Assembly (NCBI GenBank): GCA_035946615.1
Contig: DASYZB010000108.1
Coordinates: 1-54,920 of the forward strand
Direction: 5' to 3'
DNA: 54,920 bases
Source of the DNA: Verrucomicrobiia bacterium
GTDB lineage: Bacteria; Verrucomicrobiota; Verrucomicrobiia; Limisphaerales; UBA8199
The notes beneath the pieces were generated by a model. That model had not been told where the DNA came from. It saw only the letters and a list, made by a program, of their open reading frames with translations, and did no database searches. Each line of letters opens with the position of its first letter. The stretch's first letter is position 1. Of this stretch, positions 1-54,920 are shown in pieces. The position numbers were made by a program, and so were the translations under genes.

Positions 1-64
1 TTTCCTTGGCTTTACTGTTCGGCGCATATTGGGTGCGCCGAGCGTGGGGAACAGGGCATTGATT

Positions 65-616
65 ATGATCTTACCAGAACGTATTGCTACTATCGTGGTT
101 TGCTCGTTTGCGGCCCTCATGCTGGCCATTTTGGTGATGTATGGATGCACCTTTTTTGCGTGGAACTTGAGCCCCGCATTTTTGGCGCGCCTCGACACAA
201 TCCTGGAAAAAATGACGTGGGTGAATTTGCTCGTTTGCATCGCCGCAGGGATAATAATCGGGCTAATCACGCACAGGTTTAAATGGTCGTTAAGGACTGC
301 GCCATCGTGGGTTCAAACTCTATGGGCAATTGCTTTCGTGGTCGCGATTACGCTTAATGTTGTGTTGATGTTGAAGGGCAAACCGGTAGCGGTTCGTGTT
401 CAAGATCAAACCGTCGAAATTTCCGTGGATGGAAAATGGCAGGCCGTTAGCGCCTCGATGTTCGAGCAAACCATTCGACGAAATGCAAGGAGGCATCTTG
501 CTGGCATCCTCTTTGGGGTTGTCCTGTGGACGGGCTTCACCGCCGCCGTATCCGCGTATGATCCGAAGCAACCGCTTCCAGGGGGGCAAGAAAGACCGCC
601 AGTTGCTCCAGCGTGA
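65..616 (+). CDS. hypothetical four-helix membrane protein (possibly 5' incomplete)
   Basis: I do not recognise a family. Starting at the ATG at 65 the product is 183 residues. Three hydrophobic stretches lie near the N-terminus (residues about 5-30, 45-67 and 80-105). A soluble stretch of about 40 residues follows, containing the strand-like segment VAVRVQDQTVEISVDGKWQ, and then a fourth hydrophobic segment near residues 142-162. The C-terminus is proline-rich. The reading frame stays open upstream to the left edge of the window, so the true start may be earlier (a TTG at 29, or beyond the edge). The hydrophobic pattern is typical of an inner-membrane protein. No enzymatic motif is visible. 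Confidence 0.55.
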   Translation: MILPERIATIVVCSFAALMLAILVMYGCTFFAWNLSPAFLARLDTILEKMTWVNLLVCIAAGIIIGLITHRFKWSLRTAPSWVQTLWAIAFVVAITLNVVLMLKGKPVAVRVQDQTVEISVDGKWQAVSASMFEQTIRRNARRHLAGILFGVVLWTGFTAAVSAYDPKQPLPGGQERPPVAPA

Positions 617-984
617 TAAAAGCCGTCATCGTCAGCGGTGCGAGCGCTCCGCCAAAGTTGAAATGTTCGTTATTGAAAATTGAAATTGAAAGGAAATTGC
701 TTTTTGGCACGCGAATTGTTTTGTACGCTGCGCGGGGTGAGGGAGAATTGGTTTTTCTGTGTCCGGGCGCATTTTCGAGCATTTTCCGCCACTGGTGAGG
801 AAACCATAAAGCCAACCGGCGGCAGTTGTCAAGGCAGAAGCGCACTTTAGCGTCTGAAGCGGCTCCGAAAGCGGGTGGAATTGGGGTGGCAGGACGGCAG
901 GAGCGTGGTTGAGCGGCCAGAGGGCCCAAAAAGTGCCTGACGCAACGACACCGATTCGGAGGCTGGTGTTTCGGCAAACCCAGT
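617..984. other. non-coding stretch, no feature seen
   Basis: This stretch lies between the first gene and the transposase remnant. The only ORFs are short and lack a convincing ribosome site or recognisable protein. I see no hairpin with a T-tract and no obvious promoter. Confidence 0.4.
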
Positions 985-1496
985 TCAGTCGGTCAGGACA
1001 TTTTCGTAATCGGGCGTCGGGTCCACGTCTAGGCAGGCCTCATAGGTCCAGGGGCCTGCGGACGCCGCCGGCGGAGGGCGAGCCGGCGGGTCGTGCCAAA
1101 CGCCCAGGTGACGCAGGATTCTCTCGACGACGCGGGGGTCGTCAATGACGCACAGCACTCGCATTTCATGCTGGCAGACCGGACAACGGAGCGGATCGAC
1201 ATGCCAGACGCGCAGGATCAGGTCGCGCCACTTTTTGGAGGGCAGCTTCAAAGGCGGGGGCGGGGACAAGCCGGGCCGGCGCGCCACTGACGCGGCAGCC
1301 ACCCCGCGGTGGCGGATGCCGCGCATCTTATTGCTGTACCAGCCGTAGTAGCGGACCAGTTGCACGCCTTTGTCGGGAATATGCTGCGTAATGGCCGCCA
1401 AGAAGTCGGTGGCGCTGAAGACTCGAAGTTGCGGTTGATCTTGGCGTTGAGCCGGGAGCGGTAGATGACGGTGTCGGTGGGGGATTCCAGTGTCGT
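985..1496 (-). pseudogene. remnant of an IS91/IS801-type transposase, frameshifted and 5'-truncated
   Basis: The open part (985-1401) reads as the C-terminal end of the Y2 (IS91-like) transposase family. It has the hallmark AAITQHIPDKG, then VRYYGWYSNKMRG, and a zinc-finger-like CPVCQHEMR followed by ERILRHLGVW. Upstream on the same strand, in another frame, the sequence continues with the family's TVIYRSRLNAKINRNFE. A single missing base near 1422, between the codons for NFE and the expected V-F, breaks the frame. A stop lies just upstream of the conserved stretch, near 1497-1499. The catalytic tyrosine region and the N-terminal zinc finger are absent. It is a dead fragment of a rolling-circle transposon. 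The family call rests on remembered consensus, not on a search. Confidence 0.7.
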
Positions 1497-1648
1497 CTAA
1501 ACGGCACAGGTTTTTAGTGATGAAAAGTGCTACGCGACCCCGATATTACCGGCTCCGGCGCATCAGGTTCAGGCGCGAAGTCCGCTGGAAGCCGAAACCC
1601 GAAGCTAGCTTTTTTAAAGGCGCCTGGGCACACTCTTGAAACCCGCTC

Positions 1649-3079
1649 ATGCTGCAAACATTCGAAACCACAAAGGTCCGCAATTGGTTGGCCGGCGCAT
1701 TGGTTCTTGTGCTGGCCACTGCGCAACCCACCCTTTCTGCCACTTCGCCCGCCTCGGGCTCAACCAACTACGTCAGCGGTGCCCTCATCCTGCTCAATGA
1801 TAATGGCGCGTGGTCCTGGTTTATGGATAAACGCGCGATTGTGGACCGTGGCCGCCTGCTGGTCGGTTCAGTGCGCGCCAACGGCAGTTTCACAAATTCG
1901 GATGCCGCCGGCTGGGGCAACGTTGAACTCTCCGTGCTGAGTCTCAAGAGCCGCACCGTTCAGCACGTCCTGCTTCATGAGCACCTCGAACAGGACGATC
2001 ACGCTGCGCCGGGTTTGCTTGTCCTGCCGGACGGACGTTACCTGGCCGCTTATTCCAGGCACAACCAGGAACCGCGCTTCTGGTTCCGCATTTCCACGCG
2101 CCTGGGTGCCCCCAATGCTTGGGACCCCGAAGTCGAAATGACCACCCCCGGCGTTAAGGGCAATTGGCGCGGCGACAACTTCACCTACTGCAATCCCATG
2201 CTCTTGAGCGCCGAGGCGAACCGTATTTACCTTTTCCACCGCGGTGTCTCCGAAGACCCCAACTACCTCTTCAGCAATGACGGCGGACGCAGTTGGACTT
2301 ACGGAGGAAAGCTCTTTGATGGGCGCCACGGCTACAGTCCCTATACCAAATACGCCTGCAACGGGCGCGACACCATCCACTTCGTCGCCACCGAGGACCA
2401 CCCGCGCAATTTTGACAATAGCCTCTATCACGGGTTCATCCGCAGCGGAAAAATCTATCGCACCGACGGCTCCTTTGTCGCCGTGCTCTCGACTTCCACC
2501 AATACACTTGTCCATCCGTGGGACCTGACGCGCCTCTATCAGGGCGGTCCCTCGAATGTCGCCTGGATGTGCGACATCGAACTGGACAAGCACCAGCGCC
2601 CTATCGTGCTCTTCACGGTGCAGGTGGACGGGGCCGGCCTGCCTCCGGGCCGGGGCGGTATGGACCATCGCTTCCACTACGGGCGCTGGGACGGCGCCCG
2701 TTGGCGCGAATCTCAAATCGCGTTCGCGGGCAAACGCCTTTACGCGGGCGAGGACGATTACACCGGCCTGGGCTCAATCGACCCCCAAAATACCAGCACC
2801 CTCTGCATCTCCACAGACGCCGACCCGCGCACCGGAGAACCGCTCATCAGCCGGGCCGATGGATTGCGCCATCACGAGCTGTTCCTCGGCAAAACTCCTG
2901 ATGGCGGCCAATCCTGGGCCTGGACTCCCATCACCGCCAATTCCACAATGGATAACCTCCGGCCACTCCTGCCCTCGTGGAAAGACGCCCGCCTTTTGGT
3001 AGTCTGGATGCGGGGCGCTTACCTTGCCAATCGCGGCCAATGGACCACCAAAGTCGTCGCTACCCTCCTCTCGCCATAG
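1649..3079 (+). CDS. secreted BNR-4 repeat-containing protein (sialidase-like beta-propeller)
   Basis: The product is 476 residues. A signal peptide is visible: a hydrophobic core around residues 13-28 (LAGALVLVLATAQPTLSA), with cleavage likely near residue 31. The mature part carries repeated Asp-box-like motifs such as SNDGGRSWTYGGKL near residue 208 and TPDGGQSWAWTPI near 416. Aromatic-rich strands as in BNR_4 family proteins lie between them. Verrucomicrobia and Bacteroidetes often secrete such proteins next to polysaccharide-degrading enzymes, so a role in binding or cleaving plant or algal glycans is plausible. The substrate cannot be told from sequence. A perfect 20-bp palindrome lies 27 bp downstream of the stop. 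Confidence 0.75.
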   Translation: MLQTFETTKVRNWLAGALVLVLATAQPTLSATSPASGSTNYVSGALILLNDNGAWSWFMDKRAIVDRGRLLVGSVRANGSFTNSDAAGWGNVELSVLSLKSRTVQHVLLHEHLEQDDHAAPGLLVLPDGRYLAAYSRHNQEPRFWFRISTRLGAPNAWDPEVEMTTPGVKGNWRGDNFTYCNPMLLSAEANRIYLFHRGVSEDPNYLFSNDGGRSWTYGGKLFDGRHGYSPYTKYACNGRDTIHFVATEDHPRNFDNSLYHGFIRSGKIYRTDGSFVAVLSTSTNTLVHPWDLTRLYQGGPSNVAWMCDIELDKHQRPIVLFTVQVDGAGLPPGRGGMDHRFHYGRWDGARWRESQIAFAGKRLYAGEDDYTGLGSIDPQNTSTLCISTDADPRTGEPLISRADGLRHHELFLGKTPDGGQSWAWTPITANSTMDNLRPLLPSWKDARLLVVWMRGAYLANRGQWTTKVVATLLSP

Positions 3080-3106
3080 CGACGTTTAGCAATCGCAACC
3101 GATCGC

Positions 3107-3126
3107 AACCGCTCCCGGGAGCGGTT
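3107..3126. repeat. perfect 20-bp palindrome downstream of the BNR gene
   Basis: AACCGCTCCC is followed directly by its reverse complement GGGAGCGGTT. It could act as a hairpin that protects or ends the BNR transcript. No T-tract follows, so it is not a classic intrinsic terminator. Confidence 0.4.
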
Positions 3127-3305
3127 GACACTCGTCACGCGAAAAGCATTACTTACCGAAAGTTGCCGGCTTAAAACAGGCTGCAACAGTCCTGCGCATT
3201 TGCAATCCCGGCTTCGCTCGGCCATGTTGGGAGGGGCGGGGGCCACCGGATTCTCCCCAAACCGGCTTTGAGCGCGGCCCGCTCCGAACGAACATTGTTG
3301 CACGC

Positions 3306-4697
3306 ATGCATATTCTTGAATGGCTCTACGTGATTGTGGCGGTCGTGCTGCTCTTCGGCGCATCCGTGTTTGTGCATGAATTTGGCCATTTCTGGGTCGC
3401 CCGCCGCCGCGGCCTGAAAGTCGAGGGCTTTTCCATCGGCTTCGGCCCCAAGCTCTTTGGCTGGAGACGCGATGGAGTCAATTATGCCTGGCGGCTCATC
3501 CCCGCAGGGGGATTTGTCGAACTGCCCCAAATGCTTACTTCGGAAATGATCGAGGGCAAAAGCGAGACAAGCGAAAAACTTCCCAACGTTTCGCCCTGGT
3601 CAAAAATCGTGGTCGCTTTGGCAGGACCGGTGATGAATGGAGTTTTTGCCTTTGTGCTGGCAACGGCGATTTATTTTGTGGGACTTCCCGTGCGCGTTAA
3701 TCCCGCCATCATCGGCGGTGTCGAAGCTGGGTCACCCGAAGCGCGGCTGGGTATTCGTCCCGGTGATCGCATTGTCGCGGTGAATGGGAAAGCGGTGACC
3801 TCGTGGGAAGATGCGCAAATGACGGCGGCGATGGCGCCGACCAATGTCCTTCCGGTGACTATCGAACGCCATGGTGTGCGGACCACGTATCTGCTGACGG
3901 CGAAAATGAATCCCGAGCTGGACCTTAAAATCCTGAATCTGGAGCCAAGCGACCATCCCGTCATCGACGAGGTCATGGCCGGCAGCGCGGCCCAAGAAGC
4001 GGGATTGAAAAAGGGCGATGAAATCATTTCGTTTGCCGGGGTGCCTGTGCTGGGCCAGCAGCAATTGGTCAACCTGATTCAAAAACACCCAGGCCAGCCC
4101 ACTCTTATCGAGATCAGGCGGGGGAAGCGGCGCCTGTCCATCACCGTGACGCCCAGGCTTAACTCGGAGAAAAAAGCCGGTATGCTGGGCATCCTGATCG
4201 GCCCAAACGCCCTCAGCGTTTATGACGTGCAAAAACCCGGACCGCCCCCCTGGCGGCTTGTGGCGCAGGTTTGTGGGCAGACCTTCGATACCATTGGCGC
4301 CCTGTTCCATTCCCGGCAGACGGGTGTTGGGGTCAAGGACCTCAGCGGGCCGCCCGGCATCCTGGCCATGCTCGCTATCGAATTAAAAACCGATTACCGC
4401 CTGGCCTTGAAGTTCATGGTCTTGCTCAATATCAGCCTGGCGATACTCAATCTCCTGCCTTTGCCCGTGCTCGATGGAGGCCATATCGCCATGGCCATGC
4501 TCGAAAAGCTTCGCGGACGGCCTTTAAGCCCTCAGATTCAACAATACGCCACCACCGTTTTTGCCGCGCTCCTGATTTCTTTCATGCTCTACGTTTCTTA
4601 CAATGACATCGTCCGGCGCTTTTCTCTGTTTAAATCGATGTTGGACCAGCAAGTGCAGGTTGAATCCGGCGGAACCTCAAACGCGCCGCCTCAATAA
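3306..4697 (+). CDS. rseP: site-2 zinc metalloprotease RseP (M50B), two PDZ domains
   Basis: The product is 463 residues, close to the family's usual 430-460. The zinc-binding HEFGH lies at residues 24-28 inside the first transmembrane helix, and the second active-site motif NLLPLPVLDGGH lies near residue 380. Two PDZ domains sit between, the first around residues 130-205 (GIRPGDRIVAVNGKAV) and the second around 210-285 (GLKKGDEIISFAGVPV). RseP cuts transmembrane anti-sigma factors and remnant signal peptides within the inner membrane. The gene stands alone here rather than in a dxr-bamA cluster and is convergent with the ClpX-like gene. All catalytic residues are present. Confidence 0.93.
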   Translation: MHILEWLYVIVAVVLLFGASVFVHEFGHFWVARRRGLKVEGFSIGFGPKLFGWRRDGVNYAWRLIPAGGFVELPQMLTSEMIEGKSETSEKLPNVSPWSKIVVALAGPVMNGVFAFVLATAIYFVGLPVRVNPAIIGGVEAGSPEARLGIRPGDRIVAVNGKAVTSWEDAQMTAAMAPTNVLPVTIERHGVRTTYLLTAKMNPELDLKILNLEPSDHPVIDEVMAGSAAQEAGLKKGDEIISFAGVPVLGQQQLVNLIQKHPGQPTLIEIRRGKRRLSITVTPRLNSEKKAGMLGILIGPNALSVYDVQKPGPPPWRLVAQVCGQTFDTIGALFHSRQTGVGVKDLSGPPGILAMLAIELKTDYRLALKFMVLLNISLAILNLLPLPVLDGGHIAMAMLEKLRGRPLSPQIQQYATTVFAALLISFMLYVSYNDIVRRFSLFKSMLDQQVQVESGGTSNAPPQ

Positions 4698-4835
4698 GAG
4701 GCTATTTTTAAAGCAGGCTCTTAACTGTTGTCGCTGGGTTAATACCCCGATTGAGTCCCTCATCCGTTAGTGGAGGATTTGTTGAATTTCCTCTCCCGCA
4801 AAGCCGAGCTCGAAGGCGTCTAACAAACAAGCATC

Positions 4836-6446
4836 TCAGCGGCTCTCGGGTTGGCTCTCGGATGGCTTTTCCGGGGCCGGTTTGTCCGGCTCGCCACGGT
4901 AGCTGGCCACCACCCACTCGCTGAGTACCTTGTCCGGGTTGCCCACGGCGTCGGTGTCCAGGACGAACTCTTGTTTGCCGGAGTTTTGGGCCAGGAGCTT
5001 GAGGCCGAAGTGAAAATCTTTGAAGCGCCGGGCGCACAGGTCGCGAACGGATTGGCCTTTATCGAGCGCCTCCTGGACCAACAGGTCAGCCGCTGCGCTG
5101 GTGAAAGTGATCTTCATCCCATGATTCTCCTGGAACCGGCGCGCAAACTCCTCGACCAGTTGTTTGGCGACAATCCGTTCCTCCTGGCGCGGGTCGGACA
5201 GAATCTTGGCCAATTCGGCGGCTGGATTATCGACCAGTTCACGAGTAACAACGAAGCGCTTTACCTTCGAGGAAGGCAGCTCGAACTTGATGTCGCGAAA
5301 GGTGCGCTCGCAGACCGTCATCAACCCCCGCGCGCCGGTCTGTTCGCCCTGGGCCCGCTCGGCTATCCGGCGCAGCCCTTCATCGGAGAAGAGCACTTCA
5401 ATGCCGTAGGCGGCGAAATCCTGTTCATATTGGCGGATAATGCTGCCTTCGGAATTCTTCAGGATCAGAAACAGGTCCTCGACATTCAGCGACTGGCAGA
5501 CCACCCGCACAGGCAGCCTCCCAATAAACTCCGGCTCAAAGCCGAACTCGATGAAGTCACGGGTCTGCGATTGAGCCAGCACCTCGGCGGCGTTGTCCGG
5601 CGGGCGCTCTTTGGCCGCGAAGCCGATTGTCGCCTGGCGCAGGCGGTGGTGGACGATCTTCTCAAGACCCCCGAATGCGCCGCTGACGATAAAAAGGATA
5701 TGTTTGGTGTTGATGGTCGCAGGGGGCTTCTTCCCGCGTTGGGTGAAGTCCATCATGGCCTGGATTTGTCCGGCGATGTCATTGGGCGACCGGGCGGGCA
5801 CCTCGGTTTCTTCCATCAACTTGAGCAGGTTGGTCTGAACACCCCGGCCACTGACGTCTCGGCCACCCGCGTTGCTTGCGGCGGCGATTTTGTCGATCTC
5901 GTCAATGTAAATAATCCCATACTGGGCGCGGGCCGCATCCCCCTCCGCCAGGCGCACCAGGTCCCGGACCATATCTTCGACATCCCCTCCGACGTAGCCC
6001 GTTTCGGAGAACTTGGTCGCGTCCGCTTTCACGAAGGGCACTCCGATCAGGTCGGCTGCATTGCGGATGAGGAATGTTTTGCCCACACCGGTAGGGCCGA
6101 TGAGAATGATGTTTTGCTTGGCATAATTGGGCGACTCTTTGCCTTCCAGCGCCAAGCGGACATGGTGGTAATGGTCGCAGAGCGCGACGCTCAACACCTT
6201 TTTTGCCTCATCCTGTTTGATGACAAAACGGTCCAGATAGGTTTTGATCTCCCTTGGCTTGTAGTTGAATTCGAATTGGTCCGCCTTGTGCTCCTTGTCG
6301 CCGGTCCCGGTGTCATTTGGGCCGTCGGTTGCAGCTTCCGGGGTTGGCATCGCCCTCGCCGCCTGGAGATGCTGGCGGACAAATTCCGATAGCTGCCGCT
6401 GAAACTCTTCCGGGGAAGGCGGCCCGCTCAATGGTGGCTTATTCAT
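4836..6446 (-). CDS. ClpX-like AAA+ unfoldase lacking the zinc-binding domain
   Basis: I chose the ATG at 6446 (536 residues). The frame is open further upstream, but that extension looks non-coding. Walker A is GPTGVGKT (residues 117-124), the pore loop is TGYVGG (about 149-154), Walker B is IIYIDEID (about 178-185), an IGF tripeptide lies at 274-276, EFIGRLPV near 307, and a sensor-2 type GARG near 371. The IGF tripeptide is the loop by which ClpX docks on ClpP, so partnership with ClpP is likely. Unlike canonical ClpX (about 420 residues), it has no N-terminal Cys4 zinc domain. It also has about 110 extra C-terminal residues that look like a second small AAA-type C-domain. It is probably a second, specialised unfoldase rather than the housekeeping ClpX. 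Confidence 0.85.
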
Positions 6447-6553
6447 AAAAAGTAACTTTTGGCCCTGAGGAACCAGCCCTCCGAGGGCGTTGCACTCTGC
6501 TCGCGCGGCCAATCGCCTTGCCACCTTACCCCATTTGTGCCATAAGACCAACC

Positions 6554-7201
6554 ATGCCCGAGGAAATTCCAACACCAAATCGCGAACGGTTTGAGGCGGC
6601 TTTGCACCGGTTCGATGAGGAAAACAGCCGCGACCCCAACATCGAGCGGGCGGGAGGGGCAGGGCATCCCCGGGAGTTGCTCTATGCGCGGCGGCTAAGC
6701 CAGTGGGTGCTGCGGTTGTGCCCCCAGGCCTCCGAGGCGCTCCGGTTAGCGGCTCGCTGCCAGCACTTGTGCCGCTGGACCATTCCGCGTGAGACCTATC
6801 CGATGACGCGCCGGGGCTATCTCCAATGGCGCGAGGCACTCAAAAAATTCCATGCTCTCGAGGCCGGCAAAATCCTCAAGGAACTCGGCTACCCTGAGGA
6901 GCTTATCGAGCGCGTTCAATCTCTGAATTTGAAGCGGGGCTTCCCACGCGATGCCGAGGGAAGGGTGCTCGAAGACGCCCTTTGCCTGGTCTTCATGGAG
7001 TATCAATTCGGGGAATTGGCCCAAAAGACCAGCCGGGACAAGATGATCAATGCGCTTCAGAAGGCCTGGAAAAAAATGACCCCCGCCGGCCAGGCCCAGG
7101 CGCTGGCGCTCTCTTATACTCCGCAGGAAAAGGACTTGCTCGATGAGGCTCTCTCAAAAGGCCCGTCAACAAAAGAAAGCGGCGACCCGCCTGAAGGCTG
7201 A
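6554..7201 (+). CDS. DUF4202 family protein
   Basis: The product is 215 residues from the ATG at 6554 (MPEEIPTP). It matches the DUF4202 pattern: [10 protein letters not shown] near the N-terminus, then [15 protein letters not shown], the conserved [18 protein letters not shown], and near the C-terminus a helix with [18 protein letters not shown]. The protein is all-helical and cytoplasmic, with conserved His and Arg residues reminiscent of an HD-like fold. The function is not established. The gene is divergent from the ClpX-like gene, with about 107 bp between start codons, so the two may share a promoter region. Confidence 0.8.
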
Positions 7202-7267
7202 ATCGCCGCTCAATGTTGTAATCAGCCTGCGCCCACCTCAGTTCAGGCGAAGGCTTCAGCAGCATTC

Positions 7268-8104
7268 TTAACGGCCTGTAGGCTGCACTTGGCTTGCGCC
7301 ACCCTGGAACCAGGCCTGCTTCCCGTAATGTTGGTAAATCTGAGAAGCGTACGCGGGGTCCGCAAAATTCGGCCAGCTACTGTTGGTGAAGTGCGGCGCC
7401 GAGGCAAGCTGTTGCTGGTTCAAGTTCGACACCAGCGTTTTTTGATTCGATGCCAAGGTCAACGCGTCGGGCGGCAGAGCGTAAAGGTTGCTGTCCAGGT
7501 TCAATCGCGACGCAGGGGCCAGAATGACGAACAAAATGCGCCCGGCAGGCAGGTCCACAATCTCTGTGCTAACCTTGCCGAGCGGCGTATTATTGACGTC
7601 TTTGACTTGAGTGCCGCTGAGCTGTGTCAACCGGTGCACGTTATGGAAAGACCCTTGGTTGACCGGCGCGCTGCCCTGCCACCAGGCCGGTTGGCCGTAG
7701 TATTGACAGACCTGGGCTACAAAACTCGCCTGACCCATTTGGTTGGGTTGGGCAATCGTGCTGGTAAACTGCGGTGCGGCATCGAGTTTCGCCTTCGTCT
7801 CGTTTACCATGAGCGACGGCCCAGTCGTTTGGGTGAATACTCCCGGCGCAACGGCTATTTTACCGTTCGATGCGCCTACGACGGCGTATAGAATATGACC
7901 AGATTCGAGATCAACTACCATCTCATCAAGCGTCCCGATTTTCTGATTGTCCGAACTCATGACCTGTTTGCCAATAATCTGATGGGCGCGCTGCGCCTGT
8001 GTTAGCGAGGTATCTTGCTGCTGCCCTATAACAGGGGTGGCGAACATCCCCAGCGCCAAAGCGGCAAGCGTCGGCCAAATTGTGAATTTTGATTTGATTT
8101 TCAT
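7268..8104 (-). CDS. secreted protein with two PRC-barrel domains
   Basis: The start at 8104 is set by an adjacent GAGGAG ribosome site and a signal peptide (MKIKSKFTIWPTLAALALGMFATPVIG). The 278-residue product has two PRC-barrel-like units. One is near residues 30-90 (IIGKQVMSSDNQKIGTLDEM, then DLESGHILYAVVG). The other is near 160-225 (LSGTQVKDVNNTPLGKVSTE, then DLPAGRILFVILA). Each unit is followed by a similar 'FANPAYASQIYQHYGKQAWFQG'-type tail, so the protein is an internal duplication. PRC-barrels mediate protein or surface interactions. In many soil bacteria such periplasmic versions accompany BON-domain proteins in stress or desiccation loci, as here. The specific function is unknown. 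Confidence 0.75.
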   Translation of the reverse strand: MKIKSKFTIWPTLAALALGMFATPVIGQQQDTSLTQAQRAHQIIGKQVMSSDNQKIGTLDEMVVDLESGHILYAVVGASNGKIAVAPGVFTQTTGPSLMVNETKAKLDAAPQFTSTIAQPNQMGQASFVAQVCQYYGQPAWWQGSAPVNQGSFHNVHRLTQLSGTQVKDVNNTPLGKVSTEIVDLPAGRILFVILAPASRLNLDSNLYALPPDALTLASNQKTLVSNLNQQQLASAPHFTNSSWPNFADPAYASQIYQHYGKQAWFQGGASQVQPTGR

Positions 8105-8177
8105 AACTACTCCTCTTTCGTTAGGGAAAATATCGGATGTAACTCCGGCGTGTGCCACTGGGGTTTAGACCCAAGAC

Positions 8178-8609
8178 CTACCTCAGGTCCACGCCGATGT
8201 GGTCTTCGACTCGGCTGACGCCAGGCACACTAGAGACGATTTGCACGATTTCGTCACGCTCATGTTCGGCGGCCACCTTGCCTCGCAACGTCACAACTCC
8301 CCCATCGACGGTTGCTTCGACCCGTCTCGATGCCCCTGCCAGGTCAGGGTCGCTTTTCAACCCAATGCTGATCGACCGGGCAATGGCGATGTCTGCGGTT
8401 TCAAGCGGTACGGGTTCGTTGTCATCCCGACGAGCGCGAACGGCAAGCGGTGCTGCAGGACCGGGATAGACACGGACCACGTCGCTTTGAGAGGTGGGCG
8501 TGGGGACAGTGACTGCTGGTGTGTAATACACAAGGGCCGGCTTGTGGCTGCTGACGCAACCGGTCATTAGCGACGCCACGACAAGGGCAGCTAAGCGAGA
8601 GATTTTCAC
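8178..8609 (-). CDS. BON-domain lipoprotein
   Basis: The product is 143 residues. The N-terminus is a lipoprotein signal with lipobox LMTGC (cysteine near residue 18). The C-terminal 75 residues form a BON domain: DIAIARSISIGLKSDPDLAG, then VEATVDGGVVTLRGKV, then VSSVPGVSRVEDHIGV. BON domains occur in OsmY-like proteins and are thought to bind phospholipid or peptidoglycan surfaces. It lies about 70 bp upstream of the PRC-barrel gene on the same strand, probably in one transcription unit with it and the DUF3309 gene. An envelope-stress role is inferred from OsmY. Confidence 0.8.
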   Translation of the reverse strand: MKISRLAALVVASLMTGCVSSHKPALVYYTPAVTVPTPTSQSDVVRVYPGPAAPLAVRARRDDNEPVPLETADIAIARSISIGLKSDPDLAGASRRVEATVDGGVVTLRGKVAAEHERDEIVQIVSSVPGVSRVEDHIGVDLR

Positions 8610-8706
8610 ATCACGCGATGCTTAGGGAATAAATTGATTGAACCAAAATGAGAAAGGCGGCGAGGGACAATCTCGCCGGTCGTGAAGACTTGGCGCGCAG
8701 GGGCAG

Positions 8707-8865
8707 TTAGATTCGCCCGAGCAAGACCAGGACAATGATGATGACCAGGATCAGCCCGACAGTGCCGCCTGGAGCATAACCCCAGGAGTTGCTGTAACCC
8801 CACGTGGGCAGCACACCGATCAATGCAAGCACCAGCAGAATGATGAGAAGTGTTCCAAGGCTCAT
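8707..8865 (-). CDS. DUF3309 small membrane protein (52 residues)
   Basis: This short gene has a strong ribosome site (GGAGGA, 7 bp before the ATG at 8865). The peptide begins MSLGTLLIILLVLALIGVLP, continues with TWGYSNSWGYAPGG and ends in a second hydrophobic run closing with LLGRI. Two transmembrane helices joined by the W-Y-S-x-x-W-G-Y-x-P-x-G loop are the pattern of DUF3309. The family is common in soil bacteria, often close to BON-domain and general-stress genes. Its function is unknown. Confidence 0.8.
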   Translation of the reverse strand: MSLGTLLIILLVLALIGVLPTWGYSNSWGYAPGGTVGLILVIIIVLVLLGRI

Positions 8866-8992
8866 ATCTTTTCCTCCGTTCAACCGCTATTTGTTTCCAT
8901 TGAGGTCCCGGTTTGCAAACCGCCGACCTCACCGGCAGTATAGATGAGCCACTCCAGATTACCATAGGGTCAAACCCCTTAAAACTCTTCCT

Positions 8993-9694
8993 CTAAGGCT
9001 GCTTTTGTATTGTTTCTGCGACCGGGCGCAGCCCTGCCTCGGTCTCGATGATGCCTTTGGCAATGGCGTGCCGGGTCAACCCGGCGACATCGTGAATCCC
9101 CAGTTTGTTCATCACCTGCTGGCGGTGTTTCTCGACTGTCTTGATGCTAATGCACAGTTCAGCCGCAATTTGTTTGTTCGCCCGCCCTTCGGCAATCAGT
9201 TGCAGCACCTCGGCCTCGCGCGTGGTGAGATAATCCGTTCGTCTTTTGACCGGCTGCCCTGTAACGAAGGCGTCGCGGCATTGGTCGCGCAAACGTTTGG
9301 CAATGGCCGGGCTGAAAAAGGCGTTGCCGCGGAAGGTTTCACGGATGGCTTTGAGCAAGTCATTGGCGGCGGTCTGCTTGACCAGGTAGCCCACAGCGCC
9401 CGCTTCCGTGACCTGCTGAACGTACTCATCCTCGCAATACGAGGAGAGGATGAGCACTTTGGTCGAGGGCGCGGCCCGGGTGATTTGGCGTGTAGCCTCC
9501 AGGCCATTGAGCACGGGCATGGCAATGTCGATGACCGCTACGTCGGGCACAAGCTTCTTTACCTCCTGGACAGCCTGCCGCCCATTATCGGCCTCGCCAA
9601 CAATTTCGATATCCGGCTCCGCTGCCAGCAGGGCGCGGAGCCCTTGACGTACGACGATGTGGTCATCAGCTAATAAAACCTTGATTTTATGCAT
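8993..9694 (-). CDS. NarL/FixJ-type response regulator
   Basis: The ATG at 9694 follows an AGGAGAG ribosome site and gives 233 residues. The receiver domain spans residues 3-120. It has the acidic pocket ADD (residues 9-11), the phospho-acceptor Asp at about 56 (AVIDIAMP) and the conserved Lys near 106 (GYLVKQ). A LuxR-type helix-turn-helix covers about 155-215 (LTTREAEVLQLIAEGRANKQIA and then ISIKTVEKHRQQVMNKLG). It binds DNA once phosphorylated by a sensor kinase. No kinase gene is adjacent, so the partner is an orphan elsewhere. Its position suggests it may control the DUF3309/BON/PRC group, an inference only. Confidence 0.88.
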   Translation of the reverse strand: MHKIKVLLADDHIVVRQGLRALLAAEPDIEIVGEADNGRQAVQEVKKLVPDVAVIDIAMPVLNGLEATRQITRAAPSTKVLILSSYCEDEYVQQVTEAGAVGYLVKQTAANDLLKAIRETFRGNAFFSPAIAKRLRDQCRDAFVTGQPVKRRTDYLTTREAEVLQLIAEGRANKQIAAELCISIKTVEKHRQQVMNKLGIHDVAGLTRHAIAKGIIETEAGLRPVAETIQKQP

Positions 9695-9814
9695 AAATCG
9701 CTCTCCTGGGTTCGTGAATCTTTTTAACCTCATTCGAACCTAATGCCATTTTCTTTATGCGCCACCGATTTTGCCAAAAATTTTTTGCAGACGCGTAGTC
9801 AATGAGCCAATTTA

Positions 9815-12484
9815 ATGAACATGGGAAATTCCCGTCTGCTAACGACCGGTGTCGCGCTGATGCTGGCCCTGAATGGTTCCGGCGCGGCGCCGGATTTTGA
9901 TCAAAGCCAACTGCTTAGCCTGCCTGCGGTGGGATTTTCACGGTTGCGGGTTCTTTCACCCACGACCCTTGAACTGCTGCTGGTCACCACCAAAACACCA
10001 GGCTCGCCACCCACGGTCTGGAACTTTATCGATGCCAAAGGCCAGGCGCATCTGCCCGCCCCCGGGCAATTCCTTATCTCGGCTGCGGGCAAAACGCTCG
10101 GGGTCAAAGCCGTGGGTTTTAAGCGCCGTGTGTGTTATGCTCCATTCAAGCACTGGGATTTGCGCATCGCCAATTGGCTCTACTTGCAACTCGCCGAGCC
10201 AATCCAGGAAAATCAAACCGTCTCGGTCAGCAACCCCGGAGGCGCGCTTTGGAAGGAGCCCGCCCGATTTGTGGCGCGCAACGATCCGTTCCGGTGGTCG
10301 CCGGTCCTGCACGTGAATCAAACGGGCTATCTGACCGCTTATTCGAAGAAAGCCATGGTCGGCTATTTTCTTGGGAGCTTGGGTGAACTGGAATTGCAGC
10401 CCCAGACTGTCCAGCAGACGCGAACCGATCCCATGGCCTTTGAGGTTCTCGATTCCGCTTCCAATCGAGAAGTGTTTCATGGGCTACTTGCAGCGCGGCC
10501 AGACCACGGATTTCCCTTTAACTGCTATCAGCGTGTGTTCGAGGCTGACTTTACAGCATTAAAAGCACCAGGTGACTATCGGCTGTTCGTGCGTGGCCTG
10601 GGCACTTCCTTCCCGTTTCGCATTGGGGATGAAGTGGCTGGGGCGTTCGCAAGGACGTATGCGCTGGGCATCTATCATCAGCGTTGCGGCACGAGCAACG
10701 CCCTCCCATACACACGTTTTGTCCACGGCGCCTGCCACACCGCCCCCGCCGAGGTGCCTACAATGAGCGCGCGGTTTGAGTCGGTGAATGATTCGCTGGC
10801 TAAAGAGAGCGCGAACTATAAAGACAATCCGCGCCACACGGCGCCGCAATTGAAGAACGTTGCCGCCAGCCTCTATCCCTTTGTCAATCCCGGGCCTGTG
10901 GACGTGAGTGGCGGCCATCACGATGCCGGCGACTACAGCAAGTACACCATCAACAGCGCGGCATTCATTCATCATCTTGTTTTTGCAGCCGATGTCTTTC
11001 CTGGGGTTGCCGCCCTCGACAACCTGGGCTTGCCCGAAAGCGGAGACGGCAAGAGCGATGTCTTGCAGGAGGTGAAATGGGAGGCTGATTTCCTGGCCAA
11101 AATGCAGGACGCGGATGGCGGCTTTTATTTTCTGGTTTATCCGCGAGACCGTGAATATGAGGACAACGTTCTGCCCGATCACGGCGATCCGCAGGTGGTT
11201 TTCCCAAAAACAACAGCAGTCACCGCAGCCGCCACCGCAGCCCTGGCCCAATGCGCCTCCTCGCCGAAATTCAAAGCCCTGTTTCCCGAGGCTGCCGCGC
11301 TCTACCTGAAGAAGGCGCGGCTGGGCTGGTCGTTCTTGATGAAGGCCATTGCCAAATACGGCAAGGATGGCACTTACCAGAAAATTACCCATTATGGCGA
11401 TGAATTCATGCATGACGACGAGCTGGCCTGGGCGGCTTGCGAGATGTACCTGGCAACGGGCGACAAGGATTGTGAGAAAAGGCTCAGCGACTGGCTGAAC
11501 CCGTCGGATCCCAACACGCGGCGATGGGGTTGGTGGCGTCTCTATGACTCCTATGGATGCGCTATCCGCAGCTACGCCTTTGCGGTAAAGAGCGGGCGGG
11601 TCAAACCCGGGCAGCTCAATCCGCTGCTGCTCGAGCAATGCCAGGATGAAATTGATGCCGACGGCCAGGACCAACTCCAGCGCGCCGAGGCCAGCGCCTA
11701 TGGGACCAGTTTCCCTATCGAGACCAAGCGCGCTATGAGCGCGGGTTGGTACTTTTCAAGCGATGCGGCGTTCGATTTGGCGGTAGCCTATCAACTGGAT
11801 TACCCGGTTAAGAGAGACCCACGCCCAAAACTGCTCGAGGCGCTGCTGAGCAATCTCAATTACGAAGAAGGCTGTAATCCGGTGAACGTCACCTACCTGA
11901 CCGGCCTGGGATGGAAACGGCAGCGGGAAATTGTGGACCAGTATGCCCAGAACGATCGGCGGGTGCTGCCTCCCACGGGCGTTCCCTTGGGCAATATCCA
12001 GGCCGGATTCGGTTGGAATTCAACTTACAATTCCGAATTGGATGAGCTGAGCTTTCCACCCGACGGCGCCCAGGACTCCCCGTATCCGTTTTATGATCGA
12101 TGGGGCGACGGGTTCAACTTAAGCCAGGAGTTTGTCATTGTGAACCAGGCGAGGGCCTTGGGTTACCTGGCGTGGCTGATGGCGCAGACCCCTTTGAAAA
12201 GCCAACCCTGGAAACCGATTCCGGGCCGCATTGCCGGCGTGCCCTCTCTCCCATCCAAGGCTGCCAAGGTCGTGGCGAGCCTTTCAGCCTCGGGGATCGA
12301 TCTTTCCTCGGCTCGCATCGTATGGGAGGCCAATGATCAGCAGCCGGTCTTAGGCCAAACTTTCACTCTCCATCCTGGCCTCTCCGGTCTGCAATGGCTT
12401 GAAGCCGAGGCCCAACTGCCCGATGGCCGGCGAATCTTTGCCGTTCGCGACGCGGCGCATCCGCAATTAACACCGGGGCTTTAG
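9815..12484 (+). CDS. secreted glycoside hydrolase family 9 protein with N-terminal Ig-like domain
   Basis: The product is 889 residues with an N-terminal signal peptide (residues about 5-25). An immunoglobulin-like CelD_N domain lies near residues 165-260, starting HVNQTGY. The GH9 (alpha/alpha)6 barrel follows from about 280. Its catalytic-base motif GGHHDAGDYSKY lies near residues 363-374. Also visible are LNYEEGCNPVNVTYLTGLG near 685, the expected position of the GH9 active-site histidine segment, and a terminal GFNLSQEFVIVNQARALGYLAWLMA, where the acid Glu is expected. GH9 enzymes hydrolyse cellulose or related beta-glucans and, in some cases, exo-chitosan substrates. An extra beta-rich domain closes the protein. 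The ATG at 9821 is an alternative start. Confidence 0.85.
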   Translation: MNMGNSRLLTTGVALMLALNGSGAAPDFDQSQLLSLPAVGFSRLRVLSPTTLELLLVTTKTPGSPPTVWNFIDAKGQAHLPAPGQFLISAAGKTLGVKAVGFKRRVCYAPFKHWDLRIANWLYLQLAEPIQENQTVSVSNPGGALWKEPARFVARNDPFRWSPVLHVNQTGYLTAYSKKAMVGYFLGSLGELELQPQTVQQTRTDPMAFEVLDSASNREVFHGLLAARPDHGFPFNCYQRVFEADFTALKAPGDYRLFVRGLGTSFPFRIGDEVAGAFARTYALGIYHQRCGTSNALPYTRFVHGACHTAPAEVPTMSARFESVNDSLAKESANYKDNPRHTAPQLKNVAASLYPFVNPGPVDVSGGHHDAGDYSKYTINSAAFIHHLVFAADVFPGVAALDNLGLPESGDGKSDVLQEVKWEADFLAKMQDADGGFYFLVYPRDREYEDNVLPDHGDPQVVFPKTTAVTAAATAALAQCASSPKFKALFPEAAALYLKKARLGWSFLMKAIAKYGKDGTYQKITHYGDEFMHDDELAWAACEMYLATGDKDCEKRLSDWLNPSDPNTRRWGWWRLYDSYGCAIRSYAFAVKSGRVKPGQLNPLLLEQCQDEIDADGQDQLQRAEASAYGTSFPIETKRAMSAGWYFSSDAAFDLAVAYQLDYPVKRDPRPKLLEALLSNLNYEEGCNPVNVTYLTGLGWKRQREIVDQYAQNDRRVLPPTGVPLGNIQAGFGWNSTYNSELDELSFPPDGAQDSPYPFYDRWGDGFNLSQEFVIVNQARALGYLAWLMAQTPLKSQPWKPIPGRIAGVPSLPSKAAKVVASLSASGIDLSSARIVWEANDQQPVLGQTFTLHPGLSGLQWLEAEAQLPDGRRIFAVRDAAHPQLTPGL

Positions 12485-12701
12485 CCCTTTGGGGTCTCGC
12501 GCCAGATAGCTCTGCTGTATTCACCCACTTTCTCCTGCTGTGGGCGCAGCGTACGGTCTTCATCGGCGAAAGCTTAGTTGCACCGATTTAACAAACAAAA
12601 GCCGCTCCTGGCAGGGCGGCAAAGAGGAGTGCGACCAAGCGGAGCCATCAAACGATGGAACGGAACCGAATCGGATGAATGGGAGTGGGATTAGTCCTGC
12701 A

Positions 12702-13934
12702 ATGAAACTGCTTTTCGTTCATCAACACCTCGGCGAATTCGGGGGTGCCGAGACTAATATTCACCTGACTTCGGGTGAATTGCGCCGGCGGGGGCACTCA
12801 CTCAGCCTGCTCTATGAGAGCGGCACAGGCCGCGATGAAGCGGCGTGGCGTGAGATTTTTTCTGATTGCTATGGTTTGGCCAGACCGGCCAATCGCGAAA
12901 AGATCGAGGCGGTTTTAGACCAAGTCCAGCCGGAAGTGATATACCTGCACAAAATGGCCGGGCTGGATGTTTTGGAGCTGTTGCTCGACTCTGGCATTCC
13001 CATCGTGCGGATGGTCCACGATCACTCCTTGTACTGCATGCGCGAGTACAAATACAATTACTTCACACGCAACATCTGCACTCGCCCGGTATCGGGTTTT
13101 TGTATCTTTCCCTGCCTGGGGTCGCTGGTTCGAAGCCGGGAGCGGTCCGGATTGCCGGTTGCCTGGCGCAGCTATGCCGCCAAAAAACGCGAGGTGCGCC
13201 TCAACCAGCAATGCGCCCGGTTGATCGTCTATTCCCACTATCTGAAAGGGGAATTGGTTCAAAACGGATTTGATCCGGCTAAGATCGAAGTGTGTGTTCC
13301 GATGAGAGTTCGAGTCAATGAGCGGATGACCACCAACTTCAGCGAGCGCAACCTGCTGCTGTTTGTAGGTCAGATCATCCGGGGCAAAGGGGTTGATGTC
13401 CTGTTACGGGCCTTGGCGCGGGTGCGCACGCCCTTTCAGTGCGCCATTGTCGGAGACGGCAATCATCGGCGGTCTTGCGAAAAGCTATGCGCTAAACTCG
13501 GCTTGAATGGCCGGGTCCAATTTCATGGCTATGTGCCCCCCTCCCAACTGCGGAATTATTACCTCAACGCAAGCGTGTTCCTGATGAGTTCGCTTTGGCC
13601 CGAGCCCTTCGGCATGGCCGGCCCCGAAGCGATGTGTTACGGCGTGCCAGTCGTGGGGTTTGATGCCGGCGGCATCCGGGAATGGTTAATCGATGGCCAC
13701 AACGGCTATCTGGTCCCCTGGAACGATACGGCGGCCTTTACTGCGCGCATCGACGAGTTGCTTGTCAATAAAGACCGCGCCAGGCAATTGGGCAACCGGG
13801 CCAAGGACTGGGTCAAACGCTACGATGCTCCAAAGCAAATTGATATTTTGGAGAACGCCTTCCGGCGCGCCGCGCACCAGGAGCAGACCTTGTTGCCGAA
13901 TTCGATGCCGGCGCCAGTTTCCCTTTGTTTATGA
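12702..13934 (+). CDS. GT4-family glycosyltransferase, exopolysaccharide cluster
   Basis: The start at 12702 places the canonical first strand at the N-terminus (MKLLFVHQHLGEFGGAETNI) and gives 410 residues. An ATG at 12675 in the same frame is possible. The GT-B fold shows a C-terminal donor-binding half beginning near LLFVGQIIRGKGVDVLLRAL. The GT4 signature EPFGMAGPE (the EX7E motif) lies near residue 303, followed by AMCYGVPVVGFDAGG. The middle of the N-terminal domain is unusually rich in cysteine (CMREYK, NICTRPVSGFCIFPC). It probably adds a sugar from an activated donor to a lipid-linked glycan on the cytoplasmic side. It overlaps the next gene by ATGA, so the two are translationally coupled. 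Confidence 0.88.
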   Translation: MKLLFVHQHLGEFGGAETNIHLTSGELRRRGHSLSLLYESGTGRDEAAWREIFSDCYGLARPANREKIEAVLDQVQPEVIYLHKMAGLDVLELLLDSGIPIVRMVHDHSLYCMREYKYNYFTRNICTRPVSGFCIFPCLGSLVRSRERSGLPVAWRSYAAKKREVRLNQQCARLIVYSHYLKGELVQNGFDPAKIEVCVPMRVRVNERMTTNFSERNLLLFVGQIIRGKGVDVLLRALARVRTPFQCAIVGDGNHRRSCEKLCAKLGLNGRVQFHGYVPPSQLRNYYLNASVFLMSSLWPEPFGMAGPEAMCYGVPVVGFDAGGIREWLIDGHNGYLVPWNDTAAFTARIDELLVNKDRARQLGNRAKDWVKRYDAPKQIDILENAFRRAAHQEQTLLPNSMPAPVSLCL

Positions 13935-14656
13935 ATGATCCGATTCAAGATTCTCTTTTGCGGCGCTACGCCGCCGCCCAAACCAGCCGTGGCCGCCTCT
14001 TGCTCAAGCTGCACCTGCTCCAGCAACGCCTGCGGGCGCAGTGGTTTATTTATGGCGCGGACCTGGTAAAGCGCGGCTTTGACGTTCTGGTTAGCGCGTT
14101 TTTCCTGCTCCTGCTTAGTCCGCTTTTTGGTCTGATCGCCCTTGCGGTTTGGGTCGAGGATGGCGGCGCCATCTTTTTCGCCCAGACGCGAGTAGGCCGG
14201 TATGGGCGCCCGTTCAAGATGTATAAAATCCGCTCGATGTGCCTCGATGCCGAGCAGCGGCTCGAGGAGGTCTGGAAGCGCAATCAGCACAAAGAAGGAA
14301 TCACCTTCAAAATCAAGGATGACCCGCGCATTACGCGGGTTGGAAAGTGGTTGCGGAAATACTCCTTTGACGAGCTGCCTCAGCTTTATAATGTCCTCAT
14401 TGGCGACATGTCGCTGGTCGGCCCGCGCCCGCCCGTTCCCCGCGAGGTGGCCATGTACTCGCTGGCCGACCGGCGCCGGCTCGCCGCCCGCCCGGGCATT
14501 ACCTGCGTTTGGCAGATCAGTGGCCGCAGCGAAATCGATTTTTCCGGCCAGGTCAAACTCGACGTGGATTACATCGAAAAGCAAAGCTTTTGGATGGACC
14601 TACAGATTCTGGCCCGAACGGTCCCCGCAGTTATGTCAGGAAAAGGCGCTTGCTAA
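13931..14656 (+). CDS. undecaprenyl-phosphate sugar (priming) transferase
   Basis: The product is 241 residues from the ATG that overlaps the preceding stop (ATGA). It is the short, C-terminal-domain form of the WcaJ/WbaP/EpsL family. One membrane hairpin spans residues 36-58 (KRGFDVLVSAFFLLLLSPLFG). Then come RVGRYGRPFKMYKIRSM, the signature DELPQLYNVLIGDMSLVGPR near residue 145-164, and RPGITCVWQISGR near 183. These enzymes move a sugar-1-phosphate from a nucleotide sugar to undecaprenyl phosphate and so start repeat-unit assembly. It is the committing enzyme of this cluster. An N-terminal extension of about 30 residues precedes the membrane segment. Confidence 0.92.
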   Translation: MNDPIQDSLLRRYAAAQTSRGRLLLKLHLLQQRLRAQWFIYGADLVKRGFDVLVSAFFLLLLSPLFGLIALAVWVEDGGAIFFAQTRVGRYGRPFKMYKIRSMCLDAEQRLEEVWKRNQHKEGITFKIKDDPRITRVGKWLRKYSFDELPQLYNVLIGDMSLVGPRPPVPREVAMYSLADRRRLAARPGITCVWQISGRSEIDFSGQVKLDVDYIEKQSFWMDLQILARTVPAVMSGKGAC

Positions 14657-15528
14657 TGAAGCCACTATTGATTTGTCCCACTCAACGTCCTCCAGTGAAG
14701 CTCCTATCGGATTCAGGTCCTCTGGCGGCCTTGCCACTGCTGGGTCAAAGCCTGCTGGAATATTGGCTTTCCTACTGGGCGCTCGCAGGAGCGCGGGAGG
14801 TGCTTCTGGTGGTCCACGAGTGTCCCGAAACAATCTGCGCTTTAGCTGGAACAGGAGCGCGTTGGGGCTTAAAGCTCAAGACAATTGTCGAATCGCGCGA
14901 GCTGACCCCAGCGCAGGCCTTATTAAAATTCGCACCCGAGTTGGACCCAGCCCCGGCGCCAAACAGCGTTGTGACCCTCGACCATTTTCCGGGGGTTCCC
15001 GAGAGGCCGTTGTTTGCGAGTTACGACAGTTGGTACAAGGCGCTGGTCGAGTGGATGCCCTGCGCGCTCACCCCGGACCGAGTCGGCGTACACCAGGCGC
15101 GCCCTGGGGTTTGGGTCAACGCCCAGGCCCATATCGCCCCCCAAGCCCAATTGCGCCCGCCGTGCTGGATCGGACGGCACGCCTTGATTGGCGCCGGAGC
15201 AACAATCGGTCCCGGCAGCATCATCGAGGACGGGGCGTTCGTCGAGCCGGGCGCTGAGATCATCCAAAGTTGGGTCGGGCCGGACACATTCGTCGGGAAG
15301 TTTGCGCGATTGGCCCATTCCTTGGCCCGGGGGAACACTTTAATTGACTGGCAGAGCGGCAGCTCGACGATGGTGCCCGACCCGTTTCTTTTGTGCGCCT
15401 TGCGTACACCCAAACAGCGGCGCACTGCCGGCTGGCTCGCCCGGCTCAACCAGCTTTACGCGCGCGGTAAAGGTGAGAGCGGTCTGGCCTGGAAAGGCCT
15501 CTTGCTCAATAGGAGAGCTGACGGATGA
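14656..15528 (+). CDS. nucleotidyltransferase/beta-helix protein of the exopolysaccharide cluster
   Basis: The ATG at 14656 shares a base with the preceding TAA, giving 290 residues. The N-terminal half is a Rossmann-like domain of sugar-1-phosphate nucleotidyltransferase type (PLLGQSLLEYWLSYWALAGAREVLLVV). It lacks a recognisable G-x-G-T-R-x-x-P-x-T/K loop at its start. The C-terminal half is a left-handed beta-helix with hexapeptide steps (IGRHALIGAGATIGPGSIIE, then GAFVEPGAEI). The arrangement is that of GlmU or GlgC-like enzymes. With the nucleotide loop missing, it may be a regulatory or acyl-transferase relative rather than an active pyrophosphorylase. It overlaps the phosphatase gene by ATGA. 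Confidence 0.65.
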   Translation: MKPLLICPTQRPPVKLLSDSGPLAALPLLGQSLLEYWLSYWALAGAREVLLVVHECPETICALAGTGARWGLKLKTIVESRELTPAQALLKFAPELDPAPAPNSVVTLDHFPGVPERPLFASYDSWYKALVEWMPCALTPDRVGVHQARPGVWVNAQAHIAPQAQLRPPCWIGRHALIGAGATIGPGSIIEDGAFVEPGAEIIQSWVGPDTFVGKFARLAHSLARGNTLIDWQSGSSTMVPDPFLLCALRTPKQRRTAGWLARLNQLYARGKGESGLAWKGLLLNRRADG

Positions 15529-16379
15529 TTATCTCCCCGCATGCACTGGGCGTGAGGCTCAGCCAGGTTGCCGAGCCGGACAGCGCCAATGTCGCAGCCT
15601 TTGAGGAGGCGATTGGCAGCTTGCTCACGGCCGCTCCTGTTCAAATCGACATCGGGCATGAACTGCAGCTCGCCCGTTCGATTCAAGAGTCGTTTCTGCC
15701 CATAAATTTTCCCCCATTGCAGAGCTTTGACCTGGCCGGCTTCTGCCGGAATGCGCATCAGGTGGGCGGTGATTTTTACGATGTGTTGCCTGTTGCTTCT
15801 GACTCCCTCCTGTTGCTCGTCGCCGATGTGATGGGCAAAGGAATCCCCGCTGCCCTTTTTGCAGCAACACTCCGCGCTTTAATCCGCTCCCTGGCCGAGT
15901 GGACCCATAGCCCCGCCGAGTTGCTGGCGCGCGCCAACCGCCTGATGTTCCAGGACCTCTCCCGGGTTGATATGTTCGTCACAGCCCAGGTTGCTCTGCT
16001 GGAAACCTCCGCGCGGCGTCTGACCATCGCCAGCGCCGGCCATTGCCCATTGTTGGTGGCAGATGCCCTGGGCGAAATCAAGGCCCTCTCGCCCGATGGC
16101 ATTCCCATCGGCATCGATGCAAACGCCGCATTTAAGGAGCAGAGTCTTTTACTGACAACCGGAGGCTGCGCCCTTCTTTATAGCGACGGTGTCACTGAAG
16201 CTCAAAATCCGATGGGTGAGTTTTTCGGCCAGGCCGGCCTCGAGCAGCTTCTTCTCGAAGCCGTCGGCCAGACGCAAAGCGCGGCCAGCGTCAAAGAGAA
16301 CTTGCTCTCCATGCTGACTCTGTTCCAAGCCGGAACGCAGCCAAGAGATGATCAAACCTTCCTGGTTCTGGCCGGTTGA
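15525..16379 (+). CDS. PP2C/SpoIIE-type serine phosphatase, last gene of the exopolysaccharide cluster
   Basis: The product is 284 residues. The SpoIIE/RsbU-like catalytic domain covers about residues 70-284. Metal-binding motifs are present: GGDFYDV near residue 82, VADVMGKGIPAALFAA near 103, ASAGHCPLLV near 170, YSDGVTEAQNP near 223 and a final DDQTFLV. The N-terminal 45 residues are unlike known sensor domains, and a helical linker (ELQLARSIQESFLP) joins them, as in RsbU-type proteins. These enzymes dephosphorylate phosphoserine on anti-sigma-antagonist or other regulatory proteins. Its start codon overlaps the stop of the nucleotidyltransferase-like gene, so it is expressed with the glycan enzymes, which suggests that it controls polysaccharide output. 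Confidence 0.85.
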   Translation: MIISPHALGVRLSQVAEPDSANVAAFEEAIGSLLTAAPVQIDIGHELQLARSIQESFLPINFPPLQSFDLAGFCRNAHQVGGDFYDVLPVASDSLLLLVADVMGKGIPAALFAATLRALIRSLAEWTHSPAELLARANRLMFQDLSRVDMFVTAQVALLETSARRLTIASAGHCPLLVADALGEIKALSPDGIPIGIDANAAFKEQSLLLTTGGCALLYSDGVTEAQNPMGEFFGQAGLEQLLLEAVGQTQSAASVKENLLSMLTLFQAGTQPRDDQTFLVLAG

Positions 16380-16394
16380 TAGCCGGAGGGCCCT

Positions 16395-18698
16395 TCACGG
16401 CCAATGGAGATGTTCGTGCAGGAAAGCGAAGGTCCCCTGGCCGTGAATCGTATGCGGCCCTGTAAACCACTCGATGGCGCATTGACCCTCAAGCCCCAAC
16501 CGCGCCTCATACAGATACCGCACCTTGGCGAACTCGTATGCCACCGTTTCATCAGGCGCAACGCCGTCGAAATGCCCGCGTTCGACCATGAATGGGCGTG
16601 GGGCAATTAAAGCCGCCATCTCCGCATAATTGAAGGTGCGGCCGAGGTCGAACTCGAAAATCTCGTACTCGGGCAACCAAACATAACTATAGGGACTGAG
16701 AGTCGAAGCGCACTTCCATACCCAGTCGTTGAAATCACCCGCGCAGATGGATAGGCAATAGTTTGTCACCAGGGCCGGCACGCGCATCGCCGTCTTGCCG
16801 CCGTAGCTCAAGCCGTAAAATCCAATCCGGGCCGGATCGACGAATGGCTGCGTTTTGAGCCAGTCGGTGATCCGTTGATGCTGCGGCGCCATAATGGAAA
16901 ACAACGTTTTGCCCAGAGGATTGGCCTTGCGTTGAAGCGTGCGAAAGCGGTCGCCAAAAATATAGAGGTTTTGCGGCGCGAAAGTCACAAAGCCTTGCTC
17001 GCATAGCCGTGCGGCGAAATCGTGATAGTAATGGCTGTCGCCGGTTATCGTGTCCTGCGGACGGCCCTCCAGACCATGCTGGCAAACCACCACTGGCCGC
17101 CGTTCACCGGGCTTGAGGTCTTTGGGCAGCAGAAGAATCCCGTAAGCGCTCACGTCCGGAAACACATCGAGCACGACTTCGTAGCCGGTCCATTTCGGCT
17201 GGTCATAGGCCAATCGCGAACGCGCATGAGCCGGCAGCAGGCGGTCGTCAAACCGGCCAATGACCTGGCGGTAAAAGAAATCGCGGTAGCCGTCGGCGCT
17301 CAGGCGGAATTTTTCCGGCGATGTCGTATCGAGCTTTGCCATGAACTCCTGGCGCACGTAAGGGCTCTGAGCCAGGAGCAACTGGCTGTGGCGGTCCAAC
17401 TCATGCAACTGCGGCTCCTGCCGGGCCGCTGGGTCGAACCCGGGCCACAGGTTCTCAGGGGCCGCCTCTTGCGGGGCCAGGCGAGCCTTGCTGCTCAGCG
17501 CGCTTAAGAAAGCTTTCAAAGCGCCTTCACTGCCAAAGGGTCCCGTCCCCGCCTTGCCACTGACGACCAACTCCAATTTCGGCGAGGGCTTCAGCCCGGC
17601 GACCAGACCGCGGGCGCGCGCAAATTCCGAGCGGACATCTTCCAGCCTGGGAGACTCAAGAATTCCCGGCGCGCCCTTGACCCGTTGCGATGCGACGTAC
17701 GCGCTGCCACCGGGCAGGGTCAGTTCCGGGCCACCGGCGGCCTCGACGATCAAGCTACGGGGCGCGATCATCCCCGCCACCTCTGTATCCCCAAATTCAT
17801 CCAGCAGACCAAACACATTGCGGTCCACTGGTTGCCGCCAGATGACCTTGCGCCGCTCATCGAAGTATCCGCTGACGCACGCGGCCCTGATCCGCGTGTC
17901 CAGCGCTGCGGTGTAAAACGCCAGCAAACCGCCTTCCCCCCACCCGATCACCCCGATTTTGAGCGCAGAATTTGTGCTTTGCGCGCTCATCCAGTCTATT
18001 GCCGCCAGGACTTTTTCAATCTCATAACCAATGATGTGACGGCCCAGCTCGAAAGCTGAGCGATAAATGAATTCGCGATTCGAAAGCCCCCTTTGCGCGT
18101 TGATTCGCCGGTTGATCAACATCGGAACGATCACTCGGCACCCGCTCTCGACCAGGCGCCGCGCTAACTGGCTCTCGGGCGCAATGCCCCCGGCCAATCC
18201 CGCCAGTTGCTCAGGCGTCTGGTCGGCGTCCGGGAGCGCAACGACATTTGCAACGGGCGCATTGCTTGGCACGAGCAGCAGTCCTTCTCCGGTGACATCC
18301 CCGAATGCCGGCCAGTGCACGGCAAACACCTCATAACCCTGCCCGCGCCCACAAAGAGCGGGCCGGGCAGTGGTCGCGATGAGTTCAAGTTCGACTTTGC
18401 CAACTCGCTGGTCGCGCACTCCAAGGATATGAGCCAAACGCTGCCTGTTGGCGGCCAGGGACGACTCGTAAGCCTGCCATGAGGAAAAATCTCTGTGCCA
18501 AAACTGCTCCCGTCCCGCGAGCGATTCCTCAAGCTTGCGCAGTAAGAACCGGTCCACGCCCGCCACAAGGTTTGAGGCCACATCCCCCTCTATCGTCAGT
18601 GGAGCGGTGCCCGCAAGCGGTTGTAGCGGCGCGCCACAAGCCCAGGCCAAACTGGCAAGCCAGAACAGCAGAAGCCGTTGAGCAAGTCCTATCTTCAT
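16395..18698 (-). CDS. secreted tandem alpha/beta-hydrolase (acetylxylan-esterase/dienelactone-hydrolase type)
   Basis: The start at 18698 gives 767 residues with a signal peptide (LAQRLLLFWLASLAWACG). Two alpha/beta-hydrolase regions follow. The first, residues about 95-400, has the nucleophile-elbow position GWGEGG (residues 252-257), where the expected Ser is Glu, so this half is probably inactive. The second has an intact elbow GLSYGGK near residue 630, plus RPFMVERGHFDGVAPDE and a terminal IHGQGTF that can supply the acid and the histidine. Family members remove acetyl or other ester groups from plant polysaccharides. The ATG at 18713 is an alternative start. The gene ends 15 bp from the convergent phosphatase gene. 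Confidence 0.75.
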   Translation of the reverse strand: MKIGLAQRLLLFWLASLAWACGAPLQPLAGTAPLTIEGDVASNLVAGVDRFLLRKLEESLAGREQFWHRDFSSWQAYESSLAANRQRLAHILGVRDQRVGKVELELIATTARPALCGRGQGYEVFAVHWPAFGDVTGEGLLLVPSNAPVANVVALPDADQTPEQLAGLAGGIAPESQLARRLVESGCRVIVPMLINRRINAQRGLSNREFIYRSAFELGRHIIGYEIEKVLAAIDWMSAQSTNSALKIGVIGWGEGGLLAFYTAALDTRIRAACVSGYFDERRKVIWRQPVDRNVFGLLDEFGDTEVAGMIAPRSLIVEAAGGPELTLPGGSAYVASQRVKGAPGILESPRLEDVRSEFARARGLVAGLKPSPKLELVVSGKAGTGPFGSEGALKAFLSALSSKARLAPQEAAPENLWPGFDPAARQEPQLHELDRHSQLLLAQSPYVRQEFMAKLDTTSPEKFRLSADGYRDFFYRQVIGRFDDRLLPAHARSRLAYDQPKWTGYEVVLDVFPDVSAYGILLLPKDLKPGERRPVVVCQHGLEGRPQDTITGDSHYYHDFAARLCEQGFVTFAPQNLYIFGDRFRTLQRKANPLGKTLFSIMAPQHQRITDWLKTQPFVDPARIGFYGLSYGGKTAMRVPALVTNYCLSICAGDFNDWVWKCASTLSPYSYVWLPEYEIFEFDLGRTFNYAEMAALIAPRPFMVERGHFDGVAPDETVAYEFAKVRYLYEARLGLEGQCAIEWFTGPHTIHGQGTFAFLHEHLHWP

Positions 18699-18878
18699 TG
18701 AACACCGGGTCATGTTCCAAGTTAAGCCGGAGTTTTGCAAGCGTGGCACGTCTTCTTCGATGAAGCTTGAGGACTTCTAATCGCAGGTGGTTTCCGGTGG
18801 TTTGGACCCAGAGCCAGCCGCGGGTTCAAGCCCCGTAGGGGTAACCTGTTCAGCCTCGGTTTTGGAACCAGCGCCCAC

Positions 18879-19433
18879 TCACCGGCCCACCCAATTCTCC
18901 AACAACGGCCCACTGGCACCGTACACTGGGTCCATCTTCGGCAGGCGCACCCGGGCGATGTTTTTATCCGCACGCGGGCGTTCGCCGGCCCTGCCATAGT
19001 TCATGTCCCAATCTTGGCCTTCCGGATAGGCGCCGACGACCCCGAAATCAGCGCTCGAACCAAGGTTCTTGTGAGCCACTCCGGCGGGTATAATGACGAC
19101 ATCGCCGCCGTGAATCTCTTGTATGACGCCCGCTTCGCCGCCAAGCTGGACCTTTGCTGAGCCGCTATAGACGCCCAGCACTTCATGGGCCGTGCTGTGG
19201 TAGTGGTGATAAGGATAAATGCCATTCCGCCAAGTGGCACTCCAGCCGTGCCCGGCAAACAGTTGCTCAAAAATCGCCGCAGGCTCCTCCTCCGGCAGTA
19301 CGACCGCTCCCCGATAAACCAGCAGCGGCAGTTTGCTGTTCGGAAAGACCCCGTCATCCTTCAATTCCTGCGCCACCACATCGGGTTCATGCACAAACTG
19401 CTCGAAGTGCGATGCTGTTCCCCTCGTATCCAT
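18879..19433 (-). CDS. cupin-domain protein of the YjlB type
   Basis: The start at 19433 (MDTRGTASHFEQF) gives 184 residues. A single cupin barrel has motif 1 around residues 72-90 (YPYHHYHSTAHEVLGVYSG), with histidines and Glu able to bind a metal. Motif 2 is GGDVVIIPAGVAHKN near residues 107-121. The pattern, including the phrase EVLGVYSG, resembles Bacillus YjlB. The C-terminus has a short tail, DPVYGASGPLLENWV. The enzymatic role is not known; most cupins are metal-dependent isomerases, dioxygenases or sugar-binding proteins. It lies alone between the esterase and the divergent BlaI promoter. Confidence 0.8.
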   Translation of the reverse strand: MDTRGTASHFEQFVHEPDVVAQELKDDGVFPNSKLPLLVYRGAVVLPEEEPAAIFEQLFAGHGWSATWRNGIYPYHHYHSTAHEVLGVYSGSAKVQLGGEAGVIQEIHGGDVVIIPAGVAHKNLGSSADFGVVGAYPEGQDWDMNYGRAGERPRADKNIARVRLPKMDPVYGASGPLLENWVGR

Positions 19434-19571
19434 TTTCGATCTCATGAGCCAAACTTACGCCACCGCAACCTGGGATCAAGCAACTGGCATTACCCATTAG
19501 GCGAGAAGGTTTTCCTGCGCACTTTACGGATTTTAACACACAACTGAACAAAAACGGTAAAGAGATTTCCG

Positions 19572-19624
19572 TTGACGTGTCGTCGATTATAGATGTAATC
19601 TACCGAAGGATTGCAGATGTAATC
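19572..19624 (+). promoter_or_regulatory. promoter with twin BlaI-type operators
   Basis: A -35 box TTGACG (19572-19577) and a -10 box TGTAAT (19594-19599) are 16 bp apart. Two near-identical palindromes overlap and follow them: GATTATAGATGTAATC (19585-19600) and GATTGCAGATGTAATC (19609-19624). Each is one mismatch away from GATTACA-NN-TGTAATC, which contains the TACA-NN-TGTA core known for BlaI/MecI. The first covers the -10 box, and centre-to-centre spacing is 24 bp. This is the expected layout for autorepression of the downstream blaI-M56 pair. Confidence 0.75.
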
Positions 19625-19636
19625 GACCAACAACCA

Positions 19637-20008
19637 ATGAAAATTCCCCGTATTTCCGATGCCGAGTGGGAGGTTATGCGAGTCGTCTGGAAACAGGAGC
19701 CTTGTTCCGCCAGTGAAATCATTGCGGCGCTCGCTCAACGCGACGTTGCCTGGCATCCCAAAACCGTCAAGGCCTTCCTGAACCGGCTTGTCAAAAAGAA
19801 AGCTCTCGGTTTCAAGGTGGATGGGCGGGCGTATCTCTATTACCCGCTGGTGCGGCAAAGTGAATGCGCCGAGGCCGCGAGCGTTTCGTTCCTGGACCGG
19901 GTGTTCGGTGGCTCCTTGAAGCCGATGGTGGCGCATTTTGTGGCGCGCAAGAGGCTTTCGCGGGAAGAAATTCGCGAATTGAAAGAGCTGTTGGACAGCC
20001 AGGAGTAA
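19637..20008 (+). CDS. BlaI/MecI-family transcriptional repressor
   Basis: The start at 19637 (MKIPRISDAEWEVM) gives 123 residues, the family's usual size. A winged helix-turn-helix occupies residues 5-75 (SASEIIAALAQRDVAWHPKTVKAFLNRLVKKKAL, then YLYYPLV). A helical dimerisation tail follows, which contains the segment that BlaR1-type proteases cut in the classic systems. It represses its own operon and perhaps others. The twin palindromes just upstream fit this. It is separated by 9 bp from the M56 peptidase gene. Confidence 0.92.
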   Translation: MKIPRISDAEWEVMRVVWKQEPCSASEIIAALAQRDVAWHPKTVKAFLNRLVKKKALGFKVDGRAYLYYPLVRQSECAEAASVSFLDRVFGGSLKPMVAHFVARKRLSREEIRELKELLDSQE

Positions 20009-20017
20009 GGAGACCCA

Positions 20018-22270
20018 ATGGACCTTTTTCTTGAAAGCAATTCGTGGCGCTTGTTGCTCAAAGCTTCATGGCAGGCCACCGTGCTCATCGTGCTGGTTTT
20101 GGCCATGCAACGGCTGCTGGGCCGGCGGCTCAGACCGAGCTGGCGTTATGGGCTCTGGCTGCTGGTCGTGCTGCGGCTGGCTTTGCCTTGGACCTTTCCA
20201 TCCGCAGTCAGCCTGTTCAACCTGTTGAGCCTCCCGGATGTTTCCAATTCCCTTACACGCGTTGTCAGCCGCTGGAAAATTCCCGCGGCTTCAGATTCGC
20301 AGGTCCCGAAAGCGGCCCACGTCACTGCGGTGGGGGTATCCGCTGAGGCGACCGGCGCTTCATTGGAAGCCGCTGCGCCGAGGCTTAGCGCCGAACGTTC
20401 CTGGCTGCCGCTGGCGTGGGCGGCAGGCGCATTCGTGTTTACGCTTGGCCTGACTGTTAATCATCTCCGGTTCCACCGGCGCGTGGCGCGGAGCCGCCCG
20501 CTCATTGATGAACCGGCTCTGAATCTACTCGAGGACTGCAAACAAAGGATGGGAATTCGCACGCCGATAATGCTAGTGGAAACAGCCGCAGTGGACGGGC
20601 CGTCCCTATTCGGATTTTTGCGGCCCAGGCTCTTGTTGCCGGCAGGGTTCACGCGCCAGTTTTCCCATGACGAACTGCGTTTTGTCTTCCTGCATGAGCT
20701 GGGTCACGTCAAGCGCCACGATATCCCGCTGGGCTGGCTGACCGTGCTCCTGCAAATCCTTCACTGGTTCAATCCCCTGGTTTGGCTGGCGTTTTCCCGA
20801 ATGCGAGTGGACCGCGAACTGGCCTGCGACGCCCTGGCTCTTTCGTATGCGGAGGAACAAGAGGCAAAGTCGTATGGCCTCACTATTGTGAAAGTGCTCG
20901 AGAATTTTGGCGACTCGCTGCGGGCGCCTGGCTTGGCTGGAATCATTGAAGATAGACAACACCTGAAAGAAAGGATTCGTATGATCACGCAATTCCATAA
21001 ATCCAATCGCGGCCTTGCTGTGGCCGCGCTACTGTTCATTGGCCTCGGGCTGATTACACTGACTGATGCCCAGTCCGGAGATACGACCGCTGCCAGTACG
21101 TATGAACAGCAACAGCAGAAGATGGCCGACGGCGGTAACAAGTGGGCTGCCTACCGGCTCTGGGACGCTTATTACCGAGGTACGCACGGAGTGAAACCCG
21201 ACGCCGCGAAAGCGGATAAATGGCTCCGTGAATTCGTCCAAAACGTATGGGTAGTGAGATTTGAACCCGTCGATGACTTCAAGCCGGCCAACCCGAGAGA
21301 GTTTTTGGGGAGAATCGAACAGTACGCCCATAGTTATTCGGGTGAAACAGAGCTCGGAGAAAACGGCTTCTTTAGAACGACAAAGCAAGACGGCGATCTG
21401 GTGGCCTCGTTTCTGAGCAATTATCCCGACAAACTAAAAGCCAGCCTCGCCAAGGTGCCGGGCCTGAAGATCACTTCGGTCGAACAGATCACCCCGGAAC
21501 AATTCATAAAATATGAAGAATCGCCGCAGGAATCCTTGAGTAATGCCCAGTCCGGGAACAGATCGCCCGTTTCAACAGCAGCAGCCAAGTCGGTTCCGCC
21601 CAGGATCATCGCCACCTCGCCCGCCGTTGGGGCGACGGACGTCGATCCGGGTCTGACCGAGATCACGGTCACTTTCGATCAGGATATGGGCGGCGGGATG
21701 TCATGGACGGGCGGCGGCCCGGACTTCCCCCCGATGCGCGAAGGCCAGAAAGCCGAGTGGCGCGCCAAACGCACCTGTGCCCTGCCGGTGAAATTGGAAG
21801 CAGGTCACTATTATCGTGTGGGCATCAACTCGACCGGCTATCAGAACTTCGCCAACGAGCAGGGTGTGGCTGCCCTGCCATCCGCCATTTTTTTCACCAC
21901 CCACGGAGCGAGCGAAGACCTAAAGGCCAAAACTCGCGTCCCGCAGGTTGTCCAGTTCGACCCCGATAACGGAGCGCAGAATGTCAGCCCGGCGGTGACC
22001 GAATTGCGCGTTACCTTCAGCGTCCCGATGGGTGGAGGGTGTTCATGGTGCACGGCCGGCGACGACGATTCCGATTTCCCCAAGGCGCCCGAAGGGAAAC
22101 GGTTTTACTGGACCGAGGATAAGAAGACCTGTGTGCTGCCCGTGGCGCTTAAGGCGCGTACGGCTTACCGGCTAAGCCTCAACGCCGAGAACTATAAGAA
22201 CTTCCAGAGCGACGCTGGCGTGCCTCTGGAACCGGTGGCTTATAGCTTCAAAACCAGCGATAATCCTTAA
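20018..22270 (+). CDS. BlaR1-like M56 metallopeptidase with C-terminal Ig-like domains
   Basis: The product is 750 residues. The N-terminal third has membrane helices (about residues 10-30, 38-58, 128-148) and the M56 zinc site HELGHVKRHD at about 226-235, with ELACDALALS near 267. Another transmembrane helix lies near 330-347. The extracytoplasmic part begins with a Sel1-like stretch (KWAAYRLWDAYYRGTHGV, DAAKADKWL). It then has two copies of a roughly 105-residue Big_5/SbsA-type Ig-like domain, each with a TELxVTFxxxMGGG motif (about residues 548 and 663). In BlaR1 the outer domain senses beta-lactam. Here there is no penicillin-binding domain, so the inducer is something else. The peptidase presumably inactivates the neighbouring repressor. 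Confidence 0.88.
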   Translation: MDLFLESNSWRLLLKASWQATVLIVLVLAMQRLLGRRLRPSWRYGLWLLVVLRLALPWTFPSAVSLFNLLSLPDVSNSLTRVVSRWKIPAASDSQVPKAAHVTAVGVSAEATGASLEAAAPRLSAERSWLPLAWAAGAFVFTLGLTVNHLRFHRRVARSRPLIDEPALNLLEDCKQRMGIRTPIMLVETAAVDGPSLFGFLRPRLLLPAGFTRQFSHDELRFVFLHELGHVKRHDIPLGWLTVLLQILHWFNPLVWLAFSRMRVDRELACDALALSYAEEQEAKSYGLTIVKVLENFGDSLRAPGLAGIIEDRQHLKERIRMITQFHKSNRGLAVAALLFIGLGLITLTDAQSGDTTAASTYEQQQQKMADGGNKWAAYRLWDAYYRGTHGVKPDAAKADKWLREFVQNVWVVRFEPVDDFKPANPREFLGRIEQYAHSYSGETELGENGFFRTTKQDGDLVASFLSNYPDKLKASLAKVPGLKITSVEQITPEQFIKYEESPQESLSNAQSGNRSPVSTAAAKSVPPRIIATSPAVGATDVDPGLTEITVTFDQDMGGGMSWTGGGPDFPPMREGQKAEWRAKRTCALPVKLEAGHYYRVGINSTGYQNFANEQGVAALPSAIFFTTHGASEDLKAKTRVPQVVQFDPDNGAQNVSPAVTELRVTFSVPMGGGCSWCTAGDDDSDFPKAPEGKRFYWTEDKKTCVLPVALKARTAYRLSLNAENYKNFQSDAGVPLEPVAYSFKTSDNP

Positions 22271-22525
22271 GTTGTTTTGATTTTTGGGTCACAGTGGTTT
22301 TTCGCCGTTAACTTGGTGCGAAGTTTTTAAGGGTATGAAAATACAACCAAGAACGAGTAGGGTGCCCAGTCTGTGGGAACATTCTGACGATGCGCAAAGT
22401 GCAAACCTTATTTCCTTATAGCCGCGGCCAGTTCATGAAGGATTGGGCGACGGTTCGTACCTCAAATCCGGCTGCAATTGGCGCCGTGGCGTGCGCACCG
22501 CGTAGCGGTGCCCGCGGGTCGTTCG

Positions 22526-22771
22526 CTAGGCGATTTCATTGCCGGTCGGAGCTTGAGTTGGCAGGAGAAACGTTTTGATCAGCTCGCCGTCGCCGCAGAC
22601 GACCAACTCGGGGAATCGCTTGAACCACCTGCCGTTGGGAACTTCGGGCTGTGTGTCCATCCACAGCAATAGAAGCCGGAGTTGGTGGGCTGAAATACTG
22701 CGTTGCTGAACGCGGTCGAGCAAATGGTCGTACAGGGCCCGAGGCAGATTCTGGCGGCGAATCTTCGGCAT
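22526..22771 (-). CDS. small protein, second gene of a toxin-antitoxin-like pair
   Basis: The product is 81 residues. It has a basic N-terminus (MPKIRRQNLPRALYDHLLDRVQQR), a helical middle (ISAHQLRLLLLWMDTQPEVP) and a compact C-terminus with WFKRFPELVVCGDGELIKTFL. I do not recognise a characterised family, though I recall similar short proteins from verrucomicrobial genomes. It starts 3 bp after the stop of the 69-residue gene, so the two must be co-translated. Small size, basic charge and pairing with an acidic helical partner suggest the effector half of an addiction-like module, an inference without experimental basis. Confidence 0.6.
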   Translation of the reverse strand: MPKIRRQNLPRALYDHLLDRVQQRSISAHQLRLLLLWMDTQPEVPNGRWFKRFPELVVCGDGELIKTFLLPTQAPTGNEIA

Positions 22772-22774
22772 GGA

Positions 22775-22984
22775 TCACTCGCCGTAGAATCCGCGCGTCA
22801 TTGCAGACCTCAATCGAATGATCTCTGCCGGATCGTTGGAGGCGGCCAGGCGTTCGGCCAACTGGCCAAGCTCATCCGCGCTGAGCCGCCGGTGGCGAGC
22901 CAACTCCAACGCGTGCCGAATTACTTTGGCCTGCTCGTCCGGCGGCAGACGGTCCATTTCCTCAATCACTTTGGCCGCTGTCAT
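22775..22984 (-). CDS. small helical protein, first gene of a toxin-antitoxin-like pair
   Basis: The product is 69 residues and predicted entirely helical: MTAAKVIEEMDRLPPDEQAKV, then RHALELARHRRLSADELGQLAERL, then NDPAEIIRLRSAMTRGFYGE. The opening phrase (IEEMDRLPPDEQAKVI) is typical of short antitoxin-type proteins that precede a toxin gene. A DNA-binding fold is not evident. It lies directly upstream of the 81-residue gene with a 3-bp gap. No other gene shares this unit. Confidence 0.6.
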   Translation of the reverse strand: MTAAKVIEEMDRLPPDEQAKVIRHALELARHRRLSADELGQLAERLAASNDPAEIIRLRSAMTRGFYGE

Positions 22985-23117
22985 AGCTGGAAGTCTAATC
23001 GGCGCGGAGTGAATTTCAAGCGCTTGCGCCAGCTGCTCGTCAACAGCGCGACTTTAACCCTTCAAAAAGGCTGTTCAAAAGTTAATGGAGGGATATGCTG
23101 CACAAAAACAATTTCTT

Positions 23118-23284
23118 ATGCAAAGACCTCCCGCCGTAACCATTTTCGGGATTCTCAACATTGTCTTCGCCGCCTTTGGGGTGTTTGGCGTCCTTGCCGG
23201 TTTGGTGATGCTTTGTTGCTCATCTTCATGACCCGTCCCAAGGTGGTCGCCGCGTTTAGACCGCCGCCAGCCCTGCCGGTTTGA
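23118..23284 (+). pseudogene. broken start of a small membrane-protein gene
   Basis: An ATG at 23118 opens a 37-residue reading frame (MQRPPAVTIFGILNIVFAAF, then GVFGVLAGLVML) that ends at 23231. In the neighbouring frame the sequence continues with LLIFMTRPKVVAAF and stops at 23284. The two halves join naturally after a one-base shift near 23210. The resulting peptide looks like the first helices of a family of small integral membrane proteins that begin 'RP..VT.FGILNI.F...G'. The rest of that gene is missing. Confidence 0.4.
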
Positions 23285-23297
23285 GGCCCATTTGCGC

Positions 23298-25778
23298 CTA
23301 AGGCGCCACCGGCTTGGAGGCCCTTTCTTCTATTTGAGATTCTGCTTCGCGCAACAGGGTATGGCCGATGATCCAGTCTATCCAACTGCCGTCGATGTCA
23401 CCGCTGTCCAGCTTGGGCAACTGGTTCTCTGCAATCTGTGTGGCCTGCACCAGCGCGCGCCGGGCCTCCGCAGGTTGGTGCAACTGCCAGTGAGCCAGGG
23501 CCACAACCGCGTGGGATTCCATGTCGCGGACCGGATTCCGATCCGGGTTGGCGAGGACCTTGTCCATCCAATGCAGACTGCTGACAAAATGTCCAAGGCG
23601 ATACTCGGCCAGGCCTTTGCAGAGGAAAAAGTAGGGATGACCGCCAGTCACGGCCATGTCCGCCAACCGGCCTACCGAACTCAAGTCCACGCCAGAAGAG
23701 GGCAGTATCAGGCAGTCCTTGGCCATGCGATCAGCAATGGAAGGGTCATTGGCCTGGGCGAAGTGGGTCAGGATGCGGGCGCAGAGCTGGCGGTAGCTTG
23801 TTAAGTCACCCTCGGCCGCCAGGAGCGGAGCCAGCGCGTGGTAGAACTGATGGTTTTGGGGATCGAGTTGGACGGCCCGGGACAGGTCGCTCGCCGCCGG
23901 CTGCCACAGGCCGCGACGGGCGAAGAATCCGCCGCGAATAGCGAAGATTCTTGCCGCATTCGGGTATTGCTGGACTGCCGGGGTTAGAAGTTGGTCGAGG
24001 AATTGATCGTCCACTTTGGCCTGGCGCAACGGCAACAGGATTCCAACCAGGTCGTCAAGGGCCTGCTCGGATTGCGGAAGATTGCCGGACCAAAGCCCTT
24101 TGCCATGGGGCGCCAGGGCCTGGCTAATCGAGTCCTCGGCGCCGGTTTGATTGCCCAGGTGCCACTGGTCGCACCCCAGTTGGGCCAGCGCAACGGCCAG
24201 GGCGGGATGATTCGGCCCGAGTCGGGCGCGGGCGATCTGGACATTCTGCTGCGCCAAGTCCGCTGCTTGCTTCCAGCGTCCGAGGTTCTCGTTATCCTCG
24301 ATCAAGGAGGTGCGTAGTTGCATTTCGACATGCGCCTGATTGGTGAAACGCCCGGGCAGCAGTTGGGCCGTATCGTCGAGAATCTGCCGCACTACCCGTA
24401 AGTCGCCGAAAGTGCCTCCCGGGTGCGCAATGCTGAGCGCGCGTCTGAAAAAATCAGCGACTTCCTGGTTCTTTCGCGCCTCGGCGTTGGTGACTTTGCG
24501 GGCCTGCTTTTCCTTAAAGTAAAGCCGGGTCGAAACGGTTGCGCCAATAAGCAGCGCGGCCAGCACCGCAACGCTGGCGGCAAAGCCGAATTTGTGACGG
24601 CGAAAGGTCTTCTGGAGTTCGTACAGGCGGCTGGGCGGGCGGGCGACCACTGGTTGGCAGTTGAGGTGCCGCTCGATGTCCTTGGACAATCCGCTGGCGG
24701 TTTCATACCGCCGCGCGCGGTCTTTCTCGAGGCACTTCATCACGATCCAATCCAAATCAGTAGAGAACGACTTGAGGCGCGCGTTGAGAATGGGTCCGCG
24801 ATGCGCAGCGCGAGCCGGGCTGGGCTCGCTTGGCAGTTGCCCAAAAGTGTCCAGGACCTTTGATGGACGCAGCGGTTCCCTCTCGCGGATGGTGCGCCGC
24901 ATTTCATCCAGGCCGGCAGCGAGCAGCGCTTTTGTATCGAACGGGGTCTTGCCGGTGAGCAACTCATAGAGCAGCACCCCAAGGCTGTAGATGTCGCTGC
25001 GCGTGTCGATGTCCAGGTCCGTCAGAGCGGCCTGTTCCGGGCTCATGTAAGCTGGCGTGCCGACGAATTGTTCAAATGCCGTGAACAAGGTGTGGTCGGT
25101 GAGCCGGCCAGCGGTGGCTTTGGCGATGCCAAAATCGATTACTTTGGGCACGGGCGTCTCATCGTGGAGGGTAACGAGGATGTTCGAGGGTTTGATGTCG
25201 CGGTGAATGATACCCTTCTGGTGCGCGTGCTGGATGGCGTGGCAAATCTGAATGAATAACCGGAGCCGTTGGGTGATGTCGAGCTGGTGCTGGTCGCAGT
25301 AATCGGTGATGCGGATGCCGCGCACCAGTTCCATCACGAAGTAAGGGCGGCCAGTGTCGGTGGCGCCGGCTTCGAGCACCTTGGCGATGTTGGGATGGTC
25401 CATCAGCGCCAGGGCCTGCCGTTCGGCTTCGAACCGGGCAATGACTTGCCTGGTATCCATGCCCAGCTTGATGACCTTCAGGGCGACACGCCGGCGCACC
25501 GGCTGCTCCTGCTCGGCCATATAGACCACCCCACAGCCACCTTCCCCGATTTGTTGCAGCAGCTTGTAGTTGCCGACAATCCTGTGCACGGCTGCATCCG
25601 CGCCCACGCCAGGCCCGGCCAGCCGGAAGGGCGGGCCGGTGGGCAACATCTCCGGCGGCCCGCAATCATCGGCGGCCAGGCCCAGTTGGAGCAAGCATGC
25701 CAGACAATGGCCAACGGTGGCATTGGCAGCCAACTCCGCCCCGCAACGGGCGCAGGTCAATATTCGCATTTCGTCCAT
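23298..25778 (-). CDS. Hanks-type serine/threonine kinase with zinc-ribbon N-terminus and TPR-like C-terminus
   Basis: The product is 826 residues. Residues 9-28 hold a Cys4 zinc ribbon (CARC and CLAC). The kinase domain covers about 70-340: glycine loop IGEGGCGVVYMAE, VALKVIKLG, catalytic loop IIHRDIKPSNIL, VIDFGIAKA and GTPAYMSPEQA. A single transmembrane helix lies at about 395-417 (FGFAASVAVLAALLIGATVS), so the C-terminal 400 residues face the periplasm. They form helical TPR-like repeats (QAADLAQQNVQIARARLGPNHPALAVALAQLG, WQPAASDLSRAVQLDPQNHQFY). The gene follows the ECF sigma-factor gene by about 70 bp on the same strand. That pairing is frequent in Verrucomicrobia and Planctomycetes, where the kinase is thought to act on signalling upstream of the sigma factor. 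Confidence 0.9.
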   Translation of the reverse strand: MDEMRILTCARCGAELAANATVGHCLACLLQLGLAADDCGPPEMLPTGPPFRLAGPGVGADAAVHRIVGNYKLLQQIGEGGCGVVYMAEQEQPVRRRVALKVIKLGMDTRQVIARFEAERQALALMDHPNIAKVLEAGATDTGRPYFVMELVRGIRITDYCDQHQLDITQRLRLFIQICHAIQHAHQKGIIHRDIKPSNILVTLHDETPVPKVIDFGIAKATAGRLTDHTLFTAFEQFVGTPAYMSPEQAALTDLDIDTRSDIYSLGVLLYELLTGKTPFDTKALLAAGLDEMRRTIREREPLRPSKVLDTFGQLPSEPSPARAAHRGPILNARLKSFSTDLDWIVMKCLEKDRARRYETASGLSKDIERHLNCQPVVARPPSRLYELQKTFRRHKFGFAASVAVLAALLIGATVSTRLYFKEKQARKVTNAEARKNQEVADFFRRALSIAHPGGTFGDLRVVRQILDDTAQLLPGRFTNQAHVEMQLRTSLIEDNENLGRWKQAADLAQQNVQIARARLGPNHPALAVALAQLGCDQWHLGNQTGAEDSISQALAPHGKGLWSGNLPQSEQALDDLVGILLPLRQAKVDDQFLDQLLTPAVQQYPNAARIFAIRGGFFARRGLWQPAASDLSRAVQLDPQNHQFYHALAPLLAAEGDLTSYRQLCARILTHFAQANDPSIADRMAKDCLILPSSGVDLSSVGRLADMAVTGGHPYFFLCKGLAEYRLGHFVSSLHWMDKVLANPDRNPVRDMESHAVVALAHWQLHQPAEARRALVQATQIAENQLPKLDSGDIDGSWIDWIIGHTLLREAESQIEERASKPVAP

Positions 25779-25848
25779 TTGTTAGCGGGCCTTTGCGGTT
25801 GTTTCACAAGGAATCCGGCAAAGATGTTACAGAAATCAAAACAGGCTC

Positions 25849-26619
25849 TCAGGCCGTGAAGGAGGCAAAGAGATGCCGGATTTCTTCGTCCACATCGGCG
25901 GGATGGGCAACGGTCTGCGCAATTTCCTCGCGCAGCAGTTGGCCAAAGCGCCGCCGCATCCGGTGGAGCGCCACCCGCACCGCCCCTTGGCTCAGGCCCA
26001 AAGCGCCGGCCCAATGGGCATAGCCGCCCGGTCCCGGTTCCTGCGTCAAACTGGGCTCGAGCTGCGCCAGTAATTCCGCTTTTCCTCCGGCGCGGTATTC
26101 CTCTCGCAGGCGAGCCAGAACACCATCGACCAGCGCCGCGGCCCAGTGGCGGTCAAACAGCTTCTCGGGTGAAGCCGGCACAGCCGGTTCCAGGCTGTAA
26201 AGTCCCTCGGCTGCCGGCTGGTCGAGAGAAAGGACCTGGCGCCCGCCGCCGCGTTTGGCGGTGTGCTGCTTGTCCCGTTCGTTGCTTAGGAACTTTGTCA
26301 ATGAGGCGAGCAAAAAGGTGCGAAATTTGCCCTTCTGCCGGTCCGCTTTTTTCAAGGTATCCATCTCGATCAGATGGGCGAAGAAACCTTGGGTGAGGTC
26401 TTCGGCCTCCTCGTAGTCCGACCCGCGTCGCCGGATGAAGGCATAAATTGGGTACCAATACTTGCTGCAGAGCTGATCCAGGGCAAGCGTAGCGCCGGCC
26501 AGATCGTCATGTCCGGCCGTGACCACCACGCTCCAGTGCGTCGTCGAGAAGGCCGCCCCTTTGTCGTGGCTAAAGTGGGGGTAATCACCGGCCGGCGGAT
26601 AGTGATCGGGCGGGTCCAT
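25849..26619 (-). CDS. ECF-type RNA polymerase sigma factor
   Basis: The ATG at 26619 (MDPPDHYPPAG) gives 256 residues. A GTG at 26673 would lengthen it. Region 2 is visible near residues 35-110: LDQLCSKYWYPIYAFIRRRG, DYEEAEDLTQGFFAHLIEMD, KGKFRTFLLASLTKFLSNERD. The C-terminal region 4-like helix-turn-helix includes AGALGLSQGAVRVALHRMRRRFGQLLREEI. The long linker between regions 2 and 4 and the final acidic tail (ADVDEEIRHLFAS) are typical of the ECF groups found beside Ser/Thr kinases in Planctomycetes and Verrucomicrobia. No anti-sigma gene is adjacent, so control by the kinase is likely. The promoter region contains a 13-bp tandem duplication. Confidence 0.88.
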   Translation of the reverse strand: MDPPDHYPPAGDYPHFSHDKGAAFSTTHWSVVVTAGHDDLAGATLALDQLCSKYWYPIYAFIRRRGSDYEEAEDLTQGFFAHLIEMDTLKKADRQKGKFRTFLLASLTKFLSNERDKQHTAKRGGGRQVLSLDQPAAEGLYSLEPAVPASPEKLFDRHWAAALVDGVLARLREEYRAGGKAELLAQLEPSLTQEPGPGGYAHWAGALGLSQGAVRVALHRMRRRFGQLLREEIAQTVAHPADVDEEIRHLFASFTA

Positions 26620-26658
26620 TGGGTTTCCCAAATGTTTCCCAAGCCGCGCCAGAGCGCA

Positions 26659-26684
26659 ACTTAAATCCAGCACTTAAATCCAGC
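26659..26684. repeat. 13-bp perfect tandem duplication
   Basis: ACTTAAATCCAGC occurs twice head to tail, just upstream of the ECF sigma-factor start and overlapping a possible GTG start at 26673. Confidence 0.8.
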
Positions 26685-26871
26685 AGTCTTCATTTTAAAG
26701 CCTGAAAGCAGAAAACGGAAAAAATTACCGCAATCATCCTCCATGGTCGTTAAGGGGAGCGGGCCATTTTCAAAAAAGCTCTGAATTCTTGTAACAATTC
26801 TCGATCAATCCTTGTGAATGGATGTGGTGGTCTATCTTGCCACCTTAAACGGGTAGATGAGCCGCAGAAAA

Positions 26872-26980
26872 GCGCAGATGAACGCAGATTTCAAAGGGGG
26901 TGGCCGGCGTAGGGCTGCTTGGCCTGCGGGTGAGGTGTTGGATACCCCGCATCCATTTGGATGGAAGCGTTCATCTGCGC
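26872..26980. repeat. 14-bp inverted repeat flanking an 81-bp segment
   Basis: GCGCAGATGAACGC at 26872-26885 is matched exactly by GCGTTCATCTGCGC at 26967-26980. Part of the word is repeated nearby (GATGAACGCAGAT at 26878 and CGCATTCATCTG near 26986), so it looks like a small dispersed intergenic repeat. Confidence 0.65.
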
Positions 26981-27056
26981 GCCTGCGCATTCATCTGGTT
27001 TTTTTCAGCTTGAATTCAACGAGAACCAAAGCGGCCATGCTCGATTACTGTGTTCC

Positions 27057-27296
27057 ATGAAGCCTCACATTTGCATCTGTTGCGGCGAACCTATGGCCCA
27101 GGCGGCCAAATCACGCTCTGCCAACCCTAACCTGTGCGCCTCCTGTTCCAGCCTGGCAGACGGCACCGAAGCGCCCGGTGACATAAAAGGTCCTCTTCTT
27201 CAGCCGGATTCCAACCAAAGCCCCGGTGCCGTCGCTGAAGCGCCAACCAGATTGGCACGTCTCTCTATCGGAAGGCCGAGTTCCACGGAGCCCTGA
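27057..27296 (+). CDS. possible small zinc-ribbon-like protein
   Basis: An ATG at 27057 opens a 79-residue frame starting MKPHICICCGEPMAQAA and containing NLCASCSSLAD. The spacing of CICC and CASC could form a zinc ribbon like that of the kinase two genes away. The remainder is low-complexity and polar, and no ribosome site is evident. An antisense frame of similar length exists, so this may be chance. Confidence 0.3.
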   Translation: MKPHICICCGEPMAQAAKSRSANPNLCASCSSLADGTEAPGDIKGPLLQPDSNQSPGAVAEAPTRLARLSIGRPSSTEP

Positions 27297-27404
27297 TCGC
27301 CGGGCTACAAGAGGTCGGCGCGCCTGGGCTTCGTCCCAGCGCTGCATGGAGTGAAATGCCCGGGCCGGCCTTGTTGCACCAGTGTCCGCTCCGCCTCTAT
27401 GTCT

Positions 27405-27446
27405 TACTCCTCCGCCTACTCCTACTCCTACTCCTGCTCTGCTCCC
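27405..27446. repeat. hexanucleotide TACTCC microsatellite-like tract
   Basis: TACTCC occurs at 27405 and, after a degenerate unit TCCGCC, three times in a row at 27417-27434. Degenerate TGCTCT and GCTCCC units follow. It lies just upstream of the beta-barrel gene and inside its longest possible frame, where it would encode a Pro-Thr stretch. Confidence 0.7.
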
Positions 27447-27588
27447 ACTCGCCCTCCTCGTAAGCCCCCTTTGGGAGTTCGCGGCGCCGGCGCTAGAAGT
27501 CGCCCAAAAAGATATTGACCTTGCCGCCGGGTTTCTTTTTATATTCCTCCCTGGCGGCCGGGTTCACCCCTTTGCCGCCGAATCAGAA

Positions 27589-28854
27589 GTGAACGGCCAA
27601 AGAGTCAAATTGAGCGGCGTTGCGCGGGCGGCTGTTATTTGCGTTCTGCTTTCTGCAACGGCTTCTCCGGGGCAGGAATCTGTTCGCATGTCCCTGGCCG
27701 GGGCGGAGGCCAGTGAGGAACGGCGCAAGGCCGCCGGTGCCCTGGCTGATTCCAATCTCAGGCTAGGCCCCAGCGCGTGGTCCTTCGATGCCGGGTTTGG
27801 GTTGGAGGCCAATGACAACCTGCGCGCGACACCGGTTGAGCGTGAGCAAGACCTGGTGTTTCGTCCCGAGGTGGACGCTCGGATGCGCCTGCCGCTCTCA
27901 GAGGTCAACACGATTGCCCTGGCCATCGGCGTGGGATACGACCTCTACGCCAGCCACTCGGAGTACGACCGTCCTTTCCTGACGCCGGGGTCGGAAGTGT
28001 CATTTGATGTTTACATCCTGGATTTGTGGCTTAACGCCCACGTTCGCTGCTCGATTGTGGAAAACGCCTTTCTCGATCCGACAGTCACCGGGATCGGCGA
28101 TTACGAGCGACTCGACAACGCCGCCGGTCTTTCCGCTGTTTGGGACTTGAACAAGGTCATTCCCAGCCTGCGCTACGATCACGAGACTTTTATCGCGCTG
28201 GGCGGCTTGCACGGCCAGCCGAACGGCCAGGCCGAAACCTTCTCCGGCTCCGTCGGCTATGCCCTCAAACCAGGCCTCCGGGGCGGCTTCGAGGCCGGGG
28301 GCGCTCTTATTCATTACGATGCGACGCTTGCCAACCCGGCCTTCACCGATGGCACAGAATGGAACGTTGGCCCATTCTTCGACACCCAACTCACGGAGCA
28401 CCTCCGCGCCCGTGTCAGCGCCGGGTACTCCTCGTTCTCGCCTCAATCCGGCCCTGGGGCGCAGCAGGGCGGAGCGTTCAGCGGCTTCTACTTGCAGGTG
28501 GGCGGGACGCATCGAATCAATCAGTATCTCGATTACACCCTGAGCGGGGGGCGCTCGCTCAATTTCGGTTTTTACGGCGGGATGCTCGATCAGTTCTTCG
28601 CGCGACTCGAGGCGGCCTGGCATCTCTTTCGCCATAGCGCTCTGTCCACCATGCTGAGTTATCAGCACGGGACGCAACTGGGGCCCGGCGCCGAAGTGTT
28701 CGATTGGCTCAACCCCGGCATTTCTCTCAACCGCGCCTTCGGCGCAAGGCTCACAGCGACTCTGAGCTATCAATATTATTGGCGCGGGTCGGATTACTCG
28801 GGGCGGGGCTACTCGGCGAACGTCCTGATGGCCTCGCTGGTGTGGAGGCTTTAA
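27589..28854 (+). CDS. outer-membrane beta-barrel protein of the exopolysaccharide export operon
   Basis: I prefer the GTG at 27589, because a signal peptide follows at once (VKLSGVARAAVICVLLSATASPGQ). The frame is open upstream to an ATG at 27382, but that extension is repeat-derived. The mature part of about 395 residues is made of alternating amphipathic strands with aromatic girdles (SFDAGFGLEANDNLRATP, LSAVWDLNKVIPSLRYDH, GFYLQVGGTHRINQYLDYTL). It ends with a strand closing in VWRL, a C-terminal beta-barrel signal. It resembles the BBP2-type barrels that sit next to Wza and Wzc genes. Its stop directly abuts the start of the Wza-like gene, so export of the polysaccharide across the outer membrane is its likely role. 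Confidence 0.75.
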   Translation: MNGQRVKLSGVARAAVICVLLSATASPGQESVRMSLAGAEASEERRKAAGALADSNLRLGPSAWSFDAGFGLEANDNLRATPVEREQDLVFRPEVDARMRLPLSEVNTIALAIGVGYDLYASHSEYDRPFLTPGSEVSFDVYILDLWLNAHVRCSIVENAFLDPTVTGIGDYERLDNAAGLSAVWDLNKVIPSLRYDHETFIALGGLHGQPNGQAETFSGSVGYALKPGLRGGFEAGGALIHYDATLANPAFTDGTEWNVGPFFDTQLTEHLRARVSAGYSSFSPQSGPGAQQGGAFSGFYLQVGGTHRINQYLDYTLSGGRSLNFGFYGGMLDQFFARLEAAWHLFRHSALSTMLSYQHGTQLGPGAEVFDWLNPGISLNRAFGARLTATLSYQYYWRGSDYSGRGYSANVLMASLVWRL

Positions 28855-29643
28855 ATGGGGCGAACTGTTCATCTGATGTCTTGCATGAATCTTCAACGCG
28901 AGCCGCGTCGAGCCCATTGCGGCGGAATGGGAAACCCCCGAGCGGGTTGCCAGCCGAATTGCGGCGCTTTCCTCACGCTGCTTTTATTGTGTCTGTGCGG
29001 GCATCTCGTGGCTTTGGCCCAGAGCCCAACCGGGCCGGCGCCTGCTGCTCCCGCCATCACGTCGAGCACCAACCCGCCGGCTGACCCAGCGCAATCCAAC
29101 CCGACCGGGTACGTGCCGGACGATAAGTACAAACTGCGGGCCGGCGACAAGGTCAGCCTGCAAATCCTCGAAGACCGCGAGGCCCCGAAGAGCCTGGTCA
29201 TAGCCGATTCCGGCGAATTGGACGCTCCTTATGTGGGGCGCACCATGGCCGCTGACAAGACCTGCAAGCAACTTGCCGCTGAACTCAAGGCCCAGCTCGA
29301 AAAGGAATACTATTACCGGGCGACGGTGATCCTCTCGCTGGACGTGGCCAACAAGTTTCTGGGCCGCATTTATGTTTGGGGCCAGGTCCGCAACCAGGGG
29401 GCCATCGACCTCGCGATGAACGAGAACCTCACGGCCGGCAAGGCCATCTTGCGGGTGGGTGGCTTTGGCGACTTCGCAAATAAAAAGAAGGTCAAAATCA
29501 TACGCGCCGGCCTAAAGGGGGCGGGCAAGCAGACATTCGAACTGAACATGGCGGAAATTCTCGAAGAGGGCAAAACCGAAAAGGACCTGGTTTTGCTGCC
29601 CGACGACCTGATAATTGTGCCTTCGCGTTTGATCAATTTCTAA
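28855..29643 (+). CDS. Wza-like polysaccharide export protein
   Basis: The product is up to 262 residues. The ATG at 28855 immediately follows the previous stop, but ATGs at 28885 and 28927 give a more standard signal peptide (GAFLTLLLLCLCGHLVALA). The polysaccharide export domain starts at about residue 88 with YKLRAGDKVSLQILEDREAP and then SGELDAPYVGRTMAADKTCKQLA. An SLBB-like unit follows (RIYVWGQVRNQGAIDL), with FANKKKVKIIRAG and LVLLPDDLIIVPSRLINF at the end. There is no C-terminal amphipathic helix as in E. coli Wza, so the adjacent beta-barrel probably provides the outer-membrane pore. It stands 1 bp before the kinase gene. Confidence 0.85.
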   Translation: MGRTVHLMSCMNLQREPRRAHCGGMGNPRAGCQPNCGAFLTLLLLCLCGHLVALAQSPTGPAPAAPAITSSTNPPADPAQSNPTGYVPDDKYKLRAGDKVSLQILEDREAPKSLVIADSGELDAPYVGRTMAADKTCKQLAAELKAQLEKEYYYRATVILSLDVANKFLGRIYVWGQVRNQGAIDLAMNENLTAGKAILRVGGFGDFANKKKVKIIRAGLKGAGKQTFELNMAEILEEGKTEKDLVLLPDDLIIVPSRLINF

Positions 29644-29644
29644 A

Positions 29645-31729
29645 ATGAACCAAGAGGACATCGCGTTTTTCGGTGGCAGGGCAGGGGACAAGGGCGCTTT
29701 TGCCGTGCGCGTGGCCCGCTACCGGGATTTGCTGGCGCGTAAGTGGTGGGTGCTGCTGGCAGGCCTCGCTCTGGGCCTGGCGTTGGCATTTGGCCTGCCG
29801 CTCCTGAGCGCGCCTGCCTTCGTATCGTCCGGGCGGATGATTGTCAGCATCAAGCTGGCCTTGCCGGAAGGCTCGGTTTACAACGAAGAACTGAGCAATT
29901 TCCTCGGCACACAAGCTTCCCTGATGCAGAGCGGGGTCGTCCTCAATCGCGCCCAGGGCCGGGTGCTGGCCCTGCGAGCCGGAATTACCAACCTGGCCGT
30001 CAATCTACGGATTTCCGTCTCCCCCAAAACCAGCATCTTCGTCCTGGAAACCGTTGGCGCCGACCCGCTGTGCGCTCAGGCATTTCTACAGGCCTGCATG
30101 GAGGAATACATCAAGCTCAAACGCGAGATGCGCGACCAAACATCCGACACCACCGTCGCCGGGCTCACCGAGCAGGTCTTGCGTCTGGAAAAGGACTTGC
30201 GCCACAGCGATGAGGACATGGTCCTGTTTCAGCAATCCAACAGCGTCGTGTTGCTCCAGGAGCAAGGCAACAGCGCCGGCGCCTATCTGGCCGCTCTCAA
30301 CCACCGATTGGCCGCGCTCAAATCCGAGTTGACCCTGCTCGATTCGCTCACCCCGGACCAGGCCATCGAACCCCGCGAGACCTTGGGAACCACTCTGGCC
30401 CTTGACGACATCCCTGGAACCTCAACCGCTCCCCTCAACCCCCAGCCCTTTGGTTCCGATTATCTCCAGGCGCGCCAGCACCTCCAGCTCTTGCAGGCCG
30501 AGCAGCAGGACTTGGCGCTCTACCTCCGCCCGCGCCATCCCAAAATCATTGCCCTCGCTGAGGACATCGCCCGCGGCCAGCGTTTGCTGGAGATTTACCG
30601 CCAGCAAAACCGGCAGCAGCTTGAAAATCGCAAATCCGCCCTCGCACTCCAAATCACCAACCTCCAGAACGACATCCAGGAGTGGGACGCCAAGGCCCTG
30701 GACATCAGCCGCAAAAGCGCCGAGTTCCAGCGCCTCAAGGCCAACTCCCAACGTGTCCAAGCCCTGTACGACCGGCTCCTTGGCGCACTCCAAACCTTGG
30801 ATGTTAATAAAGGCATCTCCCCGGAGACCGTCACTATCCTCGAACCCGCCTCCCTGGCCGTCCCCCGCCAGGCCAGTCTTCCCAGCCGGCTGCTTACCGC
30901 CTGCGTTATTGCCGCCGGATTCACGCTCGGCTTGTTCCTCCTGCTCGATCACCTCGATGATCGAGTCAATGGCCTCACCGACCTCCACGACTGCTTCGAT
31001 GAATCCGTCCTCGTTCAGATACCGCGCCTCCAGGGCCACACAGTCGATTTGCTCCGGCCACTTGACACACGCCATGCCTTCGTCGAGGCCTTCCGCAACC
31101 TGCGCTCTTCTCTCCTCTATATGAACCGCTCAGCCCGCCGGCCCAACGTCCTCTTGCTCACCAGTTCCATACCCGGCGAAGGCAAATCCCTCATTACCGC
31201 CAACCTCGGCATCACCCTCGCTCAGGCCGGCGCCCGTGTCTTGTTGGTGGACGCCGATTTGCGCAAAGGCCTTTTGCACCACCTCTTTGACATCCAAGCA
31301 GAAGCGGGATTATGCCAGGTCCTCGGGGGCGGGCTCAATTGGGAGCAAGCCGTGCGGCGCACAAAGGTCCCCAACCTCTCCCTGCTCCCGCGCGGTCAGC
31401 TCGCCCAAGAGCCCGGCGAACTGTTTATCGGCGCCGGCGTTCAGCGCTTCCTCAAAGAAAGCGGCGCAAACTACGACTTTGTCCTGCTGGATAGTCCTCC
31501 AGTTATGGCCGCCGATGATGTCACCAGTCTGGCGCCCCATGCCCATGCCATCCTGTTTGTCCTGCGCGCCGAGCGCGCCTCCGCGCGCCTCGCTCACGCC
31601 GCCCTTGACCTCTTATATCAGCGGCAGGTTCGCGTCCTGGGCATTATTCTCAATGCCGTCCGGCCCCGAAGCGCAGATTACTTCTATTACCACAAATACA
31701 AGGATTACTTAGCGGCTCCCCGCGCCTAA
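29645..31729 (+). CDS. Wzc-like chain-length determinant and BY-type tyrosine kinase
   Basis: The product is 694 residues. The first membrane helix lies at about 31-52 (KWWVLLAGLALGLALAFGLPLL). A Wzz-type periplasmic region with long coiled-coil helices reaches to about 410, and the second helix is LLTACVIAAGFTLGLFLLLDH. The cytoplasmic kinase has Walker A SSIPGEGKSLIT at about 505, Walker A' VDADLRKGLL near 536 and Walker B FVLLDSPP near 612. The C-terminal tail ends in a tyrosine cluster (DYFYYHKYKDYLAAPRA), the autophosphorylation site of this class. It controls chain length and export of the polysaccharide. No Wzb-type tyrosine phosphatase is nearby. Confidence 0.92.
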   Translation: MNQEDIAFFGGRAGDKGAFAVRVARYRDLLARKWWVLLAGLALGLALAFGLPLLSAPAFVSSGRMIVSIKLALPEGSVYNEELSNFLGTQASLMQSGVVLNRAQGRVLALRAGITNLAVNLRISVSPKTSIFVLETVGADPLCAQAFLQACMEEYIKLKREMRDQTSDTTVAGLTEQVLRLEKDLRHSDEDMVLFQQSNSVVLLQEQGNSAGAYLAALNHRLAALKSELTLLDSLTPDQAIEPRETLGTTLALDDIPGTSTAPLNPQPFGSDYLQARQHLQLLQAEQQDLALYLRPRHPKIIALAEDIARGQRLLEIYRQQNRQQLENRKSALALQITNLQNDIQEWDAKALDISRKSAEFQRLKANSQRVQALYDRLLGALQTLDVNKGISPETVTILEPASLAVPRQASLPSRLLTACVIAAGFTLGLFLLLDHLDDRVNGLTDLHDCFDESVLVQIPRLQGHTVDLLRPLDTRHAFVEAFRNLRSSLLYMNRSARRPNVLLLTSSIPGEGKSLITANLGITLAQAGARVLLVDADLRKGLLHHLFDIQAEAGLCQVLGGGLNWEQAVRRTKVPNLSLLPRGQLAQEPGELFIGAGVQRFLKESGANYDFVLLDSPPVMAADDVTSLAPHAHAILFVLRAERASARLAHAALDLLYQRQVRVLGIILNAVRPRSADYFYYHKYKDYLAAPRA

Positions 31730-31913
31730 CTAAGCCGTAAACCATTCAGTTGAACAGGAGATAACAGGGGCATGGCGAAGCCAAACTATATCTTGCAGAC
31801 TTGTGGCTGCTTACTGGGCTGTCGAGGACGAGGGCAAATAGTCGCAATTCTGTTTTTAAAAACAGGCTCTAAAACGGTGACCCCCGGGCGATGGGTCCCC
31901 TCCGAAACCGGCT

Positions 31914-32237
31914 CTAATCCGTCCCGCCTATCGACTGGCTTATGGTTTTGAGCGCCTTCCCCGAAGATTGCTTCTGATAGGGCGAATGCAGATTGAAATA
32001 TATCCCGCACAAAGGCCGGCTCCCCTCGTTCTGGCTTAATATCACTGTTACCTGCCGATCCAGCGCTATCCCATGACGCAGTTGCGGCCCCCGGCTTTCA
32101 TACGCCTTTATTGCCTTGTTCAGCAGCGACACCAATGATGCCTCGAACCCCTCGGGCACCTTGTCGATGCAAATGATATACTTCTCGTAGGCCTTGATTG
32201 CCTCGATGATTTCCGGCCTGAACGTTTCGACTGTCAC
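31914..32237 (-). CDS. hypothetical protein, 107 residues
   Basis: A GTG start at 32237 is preceded by an AGGAG-type ribosome site about 12 bp upstream. The N-terminus is helical (FRPEIIEAIKAYEKYIICID, then FEASLVSLLNKAIKAYESRG). The C-terminal half is a compact beta-rich stretch (GIALDRQVTVILSQNEG, CGIYFNLHSPYQK). No family is recognised. It is the only gene on this strand between the Wzc gene and the ClC channel and has no obvious partner. Confidence 0.55.
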   Translation of the reverse strand: MTVETFRPEIIEAIKAYEKYIICIDKVPEGFEASLVSLLNKAIKAYESRGPQLRHGIALDRQVTVILSQNEGSRPLCGIYFNLHSPYQKQSSGKALKTISQSIGGTD

Positions 32238-32314
32238 ACCCCCAGCCTATCTCCTTCCCAATAAAAGGAAAGACAAATTTTGCTTTCCTGGTAATGCCTC
32301 AGTGACTGCGGGGT

Positions 32315-32338
32315 TGCCGGCTGAAGCCGGCGTTCCGG
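32315..32338. repeat. 24-bp palindromic dispersed repeat, copy 1
   Basis: The element contains the hairpin GCCGGCTGAAGCCGGC. The same 24 bp occurs in the opposite orientation at 54874-54897. A second, related hairpin (GCCGCCTTTAGGCGGC) follows within 40 bp, so this is a compound repeat. It sits between convergent genes, where a hairpin can act as a transcription barrier. Confidence 0.85.
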
Positions 32339-32428
32339 ACGCGCGGAACGCCGCCTTTAGGCGGCAGCGCCCGCCGTCACTAACCGATTACCTTTCCTGC
32401 CTAGCCCGCCCAGTCCATTTGGTCAGAA

Positions 32429-34234
32429 CTAACCTCGCTGGCGAATGTGTTCCTCCTCGTGGAGGCGCATTCGAGCTGAAAGCAGCGCCGCCCTGCCAAG
32501 GTAGCCAATCACCCGGGTGTGGTCCTGGCGGTCCACAACCGGCAGGCGTCCGATGTCAGAGGTCAGCATCTTGGTGAGCGCTGCGTGCAGCGGTTCGTCG
32601 GGAAAAGCAACCACCAGTTCCTTGCTCCCGGCTTCCGCTACGGTCATCTCCGGCCCCTGGCCTTGGCGCAACGCTCGGACAATATCGCCTCGGGTGATGA
32701 TGCCTACCAGCCGGTCTTGCTCATCCACAATTAAGGTCCCTTGGCGCCGGCTCAGGTCAGCGTCCCCCTGAGCGATGAGATCGGAAAGCTCAGAAAGTTT
32801 CATGGTCGCCGGGACCGTCGGCACGTCCACGTCCATCACCTCGCGCACGCGCGCAAGTTCAAACGGATCAATGCTGTACTCGCGTGTAATATGGTAGCCG
32901 CGGCGGGCGAGCTTTTCGGTAAGGATAGACCGGCGCATCAGCAAAACGGTCACCCCAAGAGCGGCGACCGAGCCAATCAGGAGAGCGGGAAACAGGTTGA
33001 AGTCGCGCGTCAATTCAACCGCAAAAACCATGGCCGTGAGCGGCGAGCGCATCGTCCCGGCCATCATGGCGGCCATGCCGACCAGCGCCCAGAGACCCGG
33101 GTCGCCCACGGGAAGGTGCGACCCGGCAAAAGCGCCCAGCGCCCCACCCATGATCAACAAAGGCGCCAGGACTCCACCCGAGGTGCCGGAGCCCAGAGCG
33201 ATAGACCACACGAGCGCCTTGGCCACCAGCAAACCAACCACCACGGCGCCGACCAGTTCGCCGCGCAGCAAGCTATGGATGGTGTCATAACCAACCCCTA
33301 ACACCCGCGGTTCAACCAACCCTCCGACGCCGATGAACACCGCGCCGATGGCCGGCCACCACATCCAATGAAGCGGCAGCTTTTGAAAAATATCCTCACA
33401 AGCATAGACCAGCATGGTCAATAACCCGGAGCCAAAGCCGGCGAGAACGCCGAGGCCGCCTGCGATGGCCAGTTCAGTGCCTGACAAGGCGGCATGGGCA
33501 ACCACCGGAAAGATGGGTCCCGCGCCCAGCAGCGGCACGCGCAACACCGCGGCCACAATCGATGCCACCGCGACCGGGATGAAACTGCGCGGCTTCCATT
33601 CGAACAGCAACAGTTCAACGGCCAGCAGCACTGCCGCGACCGGCGTAGCGAACACGGCTGACATTCCCGCCGCAGCTCCAGCCACCAGCAGGGTTTTGCG
33701 CTCGGCCGCGCTCAAGTGGAACTGTTGCGCGAATATTGAGCCGAACGCGCCGCCCGTCATGATAATTGGCCCTTCTGCGCCGAAAGGGCCGCCGGTGCCA
33801 ATGGAAATGGCTGCGGAAAGCGGTTTAAGAATCGCCACCTTGGATTGAATCCGGCTGCGGCTCAGCAGGATGGCCTCCAACGCTTCCGGGATGCCGTGCC
33901 CACGGATTTTTTCCGAACCGAATCGCGCCATCAATCCCACGATCAGAGCCCCCGCCACCGGCACCAGCACCACCCACCCCCCCAAATGATGGCCTTGCGG
34001 TACGGCCGGCGCGGCGGAAAAACGTTGGTAGAAGGCCAGGTTCGTAATCAGGGCAATCAACCAAATCAACGCATAGGCCACGACCGCGCCGATGGCCCCG
34101 ATGACCAAAGCCATGGCCGACAACAACAAAACCCGGCGGTCGGTGCTGAAATCCGCCAGTTCGTCTTCCATCAAGGCGACAGAACCGTTGGTCTGGCGCT
34201 TCACCGGAGCCGGCATAAATGATTCACTTTGCAT
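32429..34234 (-). CDS. ClC-type chloride channel/transporter with two CBS domains
   Basis: The ATG at 34234 gives 601 residues (an ATG at 34216 is possible). The membrane part (about 35-440) shows the ClC selectivity motifs TGGPFGAEGPIIMTGGAFGS, where the usual GREGP reads GAEGP, and SGTSGGVLAPLLIMGGALGAF for GxFxP. The final 130 residues form two CBS domains (VMDVDVPTVPATMKLSELSDLIAQ, RQGTLIVDEQDRLVGIITRGD, then MLTSDIGRLPVVDR). CBS pairs bind adenosine nucleotides and gate such proteins. Whether it is a channel or a proton antiporter cannot be decided by eye. It is divergent from a MarR gene, with a palindromic operator between them. Confidence 0.9.
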   Translation of the reverse strand: MQSESFMPAPVKRQTNGSVALMEDELADFSTDRRVLLLSAMALVIGAIGAVVAYALIWLIALITNLAFYQRFSAAPAVPQGHHLGGWVVLVPVAGALIVGLMARFGSEKIRGHGIPEALEAILLSRSRIQSKVAILKPLSAAISIGTGGPFGAEGPIIMTGGAFGSIFAQQFHLSAAERKTLLVAGAAAGMSAVFATPVAAVLLAVELLLFEWKPRSFIPVAVASIVAAVLRVPLLGAGPIFPVVAHAALSGTELAIAGGLGVLAGFGSGLLTMLVYACEDIFQKLPLHWMWWPAIGAVFIGVGGLVEPRVLGVGYDTIHSLLRGELVGAVVVGLLVAKALVWSIALGSGTSGGVLAPLLIMGGALGAFAGSHLPVGDPGLWALVGMAAMMAGTMRSPLTAMVFAVELTRDFNLFPALLIGSVAALGVTVLLMRRSILTEKLARRGYHITREYSIDPFELARVREVMDVDVPTVPATMKLSELSDLIAQGDADLSRRQGTLIVDEQDRLVGIITRGDIVRALRQGQGPEMTVAEAGSKELVVAFPDEPLHAALTKMLTSDIGRLPVVDRQDHTRVIGYLGRAALLSARMRLHEEEHIRQRG

Positions 34235-34242
34235 CAAGAGGC

Positions 34243-34270
34243 TTGATGGTATATCGTATCACGATATATG
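34243..34270 (+). promoter_or_regulatory. MarR-type operator/promoter between the ClC and marR genes
   Basis: TATATCG (34250-34256) and CGATATA (34262-34268) form a perfect 7-5-7 inverted repeat, a size and AT-rich type typical of MarR-family operators. On the plus strand it lies inside a candidate promoter: TTGATG (34243-34248), 16 bp, TATATG (34265-34270). Its position lets one repressor control both divergent genes. Confidence 0.65.
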
Positions 34271-34321
34271 TCAAACCGGAGGCTGACATTCTGCAGTCAT
34301 GCGCTTTAAAACCGACGATTG

Positions 34322-34738
34322 ATGCCGAAAACCAAACCGCTCTCCAAGCCGCAGTACCAAACCCTGGCGGCGTTGCGTTACGCGCTGCGGCAGTTCCTTC
34401 ATTTCAGCGAGGAGGCGGCGCACCATGCCGGCATCACACCCCAACAACATCAGGCATTGCTGGCCATTAAGGGTTTCCACGGACGGGACTCCGTCACCGT
34501 GGGTGAATTGGCTGAGCGCCTGCAACTTCGCCACCACAGCGCGGTCGGCCTGGTGGATCGGTTAGTAGCCGAGAAGTGGGTGGCGCGCGTGCCCTCAGCC
34601 GACGACCGGCGGCAGGTTTTCGTGCAGCTCACGCGTCGCGGCGAGAATGTGCTCGAAAGACTTTCCGCTGCCCACACCCGGCAATTGAAACGATTGGGGC
34701 CTGAACTTATTCTTCGGCTCAAACAACTCACCGACTGA
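34322..34738 (+). CDS. MarR-family transcriptional regulator
   Basis: The ATG at 34322 gives 138 residues. Dimerisation helices flank a winged helix-turn-helix: ITPQQHQALLAIKGF, then VTVGELAERLQLRHHSAVGLVDRLVAEKWV, then the wing ADDRRQVFVQLTRRGENVL. The wing motif D-x-R matches the family. MarR proteins release DNA when they bind small ligands or are oxidised. No cysteine is present here, so ligand binding is more likely than thiol sensing. Divergent orientation and the 7-5-7 palindrome point to control of the ClC gene and itself. Confidence 0.88.
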   Translation: MPKTKPLSKPQYQTLAALRYALRQFLHFSEEAAHHAGITPQQHQALLAIKGFHGRDSVTVGELAERLQLRHHSAVGLVDRLVAEKWVARVPSADDRRQVFVQLTRRGENVLERLSAAHTRQLKRLGPELILRLKQLTD

Positions 34739-34920
34739 GAAATCACGGTCACGTCAGGCTCACGTCTGGATGAGACCCGGTGCTTTCGTTAGCGCAGCCG
34801 AAGGCCTGCGGCCCGCGCGAAGCGTCCTGGACTGCGCCAGTCCTGGCGCTTTGGAGCTAACCTTGCGTTTAGTGTTTCAGTCCCGTTTCAAGCAGCGCGG
34901 AAGAGTGAATTCTGTGTACG

Positions 34921-34954
34921 AAAAAAGCCGTCGGGTTTCAAAAACCCCGACGGC
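34921..34954 (-). terminator. intrinsic terminator of the DUF4142 gene
   Basis: Read on the minus strand, GCCGTCGGG, a 10-base loop, CCCGACGGC and then six T residues follow the DUF4142 stop by about 75 bp. The stem is 9 bp, perfect and GC-rich. Confidence 0.92.
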
Positions 34955-35028
34955 CTTGCATGTGACATCCATGCCTGAGTCTTTTCAAGTCGAATCTGAA
35001 AAAGACGGCGGGCTATGCCAGGTTGGCC

Positions 35029-35712
35029 CTACTTATTTTCCAGCTCTTTGCCGCCGGCCCCTTTTTGGCTGCTCACGCCCTGTTCCTCACTGGCGCCACC
35101 GACGCCGGGCGGGAGTTTATTCGCGATGGACGAAATCGTGCTCTGGCTGACGCCAACCGCCTGGGCAGCTTGTTGGGCGGCTTGGAAATGCTTTTGGAGT
35201 TGAGGCAGCATGTTTTGAGCATACTCCTTAACATCAGGCGCCTGCAGTTCAGTCGCGGCTTTCTGGAACTTCGTAATGTCCTTCTGGTGGTCCCGCATCA
35301 GGTCCGTCGCCAATGCCTGATCAAATTTGGGACCCGCCGGCTCCTTTTGGAGTTTTGAGAGCGCGTGTTCTTTAAGCCAGCTCTGGGATTGCTCGAGGGT
35401 CACGCCGTACTTCTGCGCGATCGGCTTTAACTGCTCATTAGCTGCGGTGTGATCCTTTTGAATCATCTCGCAAAGGGACTTTAACTGTGGGTTTTGCGCC
35501 TTGTTTGCTCCCAATTCGCCCATTGCAATTTCCAGATCGTTGCCGCGCGCGGCCTCCTTGATGAATCTCGCATCGGTTTTTTCCGCGCTGGATGACTGTC
35601 CCTGGATTCCTGCTGTGCCGGAGGGGTCCTGGGCCTGTTGCCCCCGCAGCGGCAGGGCGAACATTGCCAAGCCCAATGCGGTGGTGCTAAATAATAATGT
35701 GTGTCGCTTCAT
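35029..35712 (-). CDS. secreted DUF4142 protein
   Basis: The ATG at 35712 is set by AAGGAGAAAGTTT upstream and by a signal peptide (MKRHTLLFSTTALGLAMFAL). The 227-residue product matches DUF4142, a ferritin-like four-helix bundle: DARFIKEAARGNDLEIAMGELG, NPQLKSLCEMIQKDHTAANEQL, YGVTLEQS, FDQALATDLMRDHQKDITKF. The conserved His in KDHTAAN and DHQKD is family-typical. The C-terminal 50 residues are glutamine-, alanine- and glycine-rich and unlike the domain. These periplasmic proteins are often general-stress induced, but no activity is known. A strong terminator follows. Confidence 0.88.
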   Translation of the reverse strand: MKRHTLLFSTTALGLAMFALPLRGQQAQDPSGTAGIQGQSSSAEKTDARFIKEAARGNDLEIAMGELGANKAQNPQLKSLCEMIQKDHTAANEQLKPIAQKYGVTLEQSQSWLKEHALSKLQKEPAGPKFDQALATDLMRDHQKDITKFQKAATELQAPDVKEYAQNMLPQLQKHFQAAQQAAQAVGVSQSTISSIANKLPPGVGGASEEQGVSSQKGAGGKELENK

Positions 35713-35810
35713 AAACTTTCTCCTTTGTTTTCCTTTCTGAGTAATCTCCCCTTGCGAATGCAGCCTCACAAGTAGGTGAAAGGCCCACTCGCTCCGAAAC
35801 TTACGTTTAC

Positions 35811-36572
35811 ATGTTAAACTTAGCCGCGACACCAGATCGTTGGGCCAAGCCTAAACGGGCCTTGGTGCTCGGCATGCTGCTGATAGTCTTCCTGGTCGGG
35901 ACTTTCCTTCTTGTTGTCACACGGCATCAGCCAAATAAACACGCCGTAATGGATATGGCGTGGGGATTGACTTTGTTCTGGATCGTCGGCTGTGGGTTCG
36001 CCATGTGGCGGTGGCGAGACTTCTGGTGCCGGCTTGCCGCCAAGGCATCCCTGCCGTGGCCGGTTAAATTCGTTCTCGGTTGCATTCTTCTGGCGATGCT
36101 CGAAGAAGCGGTCACAACCACAATGACAAACTGCGCCCCTTTGTTCGGTGTGAAGCTCGGCGCAGCCTATATCACCGCCTCGTCGAATTACCTCGATGTT
36201 ATCCTGCACCACAGTGTGGTGGTGTTTGTGCCGATGTTTATTGGCTGGGCGGTTCTGCTGAAGTACTGGCGGTTCTCGCCTTTCGAAGTTTTCCTTCTTT
36301 GGGGTATCACTGGAACCTTTATGGAATTCGGGTATTCAGGCTACCAGGGGGTCTCTAACTTCCCGTTCTGGATTCTGGTTTACGGTCCAATGGTTTGGCT
36401 TCCGGCCCATTTCCCGGCCTCGACACGCCCTGCCAAACCTCCCAGATGGTGGTGCTATCCCCTGGCGGTAATTCTCCCTCCATTATTCCTGCCGCTTGAC
36501 GTGGTGCTGGCTCCCTGGCTGTGGTTGGGCGGCAAGCACCCTGATATTCATTTCCCACCCATCACGGGATAG
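35811..36572 (+). CDS. hypothetical integral membrane protein
   Basis: The product is 253 residues with about six or seven hydrophobic segments: residues 16-36, 49-66, about 86-106, 128-150, 160-178, 184-200 and 218-240. Charged or polar motifs inside the membrane part include EEAVTTTMTNCAP and the aromatic stretch WGITGTFMEFGYSGYQGVSNFPFW. I do not recognise a family. It is divergent from the DUF4142 gene with 98 bp between starts, so both promoters must lie in that short gap. Confidence 0.6.
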   Translation: MLNLAATPDRWAKPKRALVLGMLLIVFLVGTFLLVVTRHQPNKHAVMDMAWGLTLFWIVGCGFAMWRWRDFWCRLAAKASLPWPVKFVLGCILLAMLEEAVTTTMTNCAPLFGVKLGAAYITASSNYLDVILHHSVVVFVPMFIGWAVLLKYWRFSPFEVFLLWGITGTFMEFGYSGYQGVSNFPFWILVYGPMVWLPAHFPASTRPAKPPRWWCYPLAVILPPLFLPLDVVLAPWLWLGGKHPDIHFPPITG

Positions 36573-36583
36573 CCCGTTGCCAC

Positions 36584-38809
36584 CTAAAAATCCACCTCCA
36601 CCTTGCGGGTAGCGGCTTGGTTCATGAATTGAACCCACAACAATCTCTGCGCGGCTGAGTATTCGAATGAATCGACCTTCTGCCCATCGAGAATGACAGA
36701 GCGTGGAGCCGCCGGAGCCTGGATGAGCACCCTTGCGGGCGTGCCGGCCACCCCTTCGACAGTCAGGGAAAGCTTTGCGCTGTCACCCTGGACCGCCAAG
36801 GCCCTGCCGGCAGAGGCGAGCAGGCGCGGAGAACCGGCGGGCATCTTGTCGAGATCGAGCAGAAAAAGCCGGGAACCAGCCGCCAAAGTCACGCTGGCGT
36901 GGAGGCGCAGTTCCGGATCGAGGAGGTTGATTAAACGCCCGCGCACAGCCATCGGCTCACCGGGAATCGACTCGTCTAAGCCAGCAGCAATCACATACGG
37001 CCCACGCCGCAGCAGCAAATAATTGGTTTCCTTCCATTCGAGCCCCAAGCGTGTCGCCGCCTCTTGGACGGCTGTTACCAAAATGGAGTCGCCATCAGTA
37101 GCGGCAGCCAATGCCGCGGGGTCCTTTCGCAGCCAGGTCACAAAACCCTTTCCGACACTGACAGGGTGTGGATCGGAACTGAAGTTGTGCCCGGCAATGC
37201 CGAGTTGCTCGAAGAGGTGCTCTCGAGGTGTCGCGAAGTGACGCGAACCGCTATTCCACCATTCGCGAACTGCGTTGAATGGGTCCGCGTCGTCATCCAC
37301 CACGACGAGCGCCCCGCCCGCCCTTACCCAGTCAGCCAAAGACTTGTGCACCTCAGGTCCGAGTGGTTTTTGCCCGTGATAAGTCAGCAACAGCAACTTG
37401 AAGCCATTTAAAAAATTCGTAATAACGAGATTCTCCAGTTGGACGGGCGCGACGGGCATTCCGCGCTTGAGCAGGGGCAGGGCCAGTCCATAAACCTGGC
37501 TGAGATGCGCGTCGCTCGGGTCGGGTTCGCCGCGCTCGAACATTAACGAGTCGCTTACCAGCACGCCCAGGCCGCGCGTGCCGCAGTCCCACTTGATGCT
37601 CGATTGATTCATGTCATTGAGCGCATTCATCACGGTCTGCAACTCAGTGGCATAGCCTGGCGGAATTCCCTTCCGTTCCTCGCGTGGGGCGCGCCGGGGA
37701 TATTTGCCGGCAAAGACGCGCTCAGGCCAGGGGGCGACTTCGTAACGCCACACTTCGGGTTGGAAGAGAGAAGCCACCAGCGTTGATTCCCAGTTCACGC
37801 GGTAATCGTCCCAGGTATGGTTCGGGTTATCCTCAACGGGGTCGTTCAGGTACCAGACCCGCCGGCCCGTGGCATGGACCAGGTTTTGCATCGCGCCGTA
37901 TTCGAGAAATGCGGTTTCGAAGGTGCGCTCGCGCAGTTGGCCATGGTAGAGGTTGGGGGTGCGCGAGGTGCCAGTCCAGACCTGGGCAATATAACCGTCG
38001 CACCCATCAATGCGGGCGAGGCTGGATTCGGGGCTGACGATGCGCCAGTGCGCATAATTGAGCAGGCTATGCGTGGGCACATAACAGCGCACGTGCCGGC
38101 CCGAGCGGCGGTTGTAGGCCTGGACGTAATCAAACACTTGTTCCAACGCGCGGCGGTACAGGAAATATTTGAGCTTCGAAGCGCGCCATTGGGCATCCAC
38201 CGAGCTGTAGGGCGGCTGCCAATCCTCGTCATAGTAACGGCGCCACTCGCGCTTGAACCCCTCGGAGTAGCCGCCACGCACCCAGAATTCGGGTTCCTCG
38301 AGATGGATGGCCTCGGTGCCCGCATCCAGGGCCCGTTGAACACCAACGCACAAGAACTTCCCGTAATTGGTTCCCGGGCACATGTAATAGACATCGCCGC
38401 CGTGGCCGATCTTTTGTCCGCTCTTCTCCGTCTGGGCTTCATCCTCGTGGTTAACGCCGTCGAACCGGCCATAGAGATAATCCTGGTAAGAGCCCCACGA
38501 AACGCCGGTCATGACGTGGATGCGGTAGCCGTGCTCGCGCCAGGTCTGGATGCGCCCGGGCAGGCCAGGGTCAATCCCATAAACAATGGCAACATCCGAG
38601 CGGAGGTCACCGGCCCCACTCCATGCCTGGCCGGTTTGAAAGCAGGTCCGTTCCAGCGCCTGCTGCGCATCCAGCGGAAACCCAGTCAGCCATAAAAGAA
38701 GGCAAAGAGCGCAAAGGAACAGGGATTTGGACCGCACACGACACAACTTAAAGACTCGAAAACAGTAAAGTCTCTTTGCGATGCTTGCGTTCTTTCGCGG
38801 CTGCTTCAT
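36584..38809 (-). CDS. secreted TIM-barrel/glutamine-amidotransferase-like protein, possible glycosidase
   Basis: The ATG at 38809 overlaps the stop of the upstream membrane-protein gene (ATGA), giving 741 residues. A hydrophobic signal segment follows (SKSLFLCALCLLLWLTGFPL). Residues about 55-380 suggest a TIM-barrel: IVYGIDPGLPGRIQTWREHG, DAGTEAIHLEEPEFW, CYVPTHSLLNYAHW and GYIAQVWTGTSRTPN. The acid pair in HLEEPEFW could be catalytic. A flavodoxin/amidotransferase-like region follows (ILVTAVQEA, LADWVRAGGALVVVDDDAD), as in beta-galactosidase trimerisation domains, and then a beta-rich end. This resembles family 42-like or uncharacterised glycosidases, but no family signature is certain. 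Confidence 0.6.
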   Translation of the reverse strand: MKQPRKNASIAKRLYCFRVFKLCRVRSKSLFLCALCLLLWLTGFPLDAQQALERTCFQTGQAWSGAGDLRSDVAIVYGIDPGLPGRIQTWREHGYRIHVMTGVSWGSYQDYLYGRFDGVNHEDEAQTEKSGQKIGHGGDVYYMCPGTNYGKFLCVGVQRALDAGTEAIHLEEPEFWVRGGYSEGFKREWRRYYDEDWQPPYSSVDAQWRASKLKYFLYRRALEQVFDYVQAYNRRSGRHVRCYVPTHSLLNYAHWRIVSPESSLARIDGCDGYIAQVWTGTSRTPNLYHGQLRERTFETAFLEYGAMQNLVHATGRRVWYLNDPVEDNPNHTWDDYRVNWESTLVASLFQPEVWRYEVAPWPERVFAGKYPRRAPREERKGIPPGYATELQTVMNALNDMNQSSIKWDCGTRGLGVLVSDSLMFERGEPDPSDAHLSQVYGLALPLLKRGMPVAPVQLENLVITNFLNGFKLLLLTYHGQKPLGPEVHKSLADWVRAGGALVVVDDDADPFNAVREWWNSGSRHFATPREHLFEQLGIAGHNFSSDPHPVSVGKGFVTWLRKDPAALAAATDGDSILVTAVQEAATRLGLEWKETNYLLLRRGPYVIAAGLDESIPGEPMAVRGRLINLLDPELRLHASVTLAAGSRLFLLDLDKMPAGSPRLLASAGRALAVQGDSAKLSLTVEGVAGTPARVLIQAPAAPRSVILDGQKVDSFEYSAAQRLLWVQFMNQAATRKVEVDF

Positions 38810-39327
38810 TTCCTGAAAGGCATCAAACCGAAGTGCAGCACGAGCCAGATCGGCACAGCGAACAGGGTGATTGCGCCCAATCGCTCCCAGGTCCATGAAA
38901 GGTAATGCGCCTGGATGGGGTAGATGGCAATCATGAAATAATTGCTGAACCGGGTTTTACCCAGAAATGAGCAATATTTTGGGTATCGGTGACGCAGTCC
39001 GCTGATCAGGGCGACCAGCCCAAATGCCAGAACCAGGATGGTGACGAACAGGTTGATCTCGATGTGAGGGGTTGCCATTGAACCCAGCACCACGCGTTTT
39101 TCCACGCGCGGGTTGAGCGTTTGCAGGTGATAAAAATAAACCCATTGCGCGCCCGCCCACAGGAAGCTGAAGCCGGTTTGAATGGCGGTGCGGAAATTGG
39201 CTTTGGCGGAGGTCAACTCGCTTGCGAGCAGGCCGAAATAAAGCGGCACAATCCCCCAAATCAGGGTGATATGCTGGAACGGCGTGACGATCAGTTCCGC
39301 AAAAGTACTCCAGTAATCGTGACTCAT
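38806..39327 (-). CDS. hypothetical inner-membrane protein, coupled to the TIM-barrel gene
   Basis: The product is 173 residues with four hydrophobic segments: residues 14-35 (PFQHITLIWGIVPLYFGLLA), 47-66, 90-108 (EINLFVTILVLAFGLVALIS) and about 143-168. No family is recognised. It lies 18 bp after thrS and overlaps the following gene by ATGA, so it belongs to the same transcript as both. Confidence 0.6.
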   Translation of the reverse strand: MSHDYWSTFAELIVTPFQHITLIWGIVPLYFGLLASELTSAKANFRTAIQTGFSFLWAGAQWVYFYHLQTLNPRVEKRVVLGSMATPHIEINLFVTILVLAFGLVALISGLRHRYPKYCSFLGKTRFSNYFMIAIYPIQAHYLSWTWERLGAITLFAVPIWLVLHFGLMPFRK

Positions 39328-39345
39328 GGCGCCGGAGAACCAGCA

Positions 39346-41256
39346 TCACGGGACGCGGTTGCGGATGTCATTGAGCAATTGGGCGATGACCTCCTGCCGG
39401 GGTTTGGCGCCCAGACTGCCCTTGCCATGCACCCGGACGCTCACGGCGTTGGCGGCCATGTCCCGCGGCCCGACCACCAGCATCGTATGGACCTTCGCCT
39501 GCTCGGCTTGCCGGATTTTGCCGTTGATCTTGTCGTTCGAGTAGTCACCTTCCGCGCGCACCATTTGGGCGCGCAGTTCCTGCACCATGCTTTTGGCGTA
39601 GTTCACCAGCGGCTCCTCCTCACCAATCGTCAGTACGCGGACCTGCTCGGGCGCAAGCCAGAGCGGGAAATTGCCGGCATAATGCTCGATGAGAAAGCCG
39701 ATGAACCGCTCGTGCGTGCCCAGCGGCGCGCGGTGGATGCAGAGCGGAGTCTTCTCGGTATTGTCCTTGTCCCGATAGACAAGGCCGAACCGTTTTGGCA
39801 CGGCGAAATCCACCTGGTTGGTCGTGAGGGTAAACTCGCGGCCACTAACGCTCTGGACCTGCAAATCAATCTTTGGGCCGTAAAAAGCGGCTTCGTTCGC
39901 CACCTCGATGTAGTTGATGCCCGAATTCTTGAGCGTGTCGCGCACCATATCTTCGGTTTGTTTCCAGAGGTCCGGTTCATTGACGAATTTGGCGTTGTCC
40001 CCCGTCAAGCGGGAAGGGTCGTGCGTGCTGAAGCGCATAACGTAGTTGTCGATGCCGAAGATTTTGAAATACTTGAGATACATCTCGTTGACCGCGTTGA
40101 ATTCCTGGGCGAATTGCTCCGTGGTGCAGTAGATATGCGCGTCGTTCATGCTGAGCGAGCGGACGCGCATCAGGCCGAAGAGTTCGCCAGACTGCTCATA
40201 GCGGTAGCAGGTGCCGTATTCGGCCAGACGCAAGGGCAGGTCCCGGTAACTGCGCGGTTCGGCCGCAAAGACGCGGTGGTGATGCGGGCAGTTCATGGCC
40301 TTGAGGTAATACTTGGTTGGAGCGTTGGAGCGTTGGAGCGTTGGAGCTTCCGGGGAACCGTCCTGCCGCACGCCCTCAGCGCCTTCGAGTATTTCCATCG
40401 GTGGGAACATTGAATCCTTGTACAGGTGCGGCAGATGGCCGGAGGTGAGATACATCTTTTCCTTGGCGATATGCGGCGTCTTCACGCGCACATAGCCGGC
40501 CTGGAACTCAGTTTCCTTGGCCAGTTTCTCCAATTCCTCCGCAATGGCCGCCCCCTTGGGCAGCCAGAGGGGCAACCCAGGGCCCGTAAACTCCGGATCA
40601 ATCGTGAACAGGCCCATCTCCTGGCCAATCTTGCGGTGGTCTCGGCGCTTGGCCTCTTCGAGCATCTTAAAGTGGGCATCGAGCTCCGTTTTGTTCTTGA
40701 AGGCGGTGCCATAAATGCGCTGGAGTTGGGGGTTCCTCTCATCGCCTTTATAGTAAGCGCTGGCGACGCTGGTCAGCTTGAATGCGCCGATATTCCCGGT
40801 GCGCATCACGTGCGGCCCGGCGCATAAGTCGATGAAGTCGCCGCTCTTAAAATAGGAAATCGGTTCGCCCTCGGGAATATCCGCCAGGTTTCCCAGTTTG
40901 AATTTGCTCGGGGCGGGCCGGTCGCTCAGCGCGCCGAGCCGTCCCTTTTCTGCGTCCTTCATCGCCTGGTCGCGGGCGACAATAATCTTCTCGAAGGGAT
41001 GATTGGCTTTGATCTCCTTGCTCATCTCGGCTTCGATGGCGGGGAAATCCTCCGGGGCAATCCGGTGGGGCAATTCCACATCGTAATAGAAGCCGGTTTC
41101 GACGGCGGGGCCGGAGGCGAATTGGGCCTCGGGCCAGAGCCGCAGAATGGCGGTGGCCATCACATGGGCGCAGGAATGCCGCAGCCGCTCCAAATCGGTC
41201 ATCCGGTTGCGCTCGTCCAGCGATTTCCTTTCAGGCGGTTGTTTATTGGGTTCCAT
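39346..41256 (-). CDS. thrS: threonyl-tRNA synthetase without TGS domain, with a repeat-derived insertion
   Basis: The product is 636 residues. It starts directly with the editing region (HSCAHVMA near residue 28, CAGPHV near 155), so the usual N-terminal TGS domain is missing. The class II catalytic core shows the zinc ligands in AMNCPHHH, DAHIYC and CIHRAPLGTHERF. Motif 2 is YRDLPLRLAEYGTCYRYEQSG and motif 3 is APLGTHERFIGFLIEH. The anticodon-binding domain ends the protein (VRVLTIGEEEPL, VVGPRDMAANAVSVRVHG). Just before the first zinc ligand, about 20 extra residues (LEGAEGVRQDGSPEAPTLQR and beyond) replace a short loop. They are partly encoded by three 8-bp tandem repeats. It charges tRNA-Thr. 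Confidence 0.95.
   Translation of the reverse strand: MEPNKQPPERKSLDERNRMTDLERLRHSCAHVMATAILRLWPEAQFASGPAVETGFYYDVELPHRIAPEDFPAIEAEMSKEIKANHPFEKIIVARDQAMKDAEKGRLGALSDRPAPSKFKLGNLADIPEGEPISYFKSGDFIDLCAGPHVMRTGNIGAFKLTSVASAYYKGDERNPQLQRIYGTAFKNKTELDAHFKMLEEAKRRDHRKIGQEMGLFTIDPEFTGPGLPLWLPKGAAIAEELEKLAKETEFQAGYVRVKTPHIAKEKMYLTSGHLPHLYKDSMFPPMEILEGAEGVRQDGSPEAPTLQRSNAPTKYYLKAMNCPHHHRVFAAEPRSYRDLPLRLAEYGTCYRYEQSGELFGLMRVRSLSMNDAHIYCTTEQFAQEFNAVNEMYLKYFKIFGIDNYVMRFSTHDPSRLTGDNAKFVNEPDLWKQTEDMVRDTLKNSGINYIEVANEAAFYGPKIDLQVQSVSGREFTLTTNQVDFAVPKRFGLVYRDKDNTEKTPLCIHRAPLGTHERFIGFLIEHYAGNFPLWLAPEQVRVLTIGEEEPLVNYAKSMVQELRAQMVRAEGDYSNDKINGKIRQAEQAKVHTMLVVGPRDMAANAVSVRVHGKGSLGAKPRQEVIAQLLNDIRNRVP
40321..40347 (-). 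repeat. 8-bp tandem repeat inside thrS
   Basis: AGCGTTGG occurs three times in a row (40321-40344), preceded by TTGG and followed by AGC. Because 3 x 8 = 24, the frame is kept, and the repeat is read in all three phases as APTLQRSNAPT. Confidence 0.9.
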
Positions 41257-41259
41257 AGA

Positions 41260-42873
41260 TCACATGTCGCGCGCCCGCATCGCGAGCCGGCGGCGGATTT
41301 CCTCGCGATTGCGCGCATCGTAAAACTCGACGGGATTATAATCATCCGTCAACACACGGCCATGCGCGGTTGAAATCTCCACAATACTGTCAAAAGCGAT
41401 GCTGGTATCGCGGCGCGCTTCGATGTGGACAGATTCGAAATCCGGCTGGCGCAGCACCATCGGATGCGGGTGGTCGGTCGCCATGAAAAACATCGCCCCG
41501 GTCCCGCTGGTCCTCGCCACCACACCGGGAAAGACAGTTTTGAGGGTCTTGTTCAGCGAGGTCGCAAAAAAATCACGCCCCTCATCCAATTCGGCAAAGC
41601 AATTGATGACCAGCACCCCGCCCGGACGCAACACGCGCGCCATCGAGGCAAAGGCCTCACGGGTGAACAAGTGCGACGGGGAAGAATCGCCCAGAAACGC
41701 ATCAAGCACCACGGCGTCATATTTTTTATGGCAGCGATTCAGATAATGCCGGGCGTCATCGAATGTAATGTGGAGTTTGTGGGGTTGCAGGTTAAAGAAC
41801 CGCCGTGCCACCTCTTCGACGGGTGGATTAATCTCGACAACATCCACCCGCGCGCCCCGGCGGGCGAAGTCCATTGGGACAACCCCAATCCCCAGGCCGA
41901 TGCACAGGGCGTCGTTGATGTTGGTGTTGTAAGCGGCGGCCATGTACGAAAGCATGTAGGTGAAGGTCGATTCGCTCTGGCGCAGTTTCGGATCGTAAGT
42001 ATTCTGGATCAGATTGTCATCCAGATAAAAGCGGCAGTAACCATCGCGCAGATCGACCACTTGGAGTTCGCCGAAATGCGAGTTGCGCCGGAACAGCTCG
42101 ACGACATTTCGGTATTCCCGTGGACGGCTTTGATAGAGGCTGGCTACCCCAGCCACGGCTAAAAGCAGCAGGCCCAGCAGAGGCGGGCCGTAGCGGCGTG
42201 CAAAGAAGCCAAAATACCCGGCGCAGGCCAACACCAGGACCACCGCTGCGGTGTACATCGCAAAGGAATTTGGCATCAGCGGAATCATTAAATAGCCAAT
42301 CGCCATCGTGCCGGCGAAGCTGCCGAGAGTGCTGACAGCCGTCAATCGGCCCACATTCCCGCCCACACCTGCGACCGAGGAGGTCAGGACGCGAACCAGG
42401 AATGGCGCGGTCATGGCCAGCAACGCCAGCGGCACAAAAAAAAGAATGGTTGAAGCCAGCAGCGACCCGAACGCCAGGTTGAAATCCAGGCACCAGTACG
42501 CTACGGGTTCACAGATTAGCACCGTCAGAACCAAATAACCCGCCGCTCCCAGAATCGCCCAATAGAGCGGACTCAAGCGCTGTGTGCGGTCCGCCAGCCG
42601 GCCTCCGGCATAATAACCGCACGCCAAGGCGACCAGGGTCACCGCGATCTGTGCCGTCCAGACGAAATGGGACATGCCGACATAAGGGGAAAGCATTTTG
42701 GCGCCAAGAATCTCCACAATCATAATCACGGCGCCGGTTGTTGCGGCGGTCAAATAGAGATAACGCCGCAGCCCGTTCGACAAGGCGGGCTCCGGCGCCG
42801 GCCCCGCCGCAGGCGCAGACTTCTGTCCGAGTGCAGGTGCAGACTTCACAGCAAAAACTTGTACGCGAGCCAA
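41260..42873 (-). CDS. fused membrane/spermidine-synthase-like protein
   Basis: The product is 537 residues. The N-terminal half has about seven transmembrane segments (residues 40-240; for example AATTGAVIMIVEILGAKMLS, LLASTILFFVPLALLAMTA), as in the MFS part of fused MFS/spermidine synthase proteins. The soluble C-terminal half has a SpeE-like S-adenosylmethionine fold: DALCIGLGIGVVPMDFARRG, VDVVEINPPVEEVA, DDARHYLNRC, YDAVVLDAFLGDSSPSHLFT. Such fusions are widespread, but their substrates are unknown, so polyamine synthesis should not be assumed. It lies 3 bp before thrS. Confidence 0.88.
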   Translation of the reverse strand: MARVQVFAVKSAPALGQKSAPAAGPAPEPALSNGLRRYLYLTAATTGAVIMIVEILGAKMLSPYVGMSHFVWTAQIAVTLVALACGYYAGGRLADRTQRLSPLYWAILGAAGYLVLTVLICEPVAYWCLDFNLAFGSLLASTILFFVPLALLAMTAPFLVRVLTSSVAGVGGNVGRLTAVSTLGSFAGTMAIGYLMIPLMPNSFAMYTAAVVLVLACAGYFGFFARRYGPPLLGLLLLAVAGVASLYQSRPREYRNVVELFRRNSHFGELQVVDLRDGYCRFYLDDNLIQNTYDPKLRQSESTFTYMLSYMAAAYNTNINDALCIGLGIGVVPMDFARRGARVDVVEINPPVEEVARRFFNLQPHKLHITFDDARHYLNRCHKKYDAVVLDAFLGDSSPSHLFTREAFASMARVLRPGGVLVINCFAELDEGRDFFATSLNKTLKTVFPGVVARTSGTGAMFFMATDHPHPMVLRQPDFESVHIEARRDTSIAFDSIVEISTAHGRVLTDDYNPVEFYDARNREEIRRRLAMRARDM

Positions 42874-42946
42874 GAGATTGGAGCAATCTTTTCCGGCGCC
42901 AGCCGCTCGATTCGGGCTTGCGCGGGCGTTTTTGGAGGCTACCCTG

Positions 42947-43780
42947 TTGAACGTGGCGTGGTTTACTGACCGGCATTTTTTTCTTCTGGCTGTACTGGTT
43001 TACGGATTAAGCATGACTTATTCCGTGTTCCTGTGGCGCAAGGGGTTTCGCCGGGATGATCACGTCAATTATGTCGTATTGCTTGCCGGGTTCATCCTGC
43101 ATACGACGGCTATGGTCTTGCGCGGGTTTCGCCTGAATCATTGCCCCGTCACCAATCTCTACGAAGCAACCACCTTCGCCATGTGGACCATTGTGGCGGT
43201 GTATTTGGTCGTCGGGCTCTGGCCAAAGCTGCGGTTCCTGGGGGCATTTGCGTCGCCGGTCCTTTTTGGCATTGGCATCTTCGCTTTAATGCCCAATCTC
43301 GATGGACCCCAAGGGACGCGTCCGGACCTGCCGATGGCAGTGACCAGCGTCCATGCGGCACTGATGGCGCTCTCGTATGGGGCGTTCGGGTTGAGTTCCG
43401 TTGCGGCCCTGATGTACTTGACGCAGGAAAACAACCTCAAACTGCACAAGCTCCAGGCGGTTTTTTCGCTGCTGCCCCCAATTCAACGCCTCGAAACTTT
43501 GGTGGGGCGCCTGCTCTTGAGCGGCTTTTGCCTCCTTACACTTGGGTTGGGGCTGGGCGCTTACGGGCTGACCTGGCTCAAGAATTTCGAGACCTACCGC
43601 GGCGACCCCAAGATTGTCTGGTCGGTGGTGGTGTGGCTGCTGTACCTGGGGTTGATTATCATGCGCTGGAGGTTTGCGCAAACCGGGCGGCGTTTCGCTT
43701 TGGGCGCAATCGGAAGTTTCGTGTTTGTGTTGCTCACGTTCTGGGGCGTCAATGCGCTCTCCCCGCTGCATAACCCTTGA
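42947..43780 (+). CDS. HemX/CcsA-like cytochrome-assembly membrane protein
   Basis: The start at the TTG at 42947 is chosen because GGAGG lies 8 bp upstream. A TTG at 42878 would add 23 residues. The 277-residue product has eight or so hydrophobic helices and the CcsA/HemX pattern: DRHFFLLAVLVYGLSMTYSV near the start, HTTAMVLRGFRLNHCPVTNLYEA, LPMAVTSVHAALMALSYGAFG, and a final region DPKIVWSVVVWLLYLG. The tryptophan-rich heme-binding WxWD of CcsA is not present, which favours a HemX-type role beside glutamyl-tRNA reductase. It is followed by hemA after 6 bp. Confidence 0.85.
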   Translation: MNVAWFTDRHFFLLAVLVYGLSMTYSVFLWRKGFRRDDHVNYVVLLAGFILHTTAMVLRGFRLNHCPVTNLYEATTFAMWTIVAVYLVVGLWPKLRFLGAFASPVLFGIGIFALMPNLDGPQGTRPDLPMAVTSVHAALMALSYGAFGLSSVAALMYLTQENNLKLHKLQAVFSLLPPIQRLETLVGRLLLSGFCLLTLGLGLGAYGLTWLKNFETYRGDPKIVWSVVVWLLYLGLIIMRWRFAQTGRRFALGAIGSFVFVLLTFWGVNALSPLHNP

Positions 43781-43786
43781 CAGGAC

Positions 43787-44848
43787 ATGCCCATCGTTGT
43801 CATTGGTCTGAGCCATCATTCCTCTGCGGTCACCGTGCGGGAGCGATTGGCTTTTACGGAGTCGCAGATTCCCGCTGCGCTGCAAACACTGCGCGATTCG
43901 GGAAATGCCTCCGAAGCGGTCATCCTGTCCACCTGCAACCGCGTTGAGGTGTACGCTGCTACTTCTTTGGAGCCGTCCAAAGCGTTTGAGGCTTTGCAAG
44001 AGTTCCTGGTCACTTGCCACGATTACCGTGACCCGTTGAACGAAGGGTTTTATGCCTATGCCGAGCCGCAGAGCTTGCATCATCTGTTTAAGGTTGCTTG
44101 CGGCTTGGATTCGATGGTCCTTGGCGAAACCGAAATCCTGGGTCAGCTCAAGAAGGCCTACGACCTTGCGCTCCAAAGCGGCCATACCGGTGGCCGCCTC
44201 AACAAGGCCTTTCAGCGCGCATTCAACGTCGCAAAGCATATCCGCTCCTCGACCAATATTCAGCGCGGGAGCATCTCGATTGGCTCCGTGGCGGTGGAAC
44301 TGGCGGAGAAAGTGTTCAGCGACCTTCGCGAGCGGCAGGTCATGGTCATCGGGGCAGGGGACACTGGTGAAAAGACGGCGCGCGCGCTGCTCTCGCGCGG
44401 GGCTCGGAGCATCATCGTCACAAACCGCTCCTACGAAAAAGCCCAGGCCCTGGCGCAGGAACTGGGCGGGCGCGCGGTGCGATTCGATGATTGGGCCACG
44501 GAGTTTGAGCAAATCGACATCGTTATCAGCAGCACCGCCGCACCGCATTGCATTCTGGACCGCCCCAAGCTCGAGCCGCTGATGAAGCTGCGCCGCAATC
44601 GGCCCTTGTTGTTGATCGATATCGCCGTGCCCCGTGATATTGCGCCGGAAGTCAACTTCATGGAGAACGTGTACCTATTCAACATCGACGACTTGCAGGC
44701 CGTTGCGGACGGTTACCTCAAGCAGCGCCAGGAAGAAGTGGCGCGTTGCGAGCAGATCATCCGCGAGAAGGCGGCGGCGTTGATAGGTTACGAGGGCAGG
44801 CCCGCTCCCGGCCCGCGCGAACCCAAGCCCGCCTTTGGAGGACGATGA
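43787..44848 (+). CDS. hemA: glutamyl-tRNA reductase
   Basis: The product is 353 residues, somewhat shorter than the usual 400-420 because the C-terminal dimerisation domain is reduced. The catalytic Cys is residue 50 (STCNRVEVYA). The active-site helix is ACGLDSMVLGETEILGQLKKAY. The NADPH-binding fold begins VMVIGAGDTGEKTARALLSRG, near residue 185. A conserved IDIAVPRDIAPEV stretch ends the core. It makes glutamate-1-semialdehyde from glutamyl-tRNA, the first committed step of heme synthesis by the C5 route. It overlaps hemC by ATGA and lies 6 bp after the HemX-like gene, so the three form one operon. Confidence 0.95.
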   Translation: MPIVVIGLSHHSSAVTVRERLAFTESQIPAALQTLRDSGNASEAVILSTCNRVEVYAATSLEPSKAFEALQEFLVTCHDYRDPLNEGFYAYAEPQSLHHLFKVACGLDSMVLGETEILGQLKKAYDLALQSGHTGGRLNKAFQRAFNVAKHIRSSTNIQRGSISIGSVAVELAEKVFSDLRERQVMVIGAGDTGEKTARALLSRGARSIIVTNRSYEKAQALAQELGGRAVRFDDWATEFEQIDIVISSTAAPHCILDRPKLEPLMKLRRNRPLLLIDIAVPRDIAPEVNFMENVYLFNIDDLQAVADGYLKQRQEEVARCEQIIREKAAALIGYEGRPAPGPREPKPAFGGR

Positions 44849-45888
44849 GCCACGAGGAAAATTTGGGGGCAGATAAGCATCCCATTTTCATTGCCACCAG
44901 GGGCAGCGCCCTGGCGTTGGCTCAGGCCAATATGGTGCTCGCCCAATGCCGGGCGGCTTTTCCAAGACTGACTTTTGAGCTGAAAATCATCAAAACAACG
45001 GGAGACAAGCTCCAGACCGCCTCGATGGCGCAGGAAGGGATTACTCTGCCTAAGGGGCTGTTCACTAAGGAACTCGAAGTGGCCTTACTGAAGCACCGGG
45101 CAGACCTGGCGGTTCATAGCCTGAAAGATTTGCCAACCGAATTGCCCTCGGGTCTCAAACTGGGGGCGGTGGGCAACCGGGCCGATGTCCGCGACGTGCT
45201 CATCTATCGCGATGCCCAATACCTCCTCTCCGCAGAAGCCAAGCTGCAATCGACGCAATGCTCGCCTGGCCAATTCAAGCGCCGCGGGTTCAAGCCCGGC
45301 CTGCGCATCCAGGACCTTCCCGCTGGCGCGGTTGTAGCCACCAGCAGCACGCGACGCCGGGCGCAATTGCTGGCAGTCAATCGTGCACTGAAAGCTCCGG
45401 ACATTCGGGGTAACGTTCTGACACGGCTGCAAAAACTCGCCGAAAAACCGGAACTCGACGCGACTCTGCTGGCATTGGCGGGCTTGACCCGGCTTAATTT
45501 TTCGGTGACAGCCGACGGACGGTTGGGGGGCGAGGCCGTTCCGGACGGGTTGCTGGCAACGGTCCTGGATACGGAGGTTATGCTTCCTTGCGTGGGCCAG
45601 GGCGCCATCGGGATTGAGATTCGGGAGCAGGACGAGCGGCTGGACGCCATCTGCGAAGGGCTGAATCATTTCAATACGCGCCAGTGCGTGACTGCTGAGC
45701 GGGCATTTCTGGCCGCAATGGGGGGCGGCTGTCAAAGCCCCGTGGCAGGATACGCGGAGGTCATCGGAGATAAACTCCGGTTGCGGGCGCTTTCCTTTGC
45801 CAACGGCCCGATGCGCATGGCCGAAGCGACGCGTCCGCTGAACGAGCCGGCCGAATTGGGCCAGCAGCTCGCTGCAGAGCTACACTAA
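44845..45888 (+). CDS. hemC: hydroxymethylbilane synthase with an internal insertion
   Basis: The ATG at 44845 overlaps the hemA stop. The 347 residues exceed the usual 305-315. The N-terminal domain starts IATRGSALALAQANMVL. LFTKELEVALLKHRADLAVHS and then SLKDLPTELP carry the substrate-binding and catalytic Asp region. The dipyrromethane cofactor Cys is about residue 296 (GGGCQSPVAGY). An insertion of about 30 residues (roughly 126-157, QYLLSAEAKLQSTQCSPGQF and on) sits between the usual DVLIxRD and LPAGAxVxTSSxRR motifs. It polymerises four porphobilinogens to hydroxymethylbilane, the third step after hemA. Confidence 0.95.
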   Translation: MSHEENLGADKHPIFIATRGSALALAQANMVLAQCRAAFPRLTFELKIIKTTGDKLQTASMAQEGITLPKGLFTKELEVALLKHRADLAVHSLKDLPTELPSGLKLGAVGNRADVRDVLIYRDAQYLLSAEAKLQSTQCSPGQFKRRGFKPGLRIQDLPAGAVVATSSTRRRAQLLAVNRALKAPDIRGNVLTRLQKLAEKPELDATLLALAGLTRLNFSVTADGRLGGEAVPDGLLATVLDTEVMLPCVGQGAIGIEIREQDERLDAICEGLNHFNTRQCVTAERAFLAAMGGGCQSPVAGYAEVIGDKLRLRALSFANGPMRMAEATRPLNEPAELGQQLAAELH

Positions 45889-45917
45889 ATGTCCGGAGTT
45901 ACCGAGGAGTCCCTAAC

Positions 45918-46034
45918 ATGAACTCTATCTCTAATCTGGAAAAGCTTCTCCGTCTCCCCTTCCGCCCCTTGCGCAGGGCCAATGACAAGGTTCAGTTCCA
46001 AACCTTTGTAGGAGACGACGTAAGGAGTCTCTGA
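45918..46034 (+). CDS. 38-codon mini-ORF after hemC, possibly repeat-derived
   Basis: The ATG at 45918 has a GAGGAG ribosome site 8 bp upstream and gives MNSISNLEKLLRLPFRPLRR followed by 18 residues ending VGDDVRSL. Its last third is encoded by the left arm of the 30-bp inverted repeat. A 10-codon ORF (ATG 45889, directly after the hemC stop) ends in a TGA that overlaps this ATG. It could be a leader-like peptide or a chance reading of a repeat element. I cannot assign a function. Confidence 0.3.
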   Translation: MNSISNLEKLLRLPFRPLRRANDKVQFQTFVGDDVRSL

Positions 46035-46108
46035 TCAAGAGTGTCAGTCTGGCCGCCTTTGGTTCACCCGGAAGTTGCTGATCAGAGACTCCTTACGTTG
46101 TCTCCTAC
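46008..46108. repeat. 30-bp inverted repeat with 41-base loop
   Basis: The arms at 46008-46037 and 46079-46108 match in 29 of 30 positions (outer ends GTAGGAGAC and GTCTCCTAC). It lies between hemC and the convergent GH2 gene and could form a strong hairpin that ends both transcripts, although no T-tract follows. Confidence 0.85.
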
Positions 46109-46126
46109 ACTCAGGAATGGCGGCTC

Positions 46127-48715
46127 TCACCATCCGAAGAACCGATACGGGTCGTCCCACTCGGTGGGGTGGGTGAGGTACAGGCCGTCAAGCCAACGAC
46201 CGGCGCTTGGGTCGGGGATCGGCTCAAAACGCACATCAGCGAGCCACAGTTTGCCGGTGCCATTGAACCAGATCTGGAACTTTGTGCCTTTGGTGGCGGT
46301 GTCATTGGCTTGGAGGACGAACGAGTTGGTCTGCCATTCCGCTTTTGGCGCGAAGGTTTGATAGTCAAGCAGGGCTTGCCAATTGGCCGTATTTTGCACC
46401 GTCCAGGTGATCTCCCTGGCGGTCAGGCCCTTGGCCCTGGTGCGGAGTGATAGCCGATACCACTGGGCGCGTCGGATGGGCACGTCGTGCTGGGCAAGCA
46501 TAACTTCAGGCGGCTTGGCGCCCTTCGCAATGGATGGCACGGTGATGACTTGAGTCCAGCCGCCTCCCGTCCTGTCCAATTTTTCCCGTGTACAGAGAGC
46601 GCCTTTGGGGCTCGCGCTGAACTCCCATTCGTCGGCCACTCCCTCGCCGTTGGCAGCGGCACTGAAATCCCCATTTCTGATGAGCGACGGCCCGTTGACT
46701 CCGCCCACCGGTTCACTGAACCGCTCCAGCAGTGGTGTCGAGCCATCCACCCCGAGGTTTCCCAGGAGCCGGCTGACGGCGAACGAGGCGCGCCGGAAAG
46801 TGCGGCGTTGGTTAAAGTGCTCGGGGGTCTGGTCGAAGGACCACGGCGTGAGTTGGCAGAAGACAACCTTCCCAAGGGTTGCCAGCACCCCATCGCCATA
46901 CACCGTTGCACCCGCGCTCACGAGGGGTAGTTGGCGTGGGTCGCGGTTATGCACGTCGGCTGGGGAAACCCCCACCAACAGGGAATCGGCCCTGAATGGA
47001 GCAAAGGCGGCCGCGATATGCTCTGCGGATTTCATTGTCACCTTTGTTGGCAGGAACGAGTTTGCCTCGCCCTGGTCGAGTCCGAGGGCCAGAACGCGGC
47101 CTCCCGCTTGAATCCAATCCGTCGTGGCTGCGGCATTCGCAGCGAGCGCGCGGTCTCCGCCCGGCGCCACTATGAGCACTTGGTCCTCTGCTGGCGGTTC
47201 TCCTTTGAAGGGTGCGGCATCAATCCCGCAAGCTGTCAGCCATGCCTGGCCGGCAGGGTCGCCAGCATACATCGCGGTGCGTCTCGGTTCGGGGCGCCAG
47301 GCGGCCACATACCGCAGGATGTTGTTCGCCAGGGTCTCGGCGGCTGGCTCGCTCTCGGTGCGCGCGGTCACATCCATTTGGCAGAAAAGGACCATGCCGC
47401 GGCCCTCTCGGTATTCGAGCAACGGGCTGTATTGGAGGGCATAACCGCCATCAAGGATTGGCAGGAAATCGCCCCGAGTCGGTTTCTCAATCAGCACCGA
47501 GGCGACGTCACCCCAGTTGCCGCAGCGCCATAGACGGGTGACTTCCAGACCGCACCAGCGCACGGTGGGTGCGCCACTGTACCGTGGACTCAACTTGTAA
47601 TCCAGGACAGGAGATAACAGCGTGGAAGCGCCGCGCCAATCGCGAAGGTTTTCAGCCTTAAGTCCGACCAGCAGCGGGCTATCCGGCACGCGCGGCCAGA
47701 CCTGTCGCAGCCAGTATTCCTCGACCTTAAAGCCAAGCCGTTTTTCCAGCGCGCTGGCGGTCTGCTCGAACACGATAACCTTAAGGCCGTCGCGGACACG
47801 TTCGAGAGCGGGCGCGGGTTCGTTCACCGTGAGGGCGCCTTTGCCAATCACCAATACGTCAAAGGCCTCAAGGTCCGCCGCAGCATCCACCAAGCGAAAA
47901 GAAACCCCGAGCCCAGCCAGCCATTTGGCCGTCCGACCGGGTGGGTCAAAGAGCGCCGTTCGCGAATTCAGGCGCGGCGGCGCCGGACGCGGAATAACAT
48001 CGAGCGTGAAGGCGTCGTCCTGTCTCTCGCCGGTGCTGGAACTAAACGCTGCATCGATTCGGTAATGGCCCGGCGCCTGGTTTGCGGGAAGCTTGATGAT
48101 GACCGGGACACGCACCTGGTCGCCGGCAGGCACAGTGAGCTGCTGAGCGCCGGAAATTGCTGGCGCGAGATCGGTGGACCACCAGGCTTGTCCGTTGAGC
48201 GTGAGTCGGGTGTTATTGATCACGATGAGCTGCTTTTCAACCGTTTCACCGGGATAGAAAGTATGGTCCTTGGTGGTGAAATGCTCCGGTTTGCCGGCGA
48301 GCCAAGCCAGCAGTGGCATGTTATTCCGCAGCAAAGACTGGGCCGTGGGTAAGGCGATCCAGTCGGACCGCTTGTAGGCCAAATCGAACCGGGCATACGT
48401 GCGGTCAATAAAATCGGGGCTGTAGCCGGGGCGCTGGACGTTGTCCCAATCGACGGGAAGTTCCAGGCGCTGGTGCTGGAAGCCATCGCGCAATTTCCAG
48501 AAGCGATCATGCTCCCAGGGTGAATTGCCCGAAAGGCCCCAGGTGCGGAACGCGCGCCAGTTATCGGTGGTGTAGGCGGCCTGCACGGGCTGCAACTCGT
48601 CTAATCGGGCGTCGCCCACCGGGAAGGGATAGTCCCAGCGATGCCAGCCGCGCCGTTGCCGGAACTGCTGCGCCTCCCAGCGCAGGTTGCGCTTTTCCCT
48701 GTCAGTAGGCCGCAT
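46127..48715 (-). CDS. C-terminal part of a frameshifted large GH2-type protein
   Basis: The frame is open from within the preceding gene. I mark it from the ATG at 48715 (MRPTDREKRNLRWEA), which overlaps the UGA of the upstream part. Sequence continuing the barrel is clear at once (REKRNLRWEAQQF, RGWHRWDYPFPVGDARLDEL). An Ig-like region follows (about 150-260, KDHTFYPGETVEKQLIVINN), then two alpha/beta flavodoxin-like regions (FDVLVIGKGALTVNE, GRVLALGLDQGEANS). The last is a carbohydrate-binding-like beta domain (SLIRNGDFSAAANGEGVADE ... WFNGTGKLWLADVRF). Together with the upstream part it makes one protein of about 1480 residues. Whether it is expressed as such is unknown. Confidence 0.65.
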   Translation of the reverse strand: MRPTDREKRNLRWEAQQFRQRRGWHRWDYPFPVGDARLDELQPVQAAYTTDNWRAFRTWGLSGNSPWEHDRFWKLRDGFQHQRLELPVDWDNVQRPGYSPDFIDRTYARFDLAYKRSDWIALPTAQSLLRNNMPLLAWLAGKPEHFTTKDHTFYPGETVEKQLIVINNTRLTLNGQAWWSTDLAPAISGAQQLTVPAGDQVRVPVIIKLPANQAPGHYRIDAAFSSSTGERQDDAFTLDVIPRPAPPRLNSRTALFDPPGRTAKWLAGLGVSFRLVDAAADLEAFDVLVIGKGALTVNEPAPALERVRDGLKVIVFEQTASALEKRLGFKVEEYWLRQVWPRVPDSPLLVGLKAENLRDWRGASTLLSPVLDYKLSPRYSGAPTVRWCGLEVTRLWRCGNWGDVASVLIEKPTRGDFLPILDGGYALQYSPLLEYREGRGMVLFCQMDVTARTESEPAAETLANNILRYVAAWRPEPRRTAMYAGDPAGQAWLTACGIDAAPFKGEPPAEDQVLIVAPGGDRALAANAAATTDWIQAGGRVLALGLDQGEANSFLPTKVTMKSAEHIAAAFAPFRADSLLVGVSPADVHNRDPRQLPLVSAGATVYGDGVLATLGKVVFCQLTPWSFDQTPEHFNQRRTFRRASFAVSRLLGNLGVDGSTPLLERFSEPVGGVNGPSLIRNGDFSAAANGEGVADEWEFSASPKGALCTREKLDRTGGGWTQVITVPSIAKGAKPPEVMLAQHDVPIRRAQWYRLSLRTRAKGLTAREITWTVQNTANWQALLDYQTFAPKAEWQTNSFVLQANDTATKGTKFQIWFNGTGKLWLADVRFEPIPDPSAGRWLDGLYLTHPTEWDDPYRFFGW

Positions 48716-50570
48716 CACCCAGGAATTGAGCATTCCATTCGGCGACACAGTATTCCCAGGGCACAGCAGCGCTGCCGAACTCACGCTGGCCGTTGAACCA
48801 GCCGCGGTACATCGCCCAATCCCAGCCAAAGGGCGCGCCATACTCGACCAGCAGGAGGGGTTTGACCCCGGCGTTCGACCAGTGCTCGAACCAGTCGTCC
48901 AGCTCCTGAATGGGGACAAAGTTAGGGTAGAAATTGAGCGTGTACATCGCGCTGAGGTTGCCCGAGGAGTGGTGATAAACGACTCGAGTTGGGTCCAGCC
49001 GTTTCACAATGGCCTCACAACGCAATGCGCGAGAAGTGTTGCGCGCAGCCCACTGGTCCCGGCCATCGGTTAAACCGTCCATCGTCAGGGGGTTCATGTC
49101 CTCGTTGTAACCGGTGGCATTATGGCTCATCGCGTAAGCGACCACCGAGGGATGGCTGCCGGCGACGCCCACGTAAAACGCCGCGTGCCCCGCGTAGCCG
49201 TTGGTCTGGTCGGCCTCGGGACTTTCCCACTGATAGGCGCTGAAGTGCGGCTGGGACAAAGCCACCAGCATCCCGGTGTCATCGGCCGCGCGCAGGATTT
49301 CCTCGAAACTCAGGTGCGAGCCGGGTTCGCAGCCGTAGTTGTGGGTATAGACAAAGTTGATGCCGAAACTCTTCAAGCGCTCGAGGCTCTTTTTGGTTGC
49401 CGCATAGGTCGCCGCTGCCGCGCCAACGGCCGCGTTGTCCAGGGGGACCAGGGACAGGAACAACCGGGTGCCGTTAAGGTAGAAATCCCGGCCCCGAACC
49501 CAAAACTCACGGAATCCGAATTGAACAGGCAAGGCGGTGTCCGATGCCCGCCCGTTCGCATCGAGGAGTGACAACTCGGCGCGATATTGGTTTTGCGGGG
49601 TGTTAATGTCCCAGAGTTTGGGAGCCTTCCAGGCCGCCGAGAAACTCACGGAACCGTTTGTCACATCGATGACCCGGAAGCTCGGGCCGGTGAACTCCGC
49701 CACCTGCGCGCCCTCGTCCGTGATTCGGGCGCGCAGGCGATAGCGCCGGTCGGCGGCCAATCCAGCCAACCTGGTTTCAAAGGTGATCTGGCCCTGGCGC
49801 ACCGAGGTGGCGATGCGGACATCGCCCAGGCGCGCCCCAGCCGGTTCGCTGACCAGCCACGCGTCGCCGCAGAGGCCGCGGCGTTCAACCCTGCCCTTGC
49901 GTTGCCGGGCGGTGTTGGTGTCGCTGTAGGATTCCAGCACGGCATTGAGCGGCATGGCTATAACCAGCAGGCTCAGGACATGTGTGGCCCCCGGACGCAC
50001 CGCACCCGAAAGGTCCACCTGGCCTCCTGGAAAGCGGATTTCGCCCACCTGGCGGCCATCCACATATACGGCTGCGTAGGAATTCAGATACTTCAAATCG
50101 AGGCTGATGCGTCTGCCGGCCCAGTTTGTGGGAATGGTGATCGTCCGTTCGTACCAGGCGCTCCTGACTTCGGCGAGATTTGTGTTCGTCCAATCCGGAT
50201 GCCGGTAGAGCGTTTGGTAATCGCTCTGCAAGTAGTCCTCGATGCCCGGCCAGCAAGCAGGGACCTTGTAGTAACCCCAAGCCGTGGCTGGCGCTTGTCG
50301 AGCGTTCTCCGTCGCTGGTTGCCAGCGCCAAAGTCCATTGATGCAAAGCCGTTCGCGAGTGGGGGTGGTCTCGCGCCAAGCCTTGTTCAGGTCCCATACC
50401 GCTTTAACTCCCGATGGCAGGTCCGCGGCTGCGCTGTCAGAGACCGCTGCCCGGCAAGTCAACGCGAACATCGCCACGAACGCGCCGACGAGAACGCCCC
50501 AGACGCGGTTAGCTGGGGTGCTATTGGATGCATGAGAGGGCAGGGTGCCGGGCGGGTCGGAGCTTGTCAT
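48702..50570 (-). CDS. GH2-type beta-galactosidase-like protein, N-terminal and catalytic part
   Basis: The ATG at 50570 follows an AGGA ribosome site. A signal peptide is visible (VWGVLVGAFVAMFALTCRAAV). The 622 residues contain a GH2 sugar-binding jelly roll (WYERTITIPTNWAGRRISLDLKY), an Ig-like domain, and a TIM-barrel starting REFWVRGRDFYLNGTRLFLS. The expected acid lies in SHNATGYNEDMNP and the nucleophile in KPLLLVEYGAPFGWDW. The frame ends in UGA at 48702-48704, right after the barrel's last conserved strand (FLGDAAY). The barrel's tail and further domains continue in the +1 frame. The enzyme is probably exported and acts on beta-linked plant or microbial glycans. Confidence 0.7.
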   Translation of the reverse strand: MTSSDPPGTLPSHASNSTPANRVWGVLVGAFVAMFALTCRAAVSDSAAADLPSGVKAVWDLNKAWRETTPTRERLCINGLWRWQPATENARQAPATAWGYYKVPACWPGIEDYLQSDYQTLYRHPDWTNTNLAEVRSAWYERTITIPTNWAGRRISLDLKYLNSYAAVYVDGRQVGEIRFPGGQVDLSGAVRPGATHVLSLLVIAMPLNAVLESYSDTNTARQRKGRVERRGLCGDAWLVSEPAGARLGDVRIATSVRQGQITFETRLAGLAADRRYRLRARITDEGAQVAEFTGPSFRVIDVTNGSVSFSAAWKAPKLWDINTPQNQYRAELSLLDANGRASDTALPVQFGFREFWVRGRDFYLNGTRLFLSLVPLDNAAVGAAAATYAATKKSLERLKSFGINFVYTHNYGCEPGSHLSFEEILRAADDTGMLVALSQPHFSAYQWESPEADQTNGYAGHAAFYVGVAGSHPSVVAYAMSHNATGYNEDMNPLTMDGLTDGRDQWAARNTSRALRCEAIVKRLDPTRVVYHHSSGNLSAMYTLNFYPNFVPIQELDDWFEHWSNAGVKPLLLVEYGAPFGWDWAMYRGWFNGQREFGSAAVPWEYCVAEWNAQFLGDAAY

Positions 50571-51230
50571 AGCTGTCTGTCCTAATAAGCAGAATCGGCG
50601 TGCCAAGCAAGCATCGTTCTCGTCCTCTTCCTCGCCCCCGTGCTCGAATCTTTAAAAAAGAGATCGCCTTCCTGTTCGACCGTGAAGAGTTTGCTTTCGA
50701 TCCTCGCTCCTTGCAGCCAGGGAAGCGGAGTCCGACTTTGAGGAGCGAGTGCAGCCGTCCCTCCGGCACTAATTGCAAGCCCGGATGTCACCCAACGTTA
50801 AAACGTTGGGCTATTCTCGGGTGCCCCTCCGGGACAAGGATTGCCAGCCACAAATCTATGGGCATTGACTGTGGGCATTCATATCCCCATGAACGCGGGC
50901 GATTTACCTACGGCGGGAATTCCTCGTGCTGGTGGGTAGCACAGCTATTGACACAAAGGGAATTCGGCGGCGCGAGCCCGATGCCAACGGAGCGCCTGAG
51001 AGAGCTTTTTGGCACCGACACGCCGGCGCGCGCGATGGCGAGAGCAACTTGAAGATTCCGAACACGGACGCAAGGGGCGCACACGGAGTTAACCCCAATG
51101 AAAAATCTGTTCCGGCGGAATCTGGCCTTTCCAAAAGCCGGCGGATATGCACAATGAGACAAGGTGATTGGAATGACGAGAACCTTCCCTAACCCACCTG
51201 CCCCTGTTGAAAGCAACACACAGGAGATTT
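50571..51230. other. long intergenic region with one hairpin repeat, no convincing gene
   Basis: About 660 bp. Small ORFs on both strands lack ribosome sites and recognisable products. A 20-bp perfect hairpin occurs at 50791-50810 and is followed by GGGTGCCCCTCCGGGAC. This looks like a dispersed repeat plus decayed sequence. Confidence 0.45.
50791..50810. repeat. 20-bp hairpin repeat
   Basis: CCCAACGTTAAAACGTTGGG is a 9-bp perfect stem with a two-base loop. I recall very similar words in other verrucomicrobial and planctomycete intergenic regions, but have not checked. Confidence 0.8.
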
Positions 51231-52457
51231 ATGAGCGCACTTACGGTTGAGGGGGCTAAAACTGTTCCCCCGGCTGCGGGCGCTTCGTTGCCGGGGCGTC
51301 TTGGTTCGATGGATGCCTATCGCGGGCTGGTCATGCTCCTGATGATGGGCGAGGTCCTGAGCTTTTCCCATGTGGCCCGGGCGCGACCAGACAGCCTTTT
51401 TTGGCGGTTCCTGGCCCATCACCAGAGCCATGTGGAATGGACCGGTTGCTCGCTACACGACCTCATCCAGCCCTCGTTCTCGTTCCTGGTCGGGGTGGCA
51501 TTGCCTTTCTCGCTAGCCAGCCGTATCGCGCGAGGCCAATCGCGGGCGCGAATGACGATCCACGCCTTCTGGCGCGCGCTCGTCCTCATTTTGCTGGGTG
51601 TTTTCCTCCGCTCCATCGACAGATCTCAAACGTACTGGACCTTTGAAGATACCCTGACGCAGATCGGCATGGGTTATGGGATTCTGTTCCTGCTCGGGTT
51701 CCGCCCGGCGCGGGACGAGTGGATTGCTCTGGGGGTCCTCCTGGTTGGATATTGGGCCGCCTTCGCGCTCTACCCGCTGCCCTGGCCTGATTTCGATTAT
51801 ACGAAGGTCGGTGTTCCAAAGGACTGGCCGCACCTGATGACTGGTTTCGCCGCGCATTGGAACAAGAACAGCGACTTTGCGTGGGCGTTTGATACGTGGT
51901 TTTTGAATCTCTTTCCGCGTGAGCACCCGTTTTTGTATAATGACGGTGGGTATGCCACGTTGAGTTTCATTCCCACACTGGGCACGATGGTTCTGGGCTT
52001 AATTGCGGGCGGGGTGCTGCGCAGCCAACGCGAGCCGCTGGCCAAAGTGAGATGGCTGGCCACAGCCGGAGTCATCGGATTGGTCTTGGGCGCGGCGCTG
52101 GGCTGGCTGGGCATTTGCCCGGTAGTCAAACGTATCTGGACGCCAAGCTGGACGCTATTCAGCGGCGGTTGGTGTTTCCTGCTGCTGGCCGGATTTTATG
52201 TGGTCATGGATGTTTGGGGGCGCAAGCGGTGGGCGTTTGCCCTGGTGGTTATCGGAATGAACTCGATTGCGGCCTATTGCATCGCCCATTTGTTCGAGGG
52301 ATTTGTATCGAGCAGTCTCAACACGCACCTGGGTTCGCATATTTTCCTGGCCTTCGGGTCGGCGTATGCGCCCCCCTTGCATGGGGCGGCGGTGCTGCTT
52401 GTATTCTGGCTGATGCTTTACTGGATGTACCGCCGGAAGATATTTTTGAGGATTTAG
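51231..52457 (+). CDS. DUF5009/NagX-like membrane acyltransferase family protein
   Basis: The ATG at 51231 follows CAGGAGATTT and gives 408 residues. There are about ten hydrophobic segments. The family signature near the N-terminus is present: [20 protein letters not shown], then [26 protein letters not shown] (near residues 70-95). [26 protein letters not shown] follows. Bacterial members resemble heparan-alpha-glucosaminide N-acetyltransferase and probably move an acetyl group across the membrane to a sugar. Its 3' end overlaps the convergent DoxX-like gene by three bases. Confidence 0.85.
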
Positions 52458-53011
52458 AAAATTCCGAACCGGAGAGAGAACCGTCTCCGGCCTGAGACGG
52501 CGAGCCACGCGGCGAGCACGATTAACAAAACGTTCTCGGCGAGCTTATGGCATATCCAGACCGCGCCGGCGCCGCAGCCGCAATCAAACCGGATGGCGCA
52601 AAGGGGCAATTTCTGGGCGGCAGCCAGGGCCAAGGCATGCCGGAGCACCACGGCTGTGAAAGGCGCCAGCATCATCACGAGCACCAAACTTGCCCCCCGG
52701 ACTGCCACGCCGGCCAGCAACAGCAGGCCGCAAAAAACCTCGAACCAGGGGAGGGTTGCAGCGATTGAATTCAATAGGAACGGACTGGCAACCAGCTCAT
52801 ACTGCCGCACGAGTTTGAGGAACTCGACCGGGTGCAGCGCCTTGTTCAAGCCCAGGTAAACAAAGAGGACGCCCAGGCTCCACCGGGCCAGCACGGCGGC
52901 CACATCCCAAAGGCCATTCTTCCAGGCGCAACCTGTCGGCTCGTGCGGCGTCTGGCCAGGGGCCGCCGGACCATTTGCAAGTTTCGATGTGGAACAATCA
53001 CCCTCGACCAT
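52454..53011 (-). CDS. DoxX/MauE-like membrane protein
   Basis: The ATG at 53011 comes 1 bp after the rhodanese stop and gives 185 residues. Four hydrophobic helices follow a short cytoplasmic N-terminus: [60 protein letters not shown] and [19 protein letters not shown] conserved Cys pair occurs in [13 protein letters not shown] near residue 150, the motif seen in MauE-type proteins, which are thought to handle disulfides. It is the third gene of a DUF1573-rhodanese-DoxX transcript. Confidence 0.78.
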
Positions 53012-53012
53012 T

Positions 53013-53627
53013 TTAATGGGCTTTCTGAATGTCGCCGCTATTGCGCGCCCCAACTTCAATCGGCAGGCCATTGGAAGACCATTCCGTAATCCCGCCGCCA
53101 TAGACGAAGAGCTTTTCCTTTGGCACGTCGGCTGCCGCCAGGAAACTGGCCGCCTCCTTGCTGTCTTCGCACTCGCCGCCATTGCAATAGACCAGAATCT
53201 GTTGCGCCAATTGGCAGGCAGGCAGCACATCTGAAAGATATTTATCCGGGTAATACCGATCGAATTCATAAGCCCCCGGGATGTGGCCGCCACGATAATG
53301 CTCCTCATCACGGGCGTCGATAAAGAGGATCAAATTCTGATTGCGCCCCGGGTCGTGGAACAACCGCAAGGCCTCATTGCCATCGGCGAAGTGAAAGCCC
53401 AGCTCGCGGATTTGCGAGGCGAGGGCTGCTGCTGTCGATGTCGGAGCCGCAACCGCCCGGGCAGGGGATGGATTTGTGAACTCATCGGCAGGACTAAGAG
53501 CGGGATGGTCATGTGGAAAATAGTTCCTGCCCAGGCTCAGCCCTCGTGGTGAAAGGCCGTTGGCCACGAAAGACAAGGCCATGCCGAGACAGGCCACCAA
53601 AAGCCCCTCGAGCAAAACTTTCCTCAC
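53013..53627 (-). CDS. membrane-anchored rhodanese-domain protein
   Basis: The product is 204 residues. A hydrophobic N-terminal segment (VLLEGLLVACLGMALSFVANG) is a signal anchor. The rhodanese domain spans about 75-195: LILFIDARDEEHYRGGHIPGA, the active-site loop VYCNGGECEDSKEAA with the catalytic Cys first in CNGGEC, and LFVYGGGITEWSSNGLPIE. The loop's second Cys could form a disulfide with the first. Such proteins carry persulfide sulfur. With a DUF1573 protein before it (11 bp) and a Cys-pair DoxX protein after it (1 bp), an envelope thiol or sulfur-transfer role is plausible. Confidence 0.85.
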   Translation of the reverse strand: MRKVLLEGLLVACLGMALSFVANGLSPRGLSLGRNYFPHDHPALSPADEFTNPSPARAVAAPTSTAAALASQIRELGFHFADGNEALRLFHDPGRNQNLILFIDARDEEHYRGGHIPGAYEFDRYYPDKYLSDVLPACQLAQQILVYCNGGECEDSKEAASFLAAADVPKEKLFVYGGGITEWSSNGLPIEVGARNSGDIQKAH

Positions 53628-53638
53628 AGGGCGCTCCC

Positions 53639-54784
53639 TTACTGAACCGCTTTGGCTGTAGGCGCAATGGCCGTCGGGGGGTTTGGCATTGGCGGGCGGC
53701 CAAGGAACCGGGATGGGGCCAGTTGCGGCGCGCGGCCTGCCTGGAAGATCGGCACCTGGATTAAAGGGACGTGCGGATTGTTCGATTTAGCGGTGAACGC
53801 CACATGCTGGCCGGGAGGGATTTCGAATCCCGCAGGGAAGGTCAACTGGACAGCGTACAGCCGGCCCGGTTGCATCTCCTGGACCTGGACCTGGACCGGA
53901 GCCCCTGGGGCGTTGACCGTCGGGTCAGAGAGCGTCAGCGCATTGGTGCTATTGTTCTGAATGGTGAGCCGCGCGTTTGTCGGATTGCTGGAAGGGGCAT
54001 TGAGGGTGAGTTGACTGGGATAAAGATTCAGCGGCGGACGCACATTAGCCCAAAAAAGGACGTCGATTGTCGGGGTGCTGGCAGAGGTCGTTTTCAAGGT
54101 GATTTTCCCACTCACGTTTCCCGGCCCCAAAGGTGGGACTGCTGTGATGGTCACTTCGTACTGCCTGCCGAACTCGTTTGTCCTGAGTTCCGCTCGAAAG
54201 GAGCGGTTATTGGACTCCGGGTCCATGACGATCAGGGGTTCAGCCATATTGTTTGTAATGCGCGCGGTGGTCGATGCAGTCGGTTCATCCGGAGAGACAT
54301 TGAGCATCGGATAGGGAGGGGAAATCTCGATCGGCCTCCAAATGGTGCCTTTGAGTTGGAGCACAACTGTCGGCTGGCTTTTATCGTTTGAGGCAACGCT
54401 GATAGTCTTGAAGACCGGGCCGTTAAAATGGTCGCTGGCCATTTGAATAGGGATTTCGCCGGTCCCCCCGGGCAGGACTTTTCGGGTCCATTGGCCGGCG
54501 GTGGTGCAGCCGCAGGAGGGCTGCACATGGCTTATTTCCAGCACGCCGGTGCCGACATTGGTAAAAATATAGGTGTATTTGACTAACTCACCGGCTTTTG
54601 CTCGCCCGAAATCGTGGATGCTCGAGGCGAATTGAATCTTGGCGGCCGTGTGGTTTGTGCCGGGTATCTGGGGCGCGGGCGTGGCTGGTGTTGGCGCCAG
54701 AGGCGGATCGTGCGGAACAGCCAGGGCGGCTTGCAACCCGGCCAGCAACAGGCCGAGTACCGTGCTTTTAATTATTGTGCGCAT
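53639..54784 (-). CDS. secreted DUF1573 protein
   Basis: The product is 381 residues with a signal peptide (STVLGLLLAGLQAALAVP). The DUF1573 domain lies at about 50-150: IQFASSIHDFGRAKAGELVKY, TNVGTGVLEISHVQPSCGCTT and LPGGTGEIPIQM. The Cys pair in PSCGCTT is the family's hallmark. More Ig-like beta domains follow to the end, including VISxASND-type and ITNNMAEPL strands. The C-terminus is proline-rich. It is the first gene of the three-gene unit and is probably periplasmic. Confidence 0.85.
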   Translation of the reverse strand: MRTIIKSTVLGLLLAGLQAALAVPHDPPLAPTPATPAPQIPGTNHTAAKIQFASSIHDFGRAKAGELVKYTYIFTNVGTGVLEISHVQPSCGCTTAGQWTRKVLPGGTGEIPIQMASDHFNGPVFKTISVASNDKSQPTVVLQLKGTIWRPIEISPPYPMLNVSPDEPTASTTARITNNMAEPLIVMDPESNNRSFRAELRTNEFGRQYEVTITAVPPLGPGNVSGKITLKTTSASTPTIDVLFWANVRPPLNLYPSQLTLNAPSSNPTNARLTIQNNSTNALTLSDPTVNAPGAPVQVQVQEMQPGRLYAVQLTFPAGFEIPPGQHVAFTAKSNNPHVPLIQVPIFQAGRAPQLAPSRFLGRPPMPNPPTAIAPTAKAVQ

Positions 54785-54873
54785 ATTACTTTTTTGCTCT
54801 TTAAATCATCTCAAAGACTGTCCGAGAAGGAAAGCTCATTCTGGGTCATGTTGGGCGCATCTTGACACTGCCA

Positions 54874-54897
54874 CCGGAACGCCGGCTTCAGCCGGCA
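54874..54897. repeat. 24-bp palindromic dispersed repeat, copy 2
   Basis: This is the reverse complement of the element at 32315-32338, identical over 24 bp. It lies about 90 bp upstream of the DUF1573 start at the right end of the window. Confidence 0.85.
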
Positions 54898-54920
54898 GCC
54901 AGTGTGTAATTCACCACCCC

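Follow-up and report, generated by a model that had tools for sequence, protein, structure and literature searches.

Across one order of Verrucomicrobiota, a loop encoded by thrS, the essential gene of threonyl-tRNA synthetase (ThrRS), appears to be a hotspot where DNA is inserted and exchanged. The window, i.e. the whole stretch of 54,920 nucleotides analysed here (contig C108 of genome G000, which belongs to this order like the relatives studied), carries what seems to be an ordinary-looking ThrRS gene, in which an octamer array represents a private, frame-preserving expansion in the tolerant loop. We assign a probability of about 70% to these two statements taken jointly. Judging from the gene sequences, the loop can hold as few as 8 or as many as 238 residues, its content is for the most part unrelated even where the genes are nearly identical, and an HUH transposase is read in frame within the loop in four genomes. 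Furthermore, the gene is split exactly at the loop in a number of relatives; the two halves carry a pair of extensions that is conserved among these genes and lie up to 6.7 kb apart. Split and fused states exist in genes with 97-98% identical flanks. The preliminary description of the window had pointed to the correct position but on mistaken grounds, since the site is anomalous and the repeat is not.

The features of the window gene are the following:

39346 to 41256, reverse strand: thrS, encoding a ThrRS of 636 residues without TGS domain, fused (unsplit), based on open reading frame, Pfam and structure alignment
40711 to 40842, reverse strand: tRNA_SAD (editing) domain, residues 139-182, based on Pfam
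40315 to 40383, reverse strand: hypervariable loop insert, residues 292-314 (23 residues), with bounds from the alignment to relatives
40316 to 40347, open on both strands: octamer array, period 8, four perfect copies, based on TRF, open reading frames and simulation
40288 to 40290, reverse strand: Cys323 codon (MNCP), which presumably encodes the first zinc ligand, based on a residue check across homologues
39679 to 40320, reverse strand: class II core domain, residues 313-526 (extent of the Pfam match)
39373 to 39645, reverse strand: anticodon-binding domain, residues 538-628, based on Pfam

The window protein thus combines the class II core including zinc ligands, the SAD editing domain and the anticodon-binding domain expected of a ThrRS; Cys323 is presumably a zinc ligand by analogy with the E. 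coli enzyme. The structures 1QF6 (E. coli) and 1NYQ (S. aureus) can be aligned with the window protein over their editing, class II and anticodon domains, starting at E. coli residue 67, which corresponds to residue 21 of the window protein. Unlike these enzymes, the window ThrRS lacks the TGS domain and has an enlarged hypervariable loop ahead of the zinc cysteine: the gap between the aligned blocks comprises about 4 residues in the two structures and 25-27 in the window protein, where the insert ends 8 residues ahead of Cys323. The described insert of about 20 residues in place of a short loop is therefore real with regard to E. coli and S. aureus (23 residues versus about 4), but the loop is enlarged in the relatives, too. 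A TGS domain at the N-terminus is usual in bacterial ThrRS, though not universal. Its absence, which had been regarded as an oddity, was confirmed for the window ThrRS by Pfam, but it is by its distribution common to the relatives and hence not special to this gene, as 125 of the 135 N-halves in the set have fewer than 90 open residues before RHSxxH (the other 10 were unchecked for TGS). The nearest relative in the tree, G008 (L025), additionally encodes a second full-length ThrRS that is only 41% identical to that of the window.

The array consists of AGCGTTGG three times in tandem at 40321-40344, as had been described ahead of the zinc ligand, and TRF even extends the array to 40316-40347, where it counts 4.0 perfect copies with a period of 8 and gives a score of 64, the highest of 16 rows in the window. 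The perfect run of 32 bp is beyond chance, since the longest run of periods 7-9 in 60 first-order Markov simulations was 20 bp. Because 8 and 3 share no factor, it takes three extra copies, i.e. 24 bp, to keep the frame; the repeat is indeed translated within the essential enzyme, giving the peptide APTLQRSNAPT on the coding strand, and the opposite strand is also open across the array (open reading frame 39121-40413, forward strand).

The proposal that a dispersed repeat had been absorbed into thrS did not hold. The 21-mer of the array occurs only once in the genome of 5.6 Mb, namely in thrS, so that a count of octamer arrays in the genome returned the thrS array alone; its 16-mer with up to two mismatches gave 10 genome matches, two of them being this array, versus 6 for the reversed control, and the DNA of the window insert is single-copy. 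The array thus looks like a local expansion. Among 123 fused thrS loops the repeat peptide was detected in the window's loop only, and G001, G002 and G066 carry inserts of 21-23 residues in the corresponding position that lack the octamer, the very situation that would, according to the preliminary description, refute its reading. A misassembly by collapse of the array is unlikely, because 32 bp are shorter than a usual read. Elsewhere, arrays of the same octamer were found in 63 stretches of the genome contig collection, in 4 of the 293 genomes of the order and in two stretches of the viral collection, both within and outside long open frames. They recur in unrelated bacteria (L042-L110), many in Chloroflexota-titled and cyanobacterial records. 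A split thrS locus (L215 of G272, near 400) and a transposase-bearing one (L250 of G039, near 205) contain or adjoin further perfect runs of period 8.

The loop was surveyed in 153 loci from 147 genomes of the order, mostly fragmented assemblies; 7 short rows and 3 loci with an N-half only were left out before the tree was built, and G149 was masked. The loop was short (8-41 residues) in 48 genomes, of middle size (45-114 residues) in 69, occupied by a transposase (211-238 residues) in 4 and split in 22, while the remainder comprised three frameshifted or contig-truncated loops of the middle type and the masked one; as the genomes were taken from search results and split candidates were deliberately sought, these proportions are not a population estimate. 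More than one loop class was present in 16 of the 20 families represented by at least two genomes. For inserts of at least 42 residues, a homologous insert was shared by 1 of 9 pairs with 95-100% identical flanks (protein level) and by 4 of 26 pairs with 90-95% identical flanks. The 76 inserts of this size fell into 55 BLAST groups, and 47 of them had no relative in the set. In a sample of 154 genomes of the phylum, most of the matches listed outside the order are too closely spaced to accommodate a large insert; the gap of family f66 measures roughly 150-170 nt in the majority of members read, and that of G305, which belongs to another family of the same class, 258 nt.

The turnover is most evident in genus g36, where G114, G206, G134 and G087 share 98% identical flanks and carry four unrelated inserts of 71-83 residues. 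The flank DNA in this genus is 84-100% identical per 30 codons and 79-88% identical in the last 30 codons before the insert. In 11 comparisons of thrS genes with different inserts, 8 of which fall within g36, 29 mismatches accumulated in the last 5-codon bin before the insert, compared with 2-21 in the other bins of the N side and 1-9 after the insert. This rise, which is confined to the N side, may point to recombination via the flanks. Neither a donor nor another copy of the four g36 inserts was detected in the 11 genomes of the genus (10 others per insert), so that silent cassettes were rejected for them, and rearranged or inverted insert DNA was dismissed as a source since the DNA of different inserts, among 18 tested, matches over at most 15 bp. 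Inteins, which possess Cys/Ser and His-Asn junctions, were rejected for the loop: its junctions are MEL..YYLK, and Pfam found no splicing domain in the 8 inserts scanned.

In 22 examined genomes from 11 families thrS is cut at the loop, presumably between motif 1 and motif 2; this list was assigned by hand from the comparison of tails and heads, with G264 and G181 judged by the N-half alone, and G073 was found later as an additional case. The N-half terminates in one conserved, helical-looking tail of the type HRADRQKIEARIAELEKQLADYAKK followed by the stop codon. The C-half starts with its own Met and a conserved head of the type M..EEF..IEQAVKA..AP..V.AAFNELSALRAELKKLGEPE directly ahead of YYLKAMNCP. 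This head was present in 21 of the 293 genomes of the order (15 of 118 genera; 14 of 154 good genomes), a count that is less biased than the survey but depends on a recognisable start of the C-half, and in 1 of 387 genomes of the phylum, which itself belongs to the same order. Together the two genes of these relatives encode all domains. Nine residues of the editing site, the zinc site and the motifs were checked, and each is conserved wherever the sequence covering it was available, several C-halves ending at contig ends. Searches at E<=1e-60 and E<=1e-40 revealed halves or fragments and no second full-length thrS in the split genomes; G221 is exceptional in having a truncated fused copy besides the split gene. 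Split and fused genes face each other at 97.2% flank identity in G162/G105 and at 97.8% in G180/G114. A single frame of 1066 residues in G040 was rejected because of 11 stops between the N-half stop and the C-half. AlphaFold, run on an alignment of two rows, was uninformative (mean pLDDT 40).

In 17 linked loci, the stop of the N-half and the start of the C-half are about 0.6-6.7 kb apart, the first head met in G196 being a truncated copy. The cargo in between comprises:

G053 and G094: AccI-like restriction-modification
G196: type II methyltransferase and endonuclease
G250: type II methyltransferase
G056: OLD/GajA-like ATPase with DUF3800 and DUF2130
G102: DarTG (DarG, E=8.5e-130)
G172: weak AbiGi match and Y1 transposase
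G073: nucleotidyltransferase with NTase_sub_bind partner
G058: PIN
G233: HTH and sub-threshold DUF5615
G191: HATPase and metallo-beta-lactamase fold, including genes on the opposite strand
G040: PRiA4_ORF3
G162: ATP-grasp

The proteins scanned in G032 matched no known family, and those of G272 gave a marginal match only. Strong PADLOC matches (E<=1e-10) were obtained for 6 of the 17 linked split loci and for 11 of the 30 proteins scanned, some of which had been chosen after Pfam hints, three of which lie beside unlinked halves and none of which stem from G092 or G180. In a control with 29 window genes 34 families were matched, each of the best 25 matching one member, mostly PD-T4-6 (kinase-like). 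The cargo thus often seems to be defence or toxin-antitoxin/Abi-like, but appears to have other functions or no known family elsewhere. No self-splicing intron RNA was detected in an Rfam gathering scan that covered the locus of the window gene and the 17 split loci; introns were rejected as cause of the split, given the absence of a group I or II core and the opposite-strand genes in the G191 gap. No tRNAs were found at the split loci. The only Rfam matches were two Acido-Lenti-1 in the G092 gap (L174:7659-7703 and 8867-8911), on opposite strands.

A literature search, in which subscription literature was thinly covered, returned no publication that describes either a ThrRS split in two or hypervariability of its loop. 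The naturally split AlaRS of Nanoarchaeum equitans, as portrayed in PMC10036535, is similar in that one essential synthetase is encoded by two genes; it differs from the split ThrRS, which is found in bacteria, is cut in a hypervariable loop, encloses kilobases of variable cargo and alternates with a fused state. PheT of Mycoplasma pneumoniae tolerates splits in the laboratory and indicates that synthetase halves can work together (PMC12494982), as those of ThrRS may; its splits are engineered or transposon-made, neither natural nor recurrent as in ThrRS. At the split loci, as in the core defence hotspots of PMC10250203, many genomes have defence genes in a fixed position, the kind of cargo differing between them. 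Apparently unlike those hotspots, the thrS site lies inside a core gene.

REP-associated tyrosine transposases (RAYTs) possess a Y1 HUH domain and flanking REP hairpins. The inserts of 211-238 residues in G021, G039, G158 and G110, members of four families, contain the motifs DHVHLL and FHYICRNP (FHYIC) and have hairpin-forming ends; they are 70-81% identical to each other, their flanks 80-91%. Pfam, run on the G021 insert only, identified Y1_Tnp (E=5.8e-6). On the basis of this general model and the motifs, we regard them as possibly RAYT/REP-like: HUH motif, small size and hairpins on both sides agree, in contrast to which the location within the reading frame of an essential enzyme is unlike RAYTs.

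These transposases raise the question of whether all inserts are, or once were, small transposable units that target the loop, comparable to the Rickettsia palindromic elements, which are foreign DNA translated in frame within host genes. Related inserts in distant flanks (e.g. G099/G211, insert 73%) would agree with such an origin. However, the five inserts tested have no further copy, that of the window in its own genome and the four of g36 in 11 genomes of the genus, and the inserts are mostly unrelated to each other, unlike the palindromic elements; taking the 47 of 76 inserts without relative into account as well, we consider this origin unlikely. Hardly more convincing, and still rather improbable, is a structurally free loop into and out of which repeats, transposases and junk drift neutrally, in the absence of any exchange system or selection. 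The short inserts, in which Gly, Pro, Ala and Glu abound and 8.9% of the residues are hydrophobic, the partly octameric insert of the window and the lack of any Pfam domain in a scan of 7 inserts other than the transposases fit this explanation. The mid-size inserts do not, since they are rich in helix formers (55.7%) and poor in Gly/Pro (9.3%), and homologous inserts show dN < dS in 7 of 9 pairs, those where dS was computable (G267/G271: dN 0.048, dS 0.446; G099/G211: dN 0.19, dS 1.15). A single tail/head pair conserved in split genes of 11 families is also at odds with drift.

It seems very improbable that assembly errors or pseudogenes account for the split genes and the odd inserts. The fragmented state of the assemblies, the broken frame within the C-half of an otherwise conserved thrS in G004 (L014) and G006 (L015), and thrS remnants in G196 and G233 could be taken as hints of artefact or decay. 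Against this, the same extensions recur in 21 genomes of 15 genera, some split loci reside on long contigs (433 kb in G162, 185 kb in G053), the checked residues are kept, and the searches of the split genomes revealed no full-length substitute, the additional copy in G221 being truncated.

For the favoured exchange and insertion hotspot, we infer the mechanism of exchange, the assembly of the halves in trans and the selective driver. Incoming thrS alleles would recombine with the resident gene using the conserved flanks as homology arms, and any insert or cargo that allows the two halves to fold together would be exchangeable. Split halves may assemble in trans via their helical extensions and mid-size inserts may form helical domains, while short inserts, including that of the window, would be filler. 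As a more speculative extension, which we place somewhat below even odds, the essential enzyme might serve as an exchange platform, with the thrS halves as homology arms, the loop as an exchangeable module of very fast turnover and the helix pair opening and closing the gene for defence cargo. If so, loss of the locus would be lethal and cargo residing there hard to lose, and the site would represent a new class of hotspot within, not beside, a core gene. Synthetases are usually viewed as slow and conserved; here a site of ThrRS seems to be swapped between near-identical genes. The tolerance of an essential enzyme to fission, core genes as landing sites of cargo, and phages or toxins as drivers of change in translation enzymes thereby become testable. 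Annotation pipelines may call a split thrS partial or broken.

The cargo of G196 includes a further C-half start (L214, near 3963), which is truncated and a remnant of an earlier split arrangement. Fragments of the 3' part of thrS, spanning about residues 426-634 or less, were detected downstream of the gene in G092 (L174), G156 (L229), G192 (L230) and G091 (L243), G192 having two, which are separated by kilobases of other genes. Both observations are signs of repeated recombination at thrS. Finally, a contig of the viral collection (IMGVR_UViG_3300025838_000023, L251, 106,782 bases) encodes at 5986-7227 a ThrRS of 413 residues without editing domain, which has a short loop and is 63% identical to that of the window; it is possibly a phage-borne spare of the same kind.
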